Virus record (IMG/VR): IMGVR_UViG_3300036715_000626
Span: 62,001 to 126,000 of that record
Reading direction: 5' to 3' (one strand)
DNA: 64,000 nucleotides
Source of the DNA: a virus
This document shows positions 1 through 64,000 of the stretch, one piece after another. The translations under genes were made by a program, and so were the position numbers. How positions within the stretch are numbered: the first letter of the stretch is position 1; each line of letters begins with the position of its first letter. Below the pieces are notes generated by a model that worked only from the letters and a program-made list of their open reading frames with translations, made no database searches and had not been told where the DNA came from.

Positions 1-52
1 CGCTAGCACTTAAGCTCGCTATTAGAGCTATTATCAAAAGTAGAGTTTTCAT
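1..52 (-). CDS. Partial CDS: secreted protein N-terminus
   Basis: Only the first 17 codons lie inside the window. They encode a classic signal peptide: Met-Lys-Thr, then a Leu/Ile/Ala run (LLLIIALIA) and small residues (SLSAS). An AAGGA ribosome binding site lies about 8 bases before the ATG at 52. The rest of the gene is off the left edge, so nothing can be said about the mature protein beyond export. Confidence 0.6.
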   Translation of the reverse strand, partial: MKTLLLIIALIASLSAS

Positions 53-90
53 GGTCATCCTTCGTATCATGATTTAGAATCTCTGTATTA

Positions 91-702
91 TTACAGCGAT
101 CCTCCGTCTGGGTCAGTTGGGTCGATTCCTCCGGCGATCAACCTTTCTACATTTTCCCAGGTATCAAGAACACTCAATTTATCGAATACGTCGAGTTCAT
201 TGTCCTTGTCACTATGATGGTAAGAGTAATGCATAGCATACCCTTCGCCATTACCATCAAACTGCAATACCCCATCCATTACCTGCATATATTCCACACT
301 CTCTTTTCCATGTTGTGGGTTATTATTTATATACGTGTCTTGAAATCCGTAACACATGTTACGTTGGTAGAGTTTATCTACCTCTGGATGTGCCATGATG
401 TATTGTTGCATAATTAGATTAGCGCTTGCAAATGCATCGTAGGCGACGGGATATATTACCGTTTGGTTCATATGTGAACCAGTTTTGAACAGCAACGCTT
501 TTGAAGCGTTTATAATGCTGCTGTCATTGAATCTGTTATACATAGTTTTCACAGTATCTACAAATCTACTACCGATGGCTGTTGTATTATCAATAGCTGA
601 TTGTATATTGTTCTGTAAATAGTTTAACAGATTACTATCAGGTTGTTTGTATAACATAGCGTTTAGTGCTAATTCTCCGCCCTTGATAGTATTTACATAC
701 AT
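91..702 (-). CDS. Conserved-looking hypothetical protein, 203 aa
   Basis: I do not recognise this soluble 203-residue protein. It has a helical N-terminal half, an aromatic and His-rich middle (YAMHYSYHHSDKD) and an acidic Pro/Asp C-terminus (DPTDPDGG). The AAGGAGG ribosome binding site before the ATG is strong. The gene has its own TATATTATT-type promoter about 100 bases upstream and a long leader with a hairpin near 735-753. This is the same arrangement as the non-virion RNAP and chimallin-candidate genes, so I infer early expression. Function unknown. Confidence 0.8.
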   Translation of the reverse strand: MYVNTIKGGELALNAMLYKQPDSNLLNYLQNNIQSAIDNTTAIGSRFVDTVKTMYNRFNDSSIINASKALLFKTGSHMNQTVIYPVAYDAFASANLIMQQYIMAHPEVDKLYQRNMCYGFQDTYINNNPQHGKESVEYMQVMDGVLQFDGNGEGYAMHYSYHHSDKDNELDVFDKLSVLDTWENVERLIAGGIDPTDPDGGSL

Positions 703-734
703 AATATTAACCTCCTTGTGGTCATTTATAACCT

Positions 735-753
735 TTCTACAAAAAAATTGTAG
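735..753 (-). promoter_or_regulatory. Leader hairpin before the 203-aa gene
   Basis: On the minus strand TCTACAA pairs with TTGTAGA across a short T loop, about 25 bases before the ribosome binding site of the gene starting at 702. A second palindrome, GTTGCGCAAC (774-783), lies further upstream in the same leader. Comparable palindromes precede three other early-type genes. Confidence 0.4.
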
Positions 754-800
754 AGCTTTATTTAATAAGTCCGTTGCGCAACAGGCTTAGGATGGTTAGT

Positions 801-830
801 CCTATATTAATAATATATGGTTATAATAAA
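801..830 (-). promoter_or_regulatory. Early-type promoter (TATATTATT)
   Basis: The minus strand reads AACCATATATTATTAATATAG just after the terminator at 828-872 and before the gene at 702. The core TATATTATT recurs upstream of many minus-strand genes here and resembles the phiKZ early promoter TATATTAC. The start site has not been mapped. Confidence 0.6.
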
Positions 831-872
831 ATAAAAAAATATACACATAGCTACTGGTATTACCAGTAGCTA
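828..872 (-). terminator. Intrinsic terminator
   Basis: An 11-bp perfect stem (TAGCTACTGGT with ACCAGTAGCTA, loop of 3) is followed on the minus strand by a tract with seven T. It lies 26 bases past the stop of the gene at 898-1353. Confidence 0.85.
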
Positions 873-897
873 CATCTTTTATCAGTACATGGTGTAA

Positions 898-1353
898 TTA
901 TACCTTAGTCACATTAAGCAAAGTGAGTAGTTTAGTAACCATGTCCGGAGCTTGTTTTCTAAGCTGGTTGTTCTTATTAAAAACTCCAGCTACGCCATTC
1001 TTAACAAACTTATGTTTTTTGTCCTTAGGTATTCTATATGGTAAATTATCCACTTGTTGATAGACTCCCCAAACAGGACTATCCGTAACTTCAGAACACT
1101 TTTTAAAAGTACCAGTTTCTAAATTAACTACAATGCAACCTCTTTCACGTACCAACATCAAAGCTTTCTCTCTAGTAAAATTATCATCACCTGTAGTATT
1201 GATAACGTTCACTACGTCATTAACCATAACCTCACTATTACCAACTGAATCGGACCCATTTGTTGCATATAAAACATCTGCTTTACTACCGTATCTTGAG
1301 TGCAGTGTTATCTTTTTATTCTCAGTAAGCCTGTTGACTAATGCTGGTTTCAT
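898..1353 (-). CDS. Hypothetical protein, 151 aa
   Basis: A basic 151-residue protein with no family I recognise. It has an AAAGGAA ribosome binding site before ATG and lies directly downstream of the 3' exon of the RNAP beta' gene, separated by a terminator. The C-terminus is Lys/Leu-rich. It has no membrane segment or cysteine cluster. Its position suggests an accessory early gene; its role is unknown. Confidence 0.75.
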   Translation of the reverse strand: MKPALVNRLTENKKITLHSRYGSKADVLYATNGSDSVGNSEVMVNDVVNVINTTGDDNFTREKALMLVRERGCIVVNLETGTFKKCSEVTDSPVWGVYQQVDNLPYRIPKDKKHKFVKNGVAGVFNKNNQLRKQAPDMVTKLLTLLNVTKV

Positions 1354-1364
1354 AACTTTCCTTT

Positions 1365-1411
1365 ATTAAAAAATACTGTAACTACTGGCAGGAAATCCTG
1401 CCAGTAGTTAC
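1365..1411 (-). terminator. Intrinsic terminator of the split RNAP gene
   Basis: A 15-16 bp perfect inverted repeat (1378-1411, GTAACTACTGGCAGGA and its complement) is followed on the minus strand by AGTATTTTTTAAT. The TAA stop of the upstream RNAP 3' exon (1408-1410) lies inside the outer part of the stem. Confidence 0.85.
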
Positions 1412-4400
1412 ATGTTAACTGTATTTAACAGTTTTGATATTGTATCATCTACTAGATTCTCCGAATCGTCGCTAAGATAATTAGATAAAATACTATTAGC
1501 AGGAGCTAATAAAGTTAAGTTACCTGATACGCTATATGGTTTGGATAAATCTGGGATATTGTAAAACGGTCTAAGTGTTTTAAACTCTTCTGTTAGAAGA
1601 TTATCTAACAAGATAGTGAAGTTTAATTCTCTCTTATTCACATAATACGTTACTATTACGTCGCGGCTTTACCCGCTGCTCGATCTTTCGACCGATGACT
1701 GTGTTTTACACAGAAAACCCTCTTAAGGGTGAGTAGACTATATCTTATTTTTGATTGTTTTGTGTTCAAGTCTTCTGATCTTAATATGGGGGTGATCAGA
1801 AAGACTCACTAATTCTTCTAAACTGTGTCTAAGTAAGTACGAGTTTATGTTTGATCTTGGATTACCAGCATCTTTAAATACTCCTAAATACATAGCTAAT
1901 CTGAAGTTACCAAATACATAAAATACTTGTTTACCTTCTTCTCTATTACTATCAATGACTTCATATGTAGCAGCACTAATATCTACATTGTATCTACTGT
2001 TTACTACCTCTTCTTCAGTATAGTTTTTCCAAGTAAAGTCATTAACAGATGATTTTATACCATAGCCTTTAATTATCCAAGACTCATTGCATGTAGACGA
2101 TTTAGCTAATGCCGTACTAATCCTGTGATTATTTACTTGGTTGGATACCGGCTCTTTTGTTAACAAGAAATCAGATACTTCATCAATAGTGTTTAACACT
2201 ATTTCTTCTTTAAGTGTATAATCATACAGATAGTAAAAATGATCTCTCTTGATATATGGTTTAGACAACCATGTTTCTCTTGCTAATATAACTTCTTCTT
2301 TATTAACACTGTTGGGTATTTTAGTAACATCCATAGTTGGAGTAACTAGATAACCCATGGTGTATATATAACCATCTCGATTAAGAAACTTAGATAAATA
2401 TCCAATGGACATACCTGTATTATAAGATACCAACATCATACTGTTATACATAGTCCATGTCTCATCAAGTACATCATATACCCACATCTCCACAGCAGCT
2501 TTACCACTGGTATTAACAGGTCCTAAAACAAACTTATCCTTTAGAGATATAATATACCTATTTAGAATAGGATACTTATCAGAATGTTTTATATGCGATA
2601 CGATAGCTAATGGATTGACATTCAAATATTTAGACATTCTACTAATAGACATAAAAGTTTTTTCAGTATTATCCAGTATATCTTTAACAGTGACTATTGC
2701 ACTGTTCGTCCATAACCCGCTATCAACTGCGTGATTGGTATTCTCTTTACGAGTATTCCAAGCCAAATTCCAAATCCTATTATTTTGTTTATTTCCATCT
2801 TCATGATTAACAGTTGGTTTATTTTCTGGATTAGGTATCCATGCTAAAGCAACCATTCTGTGTACTTTTCTAGGGTTCCTAGCTAAGGTATCAGATGTTA
2901 ATGTGGCGTTAACATAACCATCCGGATCTAGGCTTGTTTTTAAAAGCCCTCCAGTAATAACCCGCAGTCTACCTATATTACTAGCTTCGTAACCTTTATA
3001 CCCGAGCACTGGTTTCCAGAGTTCATTTTTTAATTCCTCCTCTGTATAAGGAATGTGTTTACTTCGTATTACCACTATATTCCTTTTTTAACAAACAACA
3101 CCCCCGTATTATTTGTTCCTTTTATAAAACAATCAAAATCCTTCCGTTTCGATTTAAGGGATTTGATACCCACCCACTTGGGCCCTACTCTACTCCGTTG
3201 AGTACTTATTAGTACCGAGAGCGTCTATAGCTCTCTCATACACTGTCGTGCGTCGTTTCGATAGTCGTTGAGCACATCTCTTCATCTTACATGCTAAGAG
3301 ACTTCGCTGCGTCGATTCCCAAATCCTGATGAGTTTTTACCATTCCTTTATTTCCATTATTACGGTTAAGGTTGTTATACTCTGTTTCCAGGTATAAGTG
3401 GTATCATCAAGCTCTAACGGGGTCCCCGCAATTAGGAAGGTTATTTTACTACGCATCACTGCGTAGGGAGACAAATTATTCTTTATCTCCATCAAAGTCA
3501 GCATTGGACGACTTAGCGATGAGACCCGAGATACCAATAGTGTTATCATAGGTATCTGTTTTAAACTTACCTATATACACTGCTTGTGATGAACCTTGTA
3601 GTAGACTTGGATTCCGTTGTGCTAAGACCATAATCTTTCTGTCAGGCGCTTCGTTAATGAGTTCCTGTAACAGTTCATCGATAAGCGGTATGTACCGTTT
3701 AACCGCGTCAAACAGCATGTTACTTGCTTTCTTATACGTCATTTTACGTTGATTAACCAACTTGTTTATAAGATGAGGTCTAAACGCAGTTACTCCGATA
3801 GCCCAAGGTACCCATATCTCGTCATGACGATGTTTACCAGGGATACTTGTAATAACTGATCTGAAAGTAAAATGTGATCTTGCTCCGTATACATGCTTAC
3901 GAAATAATCCTACTTTCTTAGTAATATACCGTTCATAGTAGTTATGATACAATGAAGCTAATTTAGAAATAACTACCGATGTATGAGATGCATTTTTACG
4001 ATGGCTTTGTTTCTCACTTGTAGAGTTAATCTTAATCCACGTCATAACAACATCAATAACATCCGATACCGCTAAGTTAATAAATTTACCTTTAGTGGTA
4101 TTTTCCATAACGAAGAGTTTCTTATTGATAATCGGTAAATAGTTACTGAAGATGAGATCCTTTTGATGGGTATACATGTCCAATAACAAATACAAGTTAT
4201 CTTGTTTATCGATATCTTTAAACTTAGCATGGTTCATCAGATACTGAATGATTTCAGGGAGTTTGATAATAAAGTTCTTATAAGAACGTTCTACCATAAT
4301 CTCTTTGATACCATGAGTAAAGTTTTGGAGTTCCACCGGTGGGTTATACATTGGATCAGTCATCCATCGTACATAATCGATTTTCTTATCGAGAATGTTA

Positions 4401-4732
4401 CGTAGCATCAACCAGTAAGCTGGGTTGATAAATTCTAACCCATCTTCTAATTTTTCTAACCAAAGCATAGGATCTACTTTTTCATGCACTTCTTTACAGA
4501 CAGTACCGCATGAACTACATACTTTTTCAAGTAGATAGCGACCTTTAAGGTTACCACAATCACAGGAAGGAATAGTAGATAGTATATCACTGTCATAAAC
4601 AGTAATCAGTTGGTTGTTAACTTCTTCGATGTCATCTACTGAGAAATGATCTAGGTTGTTAACGATTACTTTAAACCCTGTGGAGTGTGCGAAGAATTCG
4701 TCGAAATTGACTAAACGTTGTGTGATAGCCAT
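1408..4732 (-). CDS. Non-virion RNA polymerase beta' N-terminal subunit, split by a group I intron
   Basis: Exon 1 is 4732-3485 (416 codons) and exon 2 is 1647-1408 (79 codons), giving 495 residues after splicing. Exon 1 has the beta' zinc module (C57, C59, C72, C75; CDCG...CSSCG), a segment like the beta' Arg-Asn-Pro region (VLAQRNPSLL) and the catalytic Mg-binding NADFDGD at 412-416. The intron follows this motif directly; without splicing the frame stops two codons later (K-E-stop). Exon 2 continues in frame with YYVNKREL. A second beta'-N gene with the virion gene order lies at 49787-51415, so this copy most likely belongs to the non-virion polymerase (phiKZ gp74-like). The start ATG has an AAAGGAG site and an early-type promoter. 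Exon boundaries are inferred from P1 pairing, the terminal G and frame. Confidence 0.85.
1648..3484 (-). other. Group I self-splicing intron (1837 nt) with HNH ORF
   Basis: At the 5' splice site, exon GGAGAT (3490-3485) pairs with the intron guide GTCTCC (3472-3467) in six pairs ending in the expected U-G wobble. Core elements follow in order: P-like AATTGCGGGGACCCC (about 3415-3433), Q-like AATCGACGCAGCGAAG (about 3302-3319), R-like GCTCAACGACTATCG (3273-3259) and S-like AAGATATAGTC (1746-1736). R (GACTA) and S (TAGTC) can form P7. The intron ends with G at 1648, and exon bases ATTAT can pair with AATAAT-region bases in the P1 loop as P10. The HNH ORF occupies the P8-side loop and its stop codon lies inside S. 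Confidence 0.85.
1738..3075 (-). CDS. Intron-encoded HNH homing endonuclease (NUMOD4-HNH)
   Basis: This 445-residue protein begins with a NUMOD4-type segment (WKPVLGYKGYEASNIGRLR), then an HNH_3-type domain containing VHRMVALAWIPNP and VNHEDGNKQNNRIWNLAW (His, Asn and His ligands visible). A long C-terminal part probably recognises DNA. The start is GTG at 3075 with an AAAGGAATAT site. It lies wholly inside the group I intron and its TAG overlaps the intron S element. It would cut intronless RNAP alleles at the insertion site, which encodes DFDGD. phiKZ also carries an intron endonuclease in a polymerase gene, but in beta. Confidence 0.9.
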   Translation of the reverse strand: MVIRSKHIPYTEEELKNELWKPVLGYKGYEASNIGRLRVITGGLLKTSLDPDGYVNATLTSDTLARNPRKVHRMVALAWIPNPENKPTVNHEDGNKQNNRIWNLAWNTRKENTNHAVDSGLWTNSAIVTVKDILDNTEKTFMSISRMSKYLNVNPLAIVSHIKHSDKYPILNRYIISLKDKFVLGPVNTSGKAAVEMWVYDVLDETWTMYNSMMLVSYNTGMSIGYLSKFLNRDGYIYTMGYLVTPTMDVTKIPNSVNKEEVILARETWLSKPYIKRDHFYYLYDYTLKEEIVLNTIDEVSDFLLTKEPVSNQVNNHRISTALAKSSTCNESWIIKGYGIKSSVNDFTWKNYTEEEVVNSRYNVDISAATYEVIDSNREEGKQVFYVFGNFRLAMYLGVFKDAGNPRSNINSYLLRHSLEELVSLSDHPHIKIRRLEHKTIKNKI

Positions 4733-4761
4733 TATGTTCTCCTTTGACTTTAGATATTACC

Positions 4762-4771
4762 TTGCGCAAGA
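4762..4771 (-). promoter_or_regulatory. Leader palindrome before the RNAP gene
   Basis: CTTGCGCAAG, a perfect 10-base palindrome, lies between the promoter and the AAAGGAG site of the gene starting at 4732. The leader of the gene at 702 has the near-identical GTTGCGCAAC. Confidence 0.35.
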
Positions 4772-4810
4772 TAATAGGAATACAACAATTGTTTATAGCA
4801 AAAGGTTCCT

Positions 4811-4830
4811 GCATAAATAATATATGTTTA
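4811..4830 (-). promoter_or_regulatory. Early-type promoter for non-virion RNAP beta'
   Basis: Minus-strand TAAACATATATTATTTATGC lies 80 bases before the RNAP start, directly downstream of the terminator at 4836-4878. It carries the shared TATATTATT core. It fits transcription of the second polymerase by the injected virion polymerase. Confidence 0.6.
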
Positions 4831-4835
4831 AAAAT

Positions 4836-4878
4836 AAATAAAAAAAGATAACCCTCACAACACCTAGGTGTTGTGAGG
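4836..4878 (-). terminator. Intrinsic terminator
   Basis: A 26-base perfect palindrome (4853-4878, CCTCACAACACCT and its complement) is followed on the minus strand by GGTTATCTTTTTTTATTT. It ends the small gene at 4882-4965. Confidence 0.85.
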
Positions 4879-4881
4879 TAT

Positions 4882-4965
4882 TCATTGTAGATCACCACAA
4901 CCTTCTACAGGACAGAACCCTGTAAATCCTTCGATACGAGTTATTGTAATCAGCGGCTCTTCCAT
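4882..4965 (-). CDS. Mini-protein, 27 aa, with a Cys pair
   Basis: A 27-codon reading frame sits alone between two terminators, so a gene is expected here. It starts at ATG 4965 after a TAAGGG-type site and ends TGA four bases before the next palindrome. The sequence is acidic and ends with two cysteines (FCPVEGCGDLQ) that could bind metal. No family is recognised. Confidence rests on the context and the ribosome binding site. Confidence 0.5.
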   Translation of the reverse strand: MEEPLITITRIEGFTGFCPVEGCGDLQ

Positions 4966-4998
4966 TGTAATACCCTTATTAATTATATCACAAATATA

Positions 4999-5040
4999 CC
5001 AAAAAAATAATAGTAGGTAACGGGATGTCCCGTTACCTAC
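4999..5040 (-). terminator. Intrinsic terminator
   Basis: A 13-bp perfect stem (GTAGGTAACGGGA, loop TG) is followed on the minus strand by TATTATTTTTTTGG. It lies 10 bases past the stop of the 160-aa gene. Its core resembles that of the terminator at 14288-14332. Confidence 0.9.
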
Positions 5041-5050
5041 GTATATTGTT

Positions 5051-5533
5051 CTATTCGATAATAAAATTATCTAATATCTCGGTAGACTTTAAAGCAGATC
5101 TCTGGACAGTTAAGTTAAACTTTACTTTAATATACTCTTTAGTATTAAGAATCATAATACGCATAAGCACGCATATGAAATCATAATCCGATGGTAAACC
5201 AGGTAACTCATCAACAATAGTGTCAGGAAAATTAAGGTATACTACCTTAACATTTTTATGCGTTACAGCATACTCTATCCTATTAAGAAGTTTTTCCATA
5301 GAAGAAACTTCCGTTAGGATTAGATTCTTATTATTTACCTCGTCAACTGTATAACCGTGTTTGACGAAATCGGTACCGAGTTTATCTAAACCAGACATAC
5401 ATTCAAAATATACTGATTCTTCATTAGTTTCACGTATATTTTGAATCGCATCTTTAACCATATCCATGTTTGTATTTACTTCATAGTCTTCTAACAGATA
5501 GACTGTTATATTGCTAAATTCGATTTTTTGCAT
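5051..5533 (-). CDS. Hypothetical protein, 160 aa
   Basis: An acidic soluble protein of 160 residues with alternating helix and strand character and an AAAAGGAT site before ATG. It is the last gene of a three-gene minus-strand run (HD protein, zinc ribbon, this gene) ending at the terminator at 4999-5040. I see no motif. Operon position suggests joint expression with the HD-domain protein. Confidence 0.75.
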   Translation of the reverse strand: MQKIEFSNITVYLLEDYEVNTNMDMVKDAIQNIRETNEESVYFECMSGLDKLGTDFVKHGYTVDEVNNKNLILTEVSSMEKLLNRIEYAVTHKNVKVVYLNFPDTIVDELPGLPSDYDFICVLMRIMILNTKEYIKVKFNLTVQRSALKSTEILDNFIIE

Positions 5534-5561
5534 TTTTTATCCTTTTAATAATAAGTATTAA

Positions 5562-5765
5562 CTACTTAACTATATCATCATAGATCGCTCTGGCTACAGA
5601 GTGTACTACAATACCACACTTATTAACATCCAAAACACAGCTACCACGTTCTTTTTCTTTCGTACGTGATATGTTAATGTATGTTACTAAATTACTACTG
5701 CTACATGCCGGACATACTTTATAATGTCTAGGAACTAACGCCTGACAACTATTACACTTTTTCAT
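5562..5765 (-). CDS. Small zinc-ribbon protein, 67 aa
   Basis: Two CxxC knuckles are plain: C4-x2-C7 (KKCNSCQ) and C18-x2-C21 (VCPACSS), as in a rubredoxin-like zinc ribbon. A basic stretch follows (SRTKEKERG). It lies nine bases downstream of the HD-domain gene and upstream of the 160-aa gene. Such small ribbons often bind nucleic acid or polymerase; here that is inference. Confidence 0.75.
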   Translation of the reverse strand: MKKCNSCQALVPRHYKVCPACSSSNLVTYINISRTKEKERGSCVLDVNKCGIVVHSVARAIYDDIVK

Positions 5766-5774
5766 TGCACCTAC

Positions 5775-6476
5775 TTACATAATATCGCTTAATGTCGATA
5801 ACGTAATTAGATTAACTAAAGAACCTAATTCACTATCGCTATAGCTTTCTAACTTACTCCAGAGTTCTTCCAACTCAACTTTGTAATGCTCTACATATTC
5901 AGTATCATTGGTTATATAGCCAGTTCTACTGTATTTAGCCTTAAGATGATCGATAATGTACTTGATTTTTTCACCATAGGCGTCTAAAGAATCTTTAATA
6001 TCGGTAGGAAATTTATTAGACTTAACCATGCGTGAAATGATTGCCTGCAAATCCGGTCTACCTTTATCAGCGATTCTCAGTATTTTACTGTAAATAGAAC
6101 TTGATGATGTAACACTACTAGCTCGGTGCTCACGAACAGCATTCTCTATAATACAGAGTTCATCACTATTAAACATCTTTAGATATTTATCAGAGATATT
6201 TTTAACATAATCACCAGCTAAATCATGATGTTCCTTACGATTTTCATAAACTTTGATATCGTGAAGATACGCACACATGAAAATAATATGGTAATCGATT
6301 GAAGGTGATTTTAGTTTACACGCTAGCATAGCCATATTTTTATAAACATCATCTGCGTGATCGATCTGATGACCTAGATCGTTATGTATATAAAAGGTAT
6401 GTCTATAGTACTCCCTGGCTTCTTTTTGCCATTGATTTCTAAAATACGCCTCTATGGGTATATTTCTATTGCTCAT
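5775..6476 (-). CDS. HD-domain phosphohydrolase-like protein, 233 aa
   Basis: The metal-binding HD signature is readable: H40 in HQIDHADD, H72-D73 in AYLHDIKV and H83/H84 in KEHHD, with a conserved helical context. HD proteins are metal-dependent phosphohydrolases acting on nucleotides or signalling nucleotides. The exact substrate cannot be assigned. It is first in a three-gene run with an AAAGGA site before ATG 6476. Cleavage of host signalling nucleotides is possible but unproven. Confidence 0.8.
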   Translation of the reverse strand: MSNRNIPIEAYFRNQWQKEAREYYRHTFYIHNDLGHQIDHADDVYKNMAMLACKLKSPSIDYHIIFMCAYLHDIKVYENRKEHHDLAGDYVKNISDKYLKMFNSDELCIIENAVREHRASSVTSSSSIYSKILRIADKGRPDLQAIISRMVKSNKFPTDIKDSLDAYGEKIKYIIDHLKAKYSRTGYITNDTEYVEHYKVELEELWSKLESYSDSELGSLVNLITLSTLSDIM

Positions 6477-6505
6477 GATTTTCCTTTAAGTCTTTAAGAT
6501 AAGAT

Positions 6506-6549
6506 ATGTCTATACCAGGATACCGATTACGGTATCCTGGTATAGACAT
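6506..6549. promoter_or_regulatory. Perfect 20-bp hairpin upstream of the HD gene
   Basis: A 20-bp perfect inverted repeat (ATGTCTATACCAGGATACCG and its complement) closes on loop ATTA. It lies between the terminator at 6552-6590 and the HD gene start. No strong T tract follows on either strand, so it may be a leader structure or RNA-processing site rather than a terminator. Confidence 0.6.
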
Positions 6550-6551
6550 CA

Positions 6552-6590
6552 GTAAAAAATATTCAAATCCCGGAGTGCGCCCGAGATTTG
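6552..6590 (-). terminator. Intrinsic terminator of the RNA block
   Basis: An 11-bp stem (CAAATCTCGGG with TCCGGGATTTG, loop CGCAC) is followed on the minus strand by AATATTTTTTA. It ends transcription coming from the tRNA/structured-RNA region. Confidence 0.85.
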
Positions 6591-6592
6591 GT

Positions 6593-6832
6593 TTAAAAAG
6601 GGGCAGCATATTTTTTATTATACTCTCCGTAAGACTTAACTATCGGAGAGTCCAGAGTTTCTTTTATCGCTAAGTATATCTCAACTACAGCGGTGAATAC
6701 ATCTGAATTGTTTTCTAATTGAAGCGTCCAACAATTAGAAACACTTAAACAGTTTAAATATCCGTGAGTTATCGAACGCGTAAGGCGTAAACCCGATACC
6801 GATACTACATCGCGATGAGGTAGCCTGACCAA
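6593..6832 (-). CDS. Doubtful small ORF, 79 aa
   Basis: An open frame ends three bases before a strong terminator, and its last 40 residues look protein-like (VVEIYLAIKETLDSP). There is no in-frame ATG; the only start is TTG without a ribosome binding site, and the 5' half overlaps structured-RNA sequence. It may be a real gene with a non-standard start, a remnant, or chance. Confidence 0.25.
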   Translation of the reverse strand: MVRLPHRDVVSVSGLRLTRSITHGYLNCLSVSNCWTLQLENNSDVFTAVVEIYLAIKETLDSPIVKSYGEYNKKYAAPF

Positions 6833-6875
6833 CCGCGAAATACCGGCAACGAATACTTAAATAAACTGTTTAAAT

Positions 6876-6968
6876 GGGGTCTATCACGCGCCGTTTAACG
6901 CCGGCCAATAAGCCGGCTGATCGGCACGTATAGAACACCAGTCAATGTTAATATAACACTCAATGGTA
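6876..6968 (-). ncRNA. Structured RNA element, copy A
   Basis: The 33-base segment 6936-6968 is 29/33 identical to 7651-7683. In both, an AGTG(Y)...(R)CATT hairpin is conserved with a compensatory T-A to C-G change. Downstream, GCCGGC TTATTG GCCGGC forms a hairpin inside an imperfect long stem made by the GGTGTTCTATACGTGCCG region and its partner ending GACCCC. It has no coding potential and lies in a promoter-to-terminator transcript with tRNA genes. Function unknown. Confidence 0.5.
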
Positions 6969-7049
6969 TTCTTATGTTATCCACTCGACTAATACTTATT
7001 GTACCGTCAAGCTTTTCGAATATGATGCATTTCATTTCTAACTGATAAC

Positions 7050-7123
7050 TGGTTAGACTAGACAGATTCAAACTGTCGACCTCTGTAGGGTGATACAGTG
7101 CTCTATCGCTGAGCTATAGCCTT
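7050..7123 (-). tRNA. Aberrant tRNA, Val(CAC)-like, 6-base anticodon loop
   Basis: It has a standard D arm (GCTC-AGCGATA-GAGC), variable AGGTC, T arm (GACAG-TTTGAAT-CTGTC), acceptor AAGGCTA/TAGTCTA (six of seven pairs, A-A at the first) and an encoded ACCA end. The anticodon arm is CTGTA-TCACCC-TACAG, with six loop bases instead of seven; with a 4-bp stem the loop would be eight. The nearest identity is valine (CAC). It may be inactive, a decoy or a non-standard decoder. Confidence 0.65.
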
Positions 7124-7133
7124 GTATGTTGTC

Positions 7134-7184
7134 ATACAGGCTTGCAATTCCTACATTGTCAGATTTTTGTCTGTGGGCCTGTAT
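7134..7184 (-). ncRNA. Structured spacer between tRNAs
   Basis: An 8-bp stem (ATACAGGC with GCCTGTAT) encloses a smaller CAGA...TCTG hairpin. It lies between the two tRNA genes and may be an RNA-processing element. Confidence 0.35.
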
Positions 7185-7223
7185 AACTGGTGTCATTACT
7201 GACATAAAAAAGTTGCCTGTGCG

Positions 7224-7314
7224 TGGTGGGTGCGGTAGGATTCGAACCTACGACGTTTCTTTAAATGTGGTCGATTATGAGTCGACAGGGCTCGACCGCT
7301 GCCCGTACACACCC
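7224..7314 (-). tRNA. Class II tRNA with CAU anticodon
   Basis: It has a complete cloverleaf: acceptor GGGTGTG/CGCACCC (all paired, one G-T), D stem GGGC/GCCC with loop AGCGGTCGA, anticodon stem GTCGA/TCGAC with loop CTCATAA (anticodon CAT), T arm GTAGG-TTCGAAT-CCTAC, and encoded ACCA. The variable region is 18 bases and can form a hairpin. Long variable arms belong to Leu, Ser and Tyr tRNAs, and the D loop looks Ser/Tyr-like, so a CAU anticodon here is odd. Confidence 0.85.
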
Positions 7315-7362
7315 AGTATAAATACTTCCTGTGATAATTTGCAACTTATTCACAGGTTGTAC

Positions 7363-7400
7363 TGGTAGGATATGAGCTGCATGTACTACCATTCATGCAG
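7363..7400 (-). ncRNA. Candidate H-type pseudoknot
   Basis: On the minus strand CTGCATG (7400-7394) pairs with CATGCAG (7383-7377), and TGGTAG (7391-7386) inside that loop pairs with CTACCA (7368-7363) beyond it: two perfect stems of 7 and 6 bp in pseudoknot order. A partly exclusive outer helix (ACTGG with CCAGT) is also possible. There is no ORF. Confidence 0.45.
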
Positions 7401-7576
7401 ATGAGCTGGTCCAGTTGACCCGATATAAAAAGATAGTTTGCTCAACACGTATCTTAACTTAAGTACACTCGATTATTGTCACAGCTCTAAGCAGTAACTC
7501 ACACAGTGCGTACAAAACATCTTACTCAAGGATGCTTCGGGTGACGTATATGTTGTTGAATACCAAAATGCTAGCT

Positions 7577-7683
7577 GGCGTTACGCCTAGGCTTTTCGCT
7601 ACGGTAATACGGACTATAACGAGTCCGTAACAAAAACATACATTTATCGCCACCACTCAATGCTAATAAAGCACTCAATGGTA
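7577..7683 (-). ncRNA. Structured RNA element, copy B
   Basis: It contains the second copy (7651-7683) of the 33-base repeat, then a 7-bp hairpin ACGGACT/AGTCCGT (7609-7628) and a GGCGT-ACGCC hairpin (7577-7587). It starts right after the promoter at 7689-7717, so it is probably at the 5' end of the transcript that includes the tRNAs. Function unknown. Confidence 0.5.
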
Positions 7684-7688
7684 ACCAC

Positions 7689-7717
7689 AATCTAATATTA
7701 TAATATAGGGGTAAAAT
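7689..7717 (-). promoter_or_regulatory. Early-type promoter for the RNA block
   Basis: Minus-strand TTACCCCTATATTATAATATTAG contains the shared TATATTAT core and the upstream C-rich ACCC seen at other sites. No protein gene follows within 800 bases, so it most likely drives the structured RNAs and tRNAs. Confidence 0.55.
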
Positions 7718-7863
7718 AAACTCGAACTTATACGCAACAATAACCTACGACGAAACACATTAGTTATTGTGCATATAAGAGTGTCAACCGTGTACGTATA
7801 ACACCTATCAGTATTAAAGTTAATATTCATAGGTAGTATATTATGGTCATAATAATCTATTCT

Positions 7864-7916
7864 GATAAAAAATTATTGCATCACCATTACTCATATTGAG
7901 AGGGAACATCCCTCTC
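7864..7916 (-). terminator. Probable terminator after the shell-protein candidate
   Basis: An 8-bp perfect stem GAGAGGGA/TCCCTCTC (7898-7916, loop of 3) begins eight bases after the stop at 7924. A six-T tract follows about 25 bases further on, further than usual here. Confidence 0.5.
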
Positions 7917-7923
7917 AGATCGT

Positions 7924-9786
7924 TTAATAACGACCGAAACCCATATTAGAGTATCCGGTACCGAAGTTCGGCCCAGCGCTAATATTTTGACGAGCAAACC
8001 CAGAGGCATTTGTAATACCAGTGTTTTGATAGTGTTGTCCAACAAGACCGATATTGGTGTTTTCTGTAAACACGATTTCTGGTTCGTAACGAACATCAAG
8101 ACCGGCTGCTGTTGCTGCGTTTGCAAGAGTTGTGATAAAGTCAGCTGTGAATGTAACACGGATAGCTTTACCAGCGATTTCTGCATCAGGCATGATGCGA
8201 GATATGACATCTACACGATTGATAAATGGATCAGATCCACCATTCAAATCACGTGGAAGTGATGAGTAGACATATTTGTTCATAACCGCGGTATCACCAT
8301 TTTTAGCGCATACGAATGCCAAGTCGACATCACGGATATCGCGCTCACCAGATTTATCAGCCCAAACACCAGTAGGTACAACAACACCAGAAGTAGCGAA
8401 GATGTTACCGATTGGGAAATCTGATGGGAAGTTACCATCTGTCAACCAGTTAGCTGCTGCGATAAGCTCTTTAGCCGCTGCTGTTTTGTTTTCGTTGTTA
8501 CCCGGTTGGGCCGCCTGTGAGAATATCGAAAGATATGATGTTTGTGGTCCGAATGACGGAATATCCAAAGATACTACCGGCGCAAGACTGAACATTTGAC
8601 CAATGATCCCGTAGATTTCATCTGTGGTATTTTTCTTACTTGTAAGATCAAGTACCGCGCCGATACCATTAGGATTACCTTCAAGGTTGGTGATCATGTT
8701 CAATACACCTGGGGTACGATCGTTACGTGGAGTAAGAGCTGCCATCCACATATTCTTTTGAGTCATAACCATACCGGCGATCAAACCAAGAAGTGCGAAA
8801 CCTGTTGTAGGCATAGCCACCGCATCACTTGTAATCACAATATGTGGTTTAAGACGTAGTTGTGATACCATAGGCATACCTGGAACTTGCGTTTGAACAT
8901 TGTCAGGAATAGCATCGATATAACCAGAAACCGCAGCAAGTGTTTGACGACCAGTGTCAGCGTTCAACGAATGGAATTGTTGTTGTGTGTTAACACGTAA
9001 CAATTCGATACGCCAGTCTGTACGTACTGGGCGACCTGATTCATCACGAGATACAGGGTTACCCATATTTGACTCTATTTTAAGCATTGATTCACCAGAA
9101 CGACCGACCGCTTCACGGATATTCAAATCACGGGTTGTGCCGCTCGTAAGAGCTGCTTCTACGTTCAACGCGTTGAATGCAATTGGCGCGATACGACGCG
9201 CAAGCGTCGCAACATCTTCATGTGTAGCATGTACGACAAGACCGTCAACGGTGACAAATTCAGTATTTTCACCGTACTCTTTAGAAAGTGCAGATACGAT
9301 GATACGCATCAATTCAGAATCGATTGCGTCGTCAGTTGTGAAGATAAATGGACGAGTATTTGTTTTAATCGCTTGGTTAACTTCATTTGTGATTTCGATC
9401 GCTTTCATAGGACGGCGACCAGTGTCCTCGAGAAGTAACGTATAGTAGTTAACTACGCCGCCGTCCGATTTAGAAATCACGATAGTGCTGTACGCAATAC
9501 CAGTAAAAATTTCTTTGTCAATAACCGTCACACGAGGACGTTGTGCGGTTAGAATTGGTTTGAACGTTTCCAACAATGCGTTACCGATGTTCATAGTATA
9601 TTCTGAACCTTGGTTAGTGGACATTGTGTAAATGTCACGACCGCCAAAACCTATTCCCATAGGGGTTTGCATTTTAGCACCCATATTTGATTTAAGATCT
9701 GCAACTGCTGCGGCTGTTTGCGTAGCTCCTACTGAAGCACCTGCGTTTGGTTTTTGATTGTTGTTAGCATCTGAGTTTACACCCAT
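7924..9786 (-). CDS. chmA: Chimallin-like phage nucleus shell protein (candidate)
   Basis: A 620-residue protein, within the roughly 600-631 residue range of chimallins. It has a disordered Asn/Gln/Ala N-terminus, then GIGFGGRDIYTMSTN, a mixed alpha/beta core (VVNYYTLLLEDTGRRPMKA) and a flexible Gly/Asn/Tyr C-terminus. It is an isolated gene with a very strong AAGGAGA site, its own early-type promoter and codon use suggesting high expression. Chimallin forms the lattice that encloses replicating phage DNA. The tubulin and two RNAP sets elsewhere in the window fit this. The main alternative is another abundant virion protein; the major capsid protein would normally be late and in the structural cluster. 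The identification rests on general resemblance, not an alignment. Confidence 0.65.
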   Translation of the reverse strand: MGVNSDANNNQKPNAGASVGATQTAAAVADLKSNMGAKMQTPMGIGFGGRDIYTMSTNQGSEYTMNIGNALLETFKPILTAQRPRVTVIDKEIFTGIAYSTIVISKSDGGVVNYYTLLLEDTGRRPMKAIEITNEVNQAIKTNTRPFIFTTDDAIDSELMRIIVSALSKEYGENTEFVTVDGLVVHATHEDVATLARRIAPIAFNALNVEAALTSGTTRDLNIREAVGRSGESMLKIESNMGNPVSRDESGRPVRTDWRIELLRVNTQQQFHSLNADTGRQTLAAVSGYIDAIPDNVQTQVPGMPMVSQLRLKPHIVITSDAVAMPTTGFALLGLIAGMVMTQKNMWMAALTPRNDRTPGVLNMITNLEGNPNGIGAVLDLTSKKNTTDEIYGIIGQMFSLAPVVSLDIPSFGPQTSYLSIFSQAAQPGNNENKTAAAKELIAAANWLTDGNFPSDFPIGNIFATSGVVVPTGVWADKSGERDIRDVDLAFVCAKNGDTAVMNKYVYSSLPRDLNGGSDPFINRVDVISRIMPDAEIAGKAIRVTFTADFITTLANAATAAGLDVRYEPEIVFTENTNIGLVGQHYQNTGITNASGFARQNISAGPNFGTGYSNMGFGRY

Positions 9787-9800
9787 AATATCTCCTTGGA

Positions 9801-9818
9801 TAGTTTGTCGACAAACTA
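9801..9818 (-). promoter_or_regulatory. Leader palindrome before the shell-protein candidate
   Basis: TAGTTTGTCGACAAACTA, an 18-base perfect palindrome, lies directly before the AAGGAGA site. It could form a hairpin influencing translation or mRNA stability. Confidence 0.45.
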
Positions 9819-9847
9819 CGATTTGTTTGTATAAGTATAACTTACAC

Positions 9848-9870
9848 TATCTAAATGATATGTGGTTATT
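9848..9870 (-). promoter_or_regulatory. Early-type promoter variant
   Basis: Minus-strand AATAACCACATATCATTTAGATA matches the shared AACC-NTATATTATTNATATAG pattern with several substitutions. It lies 60 bases before the chimallin-candidate start. Confidence 0.45.
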
Positions 9871-10009
9871 TTTTATTCTAAAAACATATTAATTAGATAT
9901 TTCGGTCACAGCGGGTTGTGTATCTACACCATTAGATGTAGTTTACTTTTATCATATATATAGTTATATGTTTAAAAAAATATTTTATTGATTACTTAAA
10001 GGAAATTAC

Positions 10010-11104
10010 ATGTTTAGTTACTTTCTAAATAATAACATAGACACTACTGAATATGTTGTTAAAGAATACTCACGGTTTGAATATTTCCAACGTCGGTACC
10101 GTCACGAACTTGATAAAGTAGTAAACTATTATAAATTAAGAGAACGTACTGTTAACAATAGACACATACTGAGCAGATTAGTCAATATGATAGCTCCTAA
10201 TATAAATCTCGATGATGTTACTTATTTAAAGATAGTAACCGCTACTGCTAAATACGTTAGTAAACAATTTGGTATTACCAGTACTATCAACTATGGAATA
10301 GCTCATGAGAGTATATTTTATGGGCAAAATTCAACAGAGTTACTTATATACACAGAGACAAGTATAGACTTAGCATATGTTGCTAAAAACTATGATGCTA
10401 TAGCTAGTGTAAAACCTATCTATCATGAAGATACCGATTTAGACTATTATGTACCTATGGGTACTAAGGATTTACGTAAACCATCTTTATCTGTTTTTGA
10501 AATAGATATCGTTATGATGCTGATGCAATATAAATACTGGGCTCTTGACAGAATCTATTCAGACCTCGGAACTAACCCCAATGTATTTGTAGCGACTGTC
10601 GTTATTCCTAATATGGTTTACCAAACATTTGATTTAGCCTTATGGAACAGATTTGTAGCTATTCACCGAACGGATTATATTCCTAAGTTTGTTATTAAAC
10701 ACCCATTCCCACTTATAAACTTCGATGATAAAGCGGATAATATCTACCGCGACATCTTAAAATATGTTAGTAATAATATAATACCTCTCAGAGGTCTTTT
10801 AGAGACTATTCCAGCTGCTTATTCTGTTAACATGGATAATGTACTTGCAATAGATATAAATTACTATACTGCTCAATCTGAATGGGTTATATGGTTATCC
10901 CGTATCTTTGTAATAAACGATCTTATTGATATCCTTGGTGAAAAAGGTCGTATTAGAAATGTTCTTTTAATAAATGAGCTTCCTGTTAAAATGCGTTTAT
11001 TAGATAACCGAAGTACTAGACTTGAAGGTATGTTACCTGAAGTTATTTACAATAGATATATCGATACTATCAATTCTATTAAAGAAAAAGTAGGAAAAAG
11101 ATAA
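10010..11104 (+). CDS. Hypothetical protein, 364 aa
   Basis: A 364-residue soluble protein rich in Tyr, Ile and Asn, with an AAAGGAA site before ATG. It is divergent from the chimallin candidate and its stop lies next to a tRNA-like gene on the other strand. I see no catalytic motif; RNAP beta' C-terminal signatures were looked for and not found. It has no membrane segments. Function unknown. Confidence 0.8.
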   Translation: MFSYFLNNNIDTTEYVVKEYSRFEYFQRRYRHELDKVVNYYKLRERTVNNRHILSRLVNMIAPNINLDDVTYLKIVTATAKYVSKQFGITSTINYGIAHESIFYGQNSTELLIYTETSIDLAYVAKNYDAIASVKPIYHEDTDLDYYVPMGTKDLRKPSLSVFEIDIVMMLMQYKYWALDRIYSDLGTNPNVFVATVVIPNMVYQTFDLALWNRFVAIHRTDYIPKFVIKHPFPLINFDDKADNIYRDILKYVSNNIIPLRGLLETIPAAYSVNMDNVLAIDINYYTAQSEWVIWLSRIFVINDLIDILGEKGRIRNVLLINELPVKMRLLDNRSTRLEGMLPEVIYNRYIDTINSIKEKVGKR

Positions 11105-11107
11105 GAA

Positions 11108-11180
11108 AAAAATAGGCTGGATTCGAACCAGCGACCGATAGCCCTTGCGGGCTATAACTCTACCACTGAGCTACTATATA
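11108..11180 (-). tRNA. tRNA-like gene, Cys(GCA)-like, abnormal anticodon arm
   Basis: It has a good D arm (GCTC-AGTGGTA-GAG) and T arm (GCTGG-TTCGAAT-CCAGC). The acceptor is weak (TATATAG/CTATTTT, five of seven pairs) with no encoded CCA. The anticodon arm ATAGCCC-GCAA-GGGCTAT can close as a 7-bp stem on a GCAA tetraloop; forced to seven bases the loop is CCGCAAG (anticodon GCA), lacking U33. It is probably a degenerate tRNA or tRNA mimic. Its 5' end overlaps a promoter. Confidence 0.5.
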
Positions 11181-11202
11181 ATAATAATATAGGGTTATAA
11201 AT
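11178..11202 (-). promoter_or_regulatory. Early-type promoter overlapping the tRNA-like gene
   Basis: Minus-strand TTATAACCCTATATTATTATTATAT ends at the 5' side of the tRNA-like sequence and has the full AACCC-TATATTATTA pattern. Confidence 0.6.
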
Positions 11203-11206
11203 AAAT

Positions 11207-11252
11207 CAAAATAAAAAGGTTAAGATAGCACTACCATTGGTAGTGCTATCTT
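11207..11252 (-). terminator. Intrinsic terminator
   Basis: A 15-bp perfect stem (AAGATAGCACTACCA, single-base loop or slightly opened) is followed on the minus strand by AACCTTTTTATTTTG, directly after the stop of the Cys-rich gene at 11253. Confidence 0.85.
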
Positions 11253-11555
11253 TTAATCTTCATATCCGGAACCGCCACATACATCGCATGTTTTTTCGCA
11301 ACGTCGGTTATCGTCATCGTAAATATCATCATCTACAACACCGGTGCCGCCACATCCATCACATTTATTTTTCTCTTCGTAAGCCATAGTACCCTCCTTT
11401 AAAGAATCTGCTTCTTGACAAATTTGTTTATACGAATTCCGTACTAAAGTCATATACCCGCTACCACCACAATTACTGCATGTTTCTGTAACATTATTGC
11501 TCTTAACATATCCTGTGTGGTTACACGTCGGACACCCAACACTAACACTACCCAT
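11253..11555 (-). CDS. DnaJ-type cysteine-rich zinc protein, 100 aa
   Basis: Four CxxCxGxG-like modules are visible: CPTCNHTG, CSNCGGSG, CDGCGGTG and CDVCGGSG. This is the layout of the DnaJ central zinc-binding domain, which has two zinc sites. There is no J domain or client-binding domain, so it is not a full co-chaperone. It has an AAAGGAG site and its own early-type promoter, and the neighbour upstream shares the motif. A role in protein folding or as an RNA/protein-binding zinc module is inference. Confidence 0.8.
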   Translation of the reverse strand: MGSVSVGCPTCNHTGYVKSNNVTETCSNCGGSGYMTLVRNSYKQICQEADSLKEGTMAYEEKNKCDGCGGTGVVDDDIYDDDNRRCEKTCDVCGGSGYED

Positions 11556-11574
11556 ATAAACTCCTTTGTCATTA

Positions 11575-11600
11575 CAACTTAATAATATATAATTATTCCC
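11575..11600 (-). promoter_or_regulatory. Early-type promoter for the Cys-rich gene
   Basis: Minus-strand AATAATTATATATTATTAAGTTG lies 20 bases before the ribosome binding site of the gene at 11555 and overlaps the 3' end of the upstream gene. Confidence 0.5.
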
Positions 11601-11778
11601 ATGCGGAAATAATCTTTTTATTAGGTACTAAAGTTAATATCCACCCGGTACCTATACACGTAGGACAGATACGTGTAACGATACCATGCTCGGCCTCAAA
11701 CTCTTCTGGGAGTTGTCCTGTGCCAAAACATTCTTTACAATATTCTTTACTCTCTGTAAACCCTTCAATCGTGCACAT
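11593..11778 (-). CDS. Small zinc protein, 61 aa, DnaJ-like CxxC pairs
   Basis: Two CxxC modules (CKECFGTG and CPTCIGTGW) match half of a DnaJ-type zinc domain, a shorter paralogue of the 100-aa gene downstream. It has a TAGGAGA site before ATG 11778 and lies nine bases after the Rad50-like gene stop. Function unknown beyond likely zinc binding. Confidence 0.7.
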   Translation of the reverse strand: MCTIEGFTESKEYCKECFGTGQLPEEFEAEHGIVTRICPTCIGTGWILTLVPNKKIISAWE

Positions 11779-11786
11779 AAATTCTC

Positions 11787-14237
11787 CTATATCGTTGTTA
11801 ACTTCATATTGGCATTTACACTTTTCACATCTCCGTACATACTAGGATCCCCTAAGATATTAATATCGCTATTAGTAAATCTTCCATACATACTTTCAAA
11901 ATGCGATACCATGAATATCTGTTTAAAGTGTCCTGCGAAAATTGATTCTATTATATCGTATGCCTTAACTCGATGATGTTTATCAAAAGTTCTAGCAAAC
12001 TCATCCAATATAAGCGGTGCGTCGATTATCTTAGAGTATTTAATAAATACTATTTTAAAAGCTAAATCCACTATCTCCTGCATAGAACTAGATAGTTTAC
12101 TAACATCTTCTATTACTTCACTTCCATCTACTCTAACTGGAAATTTATAATCCAAATCACTACCTTCTGAAATAGTCGAAGGTAATATCTCTATATCGTA
12201 AGACCATACTTTAGATATAATGTTATTCATATCCCGAATATAGTTATTTAAAAAACTATTAATACTTTTAGCGATAATGCCTTCAGAAGGAGATAACTCT
12301 TTTACCAACAACTTAAGAACCTTTTCTTTGGTGGTAAGTATTTCTATTTCATTAGTATCGTTAGTTATCTTGTTAACATACGTATTGTTAGATGCTATGC
12401 GTTGTTCTATTTCAGCCATTTGTTGTTTAAGTTGTGAAACAAGGTCTGTAATATACTTATTACGTACTTGATCCACTGTTACTCCGATACCACGATTAAT
12501 ATTCTTTAGAGTAGTTCGTAACTCAAAATGAGCTTTCTCTATTTTAGTTAGATCTGATATTAGTTTATTATAACCTATAATTTCTTGTTGTTTAGAATAG
12601 ACTATTTTAATATAAGAACTTAGATTTGTTTCTAGTTCTTCTATATTCTTAAGATTATTTTCTTTTATTATCTTGTTAATGGTTTTGATATTTTCAAGAT
12701 CTTTTTCTAACATCTTAAGTTGCTTACTCTTTTCGGCGATACTACACCATTCTTCTAAACGGTTCTTAACCATATTGAGTTTATTAACAACTGAAGCTGA
12801 ACTTTCTTTAAGATTAGTCTCAGTAAGGATATACGTCCATATAGGACGTACTAGAGGAATAGAAAGACTGTAGGTATGTAATTCCTTAACTAACTCTTTG
12901 TATTCGTTATAAGTAGTCAATACGAGACTGTTACTATCGATATAGGTTCTTAACTTATCAAGTTCTACTTTAAGTATATCTTTATCTCTTAGAAGTATCT
13001 TTTGATTATCTTGGTCAAAATGATGATACCAAGAATTACCACATTGTTTACACGATACTTTATTTTCATCAGTTTTGTGTTTTTCAATATGTTCTAACTC
13101 TTTAACAATAAGATTATAACGAGTTTCTTTAGCTTTGTATTCTTTACTAGCTATATCTACCGAACTCATAAGTTTTACCATCTCAGAATTATCTTTATTT
13201 ATGTTCTTATATTCGTCAAGTCTCGCTAGCACACCTATGACTTCAAAATATGTATCGTTTATAACGCTATATATATTTTCTACGTTATCAAGAGTTACGC
13301 CATCTATAGTTAGCTTACTTTCGGATATTAATTTTGTTATGTTTAATATCTCGTGTGTTAGCTCTTCTTCGGATTTAAGAGCTTTACTATCAAAGCTACT
13401 TAGTTTATCCTTAATAGCAGTAATACTGGAATTATAAAAGATAATTTCATTTTCTAATATACTTATTTTACTTTTTATATCATTTACATTAACCGTTAAT
13501 AACCCAACATTAGAACTGTATATTTTGGTTATCTCTCTATTAGCAATGTTTAACTTATCGTACATACTATCTAAGTCTACCGCTCTGTCTACATCGTGCT
13601 TGTAGAGCGAGATAAGATATTCTACATAATTAGATAACATGACCAGATTTGTTTTATAACGTTCTAGTTCTTTATCTTCAATAACAGTAGATTTTATCTT
13701 TAAGATATTCTCTTGTAATATTTTAATACCACCAACGATATCTCTGTGCCTCTGCCGTAATTCATTATATACTCGTAAAGGATATGTGTAGTCGATGTTA
13801 GATATATCGCTAAAGACTTTTTTACGTTCTACCGCCGGCATTGAGGTAAATTTAGTATTTCCTAATAAGATACTGTGTATGTAACCAGTAACTTGAAAAT
13901 GTTCTTTAACCAATTCAATCTGAACTGATTTAGTACCACCTTGATTTAACTCTGTGTTATTAAATAAAAAACTATGTTTATTACCTAACTCACCACCAGA
14001 ACTTAATATATAATAACTGTTGTTATGTTCTATTTCGATTATCTTGTACCCACCTTCGTTAAACTCGCGTTTAAGATCAGGTGGGACTGGTGTTAACATG
14101 TATAGTAGACTACTCTTACCTTGACCGTTACCACCAAGTATCAATTGTATATTTTGTTCTGGAGTATATTCTAACGTTTCAATATTGGATAAAAATAATC
14201 GTTTGTATCTAAATAAAATTAATTTCTTAATTACCAC
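11787..14237 (-). CDS. Rad50/SbcC-like SMC-type ATPase, 816 aa
   Basis: The architecture is that of Rad50/SbcC. A Walker A (GGNGQGKSS, about residues 36-44) follows the N-terminal ATPase lobe, then a long coiled coil broken by a zinc-hook CxxC (CKQCGNSW, about residue 400). The return coil leads to the second lobe with a signature-like LSSSMQEIVDLA and Walker B (PLILDEFA, about residue 745). The start is GTG 14237 with AAGGAGA. Such proteins, with an Mre11/SbcD-type nuclease, process DNA ends; T4 gp46/gp47 do so in recombination-dependent replication. The nuclease partner is not in this window. Confidence 0.9.
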   Translation of the reverse strand: MVIKKLILFRYKRLFLSNIETLEYTPEQNIQLILGGNGQGKSSLLYMLTPVPPDLKREFNEGGYKIIEIEHNNSYYILSSGGELGNKHSFLFNNTELNQGGTKSVQIELVKEHFQVTGYIHSILLGNTKFTSMPAVERKKVFSDISNIDYTYPLRVYNELRQRHRDIVGGIKILQENILKIKSTVIEDKELERYKTNLVMLSNYVEYLISLYKHDVDRAVDLDSMYDKLNIANREITKIYSSNVGLLTVNVNDIKSKISILENEIIFYNSSITAIKDKLSSFDSKALKSEEELTHEILNITKLISESKLTIDGVTLDNVENIYSVINDTYFEVIGVLARLDEYKNINKDNSEMVKLMSSVDIASKEYKAKETRYNLIVKELEHIEKHKTDENKVSCKQCGNSWYHHFDQDNQKILLRDKDILKVELDKLRTYIDSNSLVLTTYNEYKELVKELHTYSLSIPLVRPIWTYILTETNLKESSASVVNKLNMVKNRLEEWCSIAEKSKQLKMLEKDLENIKTINKIIKENNLKNIEELETNLSSYIKIVYSKQQEIIGYNKLISDLTKIEKAHFELRTTLKNINRGIGVTVDQVRNKYITDLVSQLKQQMAEIEQRIASNNTYVNKITNDTNEIEILTTKEKVLKLLVKELSPSEGIIAKSINSFLNNYIRDMNNIISKVWSYDIEILPSTISEGSDLDYKFPVRVDGSEVIEDVSKLSSSMQEIVDLAFKIVFIKYSKIIDAPLILDEFARTFDKHHRVKAYDIIESIFAGHFKQIFMVSHFESMYGRFTNSDINILGDPSMYGDVKSVNANMKLTTI

Positions 14238-14287
14238 AATATCTCCTTATAGTTCTTACTTAATTTGGTCTTTTATAAAAACTATTT

Positions 14288-14332
14288 AAGAAAAAAATAC
14301 CTAGTTAGTAACGGGATATCCCGTTACTAACT
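14288..14332 (-). terminator. Intrinsic terminator
   Basis: A 30-base perfect palindrome (14303-14332, AGTTAGTAACGGGAT and its complement) is followed on the minus strand by AGGTATTTTTTTCTT. It begins at the dUTPase stop. Confidence 0.9.
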
Positions 14333-15156
14333 TAGTCTTGTTTATCCGTGTTATGGTCGATAACTCTTTTGTAAGTTTCGCTAAGCCATGTTTCAGCATC
14401 AGCTAAAGATAATACCACGTCATCATTAAGATCACTTACGTAGTTGAACATGACAACATTATCTTCAATTACTGTATCAAGGTCGTACATGTTCCAATTT
14501 TTAATATAGGTACCTTCTTTATAGCCATTTGCACTACGTACTAGGTTAAGTGCGTTTTTACCAATATACAGATTTACCATATCGTTAAAACTAAACGAAT
14601 AGTACGTCTCTAACAGGTACTGGATATAATATATGATTTCCAAGTTTTCAGGTAACCTCATAAGACTGTCGGATAACAGTTGGAGTAAATTATCCACATT
14701 ATCAGAATTGGTTCGATGCGTTTCGGTAATAGTATTAAGATCGTCTTTATGAAGTTCTAAAAACTCTTCATATGTATAGACTTCTTCAATACGCGCAATT
14801 GCTGCCGTAATCAACGCCGCGTTATCGTACTCTACTTGTTGATCCTCAGGAAGTTCTGAATTGATTTTCAAAATATCTTTCGCCAACGAAGCCAGCATCA
14901 AACTGATAACAAAATGCCATAAATCAACATACTCGATTTTAAAGTTGTTGATATCCGAAACCATGTCGATGTCTTTCCAATGTTTCCATGGAAAACAATC
15001 CAACATTTCAGATGCTTCCATACTGATACACGTCACCCAGTTAATTTCTTTACCCTTATTGGTAACTCCTGTGATCCATTCATCTCCACTGGTAGCTGTG
15101 TTTAAACTTGCTTGTAACTCTGCAAGTGAAATCAATATCTCTTTTTGTTTTGTCAT
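14332..15156 (-). CDS. Dimeric dUTPase (MazG-like all-alpha)
   Basis: The N-terminal half carries the dimeric dUTPase signatures: LAELQASLN, then GDEW...GKEINWVTC, EASEMLDCFPWKHWKD (metal-binding acidic residues) and the second metal motif EYVDLWHFVISL. It hydrolyses dUTP to dUMP, supplying dTTP precursors and keeping uracil out of DNA. The GxxW...GKxIxW...SEMLDxFxWKHWK pattern is close to dUTPases I know from Campylobacter. At 274 residues it is longer than usual, with an uncharacterised C-terminal third. An early-type promoter lies directly upstream. Confidence 0.9.
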   Translation of the reverse strand: MTKQKEILISLAELQASLNTATSGDEWITGVTNKGKEINWVTCISMEASEMLDCFPWKHWKDIDMVSDINNFKIEYVDLWHFVISLMLASLAKDILKINSELPEDQQVEYDNAALITAAIARIEEVYTYEEFLELHKDDLNTITETHRTNSDNVDNLLQLLSDSLMRLPENLEIIYYIQYLLETYYSFSFNDMVNLYIGKNALNLVRSANGYKEGTYIKNWNMYDLDTVIEDNVVMFNYVSDLNDDVVLSLADAETWLSETYKRVIDHNTDKQD

Positions 15157-15171
15157 ATGGAACCCTTTGTG

Positions 15172-15200
15172 TTATTATATATAAATAATATATGCTTAAT
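15172..15200 (-). promoter_or_regulatory. Early-type promoter for dUTPase
   Basis: Minus-strand AAGCATATATTATTTATATA lies 20-40 bases before the dUTPase start, in the divergent gap with the metalloprotease-like gene. Confidence 0.6.
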
Positions 15201-15236
15201 TATTAATTGGAACAAAAATATAATAAGGGATTGATT

Positions 15237-15626
15237 GTGGCTAAAGAAGCTATCGTTATAAATTTAAATCTAACTGATACGAATGTGTTCATATGTTTTA
15301 ATAGTAATGCCTATAGTAAGGTATACAATAGTCTTGTAGGTGATTATGAGGATTTACATACAGATGGCGTAACTACAGAAATAATGAATACGCGTACTAA
15401 AAAAATAAGTTACATAATTGGACTACAATGTGATTTTGATACATACGATCTTATAAACACTAAAGCTCTATTAGTACACGAGTTGTCACACCTAGTAACC
15501 ATGCATATGAAAGTATTTAATTTTAATTGTGATGAGTTCAGATCGGTACTATTACAGCACTTATATTTAGAGACTATTCCAGCATTAGACAACTATTACG
15601 ACAAAAAAAACAATACCAGTAACTGA
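15237..15626 (+). CDS. Small HExxH metalloprotease-like protein, 129 aa
   Basis: A zinc-protease motif HELSH (H81, E82, H85) follows a hydrophobic strand and precedes LVTMH, as in many minimal metallopeptidase folds. The start is chosen at GTG 15237 because AAGGGA lies seven bases before it; a longer TTG-started reading from 15207 lacks a site. The stop codon lies inside the convergent terminator palindrome. The substrate is unknown. The third zinc ligand is not obvious, so activity is uncertain. Confidence 0.65.
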   Translation: MAKEAIVINLNLTDTNVFICFNSNAYSKVYNSLVGDYEDLHTDGVTTEIMNTRTKKISYIIGLQCDFDTYDLINTKALLVHELSHLVTMHMKVFNFNCDEFRSVLLQHLYLETIPALDNYYDKKNNTSN

Positions 15627-15660
15627 ACCATCAAGGTTCAGTTACTTAGTTTTTTCTTTT
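15601..15660. terminator. Bidirectional terminator holding two stop codons
   Basis: Stem AGTAACTGAACC/GGTTCAGTTACT with loop ATCAA (15618-15646) is followed by T tracts in both directions. The TGA stops of the converging genes at 15626 and 15638 sit in opposite arms, so both proteins end in Ser-Asn. Confidence 0.9.
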
Positions 15661-15763
15661 TAGCTAGCAATCTAGACAATCTAGCTTTTTTTTGCTGCTC
15701 TTCATACTTCCTACGGTCGAGATCATTAAGTCTAGCTATATGAAGCCTAGCTATGTGTTTCAC
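15638..15763 (-). CDS. Basic mini-protein, 41 aa
   Basis: A GTG-started 41-codon frame begins two bases after the stop of the preceding 26-aa gene, suggesting translational coupling. The product is strongly basic, with IARLHIARLND, an RRKYEEQQKKAR helix and a KKKK tail, a likely nucleic-acid or ribosome-binding helix. It ends in the shared terminator palindrome. No family is recognised. Confidence 0.5.
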   Translation of the reverse strand: MKHIARLHIARLNDLDRRKYEEQQKKARLSRLLAKKKKLSN

Positions 15764-15765
15764 GA

Positions 15766-15846
15766 CTATAACTTTATAGTATTTATAACTCTAACTTTGT
15801 GTTTAGGTTTACCCTTAACAATAGTTGTCGTAATTTGTATTTTCAT
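15766..15846 (-). CDS. Mini-protein, 26 aa
   Basis: A 26-codon frame starts with ATG 15846 after a GGAGG site and runs into the 41-aa gene. The sequence is basic (MKIQITTTIVKGKPKHK). An early-type promoter lies just upstream, inside the 3' end of the preceding gene. It could be a leader peptide for the 41-aa gene or an independent product. Confidence 0.5.
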   Translation of the reverse strand: MKIQITTTIVKGKPKHKVRVINTIKL

Positions 15847-15870
15847 AATATCCTCCTACCACTTTTAACA

Positions 15871-16329
15871 TTACTTTAATAATATGTAGTTATAATTCTC
15901 TAAGACTATATAACTACTGTCTCCATGATACCATAAGATATCCACTTGAAATTTTTCTACTTTACGGAATACCTTAGGCAACTCTTCTTCTAAGAATTCT
16001 ACAATAGTAGTTTCTATCTCATCTTTGTTTTTAACTAAGTAATCACTAAGATTACTAACATCAAGATTTTTTCTAACACGAGAGGTTCTGTAACTAAGTG
16101 AACGTTTAGAAGTGATATCTGAACGTACATAAGTTGCGTCTCTACAATAGAACCTGTTTACAAAGGATAGTATTGTTGTATTGTTATGTGGTGTTTTAAT
16201 CATTACTTTAAAACTAACATCGTTAGTATTATCATTAGAGTTTACCAATACACTGTTCAGCATACTCTTAACGTTATCAACGATAACCCCACATACATCA
16301 AAATCATTTACAACTATATCTTGAACCAT
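15871..16329 (-). CDS. Hypothetical protein, 152 aa
   Basis: A soluble 152-residue protein with a likely alpha/beta fold and an ATAGGGA site. I recognise no motif. It heads a short set of small minus-strand genes; its last codons overlap a promoter for the mini-protein genes. Confidence 0.75.
   Translation of the reverse strand: MVQDIVVNDFDVCGVIVDNVKSMLNSVLVNSNDNTNDVSFKVMIKTPHNNTTILSFVNRFYCRDATYVRSDITSKRSLSYRTSRVRKNLDVSNLSDYLVKNKDEIETTIVEFLEEELPKVFRKVEKFQVDILWYHGDSSYIVLENYNYILLK
15874..15898 (-). promoter_or_regulatory. Early-type promoter for mini-protein genes
   Basis: Minus-strand ATAACTACATATTATTAAAG lies 30-50 bases before the GGAGG site of the 26-aa gene and within the end of the 152-aa gene. 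The core deviates by one base (CATATTATT). Confidence 0.4.
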
Positions 16330-16364
16330 CTTGTTTCCCTATAACTGTTATATTAACTATCAAC

Positions 16365-16400
16365 TAAAAAAAAATAAGTTAGAGGGAGATTAACTCTCCC
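16365..16400 (-). terminator. Intrinsic terminator
   Basis: Stem GGGAGA/TCTCCC with loop GTTAA is followed on the minus strand by CTAACTTATTTTTTTTAG. The stop codon of the 100-aa gene lies in the loop. Confidence 0.8.
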
Positions 16401-16692
16401 ACTTAACTTCGGTTATAACTGCCGACTGTGTGTTCGGACAGTTATACATAATTCTACCTTTTTCAAGGTAAATCGGTTTTATGTTATACGGGTTCGCGTA
16501 GACAAAACGCGTATCGTATGTTAATTTAAATAACATAATGTACCATATCCACCCAATGGTGCCATGGAAGACATCATACCAACGCCCAGTACTTTCTTGA
16601 ATGTCGATGATATCACCAGTATCATTGACAACTATATTAAATTGTACACCCGAGATAGGGTCTACAAATCTACCCTTATAACATATTTCCAT
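16390..16692 (-). CDS. Hypothetical protein, 100 aa
   Basis: A small beta-rich protein with several Trp and Tyr residues (WYDVFHGTIGWIWY) and an AAGGAGA site before ATG 16692. It directly follows the 113-aa gene and ends at a terminator. No recognised family. Confidence 0.7.
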   Translation of the reverse strand: MEICYKGRFVDPISGVQFNIVVNDTGDIIDIQESTGRWYDVFHGTIGWIWYIMLFKLTYDTRFVYANPYNIKPIYLEKGRIMYNCPNTQSAVITEVKWES

Positions 16693-16706
16693 AATACTCT
16701 CCTTAC

Positions 16707-17048
16707 TTATGCGATACGTTGTTTACGTATCGCAATGTTAGCGTGTGATGTAGTATAGATAGCATCTCTGATATCTAATACGTTATAATACGGCTTACGT
16801 TCAACTTTCCAGCCTTCACTTACTAGCCGAGATGATAATCCATTCAGAGGAACGTAAGTTCCTCCAAATGATGTACGTGATAGAAATACATCGCCATTGT
16901 CATCTACTTCTACGTAGTTAATACAATGGATATTTTCACCGATATCGGCACCTAATTTCACTTCTCCTGTAGGAGAAGTAAATACCCATAAACCTACAAT
17001 TCCGATTGTGCCATCTTTTTTATGGCTATCTCTAATAATTACAGACAT
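16707..17048 (-). CDS. Hypothetical protein, 113 aa
   Basis: A beta-strand-rich 113-residue protein with an AAAAGGAT site and a promoter-like CTATATTATAACTGTAG upstream. A basic tail (IRKQRIA) ends it. It is probably cotranscribed with the 100-aa gene 14 bases downstream. Function unknown. Confidence 0.7.
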   Translation of the reverse strand: MSVIIRDSHKKDGTIGIVGLWVFTSPTGEVKLGADIGENIHCINYVEVDDNGDVFLSRTSFGGTYVPLNGLSSRLVSEGWKVERKPYYNVLDIRDAIYTTSHANIAIRKQRIA

Positions 17049-17072
17049 TGTTTATCCTTTTCTTTCTAGTTT

Positions 17073-17100
17073 AATCTACAGTTATAATATAGAACTATAA
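17073..17100 (-). promoter_or_regulatory. Early-type promoter, second variant
   Basis: Minus-strand AGTTCTATATTATAACTGTAG precedes the 113-aa gene. The same CTATATTATAACTGTA is found at 61462-61489, so this is a recurrent sub-type. Confidence 0.6.
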
Positions 17101-17132
17101 AATATTGGAAATAACAAATATGTACTTAAGTA

Positions 17133-17381
17133 TTATACGTTACTATCAGGTAGTCTTTCCCATACTCCATTACGTAAGTAACCATGCCATCTTAACCCAT
17201 TCCATTCAGTAACTAATATACTAGGTTCAACACTTATACTTTTATTATCATGCTCAATTACCGTATGTGCTTCTAAATTACAAAACATAAACATTTCTTT
17301 ATTCTCAGTAGGTATCCTACCGTACCATATACCATCATGCTTAATAACTTGTCCCGGTCTTAATGTAAATAGATTTAGCAT
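17133..17381 (-). CDS. Hypothetical protein, 82 aa
   Basis: An 82-residue protein with several Trp/Gly turns (WNGLRWHGYLRNGVW), suggesting a small beta barrel. It has an AAAGGAA site and lies at the edge of a 480-base non-coding gap. No family recognised. Confidence 0.65.
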   Translation of the reverse strand: MLNLFTLRPGQVIKHDGIWYGRIPTENKEMFMFCNLEAHTVIEHDNKSISVEPSILVTEWNGLRWHGYLRNGVWERLPDSNV

Positions 17382-17401
17382 AGGTTAAATTCCTTTAATT
17401 T

Positions 17402-17865
17402 GTTATATAATAATAATTCACTTATAAATATTACTTTATTAATAAGATATATATGATACTAATAATTTAAACTTAATTAAACTTATATTATTTTATAATT
17501 ATTTATTATCCTAGGTAGTTGATGTATGTATGCACTATTATAACCTATACGACATGAGTCAGACTTATTCTGACGTTGGCAGGTAACACAGGCAGGCAAG
17601 CAAGATAACTTACACTAGATAACTAACTCGGCATACATATATTAATTACTTAGTAATAGATAACCTATCTCTTGTAGAGATAGGGGACGAGGGGCGTAAG
17701 CCCCGAGTCCTTAAATAAATAAATAAATAATCACTAATATAGATATTTATTAATTTTATATAAAAGTTACATAAAGGATTAATCGTGATAATAACAGGAA
17801 TATTAGTATCTAAAAAATAAAAATACTAAATAAACAATTTAGTAGACACTAACAAAGGAAATACC
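17402..17865. other. AT-rich intergenic gap with GC-rich hairpins
   Basis: There is no convincing gene here. The only reading frame with a site is an 11-codon GTG frame near 17785-17820. The gap holds a GTCAGA/TCTGAC hairpin (17558-17574), the structured element at 17664-17710, a TAAATAAATAAATAAATAA run (about 17712-17731) and otherwise AT-rich sequence. An origin or regulatory role is possible but not shown. Confidence 0.5.
17664..17710 (+). ncRNA. Two-hairpin structured RNA candidate
   Basis: CCTATCTC-TTGTA-GAGATAGG is directly followed by GGAC-GA-GGGGC-GTAA-GCCCC-GA-GTCC. The second hairpin has a symmetric GA/GA internal loop (sheared tandem GA) and a GNRA tetraloop, both meaningful only for plus-strand RNA. 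The GC-rich island stands out in an AT-rich gap. Confidence 0.5.
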
Positions 17866-18306
17866 ATGTTTAACATTATACGTTTATTTATCAATTCTTT
17901 AAAGATAACTTACCTAGATCTTATATTCTATTATAAGCTACAAAGTATTCTTAAACAATTGGTAAACATCAAGATACCTATCAGAACTGTTCATTACGAT
18001 AAGAGAACTAAAGCTATTGTACTAACACATGTTAATTATGGTTCTAATTGTGTAATACTTCATAGGATTAAAACGAATAACCTTTATGGTAAGTACCGAT
18101 ACAATCCTAATAAACCTCATAGTGAAACTATCCTTACCTTAAGAGAAGCTTATAGGTTGTTATTTTTATATTACTCAGAAGGAGCTCCTATTCTAAAAGG
18201 ATTAGATTTTGCTTCTTTACGAGTTATTGAATTACGTATTGAAAAGATCGTCAAAGCAAATAACCAAATGAGGTTTACAGACACATCAAGATTTCATAAA
18301 GGTTAA
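17866..18306 (+). CDS. Hypothetical protein, 146 aa
   Basis: A basic 146-residue protein with an AAAGGAA site, first of a plus-strand trio reaching the spanin region. The N-terminus is hydrophobic and helical (IIRLFINSLKITYLDLIFYY), but it has charged residues and is not a clear membrane anchor. The middle is Lys/Arg-rich. No family recognised. Confidence 0.7.
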   Translation: MFNIIRLFINSLKITYLDLIFYYKLQSILKQLVNIKIPIRTVHYDKRTKAIVLTHVNYGSNCVILHRIKTNNLYGKYRYNPNKPHSETILTLREAYRLLFLYYSEGAPILKGLDFASLRVIELRIEKIVKANNQMRFTDTSRFHKG

Positions 18307-18308
18307 TA

Positions 18309-18827
18309 ATGAAACAGAGACCATTCCATGTTATAGCTAGTATAGCTAATTATAACAAACTAACTGGTTTAGGTTATAACCATGTAAGCGGTAAAAGAAA
18401 GATAGGCGGGTTTAATTTTAAGTATTTTTCCGTAGTTGGTAATGAATTTTTTAATACGGATAACCCTTATGGTCTTAGATACGATATAGTGGATAAAAAG
18501 TTTGAGTTAACAATCTTTCCTAAACCACGAATAGTATGTTTATGCGGTAGTACTAGATACCCAGAGTTATTTAAAGAAGCTGAGCGCACAGAAGCGTTAA
18601 AAGGCAACATTGTAGTTACCGTAGCCATGTTTGGACATACAGAGGGTTTAGACATGCTTAGCGAGGATAAAATGAAGTTTGATATACTTCACTATCGTAA
18701 GATAGAAATCGCTGATGAAATATTTGTTTTAACTAAGGATAAATACATCGGTGAATCTACCAATAATGAAATCTTATATGCTAAGTCCCTTAGTAAGAAA
18801 ATTCGATACCTAGAAGAGATGGAGTGA
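18309..18827 (+). CDS. Nucleoside 2-deoxyribosyltransferase-like protein
   Basis: The C-terminal 100 residues show a phage/bacterial 2-deoxyribosyltransferase-like pattern: VCLCGSTRYPELF near the start of the fold, a GH-containing loop (MFGHTEG), HYRKIEIADEIFVLT and ESTNNEILYAKS with the conserved Glu. Such proteins bind nucleotides; the substrate here is unknown. It has an extra N-terminal 60 residues. It lies two bases after the preceding gene and overlaps the next, an operon. Confidence 0.7.
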   Translation: MKQRPFHVIASIANYNKLTGLGYNHVSGKRKIGGFNFKYFSVVGNEFFNTDNPYGLRYDIVDKKFELTIFPKPRIVCLCGSTRYPELFKEAERTEALKGNIVVTVAMFGHTEGLDMLSEDKMKFDILHYRKIEIADEIFVLTKDKYIGESTNNEILYAKSLSKKIRYLEEME

Positions 18828-18829
18828 TT

Positions 18830-19141
18830 ATGGATAATCTTTATATTGGGTTATTTCTATTAGTATGTTTTGCAATGGTAATGATGTTTATTTGGTTGTT
18901 GATAGGGTTGTTCCACGAAAGCTTACCAGCGAGTGTAACTTGTGATCTACTAAACTACCATAGTGAAATAGAAGACGTTAATTACGATGACCTGGATGCG
19001 GATAAAACATCAGATGTAATAGGGCGGTGTGTAAAGTGTAAAAGACTTATTGAAGTCGGTCCAGATGGTACTTGGATTAAAGTTTCTGCTGAGTTAGAAA
19101 AAGCATGGCTAAAAGATCTTAAAGAAGAACAGAAAGAGTAA
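18830..19141 (+). CDS. Small membrane protein, 103 aa
   Basis: A strong N-terminal transmembrane helix (LYIGLFLLVCFAMVMMFIWL) is followed by an acidic soluble part with a CxxC (RCVKCKRL). ATG 18830 is preferred over the GTG at 18824 because GGAG lies five bases upstream. It ends at the convergent terminator opposite the spanin genes. It could take part in membrane events at lysis; unproven. Confidence 0.65.
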   Translation: MDNLYIGLFLLVCFAMVMMFIWLLIGLFHESLPASVTCDLLNYHSEIEDVNYDDLDADKTSDVIGRCVKCKRLIEVGPDGTWIKVSAELEKAWLKDLKEEQKE

Positions 19142-19190
19142 TACTACAGTACCCAATTGGGTACTGTAGTTAGTTATTTTTTAATTATCA
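19142..19190. terminator. Convergent terminator palindrome
   Basis: A 28-base perfect palindrome (19143-19170, ACTACAGTACCCAA and its complement) lies between converging genes. TAGTTATTTTTTAATTATC follows on the plus strand. Confidence 0.85.
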
Positions 19191-19494
19191 AAGAACCTAA
19201 GTCCGGAGTAGCAACATTATTCACATATGATGTTCCGTAACATACTTCAAGAGCTCGTTTTTGTAAAACAACACATTCGAGTAATCTTTGTGTTGGAGTG
19301 TATCCTTCACCTTTAAAGTTACAGGTAACGTTTTGATCAGGACAAGGAACTGGGCGATCAACGTACTGTGTTTTATACTGTATTGTTACCTGTGGCGGTG
19401 GACATGGCTTACATGGTTCTGGAGAATCAAAGATGCATCCAGCAAAATACAAACCAGCGAATACCAACATAATTAAACTAAATATCTTTTTCAT
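19174..19494 (-). CDS. Outer-membrane spanin lipoprotein (Rz1-like)
   Basis: A 106-residue precursor with a lipoprotein signal: basic MKK, hydrophobic core and lipobox-like YFAGC with Cys20 as the lipidation site. A Pro/Cys-rich segment (CKPCPPP) follows, typical of o-spanins. It overlaps the end of the inner-membrane spanin gene by 17 bases. Together they fuse inner and outer membranes at the last lysis step, which points to a Gram-negative host. Confidence 0.85.
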   Translation of the reverse strand: MKKIFSLIMLVFAGLYFAGCIFDSPEPCKPCPPPQVTIQYKTQYVDRPVPCPDQNVTCNFKGEGYTPTQRLLECVVLQKRALEVCYGTSYVNNVATPDLGSLIIKK

Positions 19495-19945
19495 AGTTTA
19501 ACTCCGATATGGATTTATTAAATTGTAGTATTTCTTCCAGCGAAGTTGGTTTGCTACCATTAGTATCTAATAAACCTTCTACTGGTTGTGTGTACTTACC
19601 ATTACCGTTCTTCTTTTTCCAAGCTTCAAAATTAGCAACCGCATCGGTATAGTTTTTACTCAACTGTCCGATATACTGGTTGTTATCGTCAATAGCTTTT
19701 TGTAATGTATTGACATTACCTTCTGATAGCGCTAGTTGTAACTTTTGTGTGTTTATAGTATTAGCATCAGTATAGATCGTTTTATTCATATCTACAATGA
19801 CTGCATCTCTATCAGTGACTTGTTTTTCCAGAGTATTGATAGTGTGGTTTACTTTGTACACACCATACCCAATTACCGCGGTGATCGCTACACCTATGAC
19901 AAAATAAATTGTCAACTTATACGTTTCAAACCAACCATTAAACAT
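19478..19945 (-). CDS. Inner-membrane spanin (Rz-like)
   Basis: A 155-residue protein with one N-terminal transmembrane segment (IYFVIGVAITAVIGYGVY) then a periplasmic coiled coil with regular hydrophobic heptads (INTLEKQVTDRD, LQKAIDDNNQYI). This is the i-spanin architecture, and the lipoprotein gene overlaps its 3' end, the usual Rz/Rz1 layout. It has an AAAGG site. No endolysin or holin was identified beside it. Confidence 0.85.
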   Translation of the reverse strand: MFNGWFETYKLTIYFVIGVAITAVIGYGVYKVNHTINTLEKQVTDRDAVIVDMNKTIYTDANTINTQKLQLALSEGNVNTLQKAIDDNNQYIGQLSKNYTDAVANFEAWKKKNGNGKYTQPVEGLLDTNGSKPTSLEEILQFNKSISELNYEKDI

Positions 19946-20008
19946 GGGCAGACCTTTGTGTTGAATTTCAAATAATCAAGTTATTTGAATATTTCATAAA
20001 GGATAGTT

Positions 20009-21862
20009 ATGGTAGTCCTAAAATTAAAACCGTGGGAACCTATAAACGGGCTCGTGCATGAATCTACCACATGGCAGATAGCATCTGACTTAGGGTTTAC
20101 AAATATACTCGATAGTTTATTAACAAGTACAGAACATCTTACTGATTTTACAAGTACTGTTGAAGTTCCTCCTAATACTGTTTACTACAGTAGAGCTAAA
20201 CGATTTTTTACTAATGGAACGAGCGCTAGTTGGACAAATACTGAAAAACTAGTTAGTAAAAGTTTCATGTCTAATATCGTAACTTCTAAAAAGATAGTTA
20301 TCGATAAACCAATTGTTATTGTCGACAAAGCGAGTTTAGACCCATCAAGTGATAACATAGTCGTGCGTACATCATCTTTTAAAGGTGAGTATACCGATCA
20401 TATCAGTACCCATTGGATTATTACCAACGATAACGGAGAAGTGTGTTATAAGAGTATTAACGATACTGTTAATCTAACTACATTAAGTATCAATAAGTAT
20501 ATTAACAACTTAATGGATAAAAATGAGTTATTGATATTTGCTATACACAATGGTAATGAGAGTGTAGAAAGTCCTCTCGGTAAAACAAGCATATCTTTAG
20601 GTACATTTAACTATCGTATCTTAAGCAACACACAACGAGTATTGCCATATAATGACTTTGTTTTAAATATAGAAAAAATCGACGTATACGCACCTACACA
20701 TATAACAGGTATTTCGCTTATTAATCCGATTACTAATGAAGCTGTGCAAGAGCTGGTTGTTACAACTGATGATACTACTTTCACAATTCCCGGAGATGCG
20801 TTGTCTCCTTATGCTGAATTCTATTTAGATATTTACAGTATTGGTAATAATGGTATCTACAATTATAAACGCCGCTTACTTAAAACAATAGGTAGTTATC
20901 ATTCAGAAGCTGAGGATAGTGATTATGTTTACAGTAAGAGTTATGAAAGTTACGATTATACAGGAGTGAGTTCTTTAGTAAACATACCGACTAACTTCTA
21001 TACTGAAGAGTTACTAGATGGGTATTTTATATCGGCTAAAACCTTAGGTACCCGGTTATACAAATGTACTTATGATCGACTTACTAAATTGATTACTATG
21101 GGTGCTGTGTATAAGAATATCGGTTTACGGTATGGCGCTGAAGGTGCTAATGATCCAGTTAGCACTAACCATAATAATAACATATTCGTTAAACTATTTG
21201 ATACTAATTATTTACTTCTGGATAACGAAATGACATCTAACGGATCTATGTATCCAGTATTCACTATTTATAGATATCGCCCAAATACAGATGATTTTAT
21301 ATTAATCAGTAGTACACATCTACGTTCAGATGAATTTAGAGCTCTTGGATATACCAATAACTATCTACAAGAAACAGCTACCACGATATTATACATACCG
21401 TATAAGAATAATGTTATTAAACGTTTAGATTTATCTACAGGTAATATAAATATTATAACCACAACACCTTTAGATACCGATGGAGTTAATCTAATATTTG
21501 AGGTGAATAGTGACATGTACATTGTGATAGGTAGTAACACACCTAAAGCATACTACTACGAACCGAGTTCCGGAATATATACAGAAGCATTCGTAATACC
21601 TACACTCTTTAGAAATAAACATTTAAAAGCTAATAAACTTATAAATGGTGATGTCGCTATTACTATAGTAGAACCTATAGACAGTAATGATACGTATCAC
21701 GGTGTATTGTATTTTAATAAAGCAAAAAATCAAATTTCATTAATAGAAACTACTACCATGGTAGATAGCTGGTATCCTGATGTTAACATCAAATTAAAAA
21801 CAGGTGAGTTATTATTGTTAAAAGGTAATGATAGTAATTCTAAATATGCTGTATTACAATAG
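20009..21862 (+). CDS. Putative virion protein with beta-propeller-like half, 617 aa
   Basis: A long beta-rich protein next to the tail sheath gene, with an AAAGGAT site. The N-terminal half has Ig-like strand-rich segments. The C-terminal half (from about residue 310) has repeated short strands and polar loops (GYFISAKTLGTRLYKCTYD, NSDMYIVIGSN) resembling a propeller, like the Kelch repeats in the neighbouring sheath. A surface adhesin or tail accessory role is inferred from position and fold. Confidence 0.6.
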   Translation: MVVLKLKPWEPINGLVHESTTWQIASDLGFTNILDSLLTSTEHLTDFTSTVEVPPNTVYYSRAKRFFTNGTSASWTNTEKLVSKSFMSNIVTSKKIVIDKPIVIVDKASLDPSSDNIVVRTSSFKGEYTDHISTHWIITNDNGEVCYKSINDTVNLTTLSINKYINNLMDKNELLIFAIHNGNESVESPLGKTSISLGTFNYRILSNTQRVLPYNDFVLNIEKIDVYAPTHITGISLINPITNEAVQELVVTTDDTTFTIPGDALSPYAEFYLDIYSIGNNGIYNYKRRLLKTIGSYHSEAEDSDYVYSKSYESYDYTGVSSLVNIPTNFYTEELLDGYFISAKTLGTRLYKCTYDRLTKLITMGAVYKNIGLRYGAEGANDPVSTNHNNNIFVKLFDTNYLLLDNEMTSNGSMYPVFTIYRYRPNTDDFILISSTHLRSDEFRALGYTNNYLQETATTILYIPYKNNVIKRLDLSTGNINIITTTPLDTDGVNLIFEVNSDMYIVIGSNTPKAYYYEPSSGIYTEAFVIPTLFRNKHLKANKLINGDVAITIVEPIDSNDTYHGVLYFNKAKNQISLIETTTMVDSWYPDVNIKLKTGELLLLKGNDSNSKYAVLQ

Positions 21863-21919
21863 CATATCGTTTAAATTTTTAAGTTATTAAATGATTTAAA
21901 TATCCCGAAGGAGCAAATT

Positions 21920-24900
21920 ATGGGCTTGTTTAACAACGCATCTCCAGATGTCATTATGCTGGGAGCTAATGACCTAAGCATTAGACAGATTCCGGTATCG
22001 GATCAACCGATTCCACAACACTTACCACTTTTTTATATGTTCTCTGAAAAAGGTCCAACAAAACGTAACTTGGTAGGTGGTTCGGGTCTTACCAATCTCT
22101 ATGGTTCAAAAACTTTTGATATCAATGGTAAATACTTTAACCACCAAACACGTTTCCTACAATCTATCGCTGGTACAGGTAATACTTGTATGGTAAACCG
22201 TCTTGTACCACTTGACGCGGGTGATGAAGCTAATGCTATTATCTACGCATGTGTTCTTGATACCGCTAACAAAAATATCATTGCTCGTAACAGTGATGGG
22301 AGTTATAAAATTGATCCTAGTACCGGTAGTTATGTTATTGATGGTACTGATTCTGTTTATAGTATCACCTTTATGAAAGAGTATACTGGAGATCTTCCTA
22401 AAACTTCGCCGGTTCCAGCTGTTAGCAGTTATGCTAATGGTTTGCATTACCAAAATAACGCTGTGATGTCTTCAGGTACAACAACTGCTGGTGGCTGGTC
22501 TAAATATGGTGAGCTTCCGTTAGATACTGTCTACGCTGGGGCGTATGGTTCCGGTCAATTGAGTAAACATCAAGTTGTTGAAACTAATAGTCGTGTTTAT
22601 ATCATTGGCGGTTTTGAGCAAACTCTTAACGCGCCTAGTGATGCAATCTATTCAGCTTTGAAATACGCTGACGGTAGTATCGGAGAATTCACACTTGAAA
22701 ACTTCAAACTACCACGCGGGGTAGCAGGACATAAATGTCTTATTACAAATGGTTATTTATATGTTATCGGCGGATTATCTTCAGATACAACTTTGAACAA
22801 TGTTTATAATTATGCTATCGATGTTGATGGTACTATTATTCCTGGTACGTATACAGCGCAAGCAAATCTTCCGATACCGGCTAACGGAAGTCAAGTATTT
22901 GTTGTTGGAAGTAAGATCTATTGTGTTGGTGGTGCCGGTAATACAACAATCGCGTATGCGAGTATCGGTAGTAATGGTATCATCAGTAGTTGGTTTACCT
23001 ACACTGGAGCTGGTTACACTATCGATGGTACAAATACTTTAAAAGATGCTGGTGTGTTTGTTACCGCTAAACGCGATAACGCTACAGACGGTATTGCTTA
23101 CAAAGTGTATTTGATTGGTGGTATTAAAACTACTAATGCCGGAGTAGAGAGTCTGTCTTCTACAGTATACCAGTTGATCTTTAACGAAAATGGACAACCG
23201 CTTACATCATTGAGCGGCCAAACATTTATCAAAGCTAATACAGGTGTTTTACCAGCTACTATGGCTGCGTTCCAAATGTATGCTACTAAAGATAAGATTC
23301 ATATCTTTGGAGGGTTAACCGATGGAAATGTTGCTAATATTGAAAAAGTAAGTACTGTTGCGTATACACTTGAACTCGATGCCAATCAAGATTTCATTAT
23401 TGACTCAGTAAGCGGTACTTTGTTTAAAGCTAAAGCCGACTACGATAGTACTTATGTAGGATCCGCATATGGTCAATTGTTTGTAACAACAACCCGTATT
23501 TATGTAGTGGGTGGGTACGCAGGTACTAATTTACCTGTCAACGGTTACGCCGGTGCGTTAGTACCAACGCATGTTTACTACAACGCGGTATTCTCTACTT
23601 TGATCAATGATGGATGGTTAATTAAAACTAACTACGCGTCAGCAGTACCAATGGCTCCTAAGGTTGATATTGGTGCGGTATGCGCTAAACCTATTAAAAT
23701 GGGTAGTTCTACAGGTATAGCTTATCCTATTTTTGAATTCCGTGCTAAAGAAAAAGGTGCATATTACAATAACTTGGCATTTAGTATCTCTCCTATTCGC
23801 GGATCTGACGTTGACACCAAAGCATTACTTGCTAATAAAGCATTAGAGTATACTCTTGCATTGTACTCACGCCCGGATGTAAACAGCTCACCGTCGGTTA
23901 TTCGTAGTTTATACGGTGAAACATCGCTACCATTTACATTTAAAGAAAAAGCTATTCACCCGGTAACAGGTATTCGCTACGATCTTGAAAATGTATTTGG
24001 AAATAACTGGTACAACGAAACCGATAACTTGCTTCCGTACAAACCGTATGAGTTTGACAACATTCATGTTTACCATGATAACATTGACAAACTTTTAACT
24101 ATGTTCATGAAGCGTGAAGCTAGTTATATCGACAGTACTACTATGACATGGTACGATTTTACAACTGATAATGCTACATTGTTGGTACAAGACGAGCGTT
24201 ATCTTTTAGATATGTTTACTTGTAATTCAACATCAGGTATTCCTTACAGTACTCTTGAGTACTTTAAAGATGGTTTAGCGGAACTTACTCCGTATCAATC
24301 AGAAATCATGTTGACTTCAAATACACCGGTATTCTTATCAGGTGGATCTGATGGTAGTCTTACTAATGAGATGTTCGAACTTCTTGTTAAACAAGATCTT
24401 TTGAAATATAACGATACTGAATCAGACGTACAAGATATGGCTATAAACGTTGAGTCTATTCTTTGGGATTCAGGCTTTACAGTTCCTACAAAAATGGAAT
24501 TGGCAAACTTCATTTCATTGCGTAAAGATACTGTTCTTGCGTTGTCAACGCATGATGCATCAATGGGTAACAAAAACTATACTCTGTCACAAGAGCGCGC
24601 TATTGCAGTAGCTTTGAGATCACGTCTTAACCTTACTCCTGAATCTGAGTATTATGGAACGGGTGTAGCTCGTGCTATCATTGTTGCTGGTACTGGTAAC
24701 TTACGTGACGGATCTACCGATGAGCGTATTCCGTTGATCTACGATATCGCTATGAAATCAGCTACCATGATGGGTGCCGGTAATGGTAATTGGAAACAAG
24801 AGTTTTTGTTCGATAAAGCTCCTGGTAATATCGTTACTACTCTTACCAATATCAAACCTGACTTCATTCCGGCTGGTGTTAAACCTACGTTGTGGGCTGA

Positions 24901-25303
24901 TGGAATCGTATGGGCACAACCATTCGATAGAACACAATTCCATTTCCCTGCTATTCAAACAGTGTACTCCGATGATACATCAGTATTGAATTCATTCTTT
25001 ACAGTTATGGTATTGGCGACCTTGAATAAAATTGGTGCTGATGCATGGCGTAACTTTACTGGTTCAACTGCTCTTACTAACGGACAGTTTATCGATGCAG
25101 TTACTGCATATGTAAACAAAAAACTAGTAGATCGTTTTGCTGGTATGGTTACTGTTGTTCCTGAAGTTGTTATTACCGAAGAAGATGCCATCAGAGGCTA
25201 TAGCTGGCGGTTAGTTAACAAACTCTATGCTTCTAATATGAAAACCAAAATGGTATATAGTACAGAAGTATATAGAGCATCTGATCTCACTACGGGAGCT
25301 TAA
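21920..25303 (+). CDS. Tail sheath protein with inserted Kelch propeller, 1127 aa
   Basis: Sheath identity rests on an N-terminal sheath-like start, a C-terminal domain with GFTVPTKMELANFISLR, a late ALNDGQF-like segment (ALTNGQFIDAVTAYVNKKL) and position directly before the tail tube gene. Between about residues 185 and 560 lie six Kelch-type blades, each with an aromatic-hydrophobic-GG core: VYIIGGFE, LYVIGGLS, IYCVGGAG, VYLIGGIK, IHIFGGLT, IYVVGGYA. Removing them leaves about 730 residues, near the phiKZ sheath size. The propeller would be displayed on the tail exterior, perhaps for binding host surface sugars. Strong AAGGAG site. Confidence 0.85.
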   Translation: MGLFNNASPDVIMLGANDLSIRQIPVSDQPIPQHLPLFYMFSEKGPTKRNLVGGSGLTNLYGSKTFDINGKYFNHQTRFLQSIAGTGNTCMVNRLVPLDAGDEANAIIYACVLDTANKNIIARNSDGSYKIDPSTGSYVIDGTDSVYSITFMKEYTGDLPKTSPVPAVSSYANGLHYQNNAVMSSGTTTAGGWSKYGELPLDTVYAGAYGSGQLSKHQVVETNSRVYIIGGFEQTLNAPSDAIYSALKYADGSIGEFTLENFKLPRGVAGHKCLITNGYLYVIGGLSSDTTLNNVYNYAIDVDGTIIPGTYTAQANLPIPANGSQVFVVGSKIYCVGGAGNTTIAYASIGSNGIISSWFTYTGAGYTIDGTNTLKDAGVFVTAKRDNATDGIAYKVYLIGGIKTTNAGVESLSSTVYQLIFNENGQPLTSLSGQTFIKANTGVLPATMAAFQMYATKDKIHIFGGLTDGNVANIEKVSTVAYTLELDANQDFIIDSVSGTLFKAKADYDSTYVGSAYGQLFVTTTRIYVVGGYAGTNLPVNGYAGALVPTHVYYNAVFSTLINDGWLIKTNYASAVPMAPKVDIGAVCAKPIKMGSSTGIAYPIFEFRAKEKGAYYNNLAFSISPIRGSDVDTKALLANKALEYTLALYSRPDVNSSPSVIRSLYGETSLPFTFKEKAIHPVTGIRYDLENVFGNNWYNETDNLLPYKPYEFDNIHVYHDNIDKLLTMFMKREASYIDSTTMTWYDFTTDNATLLVQDERYLLDMFTCNSTSGIPYSTLEYFKDGLAELTPYQSEIMLTSNTPVFLSGGSDGSLTNEMFELLVKQDLLKYNDTESDVQDMAINVESILWDSGFTVPTKMELANFISLRKDTVLALSTHDASMGNKNYTLSQERAIAVALRSRLNLTPESEYYGTGVARAIIVAGTGNLRDGSTDERIPLIYDIAMKSATMMGAGNGNWKQEFLFDKAPGNIVTTLTNIKPDFIPAGVKPTLWADGIVWAQPFDRTQFHFPAIQTVYSDDTSVLNSFFTVMVLATLNKIGADAWRNFTGSTALTNGQFIDAVTAYVNKKLVDRFAGMVTVVPEVVITEEDAIRGYSWRLVNKLYASNMKTKMVYSTEVYRASDLTTGA

Positions 25304-25348
25304 GACAAGTTCTTAAGTATATCTTAGAAAGAAAATTTGGAGGAACAA

Positions 25349-26212
25349 ATGACAGTCGCAGACGCAATTTTACAAAAGGGTAGCGTATACGCAGGACACG
25401 GTCCTGCAGCTAACTTAATCTATGGTGGTCAAAATGGCCCAATGGCAAAAATAGGTATGAAGGGACCTGACGGAAAAAACTACGATGAATGGATTTCCAA
25501 TCAAGCGTATGTCCGTCGTAACATCATTCCTATCGTTCTTCGTTATCCTAAGTTCTTTGACTTTATGCCGGATAAAGATAAATGGATTGCCACGTACAAA
25601 GCACTTATTGAACTTCACGCACTCACTATTGATGGGTTAAGTTCTGGTCTTAGTGTTGAGACTGACGAACATCCTGTCGGTGGTGCTGGTGAGATGCAAG
25701 AAGAGATTACTAACGTAACTCGTGCTCGTAGTACACTTACATTTACCTACAAAGAAAAATCTGGTAAAGCTATTCAGAAGTTCTTGGATTACCTTATTCG
25801 TTATGGGTATATGGATCCAGATGCTAAACGTCCTTTGGTATCACAATACATTACTAAAGTCGCGGATATCAGTAATATGTATACTGCTGATTACTATACT
25901 GGTACGGTTATCTTCATCGAGCCAGATATTACACAGAAACTTGTAGTTGATGCTTGGTTATGTACTAACATGTTCTTTAAAGGGAATGGTGATCGTACAG
26001 GTAAACGTGACGTACACAGCGCTGGAGAAGTTCCAGAGTACAGCATCGAATCTTCATGTATCACAATGAATAATGAAGCAGTGTTTACACTTGCTGACAG
26101 TATTCTTTCATCTCTTACTGTTCTTACTACTCTTCCTGATACAGGAATTGTTGTTCCAAGTTCAGGAGTAGATAGCGCATTAGCTGCTACTAAAACCGGA
26201 TTTAATTCATAA
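25349..26212 (+). CDS. Tail tube protein, 287 aa
   Basis: It follows the sheath gene by 45 bases, the usual sheath-tube order of myoviruses (phiKZ gp29-gp30). ATG 25349 with GGAGGAAC is the start; the upstream TTG reading contains the ribosome binding site. The protein is beta-rich with a long helix-forming middle, as in tube protomers. Codon use suggests high expression. Sheath contraction drives this tube into the cell. The assignment is mainly from order and size. Confidence 0.7.
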   Translation: MTVADAILQKGSVYAGHGPAANLIYGGQNGPMAKIGMKGPDGKNYDEWISNQAYVRRNIIPIVLRYPKFFDFMPDKDKWIATYKALIELHALTIDGLSSGLSVETDEHPVGGAGEMQEEITNVTRARSTLTFTYKEKSGKAIQKFLDYLIRYGYMDPDAKRPLVSQYITKVADISNMYTADYYTGTVIFIEPDITQKLVVDAWLCTNMFFKGNGDRTGKRDVHSAGEVPEYSIESSCITMNNEAVFTLADSILSSLTVLTTLPDTGIVVPSSGVDSALAATKTGFNS

Positions 26213-26215
26213 TAT

Positions 26216-26262
26216 CATACACTACATAGCATTGCTATGTAGTGTATGTATCATTTTATCGA
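26216..26262 (+). terminator. Terminator of the sheath-tube operon
   Basis: A 16-bp perfect inverted repeat (26216-26248, CATACACTACATAGCA) lies four bases after the tube stop, followed by TATCATTTTATCG. Confidence 0.8.
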
Positions 26263-26292
26263 AAAAAATAACGGAGAGAGAATATCTCTCCG
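26259..26292 (-). terminator. Terminator facing the sheath-tube terminator
   Basis: Stem CGGAGAGA/TCTCTCCG (loop of 5) is followed on the minus strand by TTATTTTTTTCG. It ends the 147-aa gene. Confidence 0.9.
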
Positions 26293-26299
26293 AAAGCAA

Positions 26300-26743
26300 T
26301 TACTTCAGCAACGCCGCTGTAAGTTCTGCTTCAAGACCTTTGATAAAGGTTTTACCGACTTTAGCATACGGGTCAGTGATCGCGACCCGTATAGTGGATT
26401 TTGTAACATCCGGAGCATCGCCGATACCAGGATAGGTATGTGAACGATCTACGGTTACCGAAGCTCCGCCACGTTTAGATGTTGTATACGGGAACTCGGC
26501 AATAACGCGGTTAACAGATGGATTATTTTCCATCTCTGTTTTAGCAGCGTTAGCCGCGGCAGTAGTACATGCTTCGGTGTAGTCACTGATGTGGTTAAAC
26601 ACTTTTTTCAGGGTTGCTTCATCAACATCAGTTGTTGAAACAAATGCTTCCTCGTCTGTATATTTAAGAGTGACGATTCCGTCAATCTCAGTCCGGTCGA
26701 ATTTTGTAACGTCCAATGTCACAGCTGCAGCTTCTTTAGGCAT
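26300..26743 (-). CDS. Abundant hypothetical protein, 147 aa
   Basis: An Ala/Thr/Val-rich 147-residue protein with optimised-looking codons, a strong TAAGGAG site and an early-type promoter with a palindromic leader, the same control layout as the chimallin candidate. This suggests high early expression despite its place in the structural region. No motif recognised. Confidence 0.75.
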   Translation of the reverse strand: MPKEAAAVTLDVTKFDRTEIDGIVTLKYTDEEAFVSTTDVDEATLKKVFNHISDYTEACTTAAANAAKTEMENNPSVNRVIAEFPYTTSKRGGASVTVDRSHTYPGIGDAPDVTKSTIRVAITDPYAKVGKTFIKGLEAELTAALLK

Positions 26744-26778
26744 AGGAACTCCTTATAGGATTTAAATTAGAAATGTAA

Positions 26779-26792
26779 GTAATAGCTATTAC
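26779..26792 (-). promoter_or_regulatory. Leader palindrome
   Basis: GTAATAGCTATTAC, a perfect 14-base palindrome, lies between the promoter at 26792-26820 and the ribosome binding site of the 147-aa gene. Confidence 0.4.
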
Positions 26793-26820
26793 ACTCTACA
26801 TAAATAATATATGTCCAAAT
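26792..26820 (-). promoter_or_regulatory. Early-type promoter
   Basis: Minus-strand GGACATATATTATTTATGTAG precedes the 147-aa gene and matches the copies before dUTPase and the non-virion RNAP gene (CATATATTATTTAT). Confidence 0.65.
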
Positions 26821-26874
26821 TTTTTTAGAGTATCTTATTACATACTCTTTTTTTGATTATATAAAGGATACACT

Positions 26875-28170
26875 ATGGCACAAATTACTAATAGAATAGA
26901 ATCATCAGTTATTACTAACCTACAAAGTACCAAATTCGATGTAGCTTCAGAAGCAGTAGCAGTAGCTGGTAAAGAATCACTATCCACAATAGCAGCGCAA
27001 AGTAAACTTTTATCAGCTGGCGGTTGTGCTAGTGCATTAGGCGGTCTTGGTGCTAGTGCATTGGGTTCACTAAGCGGTCTTGGATTAGACGCATTAGGTC
27101 TAAGTGGAGTTAATGAAAAACTAGGTATCTTTAAAGGATCGTTAGCTGCAGCTAAATCACTGTTACCATCATCAGCTACGTTAGCAGGTCTTAAAAACGC
27201 CATTCCTAGAGGCTTACCACCTAAGAGTATATGTGGTATAAGTCTAAAGAATCCTATGGCGTCTATGTCTACTATTCTTAGTGCACAAGGACTAGATACT
27301 AAAAGTCTAATATCCAAAGCTGGGTTACTGGAATCTAAATTATTGGATTCGGTACTTACAAATGATACTAAGAAATTATTAAATAATGCTATAGGTACTG
27401 CTAATGGTTTAAGCTCTGTTAGTATATCTAAAATAAAAGATAGTATTAGTAAACAACTTAGTTTATCAGGCGGTAGTCTTAAAGATAAATTGAATCTTGT
27501 TAAGCTTATAAGTAGCGGAGTAGACATAAATAAAATCTCTGCTTTATCCAAAACCAAGAAGCCAGTGACCATAGCTACCAATACAGCGATCATAAACCAC
27601 CTCACAACGATCGATCCTAGTTTAGCTGCCTCGTATATCCAACAAGCACTAAACGACACGTCTAGCACTAATACTGTGATGACTAAAGAGATCATCATGA
27701 CAAGTATGGCTTCATCACTAACAGCTAACAATGATACACATGTAGAATCTAAGTTATTATTGTTATCAAGCCTAGCAACTACTATAAAAACTGGGTCAGC
27801 TAAAGAGAGTGCCACTTTAAGTGTTGCTACTAAAGGTGTTACAGATAAAGTACTCGCTAATCTAAGTACAGCTGATACGAGTAATTCTACTAGTCCTGTG
27901 AGTGACTATAACAATATAATCACTTCGTTAAACACACTGGACGCTAGTTGGAACAAAGATTCGTTAGGCGAAATAAACTATTCTGTTGTTATGCGAAATA
28001 AACGACTAGTTACATTATCCAATAAGCTAATAGCTACAAATAACGTAGCTCCTGTATTAAATGGTAATGCTGATACAACATTACCAGATTATTTACAAAT
28101 TGCTATATTAAGTAGTATCGCAGGTAACACTGAAGCTCCTGTCAGTAGATGCTCTAAAATAGCCATATAA
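26875..28170 (+). CDS. Putative virion protein, 431 aa, Ser/Ala/Leu-rich
   Basis: A low-complexity 431-residue protein rich in Ser, Leu, Ala and Lys with a Gly/Ala/Leu region (GGLGASALGSLSGLGLDALG). An AAAGGAT site precedes ATG. It lies between tail tube and baseplate-like genes. Helical with few aromatics, it may be a scaffold, tail or injected virion protein. A long complementary-strand frame was rejected. Confidence 0.7.
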   Translation: MAQITNRIESSVITNLQSTKFDVASEAVAVAGKESLSTIAAQSKLLSAGGCASALGGLGASALGSLSGLGLDALGLSGVNEKLGIFKGSLAAAKSLLPSSATLAGLKNAIPRGLPPKSICGISLKNPMASMSTILSAQGLDTKSLISKAGLLESKLLDSVLTNDTKKLLNNAIGTANGLSSVSISKIKDSISKQLSLSGGSLKDKLNLVKLISSGVDINKISALSKTKKPVTIATNTAIINHLTTIDPSLAASYIQQALNDTSSTNTVMTKEIIMTSMASSLTANNDTHVESKLLLLSSLATTIKTGSAKESATLSVATKGVTDKVLANLSTADTSNSTSPVSDYNNIITSLNTLDASWNKDSLGEINYSVVMRNKRLVTLSNKLIATNNVAPVLNGNADTTLPDYLQIAILSSIAGNTEAPVSRCSKIAI

Positions 28171-28171
28171 C

Positions 28172-28203
28172 ATGTACTACATACCATATGGTATGTAGTA
28201 CAT
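28172..28203. terminator. Convergent palindrome
   Basis: A 32-base perfect palindrome (ATGTACTACATACCAT and its complement) lies between converging genes. The following sequence is only weakly T-rich on either strand. Confidence 0.7.
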
Positions 28204-28206
28204 AGT

Positions 28207-30378
28207 TTATTGTGCGTTAAGGTTACTAAGTGTTAGAGCGTGGTCTGAAGCAACACCACCTAGTATGAATCTTAGATTCTCACCGGTACGCATACCCCAT
28301 GCTGATGGAGATATTGCTTGGTCTACGTTCATTAACATACGAGATGCTTTCATCTTCAATCTGTTGATAATATACTTATCGGTATTAATATCACGAGATG
28401 CTAATGTAGCTATATAATTAGATAACGGAGTATTATCTTCTAAAGAAACATTGAATACATCAAATACGCTACTATTAACAGGAGCAGCTATCAACGAACT
28501 AAAATCGGTTACTGTAAAACTAACATCTATAGCAAGAGGTCGTTTTTGTTTATTAAATCCTAAGTTACTCGTACCACGGGTAATTGATAAACTTGTGATC
28601 ATACCCATATTTATCTTTTGAACACCTTTGTTATAAAGACGACATAAGAATGGTGACGTATATGATGCTTTACCGGTAGCTAATGGTAACGTACCAGCTA
28701 ATAACATAGCTAACGGAATATACATATTCTGTAATTGTGATAAGGCGTTACCATAAGGCGATATAAGTTGGATATTGTAAGTAATGCTAGGAAAACTACT
28801 ATCGCTATCTTCCCATTTCTTAGGAAGGTCTATGAAACCACCACCTGTTAATGTAGCCAACACACTAGAAGCGCCAAAGGTTACACTGTCTAACGCTCCA
28901 GCTATCATATCTTTACCATACTGTAAAACTTTCTCAACAGTATTTGTAAGGTTACCACCAGCAAGATTAAATTTAACATCTCTAGCTCTACCGCCTACTT
29001 GCTTAAGCATTTGTCCAGAGGATATCTCACCAACACTATTGCTAAAACTTTCACTTACACTACCAACATAGTCAACTGCAAATACCGCGTACATACCACC
29101 ATCACGAACAGTAGAGTCAATAGCGCCAGCAAATTTCTCTAGATAAGTAGCTTCAGGTGTTAAATCAATAGGATAAGTACCGTTTTCATTTTTCTTAAGA
29201 GATGGTTTACCAGGGTCAGCTACTGGAGCTGGTTTACCGGTAGCGTCTGCTGGAGCTGATGGTTGTTCAGGGAGCTGTTTATTTTCTTGTAGATCTGGTG
29301 CTAACCAGTTACCAGATTTAAGGTTTTTAAGATGGTTTATATAAAACATAAATGACCCTCTGGCATTTATATCATTCCAAAATCCAGATCCAGGAGCTGT
29401 GCTATCCAGTTGCGTTGTTTTGGTACCTAATACATAACCCATATAATCTTTACCAGCGGCTAAGCCTTTTCTATCAGCAAGCTCTTTTTCTCTAAGCTGT
29501 TGACTATTAGCCATCGCTTGGGCTCTGGTTGCCATCATAAAGACATCGATATAGTTAGAAGAGCTACTAAACAATCCTGGTATCATATCTCCAATACCAG
29601 GATAATTTTTATCAGTACTATGAATATCATCTGTAGTTATTTTAACAGGAATACCCATTTGTTGTGCTTCTGTTGCGCTAGCCATAAGCTCAGGCATTAG
29701 TATACCCATTTCAGTAGCTAGGTTAGTAACGATAGTATTTACAGTACCCCAGTAAAGATGCATAGCTGGTTCTAAGTAATAATATGAAAATGGTTCATTA
29801 CCAACAGCTAATTTACTTAGACTGGTAATAACCCAAATAGTTACCGTTATAAGTGGAAACGCCGCTAACATAAGTCCACCACCGACTATCTTACCAATTT
29901 TATAAGCGATAGGGCTTCTACCAGTATTAGCAACGACACTGTCTTCATAATCAATAGCTCTAGTAAAGTAATCTATCAATCCATTGAATTTAGGTAACCC
30001 AAATTCTAGGAATACAAATTGTTGGTTATCGTCGATGCTTTCAGAATAATATCTACCCATACCATGACCCCCGATATCGTGCCATGCTGTAGTTACTTCT
30101 TCACGCTTCATACGATCTTTACCCTTTAAATCGCAGTACCGTGTAAATTGTGGTCTACAGTTTATGGCTAGATTACCACCCCAGCTAGTATCGGTAAACT
30201 TTCTACTAGTACTGGAATTAAAACGATTCTTTTTGTCAATAGTTTCTTCTAAACTTGAACTAGGGGTCATAAATCGTGACATAACCCATTCTTTATCAAT
30301 AACTCGTACGTCATCATTAACTTTACTAGTTTTATCACCATTACTGAAAATATTCTTTAAATCATACACGGTTGCCAT
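28207..30378 (-). CDS. Putative baseplate/tail protein, 723 aa
   Basis: A large minus-strand protein with an AAAGGA site. A hydrophobic segment near residue 175 (LMLAAFPLITVTIWVI) may be a membrane or packing helix. The middle has a Pro-rich linker (PEQPSAPADATGKPAPVADPG). The C-terminal third (MGMITSLSITRG...RPLAIDVSFTVTDF) is beta-rich and resembles tail-tube-initiator/baseplate proteins. It lies in the structural cluster before the prohead protease. Exact counterpart unknown. Confidence 0.6.
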   Translation of the reverse strand: MATVYDLKNIFSNGDKTSKVNDDVRVIDKEWVMSRFMTPSSSLEETIDKKNRFNSSTSRKFTDTSWGGNLAINCRPQFTRYCDLKGKDRMKREEVTTAWHDIGGHGMGRYYSESIDDNQQFVFLEFGLPKFNGLIDYFTRAIDYEDSVVANTGRSPIAYKIGKIVGGGLMLAAFPLITVTIWVITSLSKLAVGNEPFSYYYLEPAMHLYWGTVNTIVTNLATEMGILMPELMASATEAQQMGIPVKITTDDIHSTDKNYPGIGDMIPGLFSSSSNYIDVFMMATRAQAMANSQQLREKELADRKGLAAGKDYMGYVLGTKTTQLDSTAPGSGFWNDINARGSFMFYINHLKNLKSGNWLAPDLQENKQLPEQPSAPADATGKPAPVADPGKPSLKKNENGTYPIDLTPEATYLEKFAGAIDSTVRDGGMYAVFAVDYVGSVSESFSNSVGEISSGQMLKQVGGRARDVKFNLAGGNLTNTVEKVLQYGKDMIAGALDSVTFGASSVLATLTGGGFIDLPKKWEDSDSSFPSITYNIQLISPYGNALSQLQNMYIPLAMLLAGTLPLATGKASYTSPFLCRLYNKGVQKINMGMITSLSITRGTSNLGFNKQKRPLAIDVSFTVTDFSSLIAAPVNSSVFDVFNVSLEDNTPLSNYIATLASRDINTDKYIINRLKMKASRMLMNVDQAISPSAWGMRTGENLRFILGGVASDHALTLSNLNAQ

Positions 30379-30394
30379 AAAAGTCCTTTAAACG

Positions 30395-30426
30395 ATATGT
30401 GTTGTAGGGTTACCTACAACACATAT
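30395..30426 (-). terminator. Palindrome after the protease gene
   Basis: A 14-bp perfect stem (ATATGTGTTGTAGG, loop GTTA) begins at the protease stop. No strong T tract follows before the next ribosome binding site, so it may be a weak terminator or a 3' stabiliser. Confidence 0.55.
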
Positions 30427-31208
30427 TACCAAATTTTCAATATTGAATTTGAGTTATTAAGCGGTGTTGTAGAACGTATGAGCTCGTTAACCATCTCTCG
30501 TTCATCATTGCTTTCTAACGAACAGTTAATACACTCATTGATTTTACCAGCGCTAGATATTTCTGAAATGTCCATACTACATATACTAAGTGTGTCCATA
30601 TAGAAGTTTACTAATGACTCTGAAGAAAGTTTTGTAAATTTGTTAGCTCGTTGAATACCAGGTTCAACTACCCAGTCCCATGTGACGATTTGTGCTAATT
30701 TCTTAACATTAACACCGCCGATCATAACATCCTGAGTAAATGAACGAATACTGAATGCAACGTTACACTCTGGATTGTCAAGATCCTTCTTAAGAGCATC
30801 ACCGTGAATACCGCTTGGTTTAACCCAACCTTCGATAAGAACAGTGTTACCACGACCAGGTAAACCAGAAGGCTCGTTCGTAGGAGTTAGTATGATCTCT
30901 CGAATGTGATGCGATACTAATGGTTGGTGTATACGTAAGTTACGACTAAAGAATTCTGCTTTAGTCATACCTGGTTCATATACAGGATGTCCAGCTTCTC
31001 CTTTTAGATATCCAGCTTTTAATCGGCGAGCTAAACTGTTAGATTCATTCTCGATTAAATCCTTGATACCATCCTCTAAGTAAAAGTCACCTGATGCATT
31101 AAAGGCATTAAGAGCACCCAAAGTTACTCTGTAATATCCATTAGCATCTTGTTCTAATACTTTATTATCTGCAAATGTCTTAATAGACGAAAAAATGATT
31201 TGTCCCAT
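30426..31208 (-). CDS. Prohead (capsid maturation) protease
   Basis: A T4 gp21-like serine protease signature is present: the catalytic His is in LKGEAGHPVYEPG (H74) and the probable Ser is in NVAFSIRSF (S153), with the conserved beta-rich core between. It cleaves scaffold and capsid proteins during head maturation; phiKZ gp175 is the known counterpart in this phage group. ATG 31208 is chosen over the TTG at 31220. Order with the next three genes matches phiKZ gp175-178. Confidence 0.85.
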   Translation of the reverse strand: MGQIIFSSIKTFADNKVLEQDANGYYRVTLGALNAFNASGDFYLEDGIKDLIENESNSLARRLKAGYLKGEAGHPVYEPGMTKAEFFSRNLRIHQPLVSHHIREIILTPTNEPSGLPGRGNTVLIEGWVKPSGIHGDALKKDLDNPECNVAFSIRSFTQDVMIGGVNVKKLAQIVTWDWVVEPGIQRANKFTKLSSESLVNFYMDTLSICSMDISEISSAGKINECINCSLESNDEREMVNELIRSTTPLNNSNSILKIW

Positions 31209-31235
31209 GATTGTATCCAAAATTGTTTATTTAAA

Positions 31236-31967
31236 TTAGGCTCTTAATAGGTCCGCTACTAGAGTAGTCTTAGTTTCAGGATCCATGATCGCGTTAGTTA
31301 CTCCGTATCCGTAGTACCCTCCGATTATACGAGCTCCTGTATTATCAAACGCATAATAAATATTATTTAATCCAATGTAAACAGGATCAGCTTTAGCTTT
31401 ATCCAGATTGGTTTCAATAGTTTCGCGTATGCGGATAGTTTTATCATCCTTATGTCTAGCAATAATACTAGTAATGATTTCCATAGTCAATGGATTATTA
31501 CCAACATTACTATCAGCATACTTTTTACTCTCTACCAATAAGTTACTAACATCTTCATAACTTAAGAACCAAGGTATGTTACCCTTAATAAAGAACTCGT
31601 CAAAAATATCGTAAATGAAACTATCTTGTTTTACCAATACTCTCGTAGGCATAAACACATCGTTAGCGTCAAAATGAAGTACCTTATAGACGTTATCGTC
31701 TACAAGTAAGTCAGTTACGTTATTAGGAGATAATTCTTGGAATATAGGAGCACATACGATAGCGTAGTTATTCTCATTATCCAGTACAGCATAAATAGAT
31801 AATAGTCTTATGGTATTACCCATAAAGACTAGTTCTCGGTTCATGTATCGTTCAGGAAATAAAACACGAATGGTTTTAGTAGTTACAACCGTTTCCCCTA
31901 CATTCTTAAAAAATGATTTTACTAACTCAGGGTTACGTTTTAAACTATGAACAGATAACTTATCCAT
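31236..31967 (-). CDS. Virion protein candidate, 243 aa (phiKZ gp176 position)
   Basis: A 243-residue soluble protein between the prohead protease and the 440-aa protein. I recognise no motif; the assignment is by gene order only. It nearly abuts the upstream gene (one base), so the two are probably cotranslated. Confidence 0.65.
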   Translation of the reverse strand: MDKLSVHSLKRNPELVKSFFKNVGETVVTTKTIRVLFPERYMNRELVFMGNTIRLLSIYAVLDNENNYAIVCAPIFQELSPNNVTDLLVDDNVYKVLHFDANDVFMPTRVLVKQDSFIYDIFDEFFIKGNIPWFLSYEDVSNLLVESKKYADSNVGNNPLTMEIITSIIARHKDDKTIRIRETIETNLDKAKADPVYIGLNNIYYAFDNTGARIIGGYYGYGVTNAIMDPETKTTLVADLLRA

Positions 31968-31968
31968 A

Positions 31969-33291
31969 TTACATACGGCTTATATCGTTAACCGTTACTT
32001 GCTGTAGTAAATAGTCCATGATAACTTCAGCGCTTGCTAATGAAGCTGCGTCTTTACCAGAAATACTCGGGTTGATACGGCTGAATTCTAACATATAATT
32101 AACAAAACGGTAGAAGTTAGTTTCCGGTACTAAAATAACACCGACTACTTCTTTAGAGATAAAGTCTACATCCATAAGGAAAGAAGATTCTTTACCACTA
32201 AGCATCGCTTGTAACATTTTATCAGCGTCAGCGTAAGATACTTTGATAAACTCAGTTAGATCACCAGGTACGTTCTCTAACAATTCTCTTAACGAGATAC
32301 TGTAGAACATTTTGTACTTAGAAGCTTCTGTATATGACGCAGCGATTTTATCCAACTTAACTTTTTTGTCCCAAGTAGATTTATACGCATCCGCTTTGGC
32401 AGTAATGTCAGCTAGAGTAGAATTTTCAAGATCATATGATGTTACTGAAGTTAACATACCAAGAAGGACTTCAGATTCATACCCACCTGCAATAAACTCT
32501 TTATATACATCACCAGCTACTGTAAGCGTGAATGGATTCTCGCTACGAATAACAAGACGTTTTACAGAAGTATATGTATCCATAACTTTAATAGCATTTG
32601 CTAGCAAGTTAAGTAACTCATTAACAAAGTAATTCATAGTTAAGTTAAATGTTTCTTCTGGGATGTTTACTCCGGCAGGTCGCTCTTCGCGAAGTTTAAT
32701 AGCTAATACATAAAGTACTGCTACCAAGTCAACATTGTCAACAGGATACAACGAAAGCTCGTTGATAAAGTTATTACCACCACTTACGTTAAGTAGGTAC
32801 TTATTCCAAATACCGACCAGATCTTCTTCAGTATACTGGGAAACGATCATCTGTAGTTTTTTATCCATAAATGGATCTACTAATGTAAGTAAAGACTTGA
32901 TAGGTGTTTCAGGTACCGGAAATGAAAGAACTGTTACTGGAAGAGTACTAGGAGTACGAGCTGGTTGGATAGCACCACTTACTTGTAACGAAATAACAAA
33001 TTCCGGAATATTACGAGGAATAATTCGGTATTGACTATATGGGTTAACTGCAGCCGATTGTGCAATTTTCTCTTTTACCAAATTAGTAAAAGTTTCCATA
33101 AATGGTAGTAATTTTGTTTTAACAAGAATAAGATCGTTCATGCCACTAGCCGCAATAGCTCCAGCTACTTTATTAAGATCTTCTTCTTTATTACCATAAA
33201 GATTCAAAGCAGCGAATACGCTGTTGTTTCCAAATGTTAATGATGCTCGTTTATTAGCTAGAGCGCCAGCAATAAGGTTAGTTGCAATCAT
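31969..33291 (-). CDS. Virion protein candidate, 440 aa (phiKZ gp177 position)
   Basis: A helical 440-residue protein with Ala-rich N-terminus. ATG 33291 is chosen because AAGGAAG lies just before it; the longer frame to 33348 overlaps the upstream gene. Position between protease and RNAP beta matches phiKZ gp177, a virion protein as I recall. No catalytic motif. Confidence 0.65.
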   Translation of the reverse strand: MIATNLIAGALANKRASLTFGNNSVFAALNLYGNKEEDLNKVAGAIAASGMNDLILVKTKLLPFMETFTNLVKEKIAQSAAVNPYSQYRIIPRNIPEFVISLQVSGAIQPARTPSTLPVTVLSFPVPETPIKSLLTLVDPFMDKKLQMIVSQYTEEDLVGIWNKYLLNVSGGNNFINELSLYPVDNVDLVAVLYVLAIKLREERPAGVNIPEETFNLTMNYFVNELLNLLANAIKVMDTYTSVKRLVIRSENPFTLTVAGDVYKEFIAGGYESEVLLGMLTSVTSYDLENSTLADITAKADAYKSTWDKKVKLDKIAASYTEASKYKMFYSISLRELLENVPGDLTEFIKVSYADADKMLQAMLSGKESSFLMDVDFISKEVVGVILVPETNFYRFVNYMLEFSRINPSISGKDAASLASAEVIMDYLLQQVTVNDISRM

Positions 33292-33301
33292 GGTTTCTTC
33301 C

Positions 33302-33511
33302 TTAGTCGATTTTAAATGTTTTGCGGAGTTTGTTTTCGATAATAGCATCGAGGTTGTTATTGAGGGTCATTAATTCAGCAGCATTTGTTGGTGCTGTCAA
33401 GATATCGCCTTCAGGATTACTATTAACTAGAATGTCCATAGATCGTTTAGCAACTCTTACAATGATGTCAAGCGCGTACATATTATTCTCTGTTAGATTG
33501 TCAGCAAGCAT
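33302..33511 (-). CDS. Hypothetical protein, 69 aa
   Basis: A small helical protein just downstream of the RNAP beta gene terminator, with a GGGG-type site. A promoter-like GATATTATAACATATAG lies before it. It probably starts the transcript continuing into the 440-aa gene ten bases on. Function unknown. Confidence 0.65.
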   Translation of the reverse strand: MLADNLTENNMYALDIIVRVAKRSMDILVNSNPEGDILTAPTNAAELMTLNNNLDAIIENKLRKTFKID

Positions 33512-33532
33512 AGTTAGCCCCTATATGTTATA

Positions 33533-33575
33533 ATATCAATAAAAGACTAACTGACGCATAGATGCGTCAGTTAGT
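33533..33575 (-). terminator. Terminator of RNAP beta
   Basis: A 14-bp perfect stem (ACTAACTGACGCAT, loop AG) overlaps the end of the beta gene; CTTTTATTG follows on the minus strand. Confidence 0.75.
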
Positions 33576-36500
33576 TATAAGAATTTAGCATCCTTTTTCA
33601 AAGGATCTTTTTTCTGCATTTCTTTCCACTGGTCAAAAGTTATTACTTTAAACCCATCGATAGTTGTTCCGTCAATAGAAAATAATGATTTATCATTTAC
33701 ATTAGGTACAGCTATTTCATGGATAAAACTTAGATTACCAATATCTAACTGTGCACATTCTGAACCAGGTTTACAATTAGGTTTGTTCAGTTCCTTTTGA
33801 ATTTTTTCAAAGACATCTTTTTTAATACCTATATCCAAATCATTAGGATACCGCAATCCATGTATACCAAGAACAATACTTCCAAATAAAACAATAGAGT
33901 TTTTAGGTACGTCATGTTCAGAACAAAATGTTTTTAGCTCATCTAGCAGAGATTTAACACGCTTACTAATAACATCTTTTGAAGTTTTATCAACCTCTTT
34001 TAATCCTTCAGTAGCTACATCTCCAAAATACATATCGAGTGCTTTATCAGTTATAACAGACAATAATGTGCTAGTTGTCCCTATTAAATCGGGAGAGTTA
34101 ACAATCCTTGCTTTAATCGAAGTATTAGAGAACACAAGATCTATTTCTTTGTTATCCATAGTCTTCATATCATACTCGTATACTTCACCAACAGTAAACT
34201 TAAGTTGGTTACCTAAAATAGCTTTATCTCCGATACCCATAGTGTCTAGTACTTGGATATATATTTTTATTTCTACTTGGTCTGGTAATAATGATGTGCC
34301 ATTAACCCGATAGGTAGAATTAACACGACCCGTTTGTCCTACATCATGTTTAAGATCTTCATCAGTAAGCGCGATTAGATCTTGTAACGATTTAGACATG
34401 GTATCTAATTCACAATTGTAGTAAACTACTATTTTACTAATAGTCCCGCGCAACTTAGCTTTAGGAGAAACGTTTTTAAGATTTTGTAGAATTGCTAACG
34501 CTCGTTCGTCTAACTCTTTACCGTTAATAGAGATACCATCAGTTATAGTAAACAATACGTCACTAGGTTCTAATAAGGTTCCTTTCGGTTTAATGCCAAT
34601 TATATTATCAGTATTGCTAACAATGATAGATTTAACCTTAGTAACGGTAGCAGCCATCTCTTGATTCATTCTCTTAGAGATAGCAGCAGAGTCTTCAAAA
34701 GTTTGAATATCTTCCATCAACGCAACATTAACATAAATACCAGATTTGTAAATAACACGTTTACGATTAAACACATCTGGTTCGAAGAAACTAGTAGCAT
34801 ATGCTAATGTATCATCTTTAACTACAGTATCACCTACTATAAGAGAAGTAGTCATATAGTGGGTGTAACAACTACCAGATTCTTCTTTAGTAGTCCAAGA
34901 ACTTAATTTAATACGCTCTTGTTTTTTATCACTATACATAACCACAATTTCGGATTTAGTTACTTTAGTAACAATTCCGTCAGTACGAGCAATTTTAACA
35001 TATTTACCAGCTGCTTTAATAGGTAAGATAGCTTCATAACCAGTACGTACAAATGGAGCTCTCATATTGATCATCGGGATAGTATGTGAGTTCTGAATAT
35101 TGACGAAGTTCAATCTTTTTACATCCTCAGTTATTGCGAACGGAGCTAGCATAGAACTCGTGCTGAGTATGCTAGAGAATCCATTAGCATCGATGTCAAA
35201 ATTACCCACGATACCACGAGTATTAGATAAATTAGGATTAGCAGACATATAGGCGCTAATACCAACATCACCGCTATCTGGAGAAGATTCAGAAACTAAT
35301 CCTATCTCGCTACTATGCATTTCGCGAGTATCTCTAGACATACCTTCTTTACTTCTACCACCATGCCCTAAGTAGGTAATGGTTTCTGCTTGTTTCACTA
35401 TAGTAATAGGATTAAGATCATCAACCATAACCGTAGTGCTATCCTGATCTATTTTATTAACAACAGCATACGGATATACAGTCATTTTACTTCTACTAAA
35501 GAAACTACGATTACGGTGTTCTTTAATACTATTTACTAATTCACTATAGAGTATAGCAGAGATGCGTTCGTAACCTTTGATACTCATTTCGGTAATATTA
35601 TTAGGATTATTATAATTGTCATCAGAAAGTAAGTCAACTGCTTTTAACAACATACCTTTAAAGTTAACAGGTTGTTTAAGTTGCTCTAGAATAGTCATAG
35701 TCGTAGGATCTATAAACATTTCTTCTAAAAGTTTAATCTCGTTGATATATAGAATACTGAGCTTCATTAAGTTGAAAATGTTAGCAAACTTAGATCGTGT
35801 ATTCAAAGTATCTTTAGGAACACTAACTAAAGTAGTGTTCATAGTAGATAATCCATAGAATACCATATCAGCTTGTTTATGTGTTTTTTCAAAAATATAT
35901 TTATAATCTTTAAACGTTACTACATATTCATTAGCTGCTATGGTTGTTCGTACACTCATAGGAACTATTCTAAACTCAGGTTTTAACAAATGAATAAGAT
36001 TATCAAACCCAATATAATACGCTAGTAAAAATCCTACCGGAAATTGTTCCTTATAAATGCGCACATTAGCATATTCAATAGGTCCAGAATCTTTATGGAT
36101 ATTTAACATCTTAAAGATATCATCGATCTCATGATACTTCTTACCTTCATATCGATACAGCTTACTGTTCATATCCATTACAACAGGAGTAGTTCCAACA
36201 GTACCAACCATAACAGTACCATTATCCTCTATACCTTTAAGCATATCATCAGTCAGGTCTTTTATCATTTTCTTACGGTTATAGTAATCAAAACTAAAGG
36301 AAATGTTTCCGTAACGGAAAGCTTTAATATATCGAGATATAATATTGTAATCTTCAGGAAGAACAGCATCAATATTTTCAATAGTGAGCATAACAATATC
36401 TTTAAGTTTATTGTCTACTTCATATTTAGCTATAAGTTGTTTTCTAAACCAGTAGCCGATGTCATCTTTCTTAAAGGTAGCATTAGTTACGAATAGTTTA

Positions 36501-38281
36501 CCATACTGACTTGACAACGCCACAGTACCACGATCGATTTTACGTATAGGAAGATCCGCACGCATTTTTCTCATCGTATACGTATTACCGGCTAACTTGA
36601 AGGTTCCATCTTCGTTTACCTTCGGTAGTATAACTTTGATAGTAGATGGCTTACCATTAAGAGAAGTCATTTTAACAGTATGCGTTTCAGTTCCACCTAG
36701 AACAGATTCTTCTTCAACCACAGTATGTTCTTCTATAATATTACCAGTATTCTGAACTGCTTGGAAGGTTCTAACGATATCCTTATGCAGCTGTTCTTTA
36801 ATGTATTTTTTATCAATATTAACAACAGTATTGGTGTTGTATTCTTTATCAAAGACAACGGCGTTATCTTCAATTTTAGTATCTTGCTTAGAAACAGCAT
36901 AGTTATCTTTAGAAGTATCTAACAATCCACCCAGTGTAATATCATCATTCTCATATGGAGACTTAGCTTCATTTTGAGTTGTTATTATAGATTGTAATCG
37001 AGCAGATTCTTTCTTAGACATGTAGCCGGATTCACCAAGTACCGATATCTCAGTACTTAATTTATTAATAGGATCGATCTTTTCACTATAGAGAGCTGTT
37101 ATGGTACTTACAGTAGGTGCTGGGGCAATATTCTCTATAATATCATTAAGTTCAGAACTGGTTGTTTTAACAACCTCAGGTTCAGTATCCATATCATCAT
37201 CTGCGAGATCATTACTCTCTACGACGTCATCATTTTTCTCAGGTATGTTTTTATCAAGAACTGAATCGATGTCCACAACAGTAGTTGTGTCACCCACAAC
37301 AGTAGTTTTATCTGTAAGTTCGGTTTTACCAGTAGCTGTGACATCAGATAGTTTAATGGCGATATCTTTATCGTCTTTATCATTAGCGATAGTATCTAGA
37401 GATTCAGATTTACCATTCAGTGTTCTGAATAACATCACGTACAATAACTTACGAACAGTAGCTGCTTTATACTTAGCTAACTTACCTAAACGAGTTTCAG
37501 TGGTGTATTCAGCAACGATACTGGATAACACATTTAGATTAACCATAACTAACTTATTGTCTAGATTCAATAACAATGTTACTTTGTCTAACATACCGTT
37601 ATCGATTTTACTAAATATACTCGACTCTTTTAATTCAGGGGTTAAATACTTCCAGAGTTCTAATACATTCATATACCGATAATCGGTAAAGATATTTAAA
37701 GAACTTCTTGACAGATTAGCTGCGGCTCTGTCAAATTGTTGTCTGGATGGTAATGATGGCGGTAGATCCAGCAATATAAAAACATTACGATCAGTTACAT
37801 ATTTGTTACCACTAGTATTTGCAATTACCGTTTCCATAACATTACTATACTTGTAGTATTCCGCTAACGGGTTAATTACATACTTATACATATGGTTAAG
37901 AGAACCATAGTTAATAACTAAAAGATCCCTAGATAACATAGGAACTGTTTTAACATTTGGTTTAATAAACTTAAAGATCTTTTCATTTTTAGATATTTCT
38001 GTAATTACCGATAACGGAGTTAAGTTCAAATGTCGAAAATGCCCCAATAGCGGAATTTCAGGATACGTCAATATAGTATCTACAAAAAGCTTACCAGGTA
38101 TCTTATCGAAATAAGCATACTCTTTAGTCGGGTTAACTGTTAGATCAGATACTTTTGACCAATGAAAGATGGTGTCCAATGGAAATATAAATTCTTTAGC
38201 ATTTAGGATTACTGGTTCCAGAAAGTTAGATATCTTTCTAATACCGTATTTTCGATAGTGTTGTTCAAAGTGTAATAACAT
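33575..38281 (-). CDS. Virion RNA polymerase beta subunit, unsplit, with nucleotidyltransferase-like C-terminus
   Basis: A 1568-residue protein. The middle and C-terminal parts contain beta hallmarks in order: LGHGGRSKEGMSRDTREMH with an SSPDSGDVGIS segment (the region of bacterial ETPEGPNIGL, about residue 975), NSHTIPMINMRAPF, and MGIGDKAILGNQL (bacterial GDKMAGRHGNKG, about 1350). phiKZ has this subunit as two genes (gp178 and gp149). An acidic linker lies near 320-400. The last 110 residues hold LFGSIVLGIHGLRYPNDLDIG (G1467, S1468, D1481, D1483), a Pol-beta-type nucleotidyltransferase signature. Order after protease/gp176/gp177 genes points to the virion, injected polymerase. Confidence 0.85.
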   Translation of the reverse strand: MLLHFEQHYRKYGIRKISNFLEPVILNAKEFIFPLDTIFHWSKVSDLTVNPTKEYAYFDKIPGKLFVDTILTYPEIPLLGHFRHLNLTPLSVITEISKNEKIFKFIKPNVKTVPMLSRDLLVINYGSLNHMYKYVINPLAEYYKYSNVMETVIANTSGNKYVTDRNVFILLDLPPSLPSRQQFDRAAANLSRSSLNIFTDYRYMNVLELWKYLTPELKESSIFSKIDNGMLDKVTLLLNLDNKLVMVNLNVLSSIVAEYTTETRLGKLAKYKAATVRKLLYVMLFRTLNGKSESLDTIANDKDDKDIAIKLSDVTATGKTELTDKTTVVGDTTTVVDIDSVLDKNIPEKNDDVVESNDLADDDMDTEPEVVKTTSSELNDIIENIAPAPTVSTITALYSEKIDPINKLSTEISVLGESGYMSKKESARLQSIITTQNEAKSPYENDDITLGGLLDTSKDNYAVSKQDTKIEDNAVVFDKEYNTNTVVNIDKKYIKEQLHKDIVRTFQAVQNTGNIIEEHTVVEEESVLGGTETHTVKMTSLNGKPSTIKVILPKVNEDGTFKLAGNTYTMRKMRADLPIRKIDRGTVALSSQYGKLFVTNATFKKDDIGYWFRKQLIAKYEVDNKLKDIVMLTIENIDAVLPEDYNIISRYIKAFRYGNISFSFDYYNRKKMIKDLTDDMLKGIEDNGTVMVGTVGTTPVVMDMNSKLYRYEGKKYHEIDDIFKMLNIHKDSGPIEYANVRIYKEQFPVGFLLAYYIGFDNLIHLLKPEFRIVPMSVRTTIAANEYVVTFKDYKYIFEKTHKQADMVFYGLSTMNTTLVSVPKDTLNTRSKFANIFNLMKLSILYINEIKLLEEMFIDPTTMTILEQLKQPVNFKGMLLKAVDLLSDDNYNNPNNITEMSIKGYERISAILYSELVNSIKEHRNRSFFSRSKMTVYPYAVVNKIDQDSTTVMVDDLNPITIVKQAETITYLGHGGRSKEGMSRDTREMHSSEIGLVSESSPDSGDVGISAYMSANPNLSNTRGIVGNFDIDANGFSSILSTSSMLAPFAITEDVKRLNFVNIQNSHTIPMINMRAPFVRTGYEAILPIKAAGKYVKIARTDGIVTKVTKSEIVVMYSDKKQERIKLSSWTTKEESGSCYTHYMTTSLIVGDTVVKDDTLAYATSFFEPDVFNRKRVIYKSGIYVNVALMEDIQTFEDSAAISKRMNQEMAATVTKVKSIIVSNTDNIIGIKPKGTLLEPSDVLFTITDGISINGKELDERALAILQNLKNVSPKAKLRGTISKIVVYYNCELDTMSKSLQDLIALTDEDLKHDVGQTGRVNSTYRVNGTSLLPDQVEIKIYIQVLDTMGIGDKAILGNQLKFTVGEVYEYDMKTMDNKEIDLVFSNTSIKARIVNSPDLIGTTSTLLSVITDKALDMYFGDVATEGLKEVDKTSKDVISKRVKSLLDELKTFCSEHDVPKNSIVLFGSIVLGIHGLRYPNDLDIGIKKDVFEKIQKELNKPNCKPGSECAQLDIGNLSFIHEIAVPNVNDKSLFSIDGTTIDGFKVITFDQWKEMQKKDPLKKDAKFL

Positions 38282-38354
38282 AGTTATCCTTTAGTCTTCT
38301 TCAATAATGACCGTCGATATCATTATTTTTTGATTACTAACAAAAGGAAATATT

Positions 38355-39146
38355 ATGAACGCTATTATAAAAGCACTTACGGATTTACCATATACTGTTC
38401 CTGTAGAAATATTAAATATTGCTTTTTACGAAAATAGCACACATGTAAATACTATCATTCCGTTAGAAGAACGTATCACTACACAGGTTATACGTCAGCG
38501 TGTATTACAAGATTTAAATATCGTAGGCGGGGTAGAGATACGTATTGATACGGGTCAATGTTTTATGCAACAAGTTAACTACAACGAGTTTACTATTCAA
38601 GTACCAAAAGCAGTTACTGGAGGAAGATCCATTGTTAGTGTGCTTTCGTTGGTAGCTAACAGTATGATGGCTGCTTCTGACACCGCATACACTATACCAC
38701 AACAAACTGAGAACGCGATGCTTAAAATGTATAATAACTTAGCAAGTGCTAATGTTATACAAACTTCACGTTTAGAGTTAATCGGTGAAAATATGGTATT
38801 GGTACAAGATCCTAATCTTTCTCTTATTAATTCAGTGCTGCGATGTACAGTAGAAAACAATAACAATCTTGAAAATATCCACCCTAGATCATATCTAGAT
38901 GTGAGCAAATTAGTGTCATTAGCAGTTAAAAGTTTTGTATATTCAAGACTTAAAATTAAACTTGATCAAGGTTATATTTACGGCGGGCATGAGCTTGGTG
39001 TTATCACAGAGATAGTTGATAGTTATGCGGATGCTGAGGAATTGTATCAAGAGTTCTTAAGAACTAAGATGCGTAAAATTCTGTTTATGAATAACCGTGA
39101 ATCTGTTAATAGACTTATTAAGAGTATGTTAAGCAATAATATTTAA
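38355..39146 (+). CDS. Putative virion protein, 263 aa
   Basis: A 263-residue plus-strand protein divergent from RNAP beta, with an AAAAGGAA site. It has beta-rich N-terminal and helical C-terminal halves (LYQEFLRTKMRKILFMNN). No motif. Ten bases separate it from the GNAT gene, so both are probably one operon. Confidence 0.65.
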   Translation: MNAIIKALTDLPYTVPVEILNIAFYENSTHVNTIIPLEERITTQVIRQRVLQDLNIVGGVEIRIDTGQCFMQQVNYNEFTIQVPKAVTGGRSIVSVLSLVANSMMAASDTAYTIPQQTENAMLKMYNNLASANVIQTSRLELIGENMVLVQDPNLSLINSVLRCTVENNNNLENIHPRSYLDVSKLVSLAVKSFVYSRLKIKLDQGYIYGGHELGVITEIVDSYADAEELYQEFLRTKMRKILFMNNRESVNRLIKSMLSNNI

Positions 39147-39155
39147 GGAAATAAT

Positions 39156-39623
39156 ATGGGTATCTTTGATAGATTATCTGCGGAAGAAATAAATTCTTTT
39201 AATATTCGTAGGTTAGAAGCGAATCATGAAGATATCTTAGGGGTAAAAAATAGTTTATCAGAAGGTTTTGATACAGAGTATCCTTATAAAACTACTAAAA
39301 AATCTTTTGACACCTATGAATATTATGGGATAATCGACAATGGTTTATATAGTGTTATTGGTGTTGCGTTTGCGGATAAAAATACTAAACCTGATTATAT
39401 TAAGAAAGCTATTAAATCTAAACGCTATATTGTTATTGCTAATTTAGTTTCTAGGAAAAAAGGGAGAGGTAAATTACTCGTGGAGTATGTTCTTAATAAA
39501 TATAGTTCATTCCCATGTTATCTAACCTCACGGACTAAAAGTCTTATACCCTATTATGAACAGTTCGGATTTAAACTAATAGAAACTGATAAAGAGAATC
39601 ACTATCCTATGGTGCGTCAATAG
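39156..39623 (+). CDS. GNAT-family N-acetyltransferase-like protein, 155 aa
   Basis: The GNAT acetyl-CoA loop is recognisable: LVSRKKGRGKLLVEYVLN (Q/RxxGxG/A variant) followed by a helix, then LTSRTKSLIPYYEQFGFKL, the typical YxxxGF C-terminal motif. Such enzymes acetylate amines on proteins, nucleotides or antibiotics; the target is unknown. AAGGAA site; it ends in the convergent palindrome. Confidence 0.8.
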   Translation: MGIFDRLSAEEINSFNIRRLEANHEDILGVKNSLSEGFDTEYPYKTTKKSFDTYEYYGIIDNGLYSVIGVAFADKNTKPDYIKKAIKSKRYIVIANLVSRKKGRGKLLVEYVLNKYSSFPCYLTSRTKSLIPYYEQFGFKLIETDKENHYPMVRQ

Positions 39624-39658
39624 TAACTACACTGCAGCATAGCTGCAGTGTAGTTACT
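39622..39658. terminator. Convergent terminator palindrome
   Basis: A 17-bp perfect stem (AGTAACTACACTGCAGC, loop of 3) joins the stops of converging genes at 39623 and 39658. Confidence 0.8.
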
Positions 39659-40269
39659 TATTTACATTTTTGTGCTTTAACACAGGCCTCAAGTGCGGCA
39701 TGTTTAGCTAGTAGTGCATCGTACCTTACCTTAAGTTCTAAGTACATAGTAAGATGTGATTTATCAACTGTTTTCTTATGCGCAAGAAGTGCTCTAAAAG
39801 TAGCATCCTGATCTTCGCTATACAGTATCACTGCAGAAGCCAATACTGTTTTAGCAACAGAATTAATACCAACAGTGTTATAAACTACTTCTTGTACTTG
39901 TGTTTCCACAAGTGATAAATCATAATCAAGTGGTAACGGTCCCAACGGGATAGCGATTACTTTCTCCATATACTGAACACCGCTAATATCAGGCATAGAT
40001 AATATACGGTTACCAGGAACATAGAATAATTCATTACCCGTAGTAGAAAATACCACGATAGGAATATTGGCATCGACATCAGCTTTAAAGTCCGCTTCGC
40101 TAAGACCTACAGCTTTATAGATAGTGTCGTAAGGTTGTTCATTAGAGTTATAGAGTTCTACTAACGAACGTATACTCGTTACGACGTATATTTGGTTACT
40201 TGGTATAATGGTATTGAAGGGCTCCGAGAATACGAAGACACCTTTACTGTTTATAGGAGGTATTAACAT
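39658..40269 (-). CDS. Putative baseplate/virion protein, 203 aa
   Basis: A 203-residue protein with a beta-rich first half (GVFVFSEPFNTIIPSNQIYV) and a helical C-terminus ending in a Cys/Lys tail. It lies downstream of the spike gene by 25 bases, with an AAAGGAA site. A structural role is inferred only from context. Confidence 0.6.
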   Translation of the reverse strand: MLIPPINSKGVFVFSEPFNTIIPSNQIYVVTSIRSLVELYNSNEQPYDTIYKAVGLSEADFKADVDANIPIVVFSTTGNELFYVPGNRILSMPDISGVQYMEKVIAIPLGPLPLDYDLSLVETQVQEVVYNTVGINSVAKTVLASAVILYSEDQDATFRALLAHKKTVDKSHLTMYLELKVRYDALLAKHAALEACVKAQKCK

Positions 40270-40294
40270 TTATTTCCTTTATAGAACATCTCAC

Positions 40295-41134
40295 TTATTT
40301 TTTAAAACTATCGATTTTAGCTTTTATAGCTTCATATTTAGAAGAACTACCAGGTGATAATGAAGTAGGTGCTCCTAAATTACCAATATGTTGTTCAGAC
40401 ATCATAGCACTGACTAATTCAGATAGTACCGATATCAATTCATTTCCACCATTGGAGATAGACAATTTTTGTAAAGTAATATCAAGGTTTTCTTCGATAT
40501 TCTGTGTGATATTCTTAGTAGCTATTTTAATGTTTTCATTAGTATTAATGGTTAAGGTATCTTCTTTACTATCAAGCATAATAAGATTGTCTTTACCATC
40601 TTCTATTATTAGCTTACCATTACTAGTATCGATTTGTATATCATAGGTAGTATATTCACCGTCACTTATGCTAGTATGCAAACTCACATGTTTATTAATT
40701 GTATCAACTGCCAAAGTGTAATATGGATCATCAGGTGCGTTAGTAACGCTTAGTTTGTTAGAGAACGCATAAATAACTTTTTCTCGTTTACGTAAGTCAA
40801 CTTCGTTATAAAGATTAACCCAGAAATACTTATCAGAATCTCCAAACTTATATAGCCCAACCGTCTCACCTTTACACACCATAGGAGGAGTTATTCTGTT
40901 AGGGTTACCATAGGCTAACCACTTAGCAGTAACGGTTGTTGTTTTAACAACAGTAGTAGTGTTAACACCACCATTAAGATCAGTGCTTGTGATAGTCTTA
41001 CCTACTTCAGTAGAGATGTCACCATCTATATTAGGAAAATGCTCTATTGGAGTAGCATCAATATAAGGTGAGTCTTCTCTGCTATCTTTAGCAACAAGAC
41101 CAAGTGAATGAAATACGAATTGACTCTTTGCCAT
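40295..41134 (-). CDS. Baseplate central spike protein (phiKZ gp164-like)
   Basis: It has an OB-like N-terminal region with VTAKWLAYGNPNRITPPMV and KGETVGLYKFGDSDKYFW, typical of gp5/gpV-type spike proteins. A repetitive beta segment (DTLTINTNENIKIATKNIT) consistent with an intertwined beta helix follows, then a short Ser/Gly C-terminus. Spikes pierce the outer membrane at the tip of contractile tails. It resembles what I recall of phiKZ gp164 in order and motifs. Minus-strand neighbour of DNA polymerase and small virion genes. Confidence 0.75.
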   Translation of the reverse strand: MAKSQFVFHSLGLVAKDSREDSPYIDATPIEHFPNIDGDISTEVGKTITSTDLNGGVNTTTVVKTTTVTAKWLAYGNPNRITPPMVCKGETVGLYKFGDSDKYFWVNLYNEVDLRKREKVIYAFSNKLSVTNAPDDPYYTLAVDTINKHVSLHTSISDGEYTTYDIQIDTSNGKLIIEDGKDNLIMLDSKEDTLTINTNENIKIATKNITQNIEENLDITLQKLSISNGGNELISVLSELVSAMMSEQHIGNLGAPTSLSPGSSSKYEAIKAKIDSFKK

Positions 41135-41143
41135 AGTTTTCCT

Positions 41144-43267
41144 TTAATATCCAGATTCGCTAATTAATTTACCGTTATGACGGTAATACCCTACTGACTC
41201 AAGTACAAGATACAGCATATTAAGATTGTCCATAACGATACGTTTCATATCGATAGCTTCAATAATCTCTTCAGGGATACCAGAACTCGCTACAATACTC
41301 ACAGCAGGTCTAAATGTACCTAAAGTAGGTTTGTTATGCTTAACCATAAAGTTCTTTAATCGTTCCTTAATTTCAGGATCTTTTAGATTCTCTAGGTATT
41401 CGTCAGTATCTTTTTTACTCTTTAATTTAGTAGGTATCTTAATAATCATATACGTCGGATCACCAGGAGTGCCATACTTATCAGCAAATACTTCATTCCA
41501 AAGCATGTGATGTATAAATGGTGACTGAGTTGGGTCTAGTTTATAAGAACCAGCTTCTTTAATCTTATCTCGTTTAAAGATAGAAATATCACCACTTTTA
41601 ATTCTGGTTATAAGAGAACGCTCTAACTCAGCGGCTTTATGGACGTATTCGTATAAACTTATTTTTTCATTGTTAGAAATCTTTTTATTAATTTCTTTAA
41701 TTATGTTATGACCTTCTTTAACGATATCTTGGTCAATAGCAGAAGCTAATAGGTGTACACCTTTAAGTTCTAGTTCGGGTTCTGAAAATACGTTACCTTC
41801 TTGCACCGCGGTATCTGCAAAATAGTGCTTACTAACATTAGTTGCCGTAAATACAGGCCAGAAATACTCATTCTTCATTTTTAACAATTCTACTAAAGAA
41901 GTTTCAACATTCATATTCCTAGCGAACAGTTTAAGATTATGGTCAACTACTTGAGTATTGATTGTCATAACAGCAGCTGCTAACCCAACTGCTTCTGGTG
42001 AGAACTTAGTATAACCAAAGTACCACTCAACCCACTTGTCATAACTACCACACGTACTATCAGTATCGGATAACACGATAGCGTCTCTTAACATATCTTT
42101 AATATAAGCAATCCCAGCAGGCATAACACTAGAAGTAAAGAATATTCTAAAAAATGGTTTGTACTCTAATAACGTATCGGTAATATGTTTGGAAGTAGAG
42201 GCTAATGACATTAATAGATCTGGATTACTTTTCGCAAGTTCGCCGTAGTCTATACTCATACCACGAATCTCGTCAATCCAGATATGGTGTGTTAATATGT
42301 TAATACCTTCCGGAGCTTTCTTAAGATCTTTAAGATTATCAACGCTACCAGTAGTTACCTTAGCAGACATTTTTGTTAGAAGAGTTTTTATAAATTCTTC
42401 ATTATAGATACGTAAATGGTGTAAATCATTTAGATACATTACTGCGGCTAGTTGGTATGGAGTTAGTTTCATTAAGAAATCAAGAATAGTTTTCTCAAAG
42501 ACAGGATCTCTCCAATAATGTTTACTAGAATAAATCAAACTATCAAATACTTCAGTAGCGGTAGGTTTATATAGCTTGTATTTTTCTATAACATGCTCAA
42601 CGGTATTCATATGTAGGTTACTTACGATACTTACAATGTAGTTATACATAATCTCAGGACTACGTAAATGCTTGTTACCGGCAATAACAGATTCACTTAT
42701 GGCATTACCTATAGAGGCTACCGATCGTGTGATAGACGTGAGCGTATAGTGCGCTGTCGGGTTATATAGAATAGTAGACTTACTAGCATATGCTCCAGAG
42801 AGTGAGTTATTCTGAATCTTACGTGTTTTTTGTAAAGTTTCATAGTATAAACTACGGTCACCATCACCAGCTTGTTTAAATTTAAAAGCGTTATGTTTAT
42901 CTTGCTTACGTAAGGCTATGTTAATAGACAGAAAGTCAGCGTGTAGACTTTTCTTTTTAGAAGGATGCATGTAACAAGTAAACGAAGGGACAATAACCTC
43001 GCCATTTGCGATAACATCTTTTATATAATCGGTTATTTTATCTTCTTTAACGACAGTGTCACCATTTTCTTCTCTATAACTATACTTAATAATAGGATTC
43101 TTAATAGGTTGTTTTTTAAGAATGGTTTTTACAAGCTTATTAGCTTGCTCTATAGGAATACCTTTATCAATAGCTAAGAATTCTGTAGCTTGGGCAAAGT
43201 AATCTTTTACGGGTGCTAAATTTATCTCATATTCTTCGTTAGGTCTTTTAAAAACGTAATCGCTCAT
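41144..43267 (-). CDS. DNA polymerase family B, C-terminal (fingers/palm/thumb) part, 707 aa
   Basis: Motif B is clear (TRKIQNNSLSGAYAS, about residue 155, Kx3NSxYG type) and motif C is IVLSDTDSTC (about residue 400). Upstream is a finger-like helix pair (KKKSLHADFLSINIALRKQD). There is no exonuclease domain and no DxxSLYP motif A before motif B, so another polypeptide must supply them. The active site is thus split between two genes. It lies among structural genes, with an AAAGGG site at ATG 43267. Confidence 0.8.
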   Translation of the reverse strand: MSDYVFKRPNEEYEINLAPVKDYFAQATEFLAIDKGIPIEQANKLVKTILKKQPIKNPIIKYSYREENGDTVVKEDKITDYIKDVIANGEVIVPSFTCYMHPSKKKSLHADFLSINIALRKQDKHNAFKFKQAGDGDRSLYYETLQKTRKIQNNSLSGAYASKSTILYNPTAHYTLTSITRSVASIGNAISESVIAGNKHLRSPEIMYNYIVSIVSNLHMNTVEHVIEKYKLYKPTATEVFDSLIYSSKHYWRDPVFEKTILDFLMKLTPYQLAAVMYLNDLHHLRIYNEEFIKTLLTKMSAKVTTGSVDNLKDLKKAPEGINILTHHIWIDEIRGMSIDYGELAKSNPDLLMSLASTSKHITDTLLEYKPFFRIFFTSSVMPAGIAYIKDMLRDAIVLSDTDSTCGSYDKWVEWYFGYTKFSPEAVGLAAAVMTINTQVVDHNLKLFARNMNVETSLVELLKMKNEYFWPVFTATNVSKHYFADTAVQEGNVFSEPELELKGVHLLASAIDQDIVKEGHNIIKEINKKISNNEKISLYEYVHKAAELERSLITRIKSGDISIFKRDKIKEAGSYKLDPTQSPFIHHMLWNEVFADKYGTPGDPTYMIIKIPTKLKSKKDTDEYLENLKDPEIKERLKNFMVKHNKPTLGTFRPAVSIVASSGIPEEIIEAIDMKRIVMDNLNMLYLVLESVGYYRHNGKLISESGY

Positions 43268-43317
43268 GTTCTACCCTTTGTTTAATCAAAAATTACTCAC
43301 TCTTCAAAATTATATTA

Positions 43318-43360
43318 CGGATATAAATAACAGTATACCTAGGGATATCCCTAGGTATAC
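43318..43360 (-). terminator. Intrinsic terminator
   Basis: A 28-base perfect palindrome (43333-43360, GTATACCTAGGGAT and its complement) lies after the 127-aa gene; TGTTATTTATATCC follows on the minus strand. Confidence 0.75.
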
Positions 43361-43361
43361 T

Positions 43362-43745
43362 TTAGAATGTTTTTATATCGAAATTGACATACCCGAGTTC
43401 CAGCATTCTGTTACGTAGAATAGCCAGATCATCACTTGTAACGTTTAAAAGATCAATACGAATATTAGTAGTGGTAACGCTTGTGATAGAATTGACGTCT
43501 AACCACTCATATGCCAATACTACTTTTTCTTTGTTAATGTTTTCTAATAGAACAAAAGTACAAATACCAATATCTGGTAATGCCGGTATAGTATTTTTTA
43601 GAACTGTGTGTAACGTAGACACATCACGATACTTAATAGCTTCGCTAACAGTCATCAGTGCTTTTACGCGCATGTTTGTAAACGAGCTACCTAATACAGC
43701 TGGTGATAAAGTAGAAAATGAATAAGTTTGATTAACTGTTAACAT
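43362..43745 (-). CDS. Putative virion protein, 127 aa
   Basis: A compact beta-rich 127-residue protein (QTYSFSTLSPAVLGSSFTN at the N-terminus) with an AAAAGGAT site, set off by terminators on both sides. It is possibly a small baseplate or capsid component. No recognised family. Confidence 0.6.
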   Translation of the reverse strand: MLTVNQTYSFSTLSPAVLGSSFTNMRVKALMTVSEAIKYRDVSTLHTVLKNTIPALPDIGICTFVLLENINKEKVVLAYEWLDVNSITSVTTTNIRIDLLNVTSDDLAILRNRMLELGYVNFDIKTF

Positions 43746-43766
43746 AAATTATCCTTTTGATATTGT

Positions 43767-43809
43767 CAATTAAAATAAAAAAAAATAACAACGGATGGTT
43801 ACCGTTGTT
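43767..43809 (-). terminator. Intrinsic terminator
   Basis: Stem AACAACGG/CCGTTGTT is followed on the minus strand by ATTTTTTTTTATTTT, ending the six-gene cluster. Confidence 0.9.
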
Positions 43810-44155
43810 CTGGACATAGTATGACTAATTTATAATCATCTATGGATTGTAAGATCTTGATTCTTGAAATAATCTCCTCTTCGTAGAACTTATCTAAAAA
43901 GATTTTAGTTAATTTTGGAATAATTTCTAAGGACAATGTATTAACAGCTACTTCCATAGGTCTCACCATATGTAAGTTAGCACTAGCCGTATTTAGATAC
44001 TTGATAGCTATGGCCCGCTCAGCATCTGTAGAAGTCTCATCTTCAATACCGTAATAATAGAGCTTACATAGGTTGAAGATAGGATTTAATAAATCCTTTA
44101 TAGTTTGCTTACCATAAATATCGATATATGGTAATAGCTCAGTGGGCGTATCCAT
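43799..44155 (-). CDS. Small cluster protein 6, 118 aa
   Basis: It is last of six consecutive minus-strand genes (46682 to 43799). ATG 44155 is chosen (MDTPTELLPYID) although the frame is open upstream into the previous gene; the site is weak, so coupling is likely. It is helical and acidic. No family. Confidence 0.6.
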   Translation of the reverse strand: MDTPTELLPYIDIYGKQTIKDLLNPIFNLCKLYYYGIEDETSTDAERAIAIKYLNTASANLHMVRPMEVAVNTLSLEIIPKLTKIFLDKFYEEEIISRIKILQSIDDYKLVILCPEQR

Positions 44156-44654
44156 AATTAAAATCTTCATCATCATTACTATCATCCTTTTCAATATGCT
44201 CTACAAGAGCTAGCTTAACACTATCATTAACAGTAGTCCATCGAAATGGTACCAAGTGTTGCGGTATGGTCCCATCAACACGTAAGTCATTGATGTATGC
44301 TACTAGTATACTAGACATAGCATCAGAATGATAATAAAACAAATCATAGTATAACTCATTTGATCTGTCTTCTTTACCATAAATAGGAGCCGTATATTCA
44401 GCATTGTTAGCAGCCTCTACAACAAGATCCTCGAATACAAGATTGTCAGGAGATATTCTAATCACAATGTTGATAGCCTCAATAACCGTTTTGAACAAAG
44501 CCAGCTTATCCATATTCTCAGTACTGCATACCGTATCGACAAATAATTCATACAGCTCTGTTAAATCAACACGCACAAAGTTTTGCAATGTATTTACGTT
44601 ATAAAACTGAAAGCTATCGGCTATACTTTCTTTTATAAGAATATTACTCTTCAT
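44139..44654 (-). CDS. Small cluster protein 5, 171 aa
   Basis: A 171-residue acidic protein ending in a very acidic tail (EKDDSNDDEDFN). It has an AAGGAT site and overlaps both neighbours, typical of a tight late operon. No motif. Confidence 0.65.
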   Translation of the reverse strand: MKSNILIKESIADSFQFYNVNTLQNFVRVDLTELYELFVDTVCSTENMDKLALFKTVIEAINIVIRISPDNLVFEDLVVEAANNAEYTAPIYGKEDRSNELYYDLFYYHSDAMSSILVAYINDLRVDGTIPQHLVPFRWTTVNDSVKLALVEHIEKDDSNDDEDFNYGYAH

Positions 44655-45042
44655 TCGTATCCTTAAATTTAAAGATTTTAAACACGACCTCCAACTTAAT
44701 ATCAGTATTTACTTTGTAACTATCAAAAACAATGTCAGCTACATCAGGAGGGGTCTTATTTAATAATATATATTCTAAGGTATTTATAAACCCAAAAACA
44801 ATATTAATATAATCACGTTCTCTATAAAAGTGAACGATTTCATCGTAGTGTCGATTAACGTCATCGTTATAAACATGTTTAAGAACTTCATTGGTAAATA
44901 TCCCTATAGGTTCAGTTTCATCTGTGTGATGTAAACGGTATAACTCTATGAGACGTAATTCAAGAAGAACTCCTGGTATCAATTTACCAGCTAACGGTTT
45001 AAGACGTGTTAAATCAACAACAAGAGTTTCTTCTATTATCAT
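44644..45042 (-). CDS. Small cluster protein 4, 132 aa
   Basis: A 132-residue helical protein overlapping the next gene by 11 bases, and the previous by one (shared ATGA-type junction). The C-terminus has alternating strands (VNTDIKLEVVFKIFKF). No family recognised. Confidence 0.65.
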   Translation of the reverse strand: MIIEETLVVDLTRLKPLAGKLIPGVLLELRLIELYRLHHTDETEPIGIFTNEVLKHVYNDDVNRHYDEIVHFYRERDYINIVFGFINTLEYILLNKTPPDVADIVFDSYKVNTDIKLEVVFKIFKFKDTNEE

Positions 45043-45632
45043 TATGCTTTCCTGTAAAAACGAATAGTGAGGGTTATTGACGATACTGTTTCGGTAAAGT
45101 AAACTTTAGTGCTGTTATACACATAAAACCGAGATGGTATATCATCATCATTTGGATCGAATCGTCTACCCTGTTCAAAAGATCTAGTCTGGTATGATAC
45201 TACGGTGTTAAGAGTGCTCTTGATAGCTAAGAAGTATTTAAGTAGCGCCATGTCTATATCTAAGTTGTCCTGATTAAACTCGTGGTCAAAATAAGACGGA
45301 ACTCTCCATTTATGGTTTATCTGGTTAGATATCTCATTAAGAACTGACTCAATACTAGAAACACTTACGTTGTTACACGACATACAGTAATCTATTATCG
45401 TTTCAAGAACAATGACATCAATATTATCTAGCATAGACGGTTCCATATTGCGATCAAGTGATAGTAAACGATATATGTCTACAAACGATATATTTGTAGA
45501 GGGTCTAAGAACACTTAGTTGGTCAACATCAACAATCAGCATATCACAATAATGTGACTTAGTATCGCGGAATAGGTCGGTGAAATAGTCGTTAAGTATT
45601 ACATTATACGACAATGTATCTATTAAATCCAT
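45042..45632 (-). CDS. Small cluster protein 3, 196 aa
   Basis: A 196-residue protein with a mixed fold, AAAGGT site. The C-terminal strand pattern (VYFTETVSSITLTIRFYRK) echoes that of cluster protein 4, so the six proteins may share a fold. Function unknown; a baseplate component is possible. Confidence 0.65.
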   Translation of the reverse strand: MDLIDTLSYNVILNDYFTDLFRDTKSHYCDMLIVDVDQLSVLRPSTNISFVDIYRLLSLDRNMEPSMLDNIDVIVLETIIDYCMSCNNVSVSSIESVLNEISNQINHKWRVPSYFDHEFNQDNLDIDMALLKYFLAIKSTLNTVVSYQTRSFEQGRRFDPNDDDIPSRFYVYNSTKVYFTETVSSITLTIRFYRKA

Positions 45633-45635
45633 AGG

Positions 45636-46265
45636 TTACCTTTGTGGTTTAACATTATATTCTATATGATCATGCAGTTCTTCATATCGATAGGCTCGGA
45701 TATCAATACCTATCTCGCATACAAAGTGTTCGGAATCAATATTAAAATATATTGTATTGTTTTTAAGATTATCAGGAATCAAACTATACATATAATCAAA
45801 TATGTCCATTATAGCTTTAGTTATCATACTCATATCAGCACGGGTTATATTGGTTCCAACATAAGAAAGAATGGTATCTTCAATTTCTTCATTCAGTCTA
45901 TTAGTGCTTATAAAAGCATAACTGTACATAGGTATATGTGGGTTAACAACATACAATTCTCTGTAGGAAGTATTCGCTATGTACATGTTTTTTAACACTT
46001 CAGCAACACAAGATACGGAATGAACGGGATAGAATGGCGTATTACTTACCATTTCTATATTACTCCGTGATACAGCAGGTCGCATGTGTTTGTTGTATTG
46101 ATCGTCAATAGGTATTTGTTTATCTCCGGAAGCAAGAGCTACTGGGAAACGAGCACCCCGTACATAAAGAAGATTATCATATACAGGAACATACTTTGTA
46201 AAGATACCGTCTAGTCCGATCAATTTGTCTTCAATGTCTAAGAAGAGTTTTAGATTAATGTCCAT
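45636..46265 (-). CDS. Small cluster protein 2, 209 aa
   Basis: A 209-residue protein with helix-rich middle and a strand-rich end (NNTIYFNIDSEHFVCEIGID). AAAGGT site, three bases before the next gene. No family recognised. Confidence 0.65.
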   Translation of the reverse strand: MDINLKLFLDIEDKLIGLDGIFTKYVPVYDNLLYVRGARFPVALASGDKQIPIDDQYNKHMRPAVSRSNIEMVSNTPFYPVHSVSCVAEVLKNMYIANTSYRELYVVNPHIPMYSYAFISTNRLNEEIEDTILSYVGTNITRADMSMITKAIMDIFDYMYSLIPDNLKNNTIYFNIDSEHFVCEIGIDIRAYRYEELHDHIEYNVKPQR

Positions 46266-46274
46266 GTGTTACCT

Positions 46275-46682
46275 TTATTTTGTAATTCGTATGTGTATAT
46301 TTCTGTTAACTATCATAACCTTAATAAAGTAATGATATTCAATGTTAAGTATTAATACATCCATAAGTATACTATACAATACCATAGATATATATTTGTA
46401 AACACTTTTTAAGTATTGCTCGCTTCTCGGAGGTAATTTCAAAACATCCGTTAATGAACTTTCTGAATACGTAACAACGTAACCTAATTCATTACGCATA
46501 GTATTATAGACAGCATTTTCTATAATTGAATCAGTCATACGCTTAACATTGTATTTGTTATAAGGTATCGGTGCCGTTAATTCAGCCATCTCGACTAAGG
46601 CTTTACGTACCTCATCACTTACGTAATTTATAAGTTCGCTACCATCAAGTATCCAAAGTGTATCTTGTTGATTTTGCGTCAT
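46275..46682 (-). CDS. Small cluster protein 1, 135 aa
   Basis: The first gene of the six-gene run, with a strong AAAAAGGGG site. Helical N-terminal half, then hydrophobic strands at the end (LILNIEYHYFIKVMIV). No family recognised. Confidence 0.65.
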   Translation of the reverse strand: MTQNQQDTLWILDGSELINYVSDEVRKALVEMAELTAPIPYNKYNVKRMTDSIIENAVYNTMRNELGYVVTYSESSLTDVLKLPPRSEQYLKSVYKYISMVLYSILMDVLILNIEYHYFIKVMIVNRNIHIRITK

Positions 46683-46715
46683 AATCTCCCCTTTTTATCA
46701 TGTATATGAGATGTT

Positions 46716-46762
46716 TATAAAAAATATATAACGTATAGGTAGTGGTATACCACTACCTATAC
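46716..46762 (-). terminator. Intrinsic terminator
   Basis: A 30-base perfect palindrome (46733-46762, GTATAGGTAGTGGTA and its complement) is followed on the minus strand by GTTATATATTTTTTATAA. It lies second in tandem after the tubulin gene. Confidence 0.85.
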
Positions 46763-46801
46763 TTAGAGTGTTTTGATTTGTTATACCCAAAGTATGGACA
46801 T

Positions 46802-46837
46802 AAGGAATAAAAACAACAGTACGGAATTCCGTACTGT
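46802..46837 (-). terminator. Terminator of the tubulin gene
   Basis: A 22-base perfect palindrome (46816-46837, ACAGTACGGAA and its complement) is followed on the minus strand by TGTTTTTATTCC. Confidence 0.85.
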
Positions 46838-46840
46838 ATG

Positions 46841-47890
46841 TTAGAATACTAAACCGGTATCATCATCGATAACTGCTCGAGATGGAGCATCGATAGGTTT
46901 GTTCACCATTGAATCACGAATGTTATGATAATCATCTACAACTTTAGACAAAGCAGATTCTTCCGCAGTAAAGAAGTTTAAGTATGAAACCATATGCAAT
47001 GGGAATTGACCTTCATAAGTTTCGATAGCATTCTTCTCAGTAACATAACCGACTTTATGATGCATTGGGTTTGGTACATTAATGTCAGGCGATGTTCCGT
47101 GTACTGATAATGTTCTTGTTAACGTAGGTATAGTACCTTTTGGAATATCTACAGTTTTACTGTAGATTCCGATACCACACAAACCAACTGGTACATCAAG
47201 TTTCTTATAAGTACTTGGATCGATAAAGATTTCTAAATCTCTAAAATCCAGAGATTCGTTTTCTCCACTTAAGAATAATGATAACGTACAAAGAGAATTA
47301 AAGATAATCTCATTTACTGTTTCAATAGCTCCAAGAGCACCATGTTCGATGTATGAGTGGTTGTTAACATACATAATCGATAATGGCTTACCTTGTGTAA
47401 GTGAAATATTACTTAAAGTAGCCAGTGTGCCTAAAGTATTGACAGCAGTACCACCGCTAGTACTATCACCAATAACGATCGGTAGAACGTTGATCCCACG
47501 TTCCAAAAGATTTTTTACGTAAAGAGGTCCTATAACAGAACCAGATCCACCACCAGCACTGAAGATAACAATATTGTATTCTCCGGTTACTCGTGATAAT
47601 AGTTTATGTTTATCCATAAACTCTTTAACGTTTACATCAATATCAGAAGTATTGTCACTACGTACACCACCAGAACCACTGATTACAATTTTAGAAGCGG
47701 ACTTACCTTTGACTAACCAAAAGTCATCTTCGTTATGTGTAATGTTCTTAATGTTAGCCCTAGAGGTATCCATATATCGAACTCGGATATCTGCAAACCC
47801 TTCGCCAAGATTAGCGACCGCGCGAATAACTTTATCCGCAATGCTAATGCCAGCTCCGCCGGCACATAGTATGTTAATTTTATTCTTCAT
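46841..47890 (-). CDS. phuZ: Phage tubulin (PhuZ-like), 349 aa
   Basis: The tubulin/FtsZ GTP-binding signature is SAGGGSGSVIG (about residues 108-117), preceded by an N-terminal strand with CAGGAG and followed by the T5/T6-type loops (IVIGDSTSGGTAVNT). The length matches phage tubulins (about 310-350). ATG 47890 with AGAGG is preferred to an upstream start. The acidic end (IDDDTG) fits the C-terminal tail PhuZ needs for filaments. In nucleus-forming phages the spindle centres the phage nucleus and carries capsids. Confidence 0.9.
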   Translation of the reverse strand: MKNKINILCAGGAGISIADKVIRAVANLGEGFADIRVRYMDTSRANIKNITHNEDDFWLVKGKSASKIVISGSGGVRSDNTSDIDVNVKEFMDKHKLLSRVTGEYNIVIFSAGGGSGSVIGPLYVKNLLERGINVLPIVIGDSTSGGTAVNTLGTLATLSNISLTQGKPLSIMYVNNHSYIEHGALGAIETVNEIIFNSLCTLSLFLSGENESLDFRDLEIFIDPSTYKKLDVPVGLCGIGIYSKTVDIPKGTIPTLTRTLSVHGTSPDINVPNPMHHKVGYVTEKNAIETYEGQFPLHMVSYLNFFTAEESALSKVVDDYHNIRDSMVNKPIDAPSRAVIDDDTGLVF

Positions 47891-47891
47891 A

Positions 47892-48254
47892 TTACCTCTT
47901 TTGTTTAACGACATCGATGTGTACGAAATACCCATCTTCTTTCAACTCAGCTACTCTAGCAGCACCTTCTTTTTCTTCATACTGATAACACTCTCTGAAA
48001 GTTCCTTTGTGAAGAACTTCACGATGCGAGAACTTACTAGCATATAATTCATAGCTGTTGGGGATAACACGGGTTTTTTGTTTCTTGTGATCAGGTTTAG
48101 CTAAACCGAATTTACCCTTACCTTCACCACCGGCAATAGAAGCTTTGTAGTGGTTATCGCAAAGTTTATTTTTACGCATAATTTCTTCTGTAGTATGCGC
48201 ACTACATTCAATACCGCATACTTTACATAGGTATTTAGGATAAATGAGTTCCAT
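47892..48254 (-). CDS. Zinc-finger protein A, 120 aa
   Basis: The N-terminal motif YLCKVCGIECS...EEIMRKNKLCDNHY is shared with the next two genes: a CxxC, about 20 residues with a conserved helix, then KLCxxH/C. A Gly/Lys-rich middle follows. The gene ends one base before the tubulin start, so cotranscription and translational coupling with tubulin is likely. Function unknown. Confidence 0.75.
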   Translation of the reverse strand: MELIYPKYLCKVCGIECSAHTTEEIMRKNKLCDNHYKASIAGGEGKGKFGLAKPDHKKQKTRVIPNSYELYASKFSHREVLHKGTFRECYQYEEKEGAARVAELKEDGYFVHIDVVKQKR

Positions 48255-48565
48255 TACTTAACCCTGTTAAAGGAAGTATGGTCACATACTTTACAAACAG
48301 ACGGAGCAAAGTGATGTGATTCATTACCACAATGTTTACATTCATATACTGAACCAAGAATACTCTTTATCATGATTTCACGTTGAAAACGTACAACTTT
48401 TTTAGGAGTACGTTTATGTTCTCCATTGATACATTTAAGACATAGTTTACCACGAGTAACAATTTGTTCGAATGACTCAGCTGTTGTCATTTCCTCACAT
48501 TGTTTACATCGATAATCTAGTTCGCCATCTAAAAAACTTTTTTGGTCAGCTACACACGCTTCCAT
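48254..48565 (-). CDS. Zinc-finger protein B, 103 aa
   Basis: A paralogue of its neighbours: YRCKQCEEMTT...EQIVTRGKLCLKC plus a C-terminal zinc ribbon (YECKHCGNES...CKVCDH). ATG 48565 with GAGGTG is preferred. It overlaps protein A by one base. The early-type promoter at 48614-48640 would start this gene, protein A and tubulin. Confidence 0.75.
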   Translation of the reverse strand: MEACVADQKSFLDGELDYRCKQCEEMTTAESFEQIVTRGKLCLKCINGEHKRTPKKVVRFQREIMIKSILGSVYECKHCGNESHHFAPSVCKVCDHTSFNRVK

Positions 48566-48613
48566 TATAATCACCTCGCACTAAAAGATTACATTAAAAT
48601 ATCAAACTCTAAT

Positions 48614-48640
48614 GTCTATATTAATAATATATACATGTAG
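48614..48640 (-). promoter_or_regulatory. Early-type promoter for the zinc-finger B-A-tubulin operon
   Basis: Minus-strand ACATGTATATATTATTAATATAG precedes zinc-finger gene B. If active, tubulin is made early with proteins A and B. Confidence 0.6.
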
Positions 48641-48647
48641 AAATCTG

Positions 48648-48684
48648 AAACATAAATACACATAGTAAGCTAATGCTTACTATG
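48648..48684 (-). terminator. Intrinsic terminator
   Basis: A 10-bp perfect stem CATAGTAAGC/GCTTACTATG (loop of 4) ends zinc-finger gene C; TGTATTTATGTTTC follows on the minus strand. Confidence 0.7.
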
Positions 48685-49009
48685 CGTTAGGCGTGTTACT
48701 ATCAGAAACATCTATTTGGTATAATGGAATTGTTTTACAGGTCTTGCACGTTAACGGTCTTCCTTTGGAAGGCTTCGAAACCCAGCCGCACGAGTAACAC
48801 ATATATGTATAAAATAATCCAGTACCTGCTTTACGTCTACGAAAAGTACTTCTTAAACCATGCCTGTTAACAACAGTTATTGCTTGTTCTTCTTTATCGT
48901 ATTTATTAGCAAAGCACTCTTCACAAAGTTTCTCACGTTTAACAATTAAGTCAAAGTCACTAGTCTCTACAAACTTACTACAACCAATACCTTTACAAGT
49001 ATAAACCAT
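48680..49009 (-). CDS. Zinc-finger protein C, 109 aa
   Basis: The third paralogue: YTCKGIGCSKF...DLIVKREKLCEECF, then a second ribbon (YMCYSCGWVS...CKTCKT). Separated from gene B by a terminator and promoter, so separately controlled. Three tandem copies imply local duplication. Role unknown, probably nucleic-acid or protein binding. Confidence 0.75.
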   Translation of the reverse strand: MVYTCKGIGCSKFVETSDFDLIVKREKLCEECFANKYDKEEQAITVVNRHGLRSTFRRRKAGTGLFYTYMCYSCGWVSKPSKGRPLTCKTCKTIPLYQIDVSDSNTPNA

Positions 49010-49012
49010 AAA

Positions 49013-49423
49013 TCATTTACCTTTGTTCCAAGCTACTCTACCTAAGGTATAGGTATGTTCTATATTCTCACTTTGGGTACTCCACTCTAAGTTGGTATAC
49101 TTGTTATTAGATTTATCACCGTCGAGATGATTTACATAATCCTTACCACGTACTTTAGCTAAGTATAATCTAGCAACAATGATCTGCGCTTGTATGTGTT
49201 GTTTATCTCCATTAGATAATGTTAATACGTACTCCACATAACCATCTTTAGTAATAAAGGGTTTCATCTCTTTACAAACAAAGTATTTTTCAGTTTCATC
49301 ATCAGTTAGTAAATATACGTTACCTTTAGAATCACATACATATCTAGAATCAAAGTCATACTTACCAATACTCTTTAAATTCTTAACTGTTGATTTTAAT
49401 ATCCTAATAGTCTCCGTATCCAT
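49013..49423 (-). CDS. Free-standing HNH homing endonuclease
   Basis: A 136-residue HNH_3-type protein: VNHLDGDKSNNKYTNLEWST carries the conserved His/Asn residues, and the end (GRVAWNKGK) resembles the start of a NUMOD3 helix, so the DNA-binding tail may be lost. It sits three bases upstream of zinc-finger gene C and overlaps the 3' end of the next gene by 20 bases, an insertion-like placement near the virion RNAP beta' gene. No intron core was seen here. Confidence 0.85.
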   Translation of the reverse strand: MDTETIRILKSTVKNLKSIGKYDFDSRYVCDSKGNVYLLTDDETEKYFVCKEMKPFITKDGYVEYVLTLSNGDKQHIQAQIIVARLYLAKVRGKDYVNHLDGDKSNNKYTNLEWSTQSENIEHTYTLGRVAWNKGK

Positions 49424-49778
49424 GTGTCAACCTGTCATTTTCTGTTAGTTCTATATTATGTTCTAACACCATAGATGCTAAAACTTCCTGTGTGATAGGT
49501 GCGTAATCTGTTTTAATAAACATATTGTTATCTTTAGATACCAACTCAATATTAAACGCTATAACACCATCTACACCATCGATTATTGGTGTATTTTGCA
49601 ACCAACTATCATTACTAAGATCTATTTCATAACTATGATAGTGATTTCCCGGGTTAGCGTTTAAACGATACGTGTTACTTTCAATACCACTAGTTATGTG
49701 GGTACAAGTAATATACCCACTGTCTATTTCTACGTTGCCTATGAAACTAATTTTTCCTTTTAATAACAATGAACCCAC
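49404..49778 (-). CDS. Hypothetical protein, 124 aa
   Basis: A beta-rich 124-residue protein (SLLLKGKISFIGNVEIDSGY) with a GTG start and TAAGGAT site, nine bases downstream of RNAP beta'. Its last residues (DRLTHGYGDY) overlap the start of the HNH gene, so the end may have been altered by the insertion. No family. Confidence 0.6.
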   Translation of the reverse strand: MGSLLLKGKISFIGNVEIDSGYITCTHITSGIESNTYRLNANPGNHYHSYEIDLSNDSWLQNTPIIDGVDGVIAFNIELVSKDNNMFIKTDYAPITQEVLASMVLEHNIELTENDRLTHGYGDY

Positions 49779-49786
49779 GGTAATCC

Positions 49787-51415
49787 TTAAAAATCAGTCA
49801 TGTGACCTAAGATAAATTCTAATGGAGCAGTTTTAGCACTATAAGTAATGTGTCCTTCAGGAGTTATATAATATTCTTTCTCGGTGAATGTTCGATCAAT
49901 CTCTTTAATACTTTCATCGGTATAAAGTATGTTCAAACTACACATGTCACCATCAAAGTCAGCCGTTAATCTGCTCAGGTGACAATAATTTGGCGAAAGA
50001 GATGATACTAACTCTTCTTTAAGAATAGGATATTCATTAACAACCATATCCTGACTACCTTCCATTTTAAATGTAACTGTTCTGCCTGTTACGGTAGTTT
50101 TCAAATAGATATTGGTAGGGTATATACCACCCAGTGAAGCTACGGGATAACGTGTTAAAAAAGCAGGGTATTTATTACGGACTGGATAAACAGCTAGGTA
50201 CACAAGTTCTACATATGTAATTGGTCGTAGTTTACTACGATCGTAATCTTCAGGTAGATTTTGTGTATTAGTAATTAACTCAATAGTATCTCCAGTGTCA
50301 TTAACTAAATACATATAGTAATTACCTATCTTAATAGGCTCAGTACGTATACTCTCTTGTCCAAGTTTGCTCAAAATACCGTCAAGCCCTTCTAACGATA
50401 ACCATTCATCACGTTTATTAGCAGGTATATCAACAAGAGTAGATTCCATAGTTTTAGTATCTACTAATAATGTTGAAGTGGTATCCGGATTCATGATGCG
50501 GCTTATGAATTTAGTATTTAAACAATTCATCGTAATCGGAGAAATACCTTTAGCAAATTGGTATAACCCGCATACCGTATCGTTCATACCGATTATACTA
50601 TCGGTTTTATCAAGATCGTTAATATGTATCATAGGCGGAGTAATGACATTACGAGTACCGTACGTAATAGCACGTTTAGCCCACTTACCTTGTATAAACT
50701 TATTCTTGCCATCTAACAATGTTTTAAAATGTAGATAGATATCTAAAATAATATTTTGTATCTTATATCGTACGGGATCTAGTAGATGAATATTATCATC
50801 GGTTATGTTAGTGTTTTTAAGCATCTGTGTGGTGTTAATAAGTTTACGATAGATATCGTTAACTTCATCCTCAGACGGTTTACCGCTATTGTCAACCGTA
50901 TAATCTCTTAATCCAGCTGGTAGCACTAACCACTTATTAATAAGGAAATTATTACCAGAATACTTTTTAATAAATTGTATTCTAAAATTACGTTGGTCTG
51001 AGTCAAGATCTTTGAAATCAATATCTTTAAGATATTTCATAAAAAATGTGAATCCAGTTTGACCGGTAGCTCTATCGGCTAATACAAAATCTTTCTCAGT
51101 TTTATCAAAGTAAGCATATTTAGTACCAGAGATAATATCTTTATAAAGTGAGCGCATTGTAATAAGATGTTGATAGACCAAAGGATGTAATACATTTACT
51201 TTAAGTTCTACATATCCAAAAGAAGTACTTCGCATACTAGAACCAACTGGTCCAAAGATATCTGTGGAAAACAATCCTTTAGGATCGAACATTTGACTAT
51301 TTGATTCGAAAATATTTAATTTAGTTATTTCTTTTAGATACTTAGAATTGTTCGCATCCAGAATTAAAATATCGATATTAAACAACCGATTATCCATAGG
51401 TTTCGGAGCATCCAT
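49787..51415 (-). CDS. Virion RNA polymerase beta' N-terminal subunit
   Basis: A 542-residue beta' fragment. It contains GKWAKRAITYGTRNVITPP, matching bacterial GKRVDYSGRSVI, TRYPVASLGGIYPTNI, like the NRAPTLHRLGIQAF region, and the catalytic LTADFDGDMCSLN near the C-terminus. It stops about 50 residues later, as in phiKZ split beta' proteins. The zinc module is not evident. It lies divergent from the giant transglycosylase protein, the gp180-gp181 arrangement of phiKZ, so I assign it to the packaged virion polymerase. AAGGAA site. Confidence 0.85.
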   Translation of the reverse strand: MDAPKPMDNRLFNIDILILDANNSKYLKEITKLNIFESNSQMFDPKGLFSTDIFGPVGSSMRSTSFGYVELKVNVLHPLVYQHLITMRSLYKDIISGTKYAYFDKTEKDFVLADRATGQTGFTFFMKYLKDIDFKDLDSDQRNFRIQFIKKYSGNNFLINKWLVLPAGLRDYTVDNSGKPSEDEVNDIYRKLINTTQMLKNTNITDDNIHLLDPVRYKIQNIILDIYLHFKTLLDGKNKFIQGKWAKRAITYGTRNVITPPMIHINDLDKTDSIIGMNDTVCGLYQFAKGISPITMNCLNTKFISRIMNPDTTSTLLVDTKTMESTLVDIPANKRDEWLSLEGLDGILSKLGQESIRTEPIKIGNYYMYLVNDTGDTIELITNTQNLPEDYDRSKLRPITYVELVYLAVYPVRNKYPAFLTRYPVASLGGIYPTNIYLKTTVTGRTVTFKMEGSQDMVVNEYPILKEELVSSLSPNYCHLSRLTADFDGDMCSLNILYTDESIKEIDRTFTEKEYYITPEGHITYSAKTAPLEFILGHMTDF

Positions 51416-51488
51416 GGTTATTCCTTGAATATAGTTTTATCAAGAAAACAGGGTTTTTTAACAAACTTTTTTAACAAAGGAGTATCTA

Positions 51489-54400
51489 ATGGCTAAAAAA
51501 GATGATGACTTAGATTTTGACTTAGACAATTTAGGGTTAGATAATGATTTAGATTCTATCATGGGCGATGATTCCTTATCATCAGGTGGTGGTAAGAAAG
51601 GTGACCGTAATCCAGTTACAAGTACTCTTAAAAATACTGCTAAGGGTATCGCAGATAGTATTAAAGGTGATCCTTTAAAAACTGCTACAGAGATTGCTAG
51701 AAATTCAATACCGAAAGGTATCACAAGTGAAGTAGATGATTTACTCGACATACATGATACCATTAAGTCAGAAGTTAAAACGGCGGCTAGTGATCTTAGA
51801 AAAGCTGGATACTCTTCTGTAAGTGCAGTAGACCGGTTATTATCAGACGGTAGTAAGATTAAAAAACTAACTACTAAGATTAAGAAATTACTAGCTAGCG
51901 ATGAAGATTCTTATAATGGTAAGAACACAGCTCAAATACAAAGTGATGCTATTGCAGATGCTATCGCTAAAACAATAGGTAGTGTAGGTGGTAGTAGCGA
52001 TTCAGCTATTAAAGAACAACTTGCCTTAAATCGACATAAAAGTGCTCAAGAACTACAAGCCGGTATCTATACTAGTATAGATAAGATTCGTAGATTTCAA
52101 TTCGAGATAACTAATAGTTATTATAGAAGATCTCTAGAATTGCAATACAAATCATTATTTACCTCTAAAGAACAACTCGAAGTTCTTAAAACAGGTATCA
52201 ATACTTTTAAAGACCAACTTGATGCTATTGCTAAGAATACTGGTTTACCAGATTTTGTTAAGCTAAGAGCAAGTGAATCTATCAAGGGTACATTTAATAG
52301 TAGAATGACTAATGGAGCTTTAGATGTATTCTTTGGTTCTAAGAGCACTGGTGATAAAGTTAAAGAGAAATTAACAAATACCGTTAATAATGTTAAAAGT
52401 AGTATTATAGAGAGCCTTTTAAATACTGAAGAGTTAGCTAACAATGCTTACGAGTTTAGTGATATGGCTAGTATGATGGGCGGTAAAGCTAACATGGCTG
52501 GCGGGGTAATCGGTGAATATCTTAAATCCATGGCTGGTGATTATGTAGGCGACAAAATAAGTGCGACTAAAAAAGGTCGTAATAATATTTATAACCTTAA
52601 AAACATGATGATGAATCCTGAAGGTTATTTCAAAGCTGCTTCTAGAAAACAAGATTATAACAGCGCCGGTGGTAGATTTAAAGGCGACTTCTTATACACA
52701 CTAGCATCGTTAACCAGTGATGGTAGGAAAGGTAACTCTTTACATACTTTTGAAAGAGAAAATCTAGATAATGCTGCAGTATACGATATACGTACAAAAG
52801 ATAGCATCGTTAAGATCATACCAGGACTATTAGCTAAGATTTATGGGGAAGTCAAAACACTACGTTCAGCTACAGTTAAAGGTGGCGATAATTTAGCTAC
52901 TGGTAATGAAGTTCATTACGATACTGATACCGGTACGTTTAAAACTGTGGTACAATTTAAAAGTTCTATAAAAACTGATTATAAAAAGAAAATGGCTACT
53001 GCTATAGGCATTTATTTAGATTCTTTCATAGGTAGATTAACAGAGAATGGTTTAAAGCTTACTGGTGTGTCTAGATCAGATCTTTCATCAGGTATTATTA
53101 AATATGTGTTAGAGACTGGTAATACTGCTCCTGACATGCTATTAAATTCAGAATTTAATCTTCTTACCTTTATGCCGACTTCTATGCGACCTAAGTTACA
53201 AAAAGCATTAATGCGTGTGTTGGCTAGATCAAGAAGAGATTACTATTATTTAGAAAGCGTTCATTATGAATTAAAAGCCATAAAAGAAAATGCTCCAACA
53301 CTAACTTCTAAACTTATAGATTTACAAAAATCTGGGTTAACAGGTGTTGTAGGTAGTATGGGACTTATGGAAACAGATTCAGTAAGTGGTGTGTCTTTTG
53401 TTAACCGATCTAAAATGTCAGATTTTGCAACTAGAACTGCTAAAGGTATCAGTCAAGCTGATATAACAGAGAGTCTTAAATCTCGTAAAGCATTTATGGA
53501 TGCTGCTGGTATAGTCGAACCTAAGGTAGCAGGTAAAAAACGCAAGCATCGCTATAAAACACCTAAAGAGTTATTAGACGAAGGTCTTAGACGCATAGGG
53601 TTCGATAAAAATAAATTTAACGATAGTGTTAATAGTAAAATTGAAGAAGTAAGTGGGTATACTCCAGAAGAGATATATAATACGGTACATGATAAAGTAA
53701 CTTCTGCAAAAGATAGTATGATGCATAACGCAAAAATACAATCGATTTTAAATAGTATGGCTATCGATAAAGAAGATCCTCGTATTAAGAAGCTTACTTC
53801 ATCACAGCTCTATGCGTTGTTACATTCTAAAGCCATTGATGTAAACAATACGATGGATCTTAAAACCCATATTGCTAAGGTTACCAATAGTAAAGCATAC
53901 ACCGCTATGCGTGATAAATTGTCTGGTATTAATAATAGTGATGTTGCTAATAACGCTCGTAACGGATTTAATACCTTTAAGAAAACTAAGCTTGGTGACA
54001 TGCATAAAAATATGCGTGGAAGAGTCAGTAGATTACGGGATACGTTTAACCCAGTTCAAGGACCGGAATTACCACCTTCAGTAGATGACAATTTAACATC
54101 GTTACCACCAGAAGAAGAAGCAGTGTTGCGTACTATGTATTTCGATAGTCCTGAATATATTTCAGGTAGTGTAAATAACTTCGAAGATTATGCTAAAACA
54201 TTTGGTGTAAAAGTGGATACTAGTAACGATGGTTTACGAACCAGATTCGGTTATGCTAAAGCATATGTTAATAAAATGAAGAAACGTACTTCAGGATATA
54301 TAGCGGATAAGTTAAAAGAACTTAAAGAGAGTTATAAACTTCGTCGTATTAAAAAAGATGAAGAAGACGGTCAACGTACTGAATACTATAACTCTGATGA

Positions 54401-56879
54401 GTACCAAGCAGGGTTAGTAACTGATTTTAGAGAATGGTTACGTAATAAAGGTTTACGTAACACACCATTGATAACTATTCCGTCACTAGCATCTATTCTT
54501 AAGAAAACTCGTGAATGGGATCGTAAGATATTTAAAGCTGGTGCTAGAGGTATCGGTAAAGTATTTAAATTGCTACCACGGTTATTTAAAACTGGTGGAT
54601 CTAAAGGCGGAAGCTTGATGGGTAAACTTGGTAAGTTACCATTGTACGCTATGGATGGACTAATGTCCACAGTAGGGTTAGGTTTTATGGGTGTTAACGA
54701 TGGTTTACCAGCAAGAGCCGTTAAAGGAGCCTATGGCGGTATTAAAAATATCTTTGGTAAGATGTTTGGTATGTCTAGTCCTGATGATGATTCTGGTAGC
54801 ATTATAGACAGTATATTAGGTAAAACTAGAGCTGGCGAAAGAGCAGCTCCTGGGTTTATTAAACGAACTGGTAGTAAAATTGCTGGTGGTTTAGGAACTG
54901 CGGCTGGGTATGGTAGTAAGGCTATTAAAGGTACTCTCGGCGGTATCGGTGGTATGTTAGGTTCTATCTTTGGTAAAGAACCTAAACCTAAGCATAATGT
55001 TAGTGAAGAGTTTGATAAAGATGGTAGTGGTAAGCGTGATGGTGACTGGAGAGATCGACTTAATTTATTCGGTAAGAAAGATAAAGAACATCACGATACT
55101 CCAGCAGGAGTTAAAGAAGATAAGTCTGGTGGGTTAATGGGCATGATAATGACCGGGCTAGGTGCTATAGCTAGTATTGGTATGAAACTCTTTAAATCAT
55201 TAGGTAACGTCCCTAAACTATTAAAATGGATAGGAGAAGGTATCTTTAAACTACCAAGTCTATTAGGTAAATTTGGAGCTACTGCTTGGGCTGCTGTTAA
55301 AGCAGGTACCGGGGCTATAATGGATGTTGGAAGCAAGATCGTTAAAAAAATAACACCTGAAGCGATCAAAGCTGGTTTAGGTAAACTTAAAACACTTATC
55401 ACATCACGTGCCGCTAAAATTGGTGGTGAGGGTCTAGCTAAGAAGTTATTAGGTAAAGTAGCAACTAGATTAGTACCAGGACTTGGTATGGCGATGTTAG
55501 CTTATGATGCAGCTATGGTATCCAAGGATATGATACAAAATAATACACCGTTTTTAAAAGCGGTTTCTATGCAAGTACTTGGTTTCGATGTAACTGATGA
55601 CAGTACACCTATGAGCGACGATGGAGTACCAGTTAAACCTTCAGACGCAGCAGTGGCTGATGCCAATAAAACCAATTCTACAGTAAAACCAGCTACTGTA
55701 AGCTTTATGGATAACGCGCGTAGTACATTATCTAATGCTTACAGTTATACTTCTAATGCTATCAGTAGTGGAGTCAGCGCTGTGAGTGATTTTGGTAATA
55801 AAGTTGGTAACTTCTTGACCGGTGGCGGGTTTACTTTAACAGGAATACCTGCTGCTAAAGGTAAGATATTAAGTATCATAGATAATGCTGCTCAAAAAGT
55901 AGGCGTAGATCCAGGAATACTTAAAGCTATTGCTGGGGTTGAATCTAGTTTTAATCCCAATTCAAATATTGATAAACCAAATGCACATGCTAAAGGGTTA
56001 TTCCAATTTATGCCAGATACATGGAATAAAATGATCGCAAATAACGGTAGTAAGTATGGATTTTCTGAGGATGTTTCGATATACGATCCTGATGCAAATG
56101 CTACCATGGGGGCATTATATGTACGTGATAATATAAATATTCTTAAAAGTAACGGGTTACCAGCCGGCCCTACAGAAGTTTATTTAATGCATTTTCTAGG
56201 AAGTGGTGGTGGTCCTAAGTTTCTTAAATCACCTCCTGATGCTATCGCCGCAGATTTATTTCCAAAAGAAGCACGTCAGAATACAGGTATTTTTTACGAT
56301 GCTAAAAATGGTAATAAACCAAGAACTATAAGTGAAGTATATAATTTCTTAGCTTTTAGACTGCAAGCTGGCGCTAAAGCAGGTGGTTTTCAAGCGGGTA
56401 GTTCAACACTCGTTAATAGTATGCCACCACCAGCTGTTAATATGACTAAACCACCTACCAGTGCTTTTGGTAACACTACTATAAGAGGTGCTCTAGGTAT
56501 GGGTAACAACCCTAGCTATTCACCGAACGCAACGAAGCTTACCACAGCAGCTAATACTGCAGTTCCTGTAACAACAGGTACTACTACACCAGTAGTACCT
56601 AAATCATTAAGTACATCGAGTAGCTATACTTCACCGACAGCAGATTTTAAAACCACTTCGTATAATAACGACGTTACTGCAAATAGTGATGTGCTAGCAG
56701 ATATGAAATCAATTCTATTGAAATCATTAGAAGTACAAATACGTATGGCAGACTCTTTAGATATTATAGCCAATATTAGTAATACTAATAAACAGTTAGA
56801 TTTAGATAATGCAAATAAACCTGCTAACAGAGATACCTTCCCAGATCCAGTTATAGATTTGAGAAGAAAAACATTTTAA
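51489..56879 (+). CDS. Giant virion protein with lytic transglycosylase domain, 1796 aa
   Basis: A very long Lys/Ser/Gly-rich, largely helical protein with Gly-rich hydrophobic stretches near 1080-1400 (LMGMIMTGLGAIASIGMKLF), typical of tape-measure proteins. Residues about 1457-1600 form an SLT-type domain: AIAGVESSFNPNS with catalytic Glu1485, AKGLFQFMPDTW and PTEVYLMHFLG. A low-complexity tail follows. It would set tail length and cut peptidoglycan during DNA entry. phiKZ gp181 is the known counterpart by position. AAAGGAG site. Confidence 0.85.
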   Translation: MAKKDDDLDFDLDNLGLDNDLDSIMGDDSLSSGGGKKGDRNPVTSTLKNTAKGIADSIKGDPLKTATEIARNSIPKGITSEVDDLLDIHDTIKSEVKTAASDLRKAGYSSVSAVDRLLSDGSKIKKLTTKIKKLLASDEDSYNGKNTAQIQSDAIADAIAKTIGSVGGSSDSAIKEQLALNRHKSAQELQAGIYTSIDKIRRFQFEITNSYYRRSLELQYKSLFTSKEQLEVLKTGINTFKDQLDAIAKNTGLPDFVKLRASESIKGTFNSRMTNGALDVFFGSKSTGDKVKEKLTNTVNNVKSSIIESLLNTEELANNAYEFSDMASMMGGKANMAGGVIGEYLKSMAGDYVGDKISATKKGRNNIYNLKNMMMNPEGYFKAASRKQDYNSAGGRFKGDFLYTLASLTSDGRKGNSLHTFERENLDNAAVYDIRTKDSIVKIIPGLLAKIYGEVKTLRSATVKGGDNLATGNEVHYDTDTGTFKTVVQFKSSIKTDYKKKMATAIGIYLDSFIGRLTENGLKLTGVSRSDLSSGIIKYVLETGNTAPDMLLNSEFNLLTFMPTSMRPKLQKALMRVLARSRRDYYYLESVHYELKAIKENAPTLTSKLIDLQKSGLTGVVGSMGLMETDSVSGVSFVNRSKMSDFATRTAKGISQADITESLKSRKAFMDAAGIVEPKVAGKKRKHRYKTPKELLDEGLRRIGFDKNKFNDSVNSKIEEVSGYTPEEIYNTVHDKVTSAKDSMMHNAKIQSILNSMAIDKEDPRIKKLTSSQLYALLHSKAIDVNNTMDLKTHIAKVTNSKAYTAMRDKLSGINNSDVANNARNGFNTFKKTKLGDMHKNMRGRVSRLRDTFNPVQGPELPPSVDDNLTSLPPEEEAVLRTMYFDSPEYISGSVNNFEDYAKTFGVKVDTSNDGLRTRFGYAKAYVNKMKKRTSGYIADKLKELKESYKLRRIKKDEEDGQRTEYYNSDEYQAGLVTDFREWLRNKGLRNTPLITIPSLASILKKTREWDRKIFKAGARGIGKVFKLLPRLFKTGGSKGGSLMGKLGKLPLYAMDGLMSTVGLGFMGVNDGLPARAVKGAYGGIKNIFGKMFGMSSPDDDSGSIIDSILGKTRAGERAAPGFIKRTGSKIAGGLGTAAGYGSKAIKGTLGGIGGMLGSIFGKEPKPKHNVSEEFDKDGSGKRDGDWRDRLNLFGKKDKEHHDTPAGVKEDKSGGLMGMIMTGLGAIASIGMKLFKSLGNVPKLLKWIGEGIFKLPSLLGKFGATAWAAVKAGTGAIMDVGSKIVKKITPEAIKAGLGKLKTLITSRAAKIGGEGLAKKLLGKVATRLVPGLGMAMLAYDAAMVSKDMIQNNTPFLKAVSMQVLGFDVTDDSTPMSDDGVPVKPSDAAVADANKTNSTVKPATVSFMDNARSTLSNAYSYTSNAISSGVSAVSDFGNKVGNFLTGGGFTLTGIPAAKGKILSIIDNAAQKVGVDPGILKAIAGVESSFNPNSNIDKPNAHAKGLFQFMPDTWNKMIANNGSKYGFSEDVSIYDPDANATMGALYVRDNINILKSNGLPAGPTEVYLMHFLGSGGGPKFLKSPPDAIAADLFPKEARQNTGIFYDAKNGNKPRTISEVYNFLAFRLQAGAKAGGFQAGSSTLVNSMPPPAVNMTKPPTSAFGNTTIRGALGMGNNPSYSPNATKLTTAANTAVPVTTGTTTPVVPKSLSTSSSYTSPTADFKTTSYNNDVTANSDVLADMKSILLKSLEVQIRMADSLDIIANISNTNKQLDLDNANKPANRDTFPDPVIDLRRKTF

Positions 56880-56887
56880 AAAAAGAT

Positions 56888-56920
56888 ACATACAGTACAG
56901 GCAATGCCTGTACTGTATGT
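56888..56920. terminator. Bidirectional terminator
   Basis: A 15-bp perfect stem (ACATACAGTACAGGC, loop of 3) lies between converging genes. A T tract on the minus strand (ATCTTTTTTTTAAAATG) also reads into the plus-strand gene end. Confidence 0.85.
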
Positions 56921-57822
56921 TATTCTTTAACTTTAGGTTCTTCAGCAACCGTAAACACGTCATCTTCTTGAGATGGAGAAGTCATATCTACGAATTCATC
57001 TGTAGAATCGCATTCGTCAATTTCAACATCGAGTTCGGGATTTAATTCTAAGAACTCGTTTTCAGTAAGTTCTTGATCAATACCGGTATCAGGAAGCCCG
57101 TCAAGAGTTGAACCTGATTCAAGATCCGGTTCTTCTTCGATAATTTTCATAGCACACGCAACACCTTCGTACAAATCAACGTCAGGATTGTTTTTACACG
57201 CTTCTACAAACGTACGAATGTTTTCATCGTTGAAACGGTTTTCATCGAGCATGATTTTGATATGGCGAATAATACTCAAATAGATACCCATACGAGTATT
57301 ACTTACCGAAGTAGCAATGCTTGCGTTCCAAAGATCTATATGTTTGATTTCGTTAAACGAAGTGAAGACAACATTTTTGCCAAGTTTACGGATAAGAGAT
57401 TTAAGTTGTTTAGACATCTTAACACGTTCACAAAGCACCATTGCAACTAATGCCCAATAGTTTGGAACATCAACCGGCTTTAGTTTATAGATAAGATCAG
57501 CTTCGTTTTTGTACAGTTTTGATTTACCCAAAAGTTTTTGTGGATAACCGGTTTTAGTAACATAATCCTGGAAGTTACGGATCGTACCGATAACACCAAA
57601 TGGAGTACGCACTTTAACTTCAAGCGGATAACCAGGAGCAAGTTTTTGACCGATTTCAGTTGTACCATGTTTAGATACATTTATGTAATCAACACCATCA
57701 ATATCTTCAGCCATAATAGTTGGTACCCCAGAGGTACTCTTTAGAATCCAATCGGGTCGGAATGACGCAGGGCGTTTTTTGTTAGAAGTGTTTTTCTTAT
57801 CCCAGTCTATAAATGTTGCCAT
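56920..57822 (-). CDS. Putative virion protein, 300 aa
   Basis: A 300-residue protein with basic N-terminal and acidic C-terminal parts (ESGSTLDGLPDTGIDQELTE and beyond). Codon use resembles highly expressed genes. An AAGGAA site precedes ATG. It is first of a minus-strand set downstream of RuvC. A structural or packaging-linked role is possible; no motif seen. Confidence 0.65.
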   Translation of the reverse strand: MATFIDWDKKNTSNKKRPASFRPDWILKSTSGVPTIMAEDIDGVDYINVSKHGTTEIGQKLAPGYPLEVKVRTPFGVIGTIRNFQDYVTKTGYPQKLLGKSKLYKNEADLIYKLKPVDVPNYWALVAMVLCERVKMSKQLKSLIRKLGKNVVFTSFNEIKHIDLWNASIATSVSNTRMGIYLSIIRHIKIMLDENRFNDENIRTFVEACKNNPDVDLYEGVACAMKIIEEEPDLESGSTLDGLPDTGIDQELTENEFLELNPELDVEIDECDSTDEFVDMTSPSQEDDVFTVAEEPKVKE

Positions 57823-57838
57823 AATATTTCCTTAAGTG

Positions 57839-58264
57839 TTATTTTTGTTTACATTCATTAACAAGGTTAATAACCCGTTTAATGTTTAATTTTGTTAGAA
57901 AAAGGACAACGGCGATGTTGTCATTTGTAACGAGTTCATCTACTTTAAGTAGTTTACGCATATTTTCATCAAGAGTACGGGCATATGTAAATGCTTGTGT
58001 CGCGGCGTTAGTAACTTTTTTAAGGTCGGCCGCGGTTATACCTTCAATAGACATATTTGCTATAAACATTACCGTATAATCAAGAACTAGTTCTTGATGG
58101 TCGGTTACTAGTTTTTTTACTAGTTTTATACCGGTATCGTTTAACATAGACGACAATACGATCCTGTCTAGGTCTCTTAAAAATGCGCCCATGGGTTCGC
58201 CTAGATATATTTCATCAAGCTCCCGAATGGTGTTATCCAGTATTTGATTTATTTTTGTCTTCAA
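57839..58264 (-). CDS. Hypothetical protein, 141 aa
   Basis: A helical 141-residue protein starting with TTG 58264, five bases after GGAGG inside the previous gene, which it overlaps by 32 bases. No recognised family. Coupled translation is likely. Confidence 0.6.
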   Translation of the reverse strand: MKTKINQILDNTIRELDEIYLGEPMGAFLRDLDRIVLSSMLNDTGIKLVKKLVTDHQELVLDYTVMFIANMSIEGITAADLKKVTNAATQAFTYARTLDENMRKLLKVDELVTNDNIAVVLFLTKLNIKRVINLVNECKQK

Positions 58265-58631
58265 CTTTAACCTCCTCTTCTAGGTTATAATCGTTATTAT
58301 TAATATCGATTGTGTGGATTGACTTATCATTGTTAGCATGTGTTAACATGATAGTTATAGTTATCTTTCTAACCGACAAGAAGTTAAAAAGTAAATCTAA
58401 AAATGTTTTAAACGTCATTTCACCAGCAGCTATATTGTTTATAAGACTACTACGTGTTTTACGTTTTACATTAACACTACGACCTTCTAAGATATCGGTC
58501 TTACGAACATACTTATTGACCATGATGTCTATAGCGTAGATGAAGTTGTTTTCTTTAAGTATAGCTCTCCAGAGAGCACTTAAAACACCACCTTCCTTAC
58601 TAGACAGATCGTCAAATTCTACCTTTGACAT
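58233..58631 (-). CDS. Hypothetical protein, 132 aa
   Basis: A 132-residue protein; ATG 58631 after TAGGAG is preferred. The acidic-basic tail (EEEVKVEDKNKSN) suggests an extended end. An early-type promoter lies upstream, within the end of the previous gene. No family. Confidence 0.6.
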   Translation of the reverse strand: MSKVEFDDLSSKEGGVLSALWRAILKENNFIYAIDIMVNKYVRKTDILEGRSVNVKRKTRSSLINNIAAGEMTFKTFLDLLFNFLSVRKITITIMLTHANNDKSIHTIDINNNDYNLEEEVKVEDKNKSNTG

Positions 58632-58642
58632 GATTTCTCCTA

Positions 58643-59131
58643 TCAATATTTCTGGAGATATAGATCGACTATATATTGCGCAATATAATCTAAATTAATA
58701 ATATATGGTTTTAATTTATGCGAATTAGTAAACGCAAAGTGATTAAGATTGTTTTTAGCCCCTTTTTCATAACTAGTAACAAACACAGAAGCCACATCCA
58801 GAAAAGTATTAAATACCTCTCGTTCGTTAGGCAACATTTTACCCGAACTACTACACCATTGGTATAGTTGTAACTTAATGACCCTTTCTGTAGAGATAGG
58901 TTTATATGGATAGTAACCGGTTTCTAAATCAAAGCAGTTTATTCCTTTAAACAATTCAATATAGTCTACAAGATCTTTTTCTTGGGAATATATAGTACCG
59001 CTAGAATAAGGTTTCTCGTAAAGTGATATATTGCATAACTTAAGAAATTTAATACGATCTAATAAAGTACGTATTTTTAATATTTTAAATCGGTAGAGTA
59101 ATAACAATATTTTGTTAATATATAATCGCAT
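58643..59131 (-). CDS. Hypothetical protein, 162 aa
   Basis: A basic, Leu/Tyr/Lys-rich helical protein with a CAGGAG site. The N-terminal 35 residues are strongly hydrophobic-basic (INKILLLLYRFKILKIRT). No family. Its last part overlaps a promoter for the gene at 58631. Confidence 0.6.
   Translation of the reverse strand: MRLYINKILLLLYRFKILKIRTLLDRIKFLKLCNISLYEKPYSSGTIYSQEKDLVDYIELFKGINCFDLETGYYPYKPISTERVIKLQLYQWCSSSGKMLPNEREVFNTFLDVASVFVTSYEKGAKNNLNHFAFTNSHKLKPYIINLDYIAQYIVDLYLQKY
58687..58717 (-). promoter_or_regulatory. Early-type promoter
   Basis: Minus-strand AAAACCATATATTATTAATTTAG has the full AACC-ATATATTATTAAT pattern, 55 bases before the gene at 58631 and inside the upstream gene. 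Confidence 0.6.
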
Positions 59132-59162
59132 GTTAACTCCTGTTGTTCATTATATGGATGTC

Positions 59163-59207
59163 GATATAAAAATTATATACACTGTAGCACACGCTACAGT
59201 GTATATA
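59163..59207 (-). terminator. Terminator of the RuvC-like gene
   Basis: Stem TATATACACTGTAGC and its complement (15 bp, loop of 4; 59174-59207) overlaps the stop region; ATTTTTATATCG follows on the minus strand. Confidence 0.75.
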
Positions 59208-59751
59208 GGATATAAGGAAACTCTCGTATCTCCATTAGTACAGTATAACCAATAGCTATAGCATCTACTTCATGTTCTGATAATATGTATGGGTTAATAT
59301 GGTTAGTAAGTTCGTCTATTGCGGACATAGTTACCATCATATCATCCTTATCAGCACTGCCACCAGCTCCCAAAATACGCTTGATATAACGGGGCATATA
59401 TCTAAACATTTTGATACGGGTATTGAGAGTATACATAGTATGTTCTATAACAGCTACATACTGAGATAGTTGTAATACGGCTTTAGGAAAACGAGTATTG
59501 AGAAAGGACGTTTCTACGCCAAGAGCAATAGGATTATACGCAACATATAGATCAGTTACTATATCCTGTATCACACTTAACTTATAAAGTAACTTATTAA
59601 AATTATCGTCCAATACCGGTATGAGATTTTCGAGCACATAAAGCCTCGTCTCAATATTAACTATGGAAAAATCTCTAACATCTACAGTGATAATAGAAAC
59701 ACCTATGTTATTACCAGGGTCTATCGTCAGTATGTTTATTAAGTTATCCAT
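59194..59751 (-). CDS. RuvC-like Holliday junction resolvase
   Basis: A RNase H-fold RuvC pattern: first Asp in NILTIDPGNNIG (D11), Glu in ALGVETSF (E80), and the C-terminal EHEVDAIAIG (E161/D163) with D136/D137 before it. It would cut four-way junctions made during replication and recombination before packaging. ATG 59751 with TTAGG is preferred over upstream starts; 185 residues, near RuvC size. Confidence 0.85.
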   Translation of the reverse strand: MDNLINILTIDPGNNIGVSIITVDVRDFSIVNIETRLYVLENLIPVLDDNFNKLLYKLSVIQDIVTDLYVAYNPIALGVETSFLNTRFPKAVLQLSQYVAVIEHTMYTLNTRIKMFRYMPRYIKRILGAGGSADKDDMMVTMSAIDELTNHINPYILSEHEVDAIAIGYTVLMEIREFPYILYTL

Positions 59752-59752
59752 T

Positions 59753-60598
59753 TTAATACCTAAACAATTCCATACCACCGATATCGATACTTCTATAGAT
59801 GTTAGCATTAGAGTTCATATAGATCAATAGATCAAGATCTACTGCTACATGGTACATGATCTGCGAACATGAAACTTCTTTACCATTACAACTAATATCA
59901 TTAACTGGTATTGTCTCTTCTAGACCAGAACAAATACCAATTTCAGTTATGGGTTTGGTAATAGTAACTCCGTTAGTGTTTTTACCATAAATAAGATCCA
60001 TTACGTTATGTAAATCCGTAAGTTCTGTATTCAGTAAGGTAAATTCTAGTTTAGCTGTTTTAGCAGCGTATCGAACGGCATTGAAGTTATCTACAGTGAT
60101 GTCTCTATTAACCGGCGTTGGATTAAGATACACATCAGTACTGGTAGGTAACAAACTCAATACTGAATTATCATTTTCAGTAATAACCTGGTACATGTTA
60201 GCATTGATATATATACTAGGTATCTTTTTAAAATAGTACGCGTAGTAGTCTAGACCATTAATGGTTTTGATAACTTTCATACGATACTTATCCTGCTCTG
60301 AAGCAGTTAGATCGTTGTTAGTTCTACGCATAACAAATGGGATATGCTCGAATAGCCCAGCATCAACCGGAGAATGTTCTGAATACAATATCTGCCCGCT
60401 ACCTGGAAGAATAGTGCCTCCGCCGACACCAATGGTATAGTAACCAATAGTAGGATAGCGACCATCGGGTTTAATATTAGCAATTCGTGCAAACTTTTCA
60501 TTAAGAGATGTATTTGGTAATAAACTATAAGGAGTACCGCACATCATACGCAATGCGAGATCTACTCCATACAGTGTTCGTTGTGAGTTTAAAATCAT
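59753..60598 (-). CDS. Putative virion protein, 281 aa
   Basis: A beta-rich 281-residue protein with Gly-rich loops (IGVGGGTILPGSGQ) and Cys residues near the C-terminus. It overlaps the 137-aa gene by four bases and precedes RuvC by one. A head or neck component is possible by context only. Confidence 0.6.
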   Translation of the reverse strand: MILNSQRTLYGVDLALRMMCGTPYSLLPNTSLNEKFARIANIKPDGRYPTIGYYTIGVGGGTILPGSGQILYSEHSPVDAGLFEHIPFVMRRTNNDLTASEQDKYRMKVIKTINGLDYYAYYFKKIPSIYINANMYQVITENDNSVLSLLPTSTDVYLNPTPVNRDITVDNFNAVRYAAKTAKLEFTLLNTELTDLHNVMDLIYGKNTNGVTITKPITEIGICSGLEETIPVNDISCNGKEVSCSQIMYHVAVDLDLLIYMNSNANIYRSIDIGGMELFRY

Positions 60599-61008
60599 TC
60601 TTTAGTGTCTCCTTCTATAAAGTCCGCAATCTCAAGTCGTTCAGGATTTATCTCAGCTTCACCATATACAGTATCCAAAGGAATATATTCCTGTGGTAGT
60701 TCTGTAAGCTGTGCTTCTAAGACGGGTCTGTTCATTTGCTGTCTACCGATCGCTTTAAGTGTCTCAGCAACAATTTCTAATGCAGATTGGTTATCACCAG
60801 CTGCTTGGAACTTAACTCTGTTAGCAACACCTGTATGTACTGAACTATCAATAGAATTTAGCACTTCATTAAGCACACGTATCTCTCCAACTTTTTCAGG
60901 TACCTTACCATCTTTTGTCATCGTATTGATTATATTCAAACGATTATTTTTTACTAAATTTAAAAGATCTTCTTCTTCTTGTGTATATACACCAGCTAAT
61001 CCAGCCAT
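60595..61008 (-). CDS. Hypothetical protein, 137 aa
   Basis: An acidic helical 137-residue protein (YTQEEEDLLNLVKNNRLNII), with an AAGGAT site. The end overlaps the next start (ATGA). Size and acidity recall small virion or packaging factors, for example a small terminase-like helical protein, but no motif supports this. Confidence 0.6.
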   Translation of the reverse strand: MAGLAGVYTQEEEDLLNLVKNNRLNIINTMTKDGKVPEKVGEIRVLNEVLNSIDSSVHTGVANRVKFQAAGDNQSALEIVAETLKAIGRQQMNRPVLEAQLTELPQEYIPLDTVYGEAEINPERLEIADFIEGDTKE

Positions 61009-61039
61009 AATTAATCCTTATCGTTTATATCAAGAAAAA

Positions 61040-61079
61040 AGGAAATAAAAAAATGATTACCATGGATTACTCCATGGTA
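61040..61079 (-). terminator. Intrinsic terminator
   Basis: A 9-bp perfect stem TACCATGGA/TCCATGGTA (loop of 4) is followed on the minus strand by ATCATTTTTTTATTTCC. Confidence 0.9.
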
Positions 61080-61444
61080 TTAATATCCCATACGGTTTCA
61101 ACTTCAAAATTGAATAATATCCAATTGAATATTTCTACCGTAGAAATATCTTTCTCGAGAGATATAAGAAGCTTTTCTTTAGAAGAAAATGATACTTCTA
61201 ATAATACATCGAAAGGTTGGTATGTATCTTGTTGTTCGATACTAACTACAAGTTCTAGACTTTCACCATTGTCACTACCAAGGATAGTGATGCTATCATC
61301 ACCAACGAATACTTCTAAACAAGAATACTCCGCAAGTTTAGTATTTACTTTATTTAAAGCTTTAGCCGCCTCTACGAAGTTACTGCGAACTTCGTTAACT
61401 TTTTTAGCAATATAGAATGCTAATTGCGAATTTGTATAATTCAT
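61067..61444 (-). CDS. Hypothetical protein, 125 aa
   Basis: A 125-residue acidic protein, beta-rich in its middle (EVFVGDDSITILGSDNG), with TAAGGAAT before ATG. It has its own early-type promoter and a terminator, so it is a single-gene unit. Function unknown. Confidence 0.7.
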   Translation of the reverse strand: MNYTNSQLAFYIAKKVNEVRSNFVEAAKALNKVNTKLAEYSCLEVFVGDDSITILGSDNGESLELVVSIEQQDTYQPFDVLLEVSFSSKEKLLISLEKDISTVEIFNWILFNFEVETVWDINTME

Positions 61445-61461
61445 TTTATTCCTTAATCTTT

Positions 61462-61489
61462 ATATGTACAGTTATAATATAGTGGTATA
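61462..61489 (-). promoter_or_regulatory. Early-type promoter, second variant
   Basis: Minus-strand CCACTATATTATAACTGTACA is nearly the same as the site at 17073-17100. Confidence 0.6.
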
Positions 61490-61568
61490 TTTTATTGGAA
61501 GTACTTGAATATCTTTTTTATAGATCTCAGATACATGATAAACTTAACTATAACTTAGGAATACTTAA

Positions 61569-63035
61569 ATGGAAAATATCGCAGAAACACCAATAATAGA
61601 AGAAATACCTTATAACGTAGCTGTTTGTTATGCTGATGGAAGTGCTATGCCGAATCCAGGATTCTACGGAACGGGTGTACATGGTTATATATACAATACT
61701 ATTAATCTAGATAAGAAAAATGGTGACAAACCAAGTAAGTACGTTATATCAGATATTGGTTATTTAGAAGCAGATCAATTGCTTAAATACAAATATAGAA
61801 CTGTTATACCAGATTATTATATTAACGGGTATGTTAGTTACGACGGCATCGGTACTAATAATATAGGAGAACTTAATGGGTTTATAGAAGTGATCACTAA
61901 CTTAATGCAACAAACTGAATTAGCTATTAAACACTACATTATTAAAACCGATAGTATGTATCTTATCAATGTTGAGAAATCTATATTACGAGATACAGCT
62001 AGAAGTTGGGCAAGTGAATTTGGTAAACCTAATTTACAATACTGGCATGTACTTGAAAAACTTATTCTAGAGATGAAAGAAAAAGATATAACTTATGAAA
62101 TAGTTAAAGTCTTAGGCCATTCAACATCGTTAGGAAATATTCTAGCAGACCGTTTAGCATTATTAGGACGTACTGAATCAACGCGTTTAAACGCAGATAT
62201 CTCTATAATGGTTACTCCTGCTAAGAACTACTGGACTGCTAAAGTTGATAGACATCCGTTCCTAAGTTTTAAACAATTGTTCTTTACTAACACATTACGA
62301 GAATCTAACACTGAAAACTTGTATGCTGTGATGAACTACAAACGTGATGTAGAACCTGGTAAGAAATCACACGAAGCTTGTTTTGGACTAGTACTCTTAC
62401 AAGAACAACAAACCTACATTGAAAGTGTTATTGACGTATATCAAAAGCATCTTAAGACATTATCGATAATTTATACAGCAAATCTAAATGATATTTATTC
62501 ACAATATGCTATCTTGTATAATAGTTTGTTTGGAGATAAAATATATAATTATAACCGTAAGAGAGGAATTCTGAGTGTATTGGAAAGACTTGAATTAGTA
62601 TATGACGTAAGACCTACTGGATTAGCTAACCAAGCTATCGACAAGATAATGGGGCTCTACACAATTATTCGTGAATATCGATCAACTGATAAGGTTCATG
62701 CTAATCGTCTCTTTATAGACGTCACAGATAGCTTCTACGGTGTAGATGAGAAAGGTAAACCAGTTACTGTTATTAAAAACGGTATTAACTCTGTTAACCT
62801 TGAAGTAAACGCTTTCGATACAGATTTGTTTATTCCGATTGAATTAGGAAAAGATACTTTAGAACGTAATGTATTTAAACGTATTGAAAAAGAAAATACT
62901 AAAGTTACTTTAGTGGTCACTAAGATATCTCCGACATTTATCGATTACTATCTTGTAGTTGAAATGGTTAACACTGGAGATATTTCAGTATGGTGTAATT
63001 TCTATAATAATAACATACTTTTACCAAAAAAATAA
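61569..63035 (+). CDS. RNase H type 1 with large C-terminal extension, 488 aa
   Basis: Residues 15-200 match RNase HI: CYADGSAMPNPG (D23), NNIGELNGF (E101), IIKTDSMYLI (D128) and LGHSTSLGNILADRLA (H184, D194). It degrades RNA in RNA-DNA hybrids, e.g. primers or R-loops. The remaining 285 residues are an unrecognised domain, possibly substrate-binding. Bacterial RNase HI is about 155 residues, so this is a fusion. TAGGAA site at ATG 61569; it ends in a convergent palindrome. Confidence 0.85.
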   Translation: MENIAETPIIEEIPYNVAVCYADGSAMPNPGFYGTGVHGYIYNTINLDKKNGDKPSKYVISDIGYLEADQLLKYKYRTVIPDYYINGYVSYDGIGTNNIGELNGFIEVITNLMQQTELAIKHYIIKTDSMYLINVEKSILRDTARSWASEFGKPNLQYWHVLEKLILEMKEKDITYEIVKVLGHSTSLGNILADRLALLGRTESTRLNADISIMVTPAKNYWTAKVDRHPFLSFKQLFFTNTLRESNTENLYAVMNYKRDVEPGKKSHEACFGLVLLQEQQTYIESVIDVYQKHLKTLSIIYTANLNDIYSQYAILYNSLFGDKIYNYNRKRGILSVLERLELVYDVRPTGLANQAIDKIMGLYTIIREYRSTDKVHANRLFIDVTDSFYGVDEKGKPVTVIKNGINSVNLEVNAFDTDLFIPIELGKDTLERNVFKRIEKENTKVTLVVTKISPTFIDYYLVVEMVNTGDISVWCNFYNNNILLPKK

Positions 63036-63039
63036 CCGA

Positions 63040-63073
63040 TAACTACTACCTAGGTAATCCTAGGTAGTAGTTA
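63040..63073. terminator. Convergent terminator palindrome
   Basis: A 15-bp perfect stem TAACTACTACCTAGG (loop TAAT) lies between the RNase H stop and the stop (63071) of the small minus-strand gene. Confidence 0.8.
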
Positions 63074-63214
63074 CTTAATGAAACTGTGTATGCTGTGTAT
63101 AAAACTAGCAGCATAGTATGTACCTGTCGCTAAAGTCGCGACTCCTAATACTGTGGCTAGAATTTCTTCTAGAACAGTATTCCAATTCCCGGTAACGATA
63201 TTTTTAACATTCAT
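63071..63214 (-). CDS. Small membrane-type peptide, 47 aa
   Basis: A 47-codon gene with a perfect GAGGAG site and ATG 63214, its own early-type promoter and a terminator. The centre is hydrophobic and Ala/Thr/Leu-rich (ILATVLGVATLATGTYYAAS), compatible with one membrane helix; the C-terminus is His/Ser-rich. It could be a small inner-membrane host-takeover or lysis-control peptide; function unknown. Confidence 0.7.
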   Translation of the reverse strand: MNVKNIVTGNWNTVLEEILATVLGVATLATGTYYAASFIHSIHSFIK

Positions 63215-63240
63215 AATAGACTCCTCGGTCTGGTATTAAT

Positions 63241-63265
63241 TAACTATATAATATAGCTTTATATT
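63241..63265 (-). promoter_or_regulatory. Early-type promoter for the 47-aa gene
   Basis: Minus-strand TATAAAGCTATATTATATAGTTA lies 30 bases before GAGGAG. Confidence 0.6.
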
Positions 63266-63282
63266 TTAATGGAAATGATGTT

Positions 63283-63312
63283 ACACTATGGACGCATATG
63301 CATCCATAGTGT
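63283..63312 (-). terminator. Terminator palindrome
   Basis: ACACTATGGA and its complement enclose GCATATGC with one mismatch. It begins at the stop of the gene running in from the right edge. Confidence 0.7.
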
Positions 63313-64000
63313 TATTTATCGGCTAACTTCTCTACGAGAGTAATAGAATGTTTAAACGTATCTAAACACTGATTGTATACATAGATCATTGTGATAGCAC
63401 TTGTGATTGCTTTAGCGGAGTTCTCTAGCATACCACCAAGATGTTCTAACACGTTACGAGAAATATTCATATCTTTATTATCATTAAGATACTTGTAAAG
63501 AGTGTTAACTCGTTCTGAAATAACTTTGGAAAGAGTTTTAATCTCTTCCATGCGTTTAAGCGTCGCGGTACCGTTTAGTTTAATAATAGTGTCATAACAC
63601 GTATCATAACTATTGATAGACGGAATAACGTTACCTAAGTTAGCTCTATCCTTAACACCGTTCTCATCGATGATTTCTGCGATAAGACCATATAATTTTG
63701 AAGAGATTTCAAAATCGTTTTTATCGCGGAATGGTTTAGTTTGTGTACGGAAATCTTTATTAGTAAGAACTTTTGAAACAGTATCGTCAGTTTCTTTAAG
63801 TATAGCGATAAGTTCCTTATCGATAATATCAAATCCACGCGATACACGATCAAGACTGTCCGGTAATGAAAGTTTCATACCTAACAAGACAGGTACTTGT
63901 ATTTTTTCAACATCAACAAGTTTAACGTTTTGTTTAATCTTATCAATACTCTGACGCATATCAAAGAGTTCTTTACCGCTGCGAGTAAGTTGTTGATCGT
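63312..64000 (-). CDS. Partial CDS, hypothetical virion-type protein
   Basis: The frame stays open to the right edge (DQQLTRSGKELFDMRQ upstream of the internal Met at 63959), so the true start is outside. The visible 229 residues are mostly helical, with long amphipathic segments and balanced charge. No motif. It could be a structural or scaffold protein by neighbourhood. Confidence 0.6.
   Translation of the reverse strand, partial: DQQLTRSGKELFDMRQSIDKIKQNVKLVDVEKIQVPVLLGMKLSLPDSLDRVSRGFDIIDKELIAILKETDDTVSKVLTNKDFRTQTKPFRDKNDFEISSKLYGLIAEIIDENGVKDRANLGNVIPSINSYDTCYDTIIKLNGTATLKRMEEIKTLSKVISERVNTLYKYLNDNKDMNISRNVLEHLGGMLENSAKAITSAITMIYVYNQCLDTFKHSITLVEKLADK

Follow-up and report, generated by a model that had tools for sequence, protein, structure and literature searches.

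The stretch of DNA analyzed here (the window; 64,000 nt) covers positions 62001-126000 of a virus record 205,015 bases long, and its minus strand carries a split gene for the beta' subunit of a non-virion RNA polymerase (nvRNAP). The first exon (4732..3485, minus strand; 416 codons) ends with the residues N-A-D-F-D-G-D and encodes the N-terminal part of beta', a homologue of phiKZ gp55; it matched positions 1-423 of phrog_2987 (E 4.5e-115), and the downstream piece matched positions 423-476 of the same family. The second exon (1629..1408, minus strand; ELNFTILLDN..., 73 codons and a stop) completes the phiKZ gp55-like subunit, and its HMM match (E 2e-14) begins at position 8 of NADFDGDQ. When joined, the exons fit the phiKZ gp55 family (the N-terminal part of nvRNAP beta') over the family length, DFDGD included. 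The joined protein aligned with the phiKZ nvRNAP chain PDB 7ogp_A (gp55+56.1; E 5.7e-66), the alignment running across the DFDGD block and beyond it, and was ~30% identical to phiKZ-type gp55 proteins from many phages. Read without splicing, the minus-strand frame from 4732 runs NADFDGD-KE-stop and closes after 418 aa, two codons into the intron.

A gene for a chimallin-like nuclear shell protein (7924..9786, minus strand; phrog_4795, E 2.5e-39) lies upstream of the beta' gene, and the order of the two is that of gp54-gp55 in phiKZ; thus, judged by gene content and order, the phage is very probably nucleus-forming (Chimalliviridae, phiKZ-like). Three further genes were observed nearby on the same strand: a tRNA with a CAT anticodon and a long variable region with ~14 extra bases (7224-7314), a tRNA-like gene with acceptor-stem mismatches to which ARAGORN assigned no anticodon (2 bases, 'ca'; 11108-11180), and a gene for a 233-aa protein of phrog_3921 (5775-6476), a family of unknown function, in which an HD-phosphohydrolase-like H..HD pattern was seen by eye.

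With the best-supported boundaries, the intron occupies 3484..1630 (minus strand; 1855 nt). In a permissive covariance-model search, Rfam RF00028 aligned to 3494..3177, in the 5' half of the intron (32.2 bits, E 1.1e-5), which is below the gathering score of 50 bits; a search of the window at the gathering cut-off reported no intron, and no other RF00028 match was found in the whole 205-kb record. The low score and the blank result at the cut-off are explained by an endonuclease open reading frame (ORF) that splits the core at P8. The remaining pairings were read by hand and then checked by script. P1 (3467..3490) is formed by exon GGAGAU (3490-3485) and the adjoining AAA with UUUGUCUCC (3475-3467); it contains GGAGAU/GUCUCC, places a U.G pair at the 5' splice site, and differs on both sides from L009, one of the surveyed loci (L numbers) described below. 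The P2 hairpin CUACGC/GCGUAG (3449..3466) follows. The 5' strand of P3, CCUUCC (3435..3440), pairs with GGAAGG at 3145-3140 (CCUCUC/GAGAGG in L009), and that of P7, GACUA (R element, 3262..3266), pairs with UAGUC at 1740-1736 (S element), as supported by RF00028 and the pairing itself. The 5' strand of P8, UUUUGAUUGUUUU (3126..3138), pairs at 13/13 positions with AAAACAAUCAAAA (1761-1749), a perfect pairing reached by 0/2000 shuffles; L091 has a different 13-bp pairing in this position. P3, P7 and P8 therefore pair across the 1.3-kb ORF, and P1, P2, P3, P5, P8, P9.1, P9.2 and P9.4 stay paired with changes on both sides among the window, L091 and L009. These pairings, together with the RF00028 match and the end of exon 1 at NADFDGD, identify a group I intron whose insertion point immediately follows the DFDGD catalytic codons in nvRNAP beta', as the initial annotation had claimed from the sequence alone; the P1 and P7 pairings and the closed reading frame that it had listed also held. 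The extra P7.1/P7.2 hairpins suggest an IA-like type.

The ORF in the P8 loop (1738..3075, minus strand) encodes a predicted NUMOD4/HNH homing endonuclease of 445 aa. It is intact, with a GTG start behind GGA and a TAG stop that forms the first 3 nt of P7', and its NUMOD4 and HNH_3 domains both score above the Pfam cut-offs, so that the homing endonuclease assumed from the outset is present as a coding sequence. The product matched phrog_59 (E 6.7e-39) and was 48% identical over 439 aa to the endonuclease of L091, whose ORF likewise lies in the P8 loop. L091 (exon 1 54% identical) carries the same intron at the same site, and L009 (exon 1 49% identical) carries a copy without the ORF, which shares 75% nucleotide identity with the window over 358 nt of core, compared with 58% for the exons. 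Introns at the exact site of the window were found in Pseudomonas phage PA7, L009, L091, L093, L055 and L101. When DNA was scanned for the pattern of the P7.2-P3' block, only the contig of L009 was returned; an IMG/VR protein scan with the window exon alone returned no relatives, but alignment queries did find them.

The nearest known systems are those of phiKZ and PA7. It had been stated that phiKZ has its polymerase intron in beta and not in beta'; however, in phiKZ, gp55, gp56 and gp56.1 together make up a beta' gene that is interrupted by a group I intron (75.6 bits); the intron encodes the HNH protein gp56, and gp56.1 is the second exon (CCTAAT|...ACG|GCTGATTTTGACGGC). A phiKZ intron in beta only is contradicted by this split, by the deposited polymerase structure, whose chain is PHIKZ055 joined to PHIKZ056.1, and by gp55 from infected cells, which is 56 kDa (PMC4666361) and exceeds the expectation for the 420-residue ORF. 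The phiKZ and window introns share the gene, the catalytic block, a phrog_59 HNH endonuclease and a group I core, but phiKZ has its insertion after the Asn of NADFDGD, 18 nt upstream, an ORF 5' of the core and a canonical ACG end. PA7 (JX233784; core 74.8 bits) has the identical site GGAGAU|, the same guide hexamer GUCUCC and a phrog_59 HNH ORF, but this ORF lies 3' of P7', the intron ends in GUG| (canonical G), and the RNA polymerase is ~31% identical to that of the window; the intron is not annotated as such in the PA7 record. Although exon 1 is >90% identical between phiKZ and PA7 (L007 13169-14540 and L003 5264-6787), their introns interrupt the motif at two different places, and the endonuclease gene precedes the core in phiKZ but follows it in PA7. 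Likewise, among other phages with exons 1 >90% identical, L078 has an intron and L058-L061 have none.

The best-supported 3' boundary of the window intron is AGA|GAATTA, with exon 2 starting at 1629 (GAATTAAAC), and would give the product NADFDGD-ELNF; this assignment is based on protein homology, the P9 hairpin, the P10 register and the P9.0 pairing. In all spliced or intronless relatives surveyed, DFDGD is followed by one residue and then an LN-type strand: the intronless L008 (56% identical) reads NADFDGD-ELN, Glu directly follows DFDGD in L008, L010, L096, L097, L099 and L101, and Lys was found there in none of the surveyed relatives. The last hairpin of the P9 series, CGUAAUA-GUAACG-UAUUAUG (1641..1660), is kept in L091 and L009 as a hairpin of 7-8 bp with compensatory changes. 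Exon 2 GAAUUA (1624..1629) forms an in-register P10 with the guide UAAUUU (3478-3473) at 6/6 positions in the window and in L091, with changes on both sides. For P9.0, we used the rule that the dinucleotide beginning two positions after P7' pairs with the dinucleotide that precedes the final intron base; the two pairs formed in 23 of the 28 introns in which the S element was located, with many base-pair types, and one failure (L010a) had a mislocated S element and was not a fair test. In the window, CU (1732..1733) pairs with AG at 1632-1631, beside the last intron base at 1630. The rule places that base on an A in the window, L091 and L009, and an 11-nt tail, as in phiKZ and others, gives the same result.

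Other junctions retain a terminal G and have to be weighed against this boundary. The initial annotation had placed the 3' boundary at TATTATGTG (1647), 18 nt before the best junction; the resulting site 1648|1647 (ACG|TATTATGTG) lies at the 3' edge of the conserved P9 hairpin loop and would add YYVNKR after DFDGD, where relatives pass directly into a beta strand. More generally, in-frame codons ending in G would allow ACG|TATTATGTG, GTG|AATAAGAGA or AAG|AGAGAA, with a canonical last G and 6, 3 or 1 extra residues after DFDGD, and for the second of these GUG could give AC/GU pairs at a neighbouring offset. No surveyed relative carries extra residues where the catalytic loop meets the following strand, none of the three junctions has an in-register P10, and in L009 an in-frame TAA adjoining GAA on its 5' side rules out every junction further upstream; we therefore regard these junctions as very unlikely. 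A shift of both splice sites by one base (GGAGAUA^AAUUA, with the 3' site at AGAG|AAUUAAAC and the product DFDGD-K-LNF) would retain the near-universal terminal G and the in-register P10, and in L009 would yield an identical product. However, with this shift the U.G pair no longer sits at the splice site and P9.0 lies one base away from omega; Lys replaces the Glu of the six relatives named above in both the window and L091; and L101, which uses the junction of the window with a canonical ACG|GAATTAAAC, has G directly 5' of the same GAA codon. We consider the shift unlikely.

Two further alternatives concern the gene and the intron as a whole. The 418-aa ORF and the short downstream ORF might be separate proteins of an unspliced gene, as would be compatible with the stop two codons into the intron and with the split RNA polymerase genes that are common in these phages (PMC7598289); given the full group I core with conserved pairing, and the single chain that phiKZ makes from equivalent pieces, this is extremely unlikely. 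Alternatively, the intron might splice but be a decaying copy with an inactive endonuclease and lost mobility, a reading to which the apparent loss of an ancestral omega-G and the ORF-less copy in L009 lend some weight. It is opposed by the intact ORF, 48% identical to the intact L091 ORF and with both domains above cut-off, and by the compensatory changes kept in the core helices, and we regard it as unlikely.

Nearly all group I introns end in omega-G. The terminal G that had been annotated was not confirmed: at the AGA|GAATTA junction the last base is A in the window, L091 and L009, and G only if the junction is shifted by 1 nt, which suggests that the window intron probably ends in A (omega-A). 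The last base was assigned as G in the other 32 introns tabulated, a count that is partly built in because junctions were set by homology and the G rule; the exceptions ending in A are informative because no in-frame G is available there without added residues. Against omega-A, the guanosine-binding pair of P7 appears ordinary, and a 3'-terminal A would therefore be expected to bind it weakly. A natural lineage in a phage gene without omega-G would also put to the test the idea that the choice of 3' splice site is made by the guanosine site of P7. A group I intron without omega-G has a precedent in the 23S rRNA of Coxiella (Raghavan 2007, by its title as cited in PMC3428280). In Coxiella burnetii, one intron reportedly lacks omega-G and two introns flank a short exon of 34 nt; those introns lie in a bacterial rRNA gene, whereas the window intron lies in a protein gene, with exons of 6-20 nt in its relatives.

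Taken together, it is highly likely that a mobile group I intron separates the codon for the last catalytic Asp of nvRNAP beta' from that for the Glu next to it. In the mechanism we propose, such an intron inserted at this point, and its RNA would fold and self-splice: guanosine would attack after GGAGAU (P1, U.G), and exon 1 would then attack before GAAUUA (P9.0, P10), giving NADFDGD-ELNF. The HNH enzyme encoded in the P8 loop may cut or nick intronless DFDGD alleles in co-infecting phages, and repair would copy the intron in. In a nucleus-forming phage, this cut could act as interference against rivals, as with PhiPA3 gp210, the HNH enzyme of an intron in vRNAP beta for which nicking and interference have been demonstrated (Birkholz et al. 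2024, PMC11620839). Both are HNH-bearing group I introns adjoining conserved Asp codons in a jumbo-phage RNA polymerase, but that of PhiPA3 lies in the beta subunit of the virion polymerase rather than in nvRNAP beta'. The proposal that codons for DFDGD offer an endonuclease an almost unmutable target is not supported: synonymous changes are frequent at the site (GGA/GGG/GGT, GAT/GAC), and missense changes at a conserved vRNAP Asp allowed phiKZ to escape the related enzyme of PhiPA3 (PMC11620839).

We surveyed the motif in 87 loci, including the window, that formed 64 clusters at 90% exon 1 identity; the survey retained the best 80 of 123 loci, mostly metagenome contigs known as DNA only. Introns lay within or directly beside the N-A-D-F-D-G-D-Q codons in 23 of the 64 clusters (~1/3), a figure for the best 80 of 123 loci that relied on upstream motifs and may under-count introns elsewhere in the gene. 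Within the block, six insertion points were distinguished: five between codons (N|A, A|D, D|F, G|D and D|Q) and one that lies one base into F. Nearby, introns also occurred at RN|P, RG|A and A|PN and after the first base of the codon preceding N. Joining the exons restores N[AGC]D[FY]DGD in frame for each of the 34 introns assigned, at 25 loci, and Rfam confirmed group I cores at many of the loci. The best intron match lay at the same site for 14 of the 34, compared with a shuffled mean of 7.0 (P 0.008). L047 is intronless. L002 was considered as a broken gene and this was rejected; its exon 2 starts at GACGCTCTC after CAG|. In L032 and L081, exon 1 similarity ends at RN|P, and L081 has three group I matches before the contig ends.

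At seven surveyed loci (among the best 80 of 123), two to four introns surround exons of 6, 9, 12 or 20 nt. L010, L029 and L036 show the layout NAD|FDG|D with a 9-nt middle exon (NGD in L010, YDG in L036), so that the three catalytic Asp codons lie on three exons; L068 has a 12-nt exon and L020 a 20-nt exon. L055 (6249-7658) contains three group I introns, N|AD|FDGD|A, with exons of 6 and 12 nt, and L084 (6144-7664) contains four within ~41 codons, RN|P...RA|PNAD|FDG|D, with exons of 102, 12 and 9 nt. Tandem introns of one gene often have each other as nearest relatives (L010a/b, L029a/b, L036a/b, L084a/b), a pattern suggestive of local intron spread, with local duplication possible in L010, L029 and L036. 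Among comparable phage exons in the literature, the shortest that we encountered has 23 nt (Twort, quoted in PMC10136302). Twort orf142 and phiNIT1 rNDPL resemble the relatives of the window in having several group I introns and a very short exon in a phage gene, but these are not RNA polymerase genes, and no split of a catalytic motif is described in the passages of PMC10136302 and PMC11878797 that we consulted. A literature search that left most subscription journals outside found no paper on introns in the gp55 DFDGD codons.

Introns and inteins favour conserved sites. Here, a single stretch of 24 bases encoding the metal-binding loop of an RNA polymerase has taken in introns at six positions; the invasions were repeated and seem recent, and up to four introns lie close to one active site. 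We lean towards viewing the NADFDGDQ codons of the RNA polymerase of nucleus-forming phages as a multi-site group I landing zone in which the three metal-binding Asp codons may come to lie on separate exons of as little as 6-12 nt, and the lineage of the window as one that splices with a terminal A. The system opens several questions to experiment: what draws introns to active-site codons, how ribozymes achieve accurate splicing around exons of 6-12 nt though P1 uses most of the exon, whether splicing controls an essential polymerase, and whether endonucleases drive competition among giant phages. In the isolated phage vB_PA32_GUMS (MN563784 ~179814-181758), exon 1 similarity ends near residue 368 and an HNH gene comes next, and phage Churi (OM718002) has an HNH gene similar to that of GUMS; these phages probably contain another intron site near the RNP motif.
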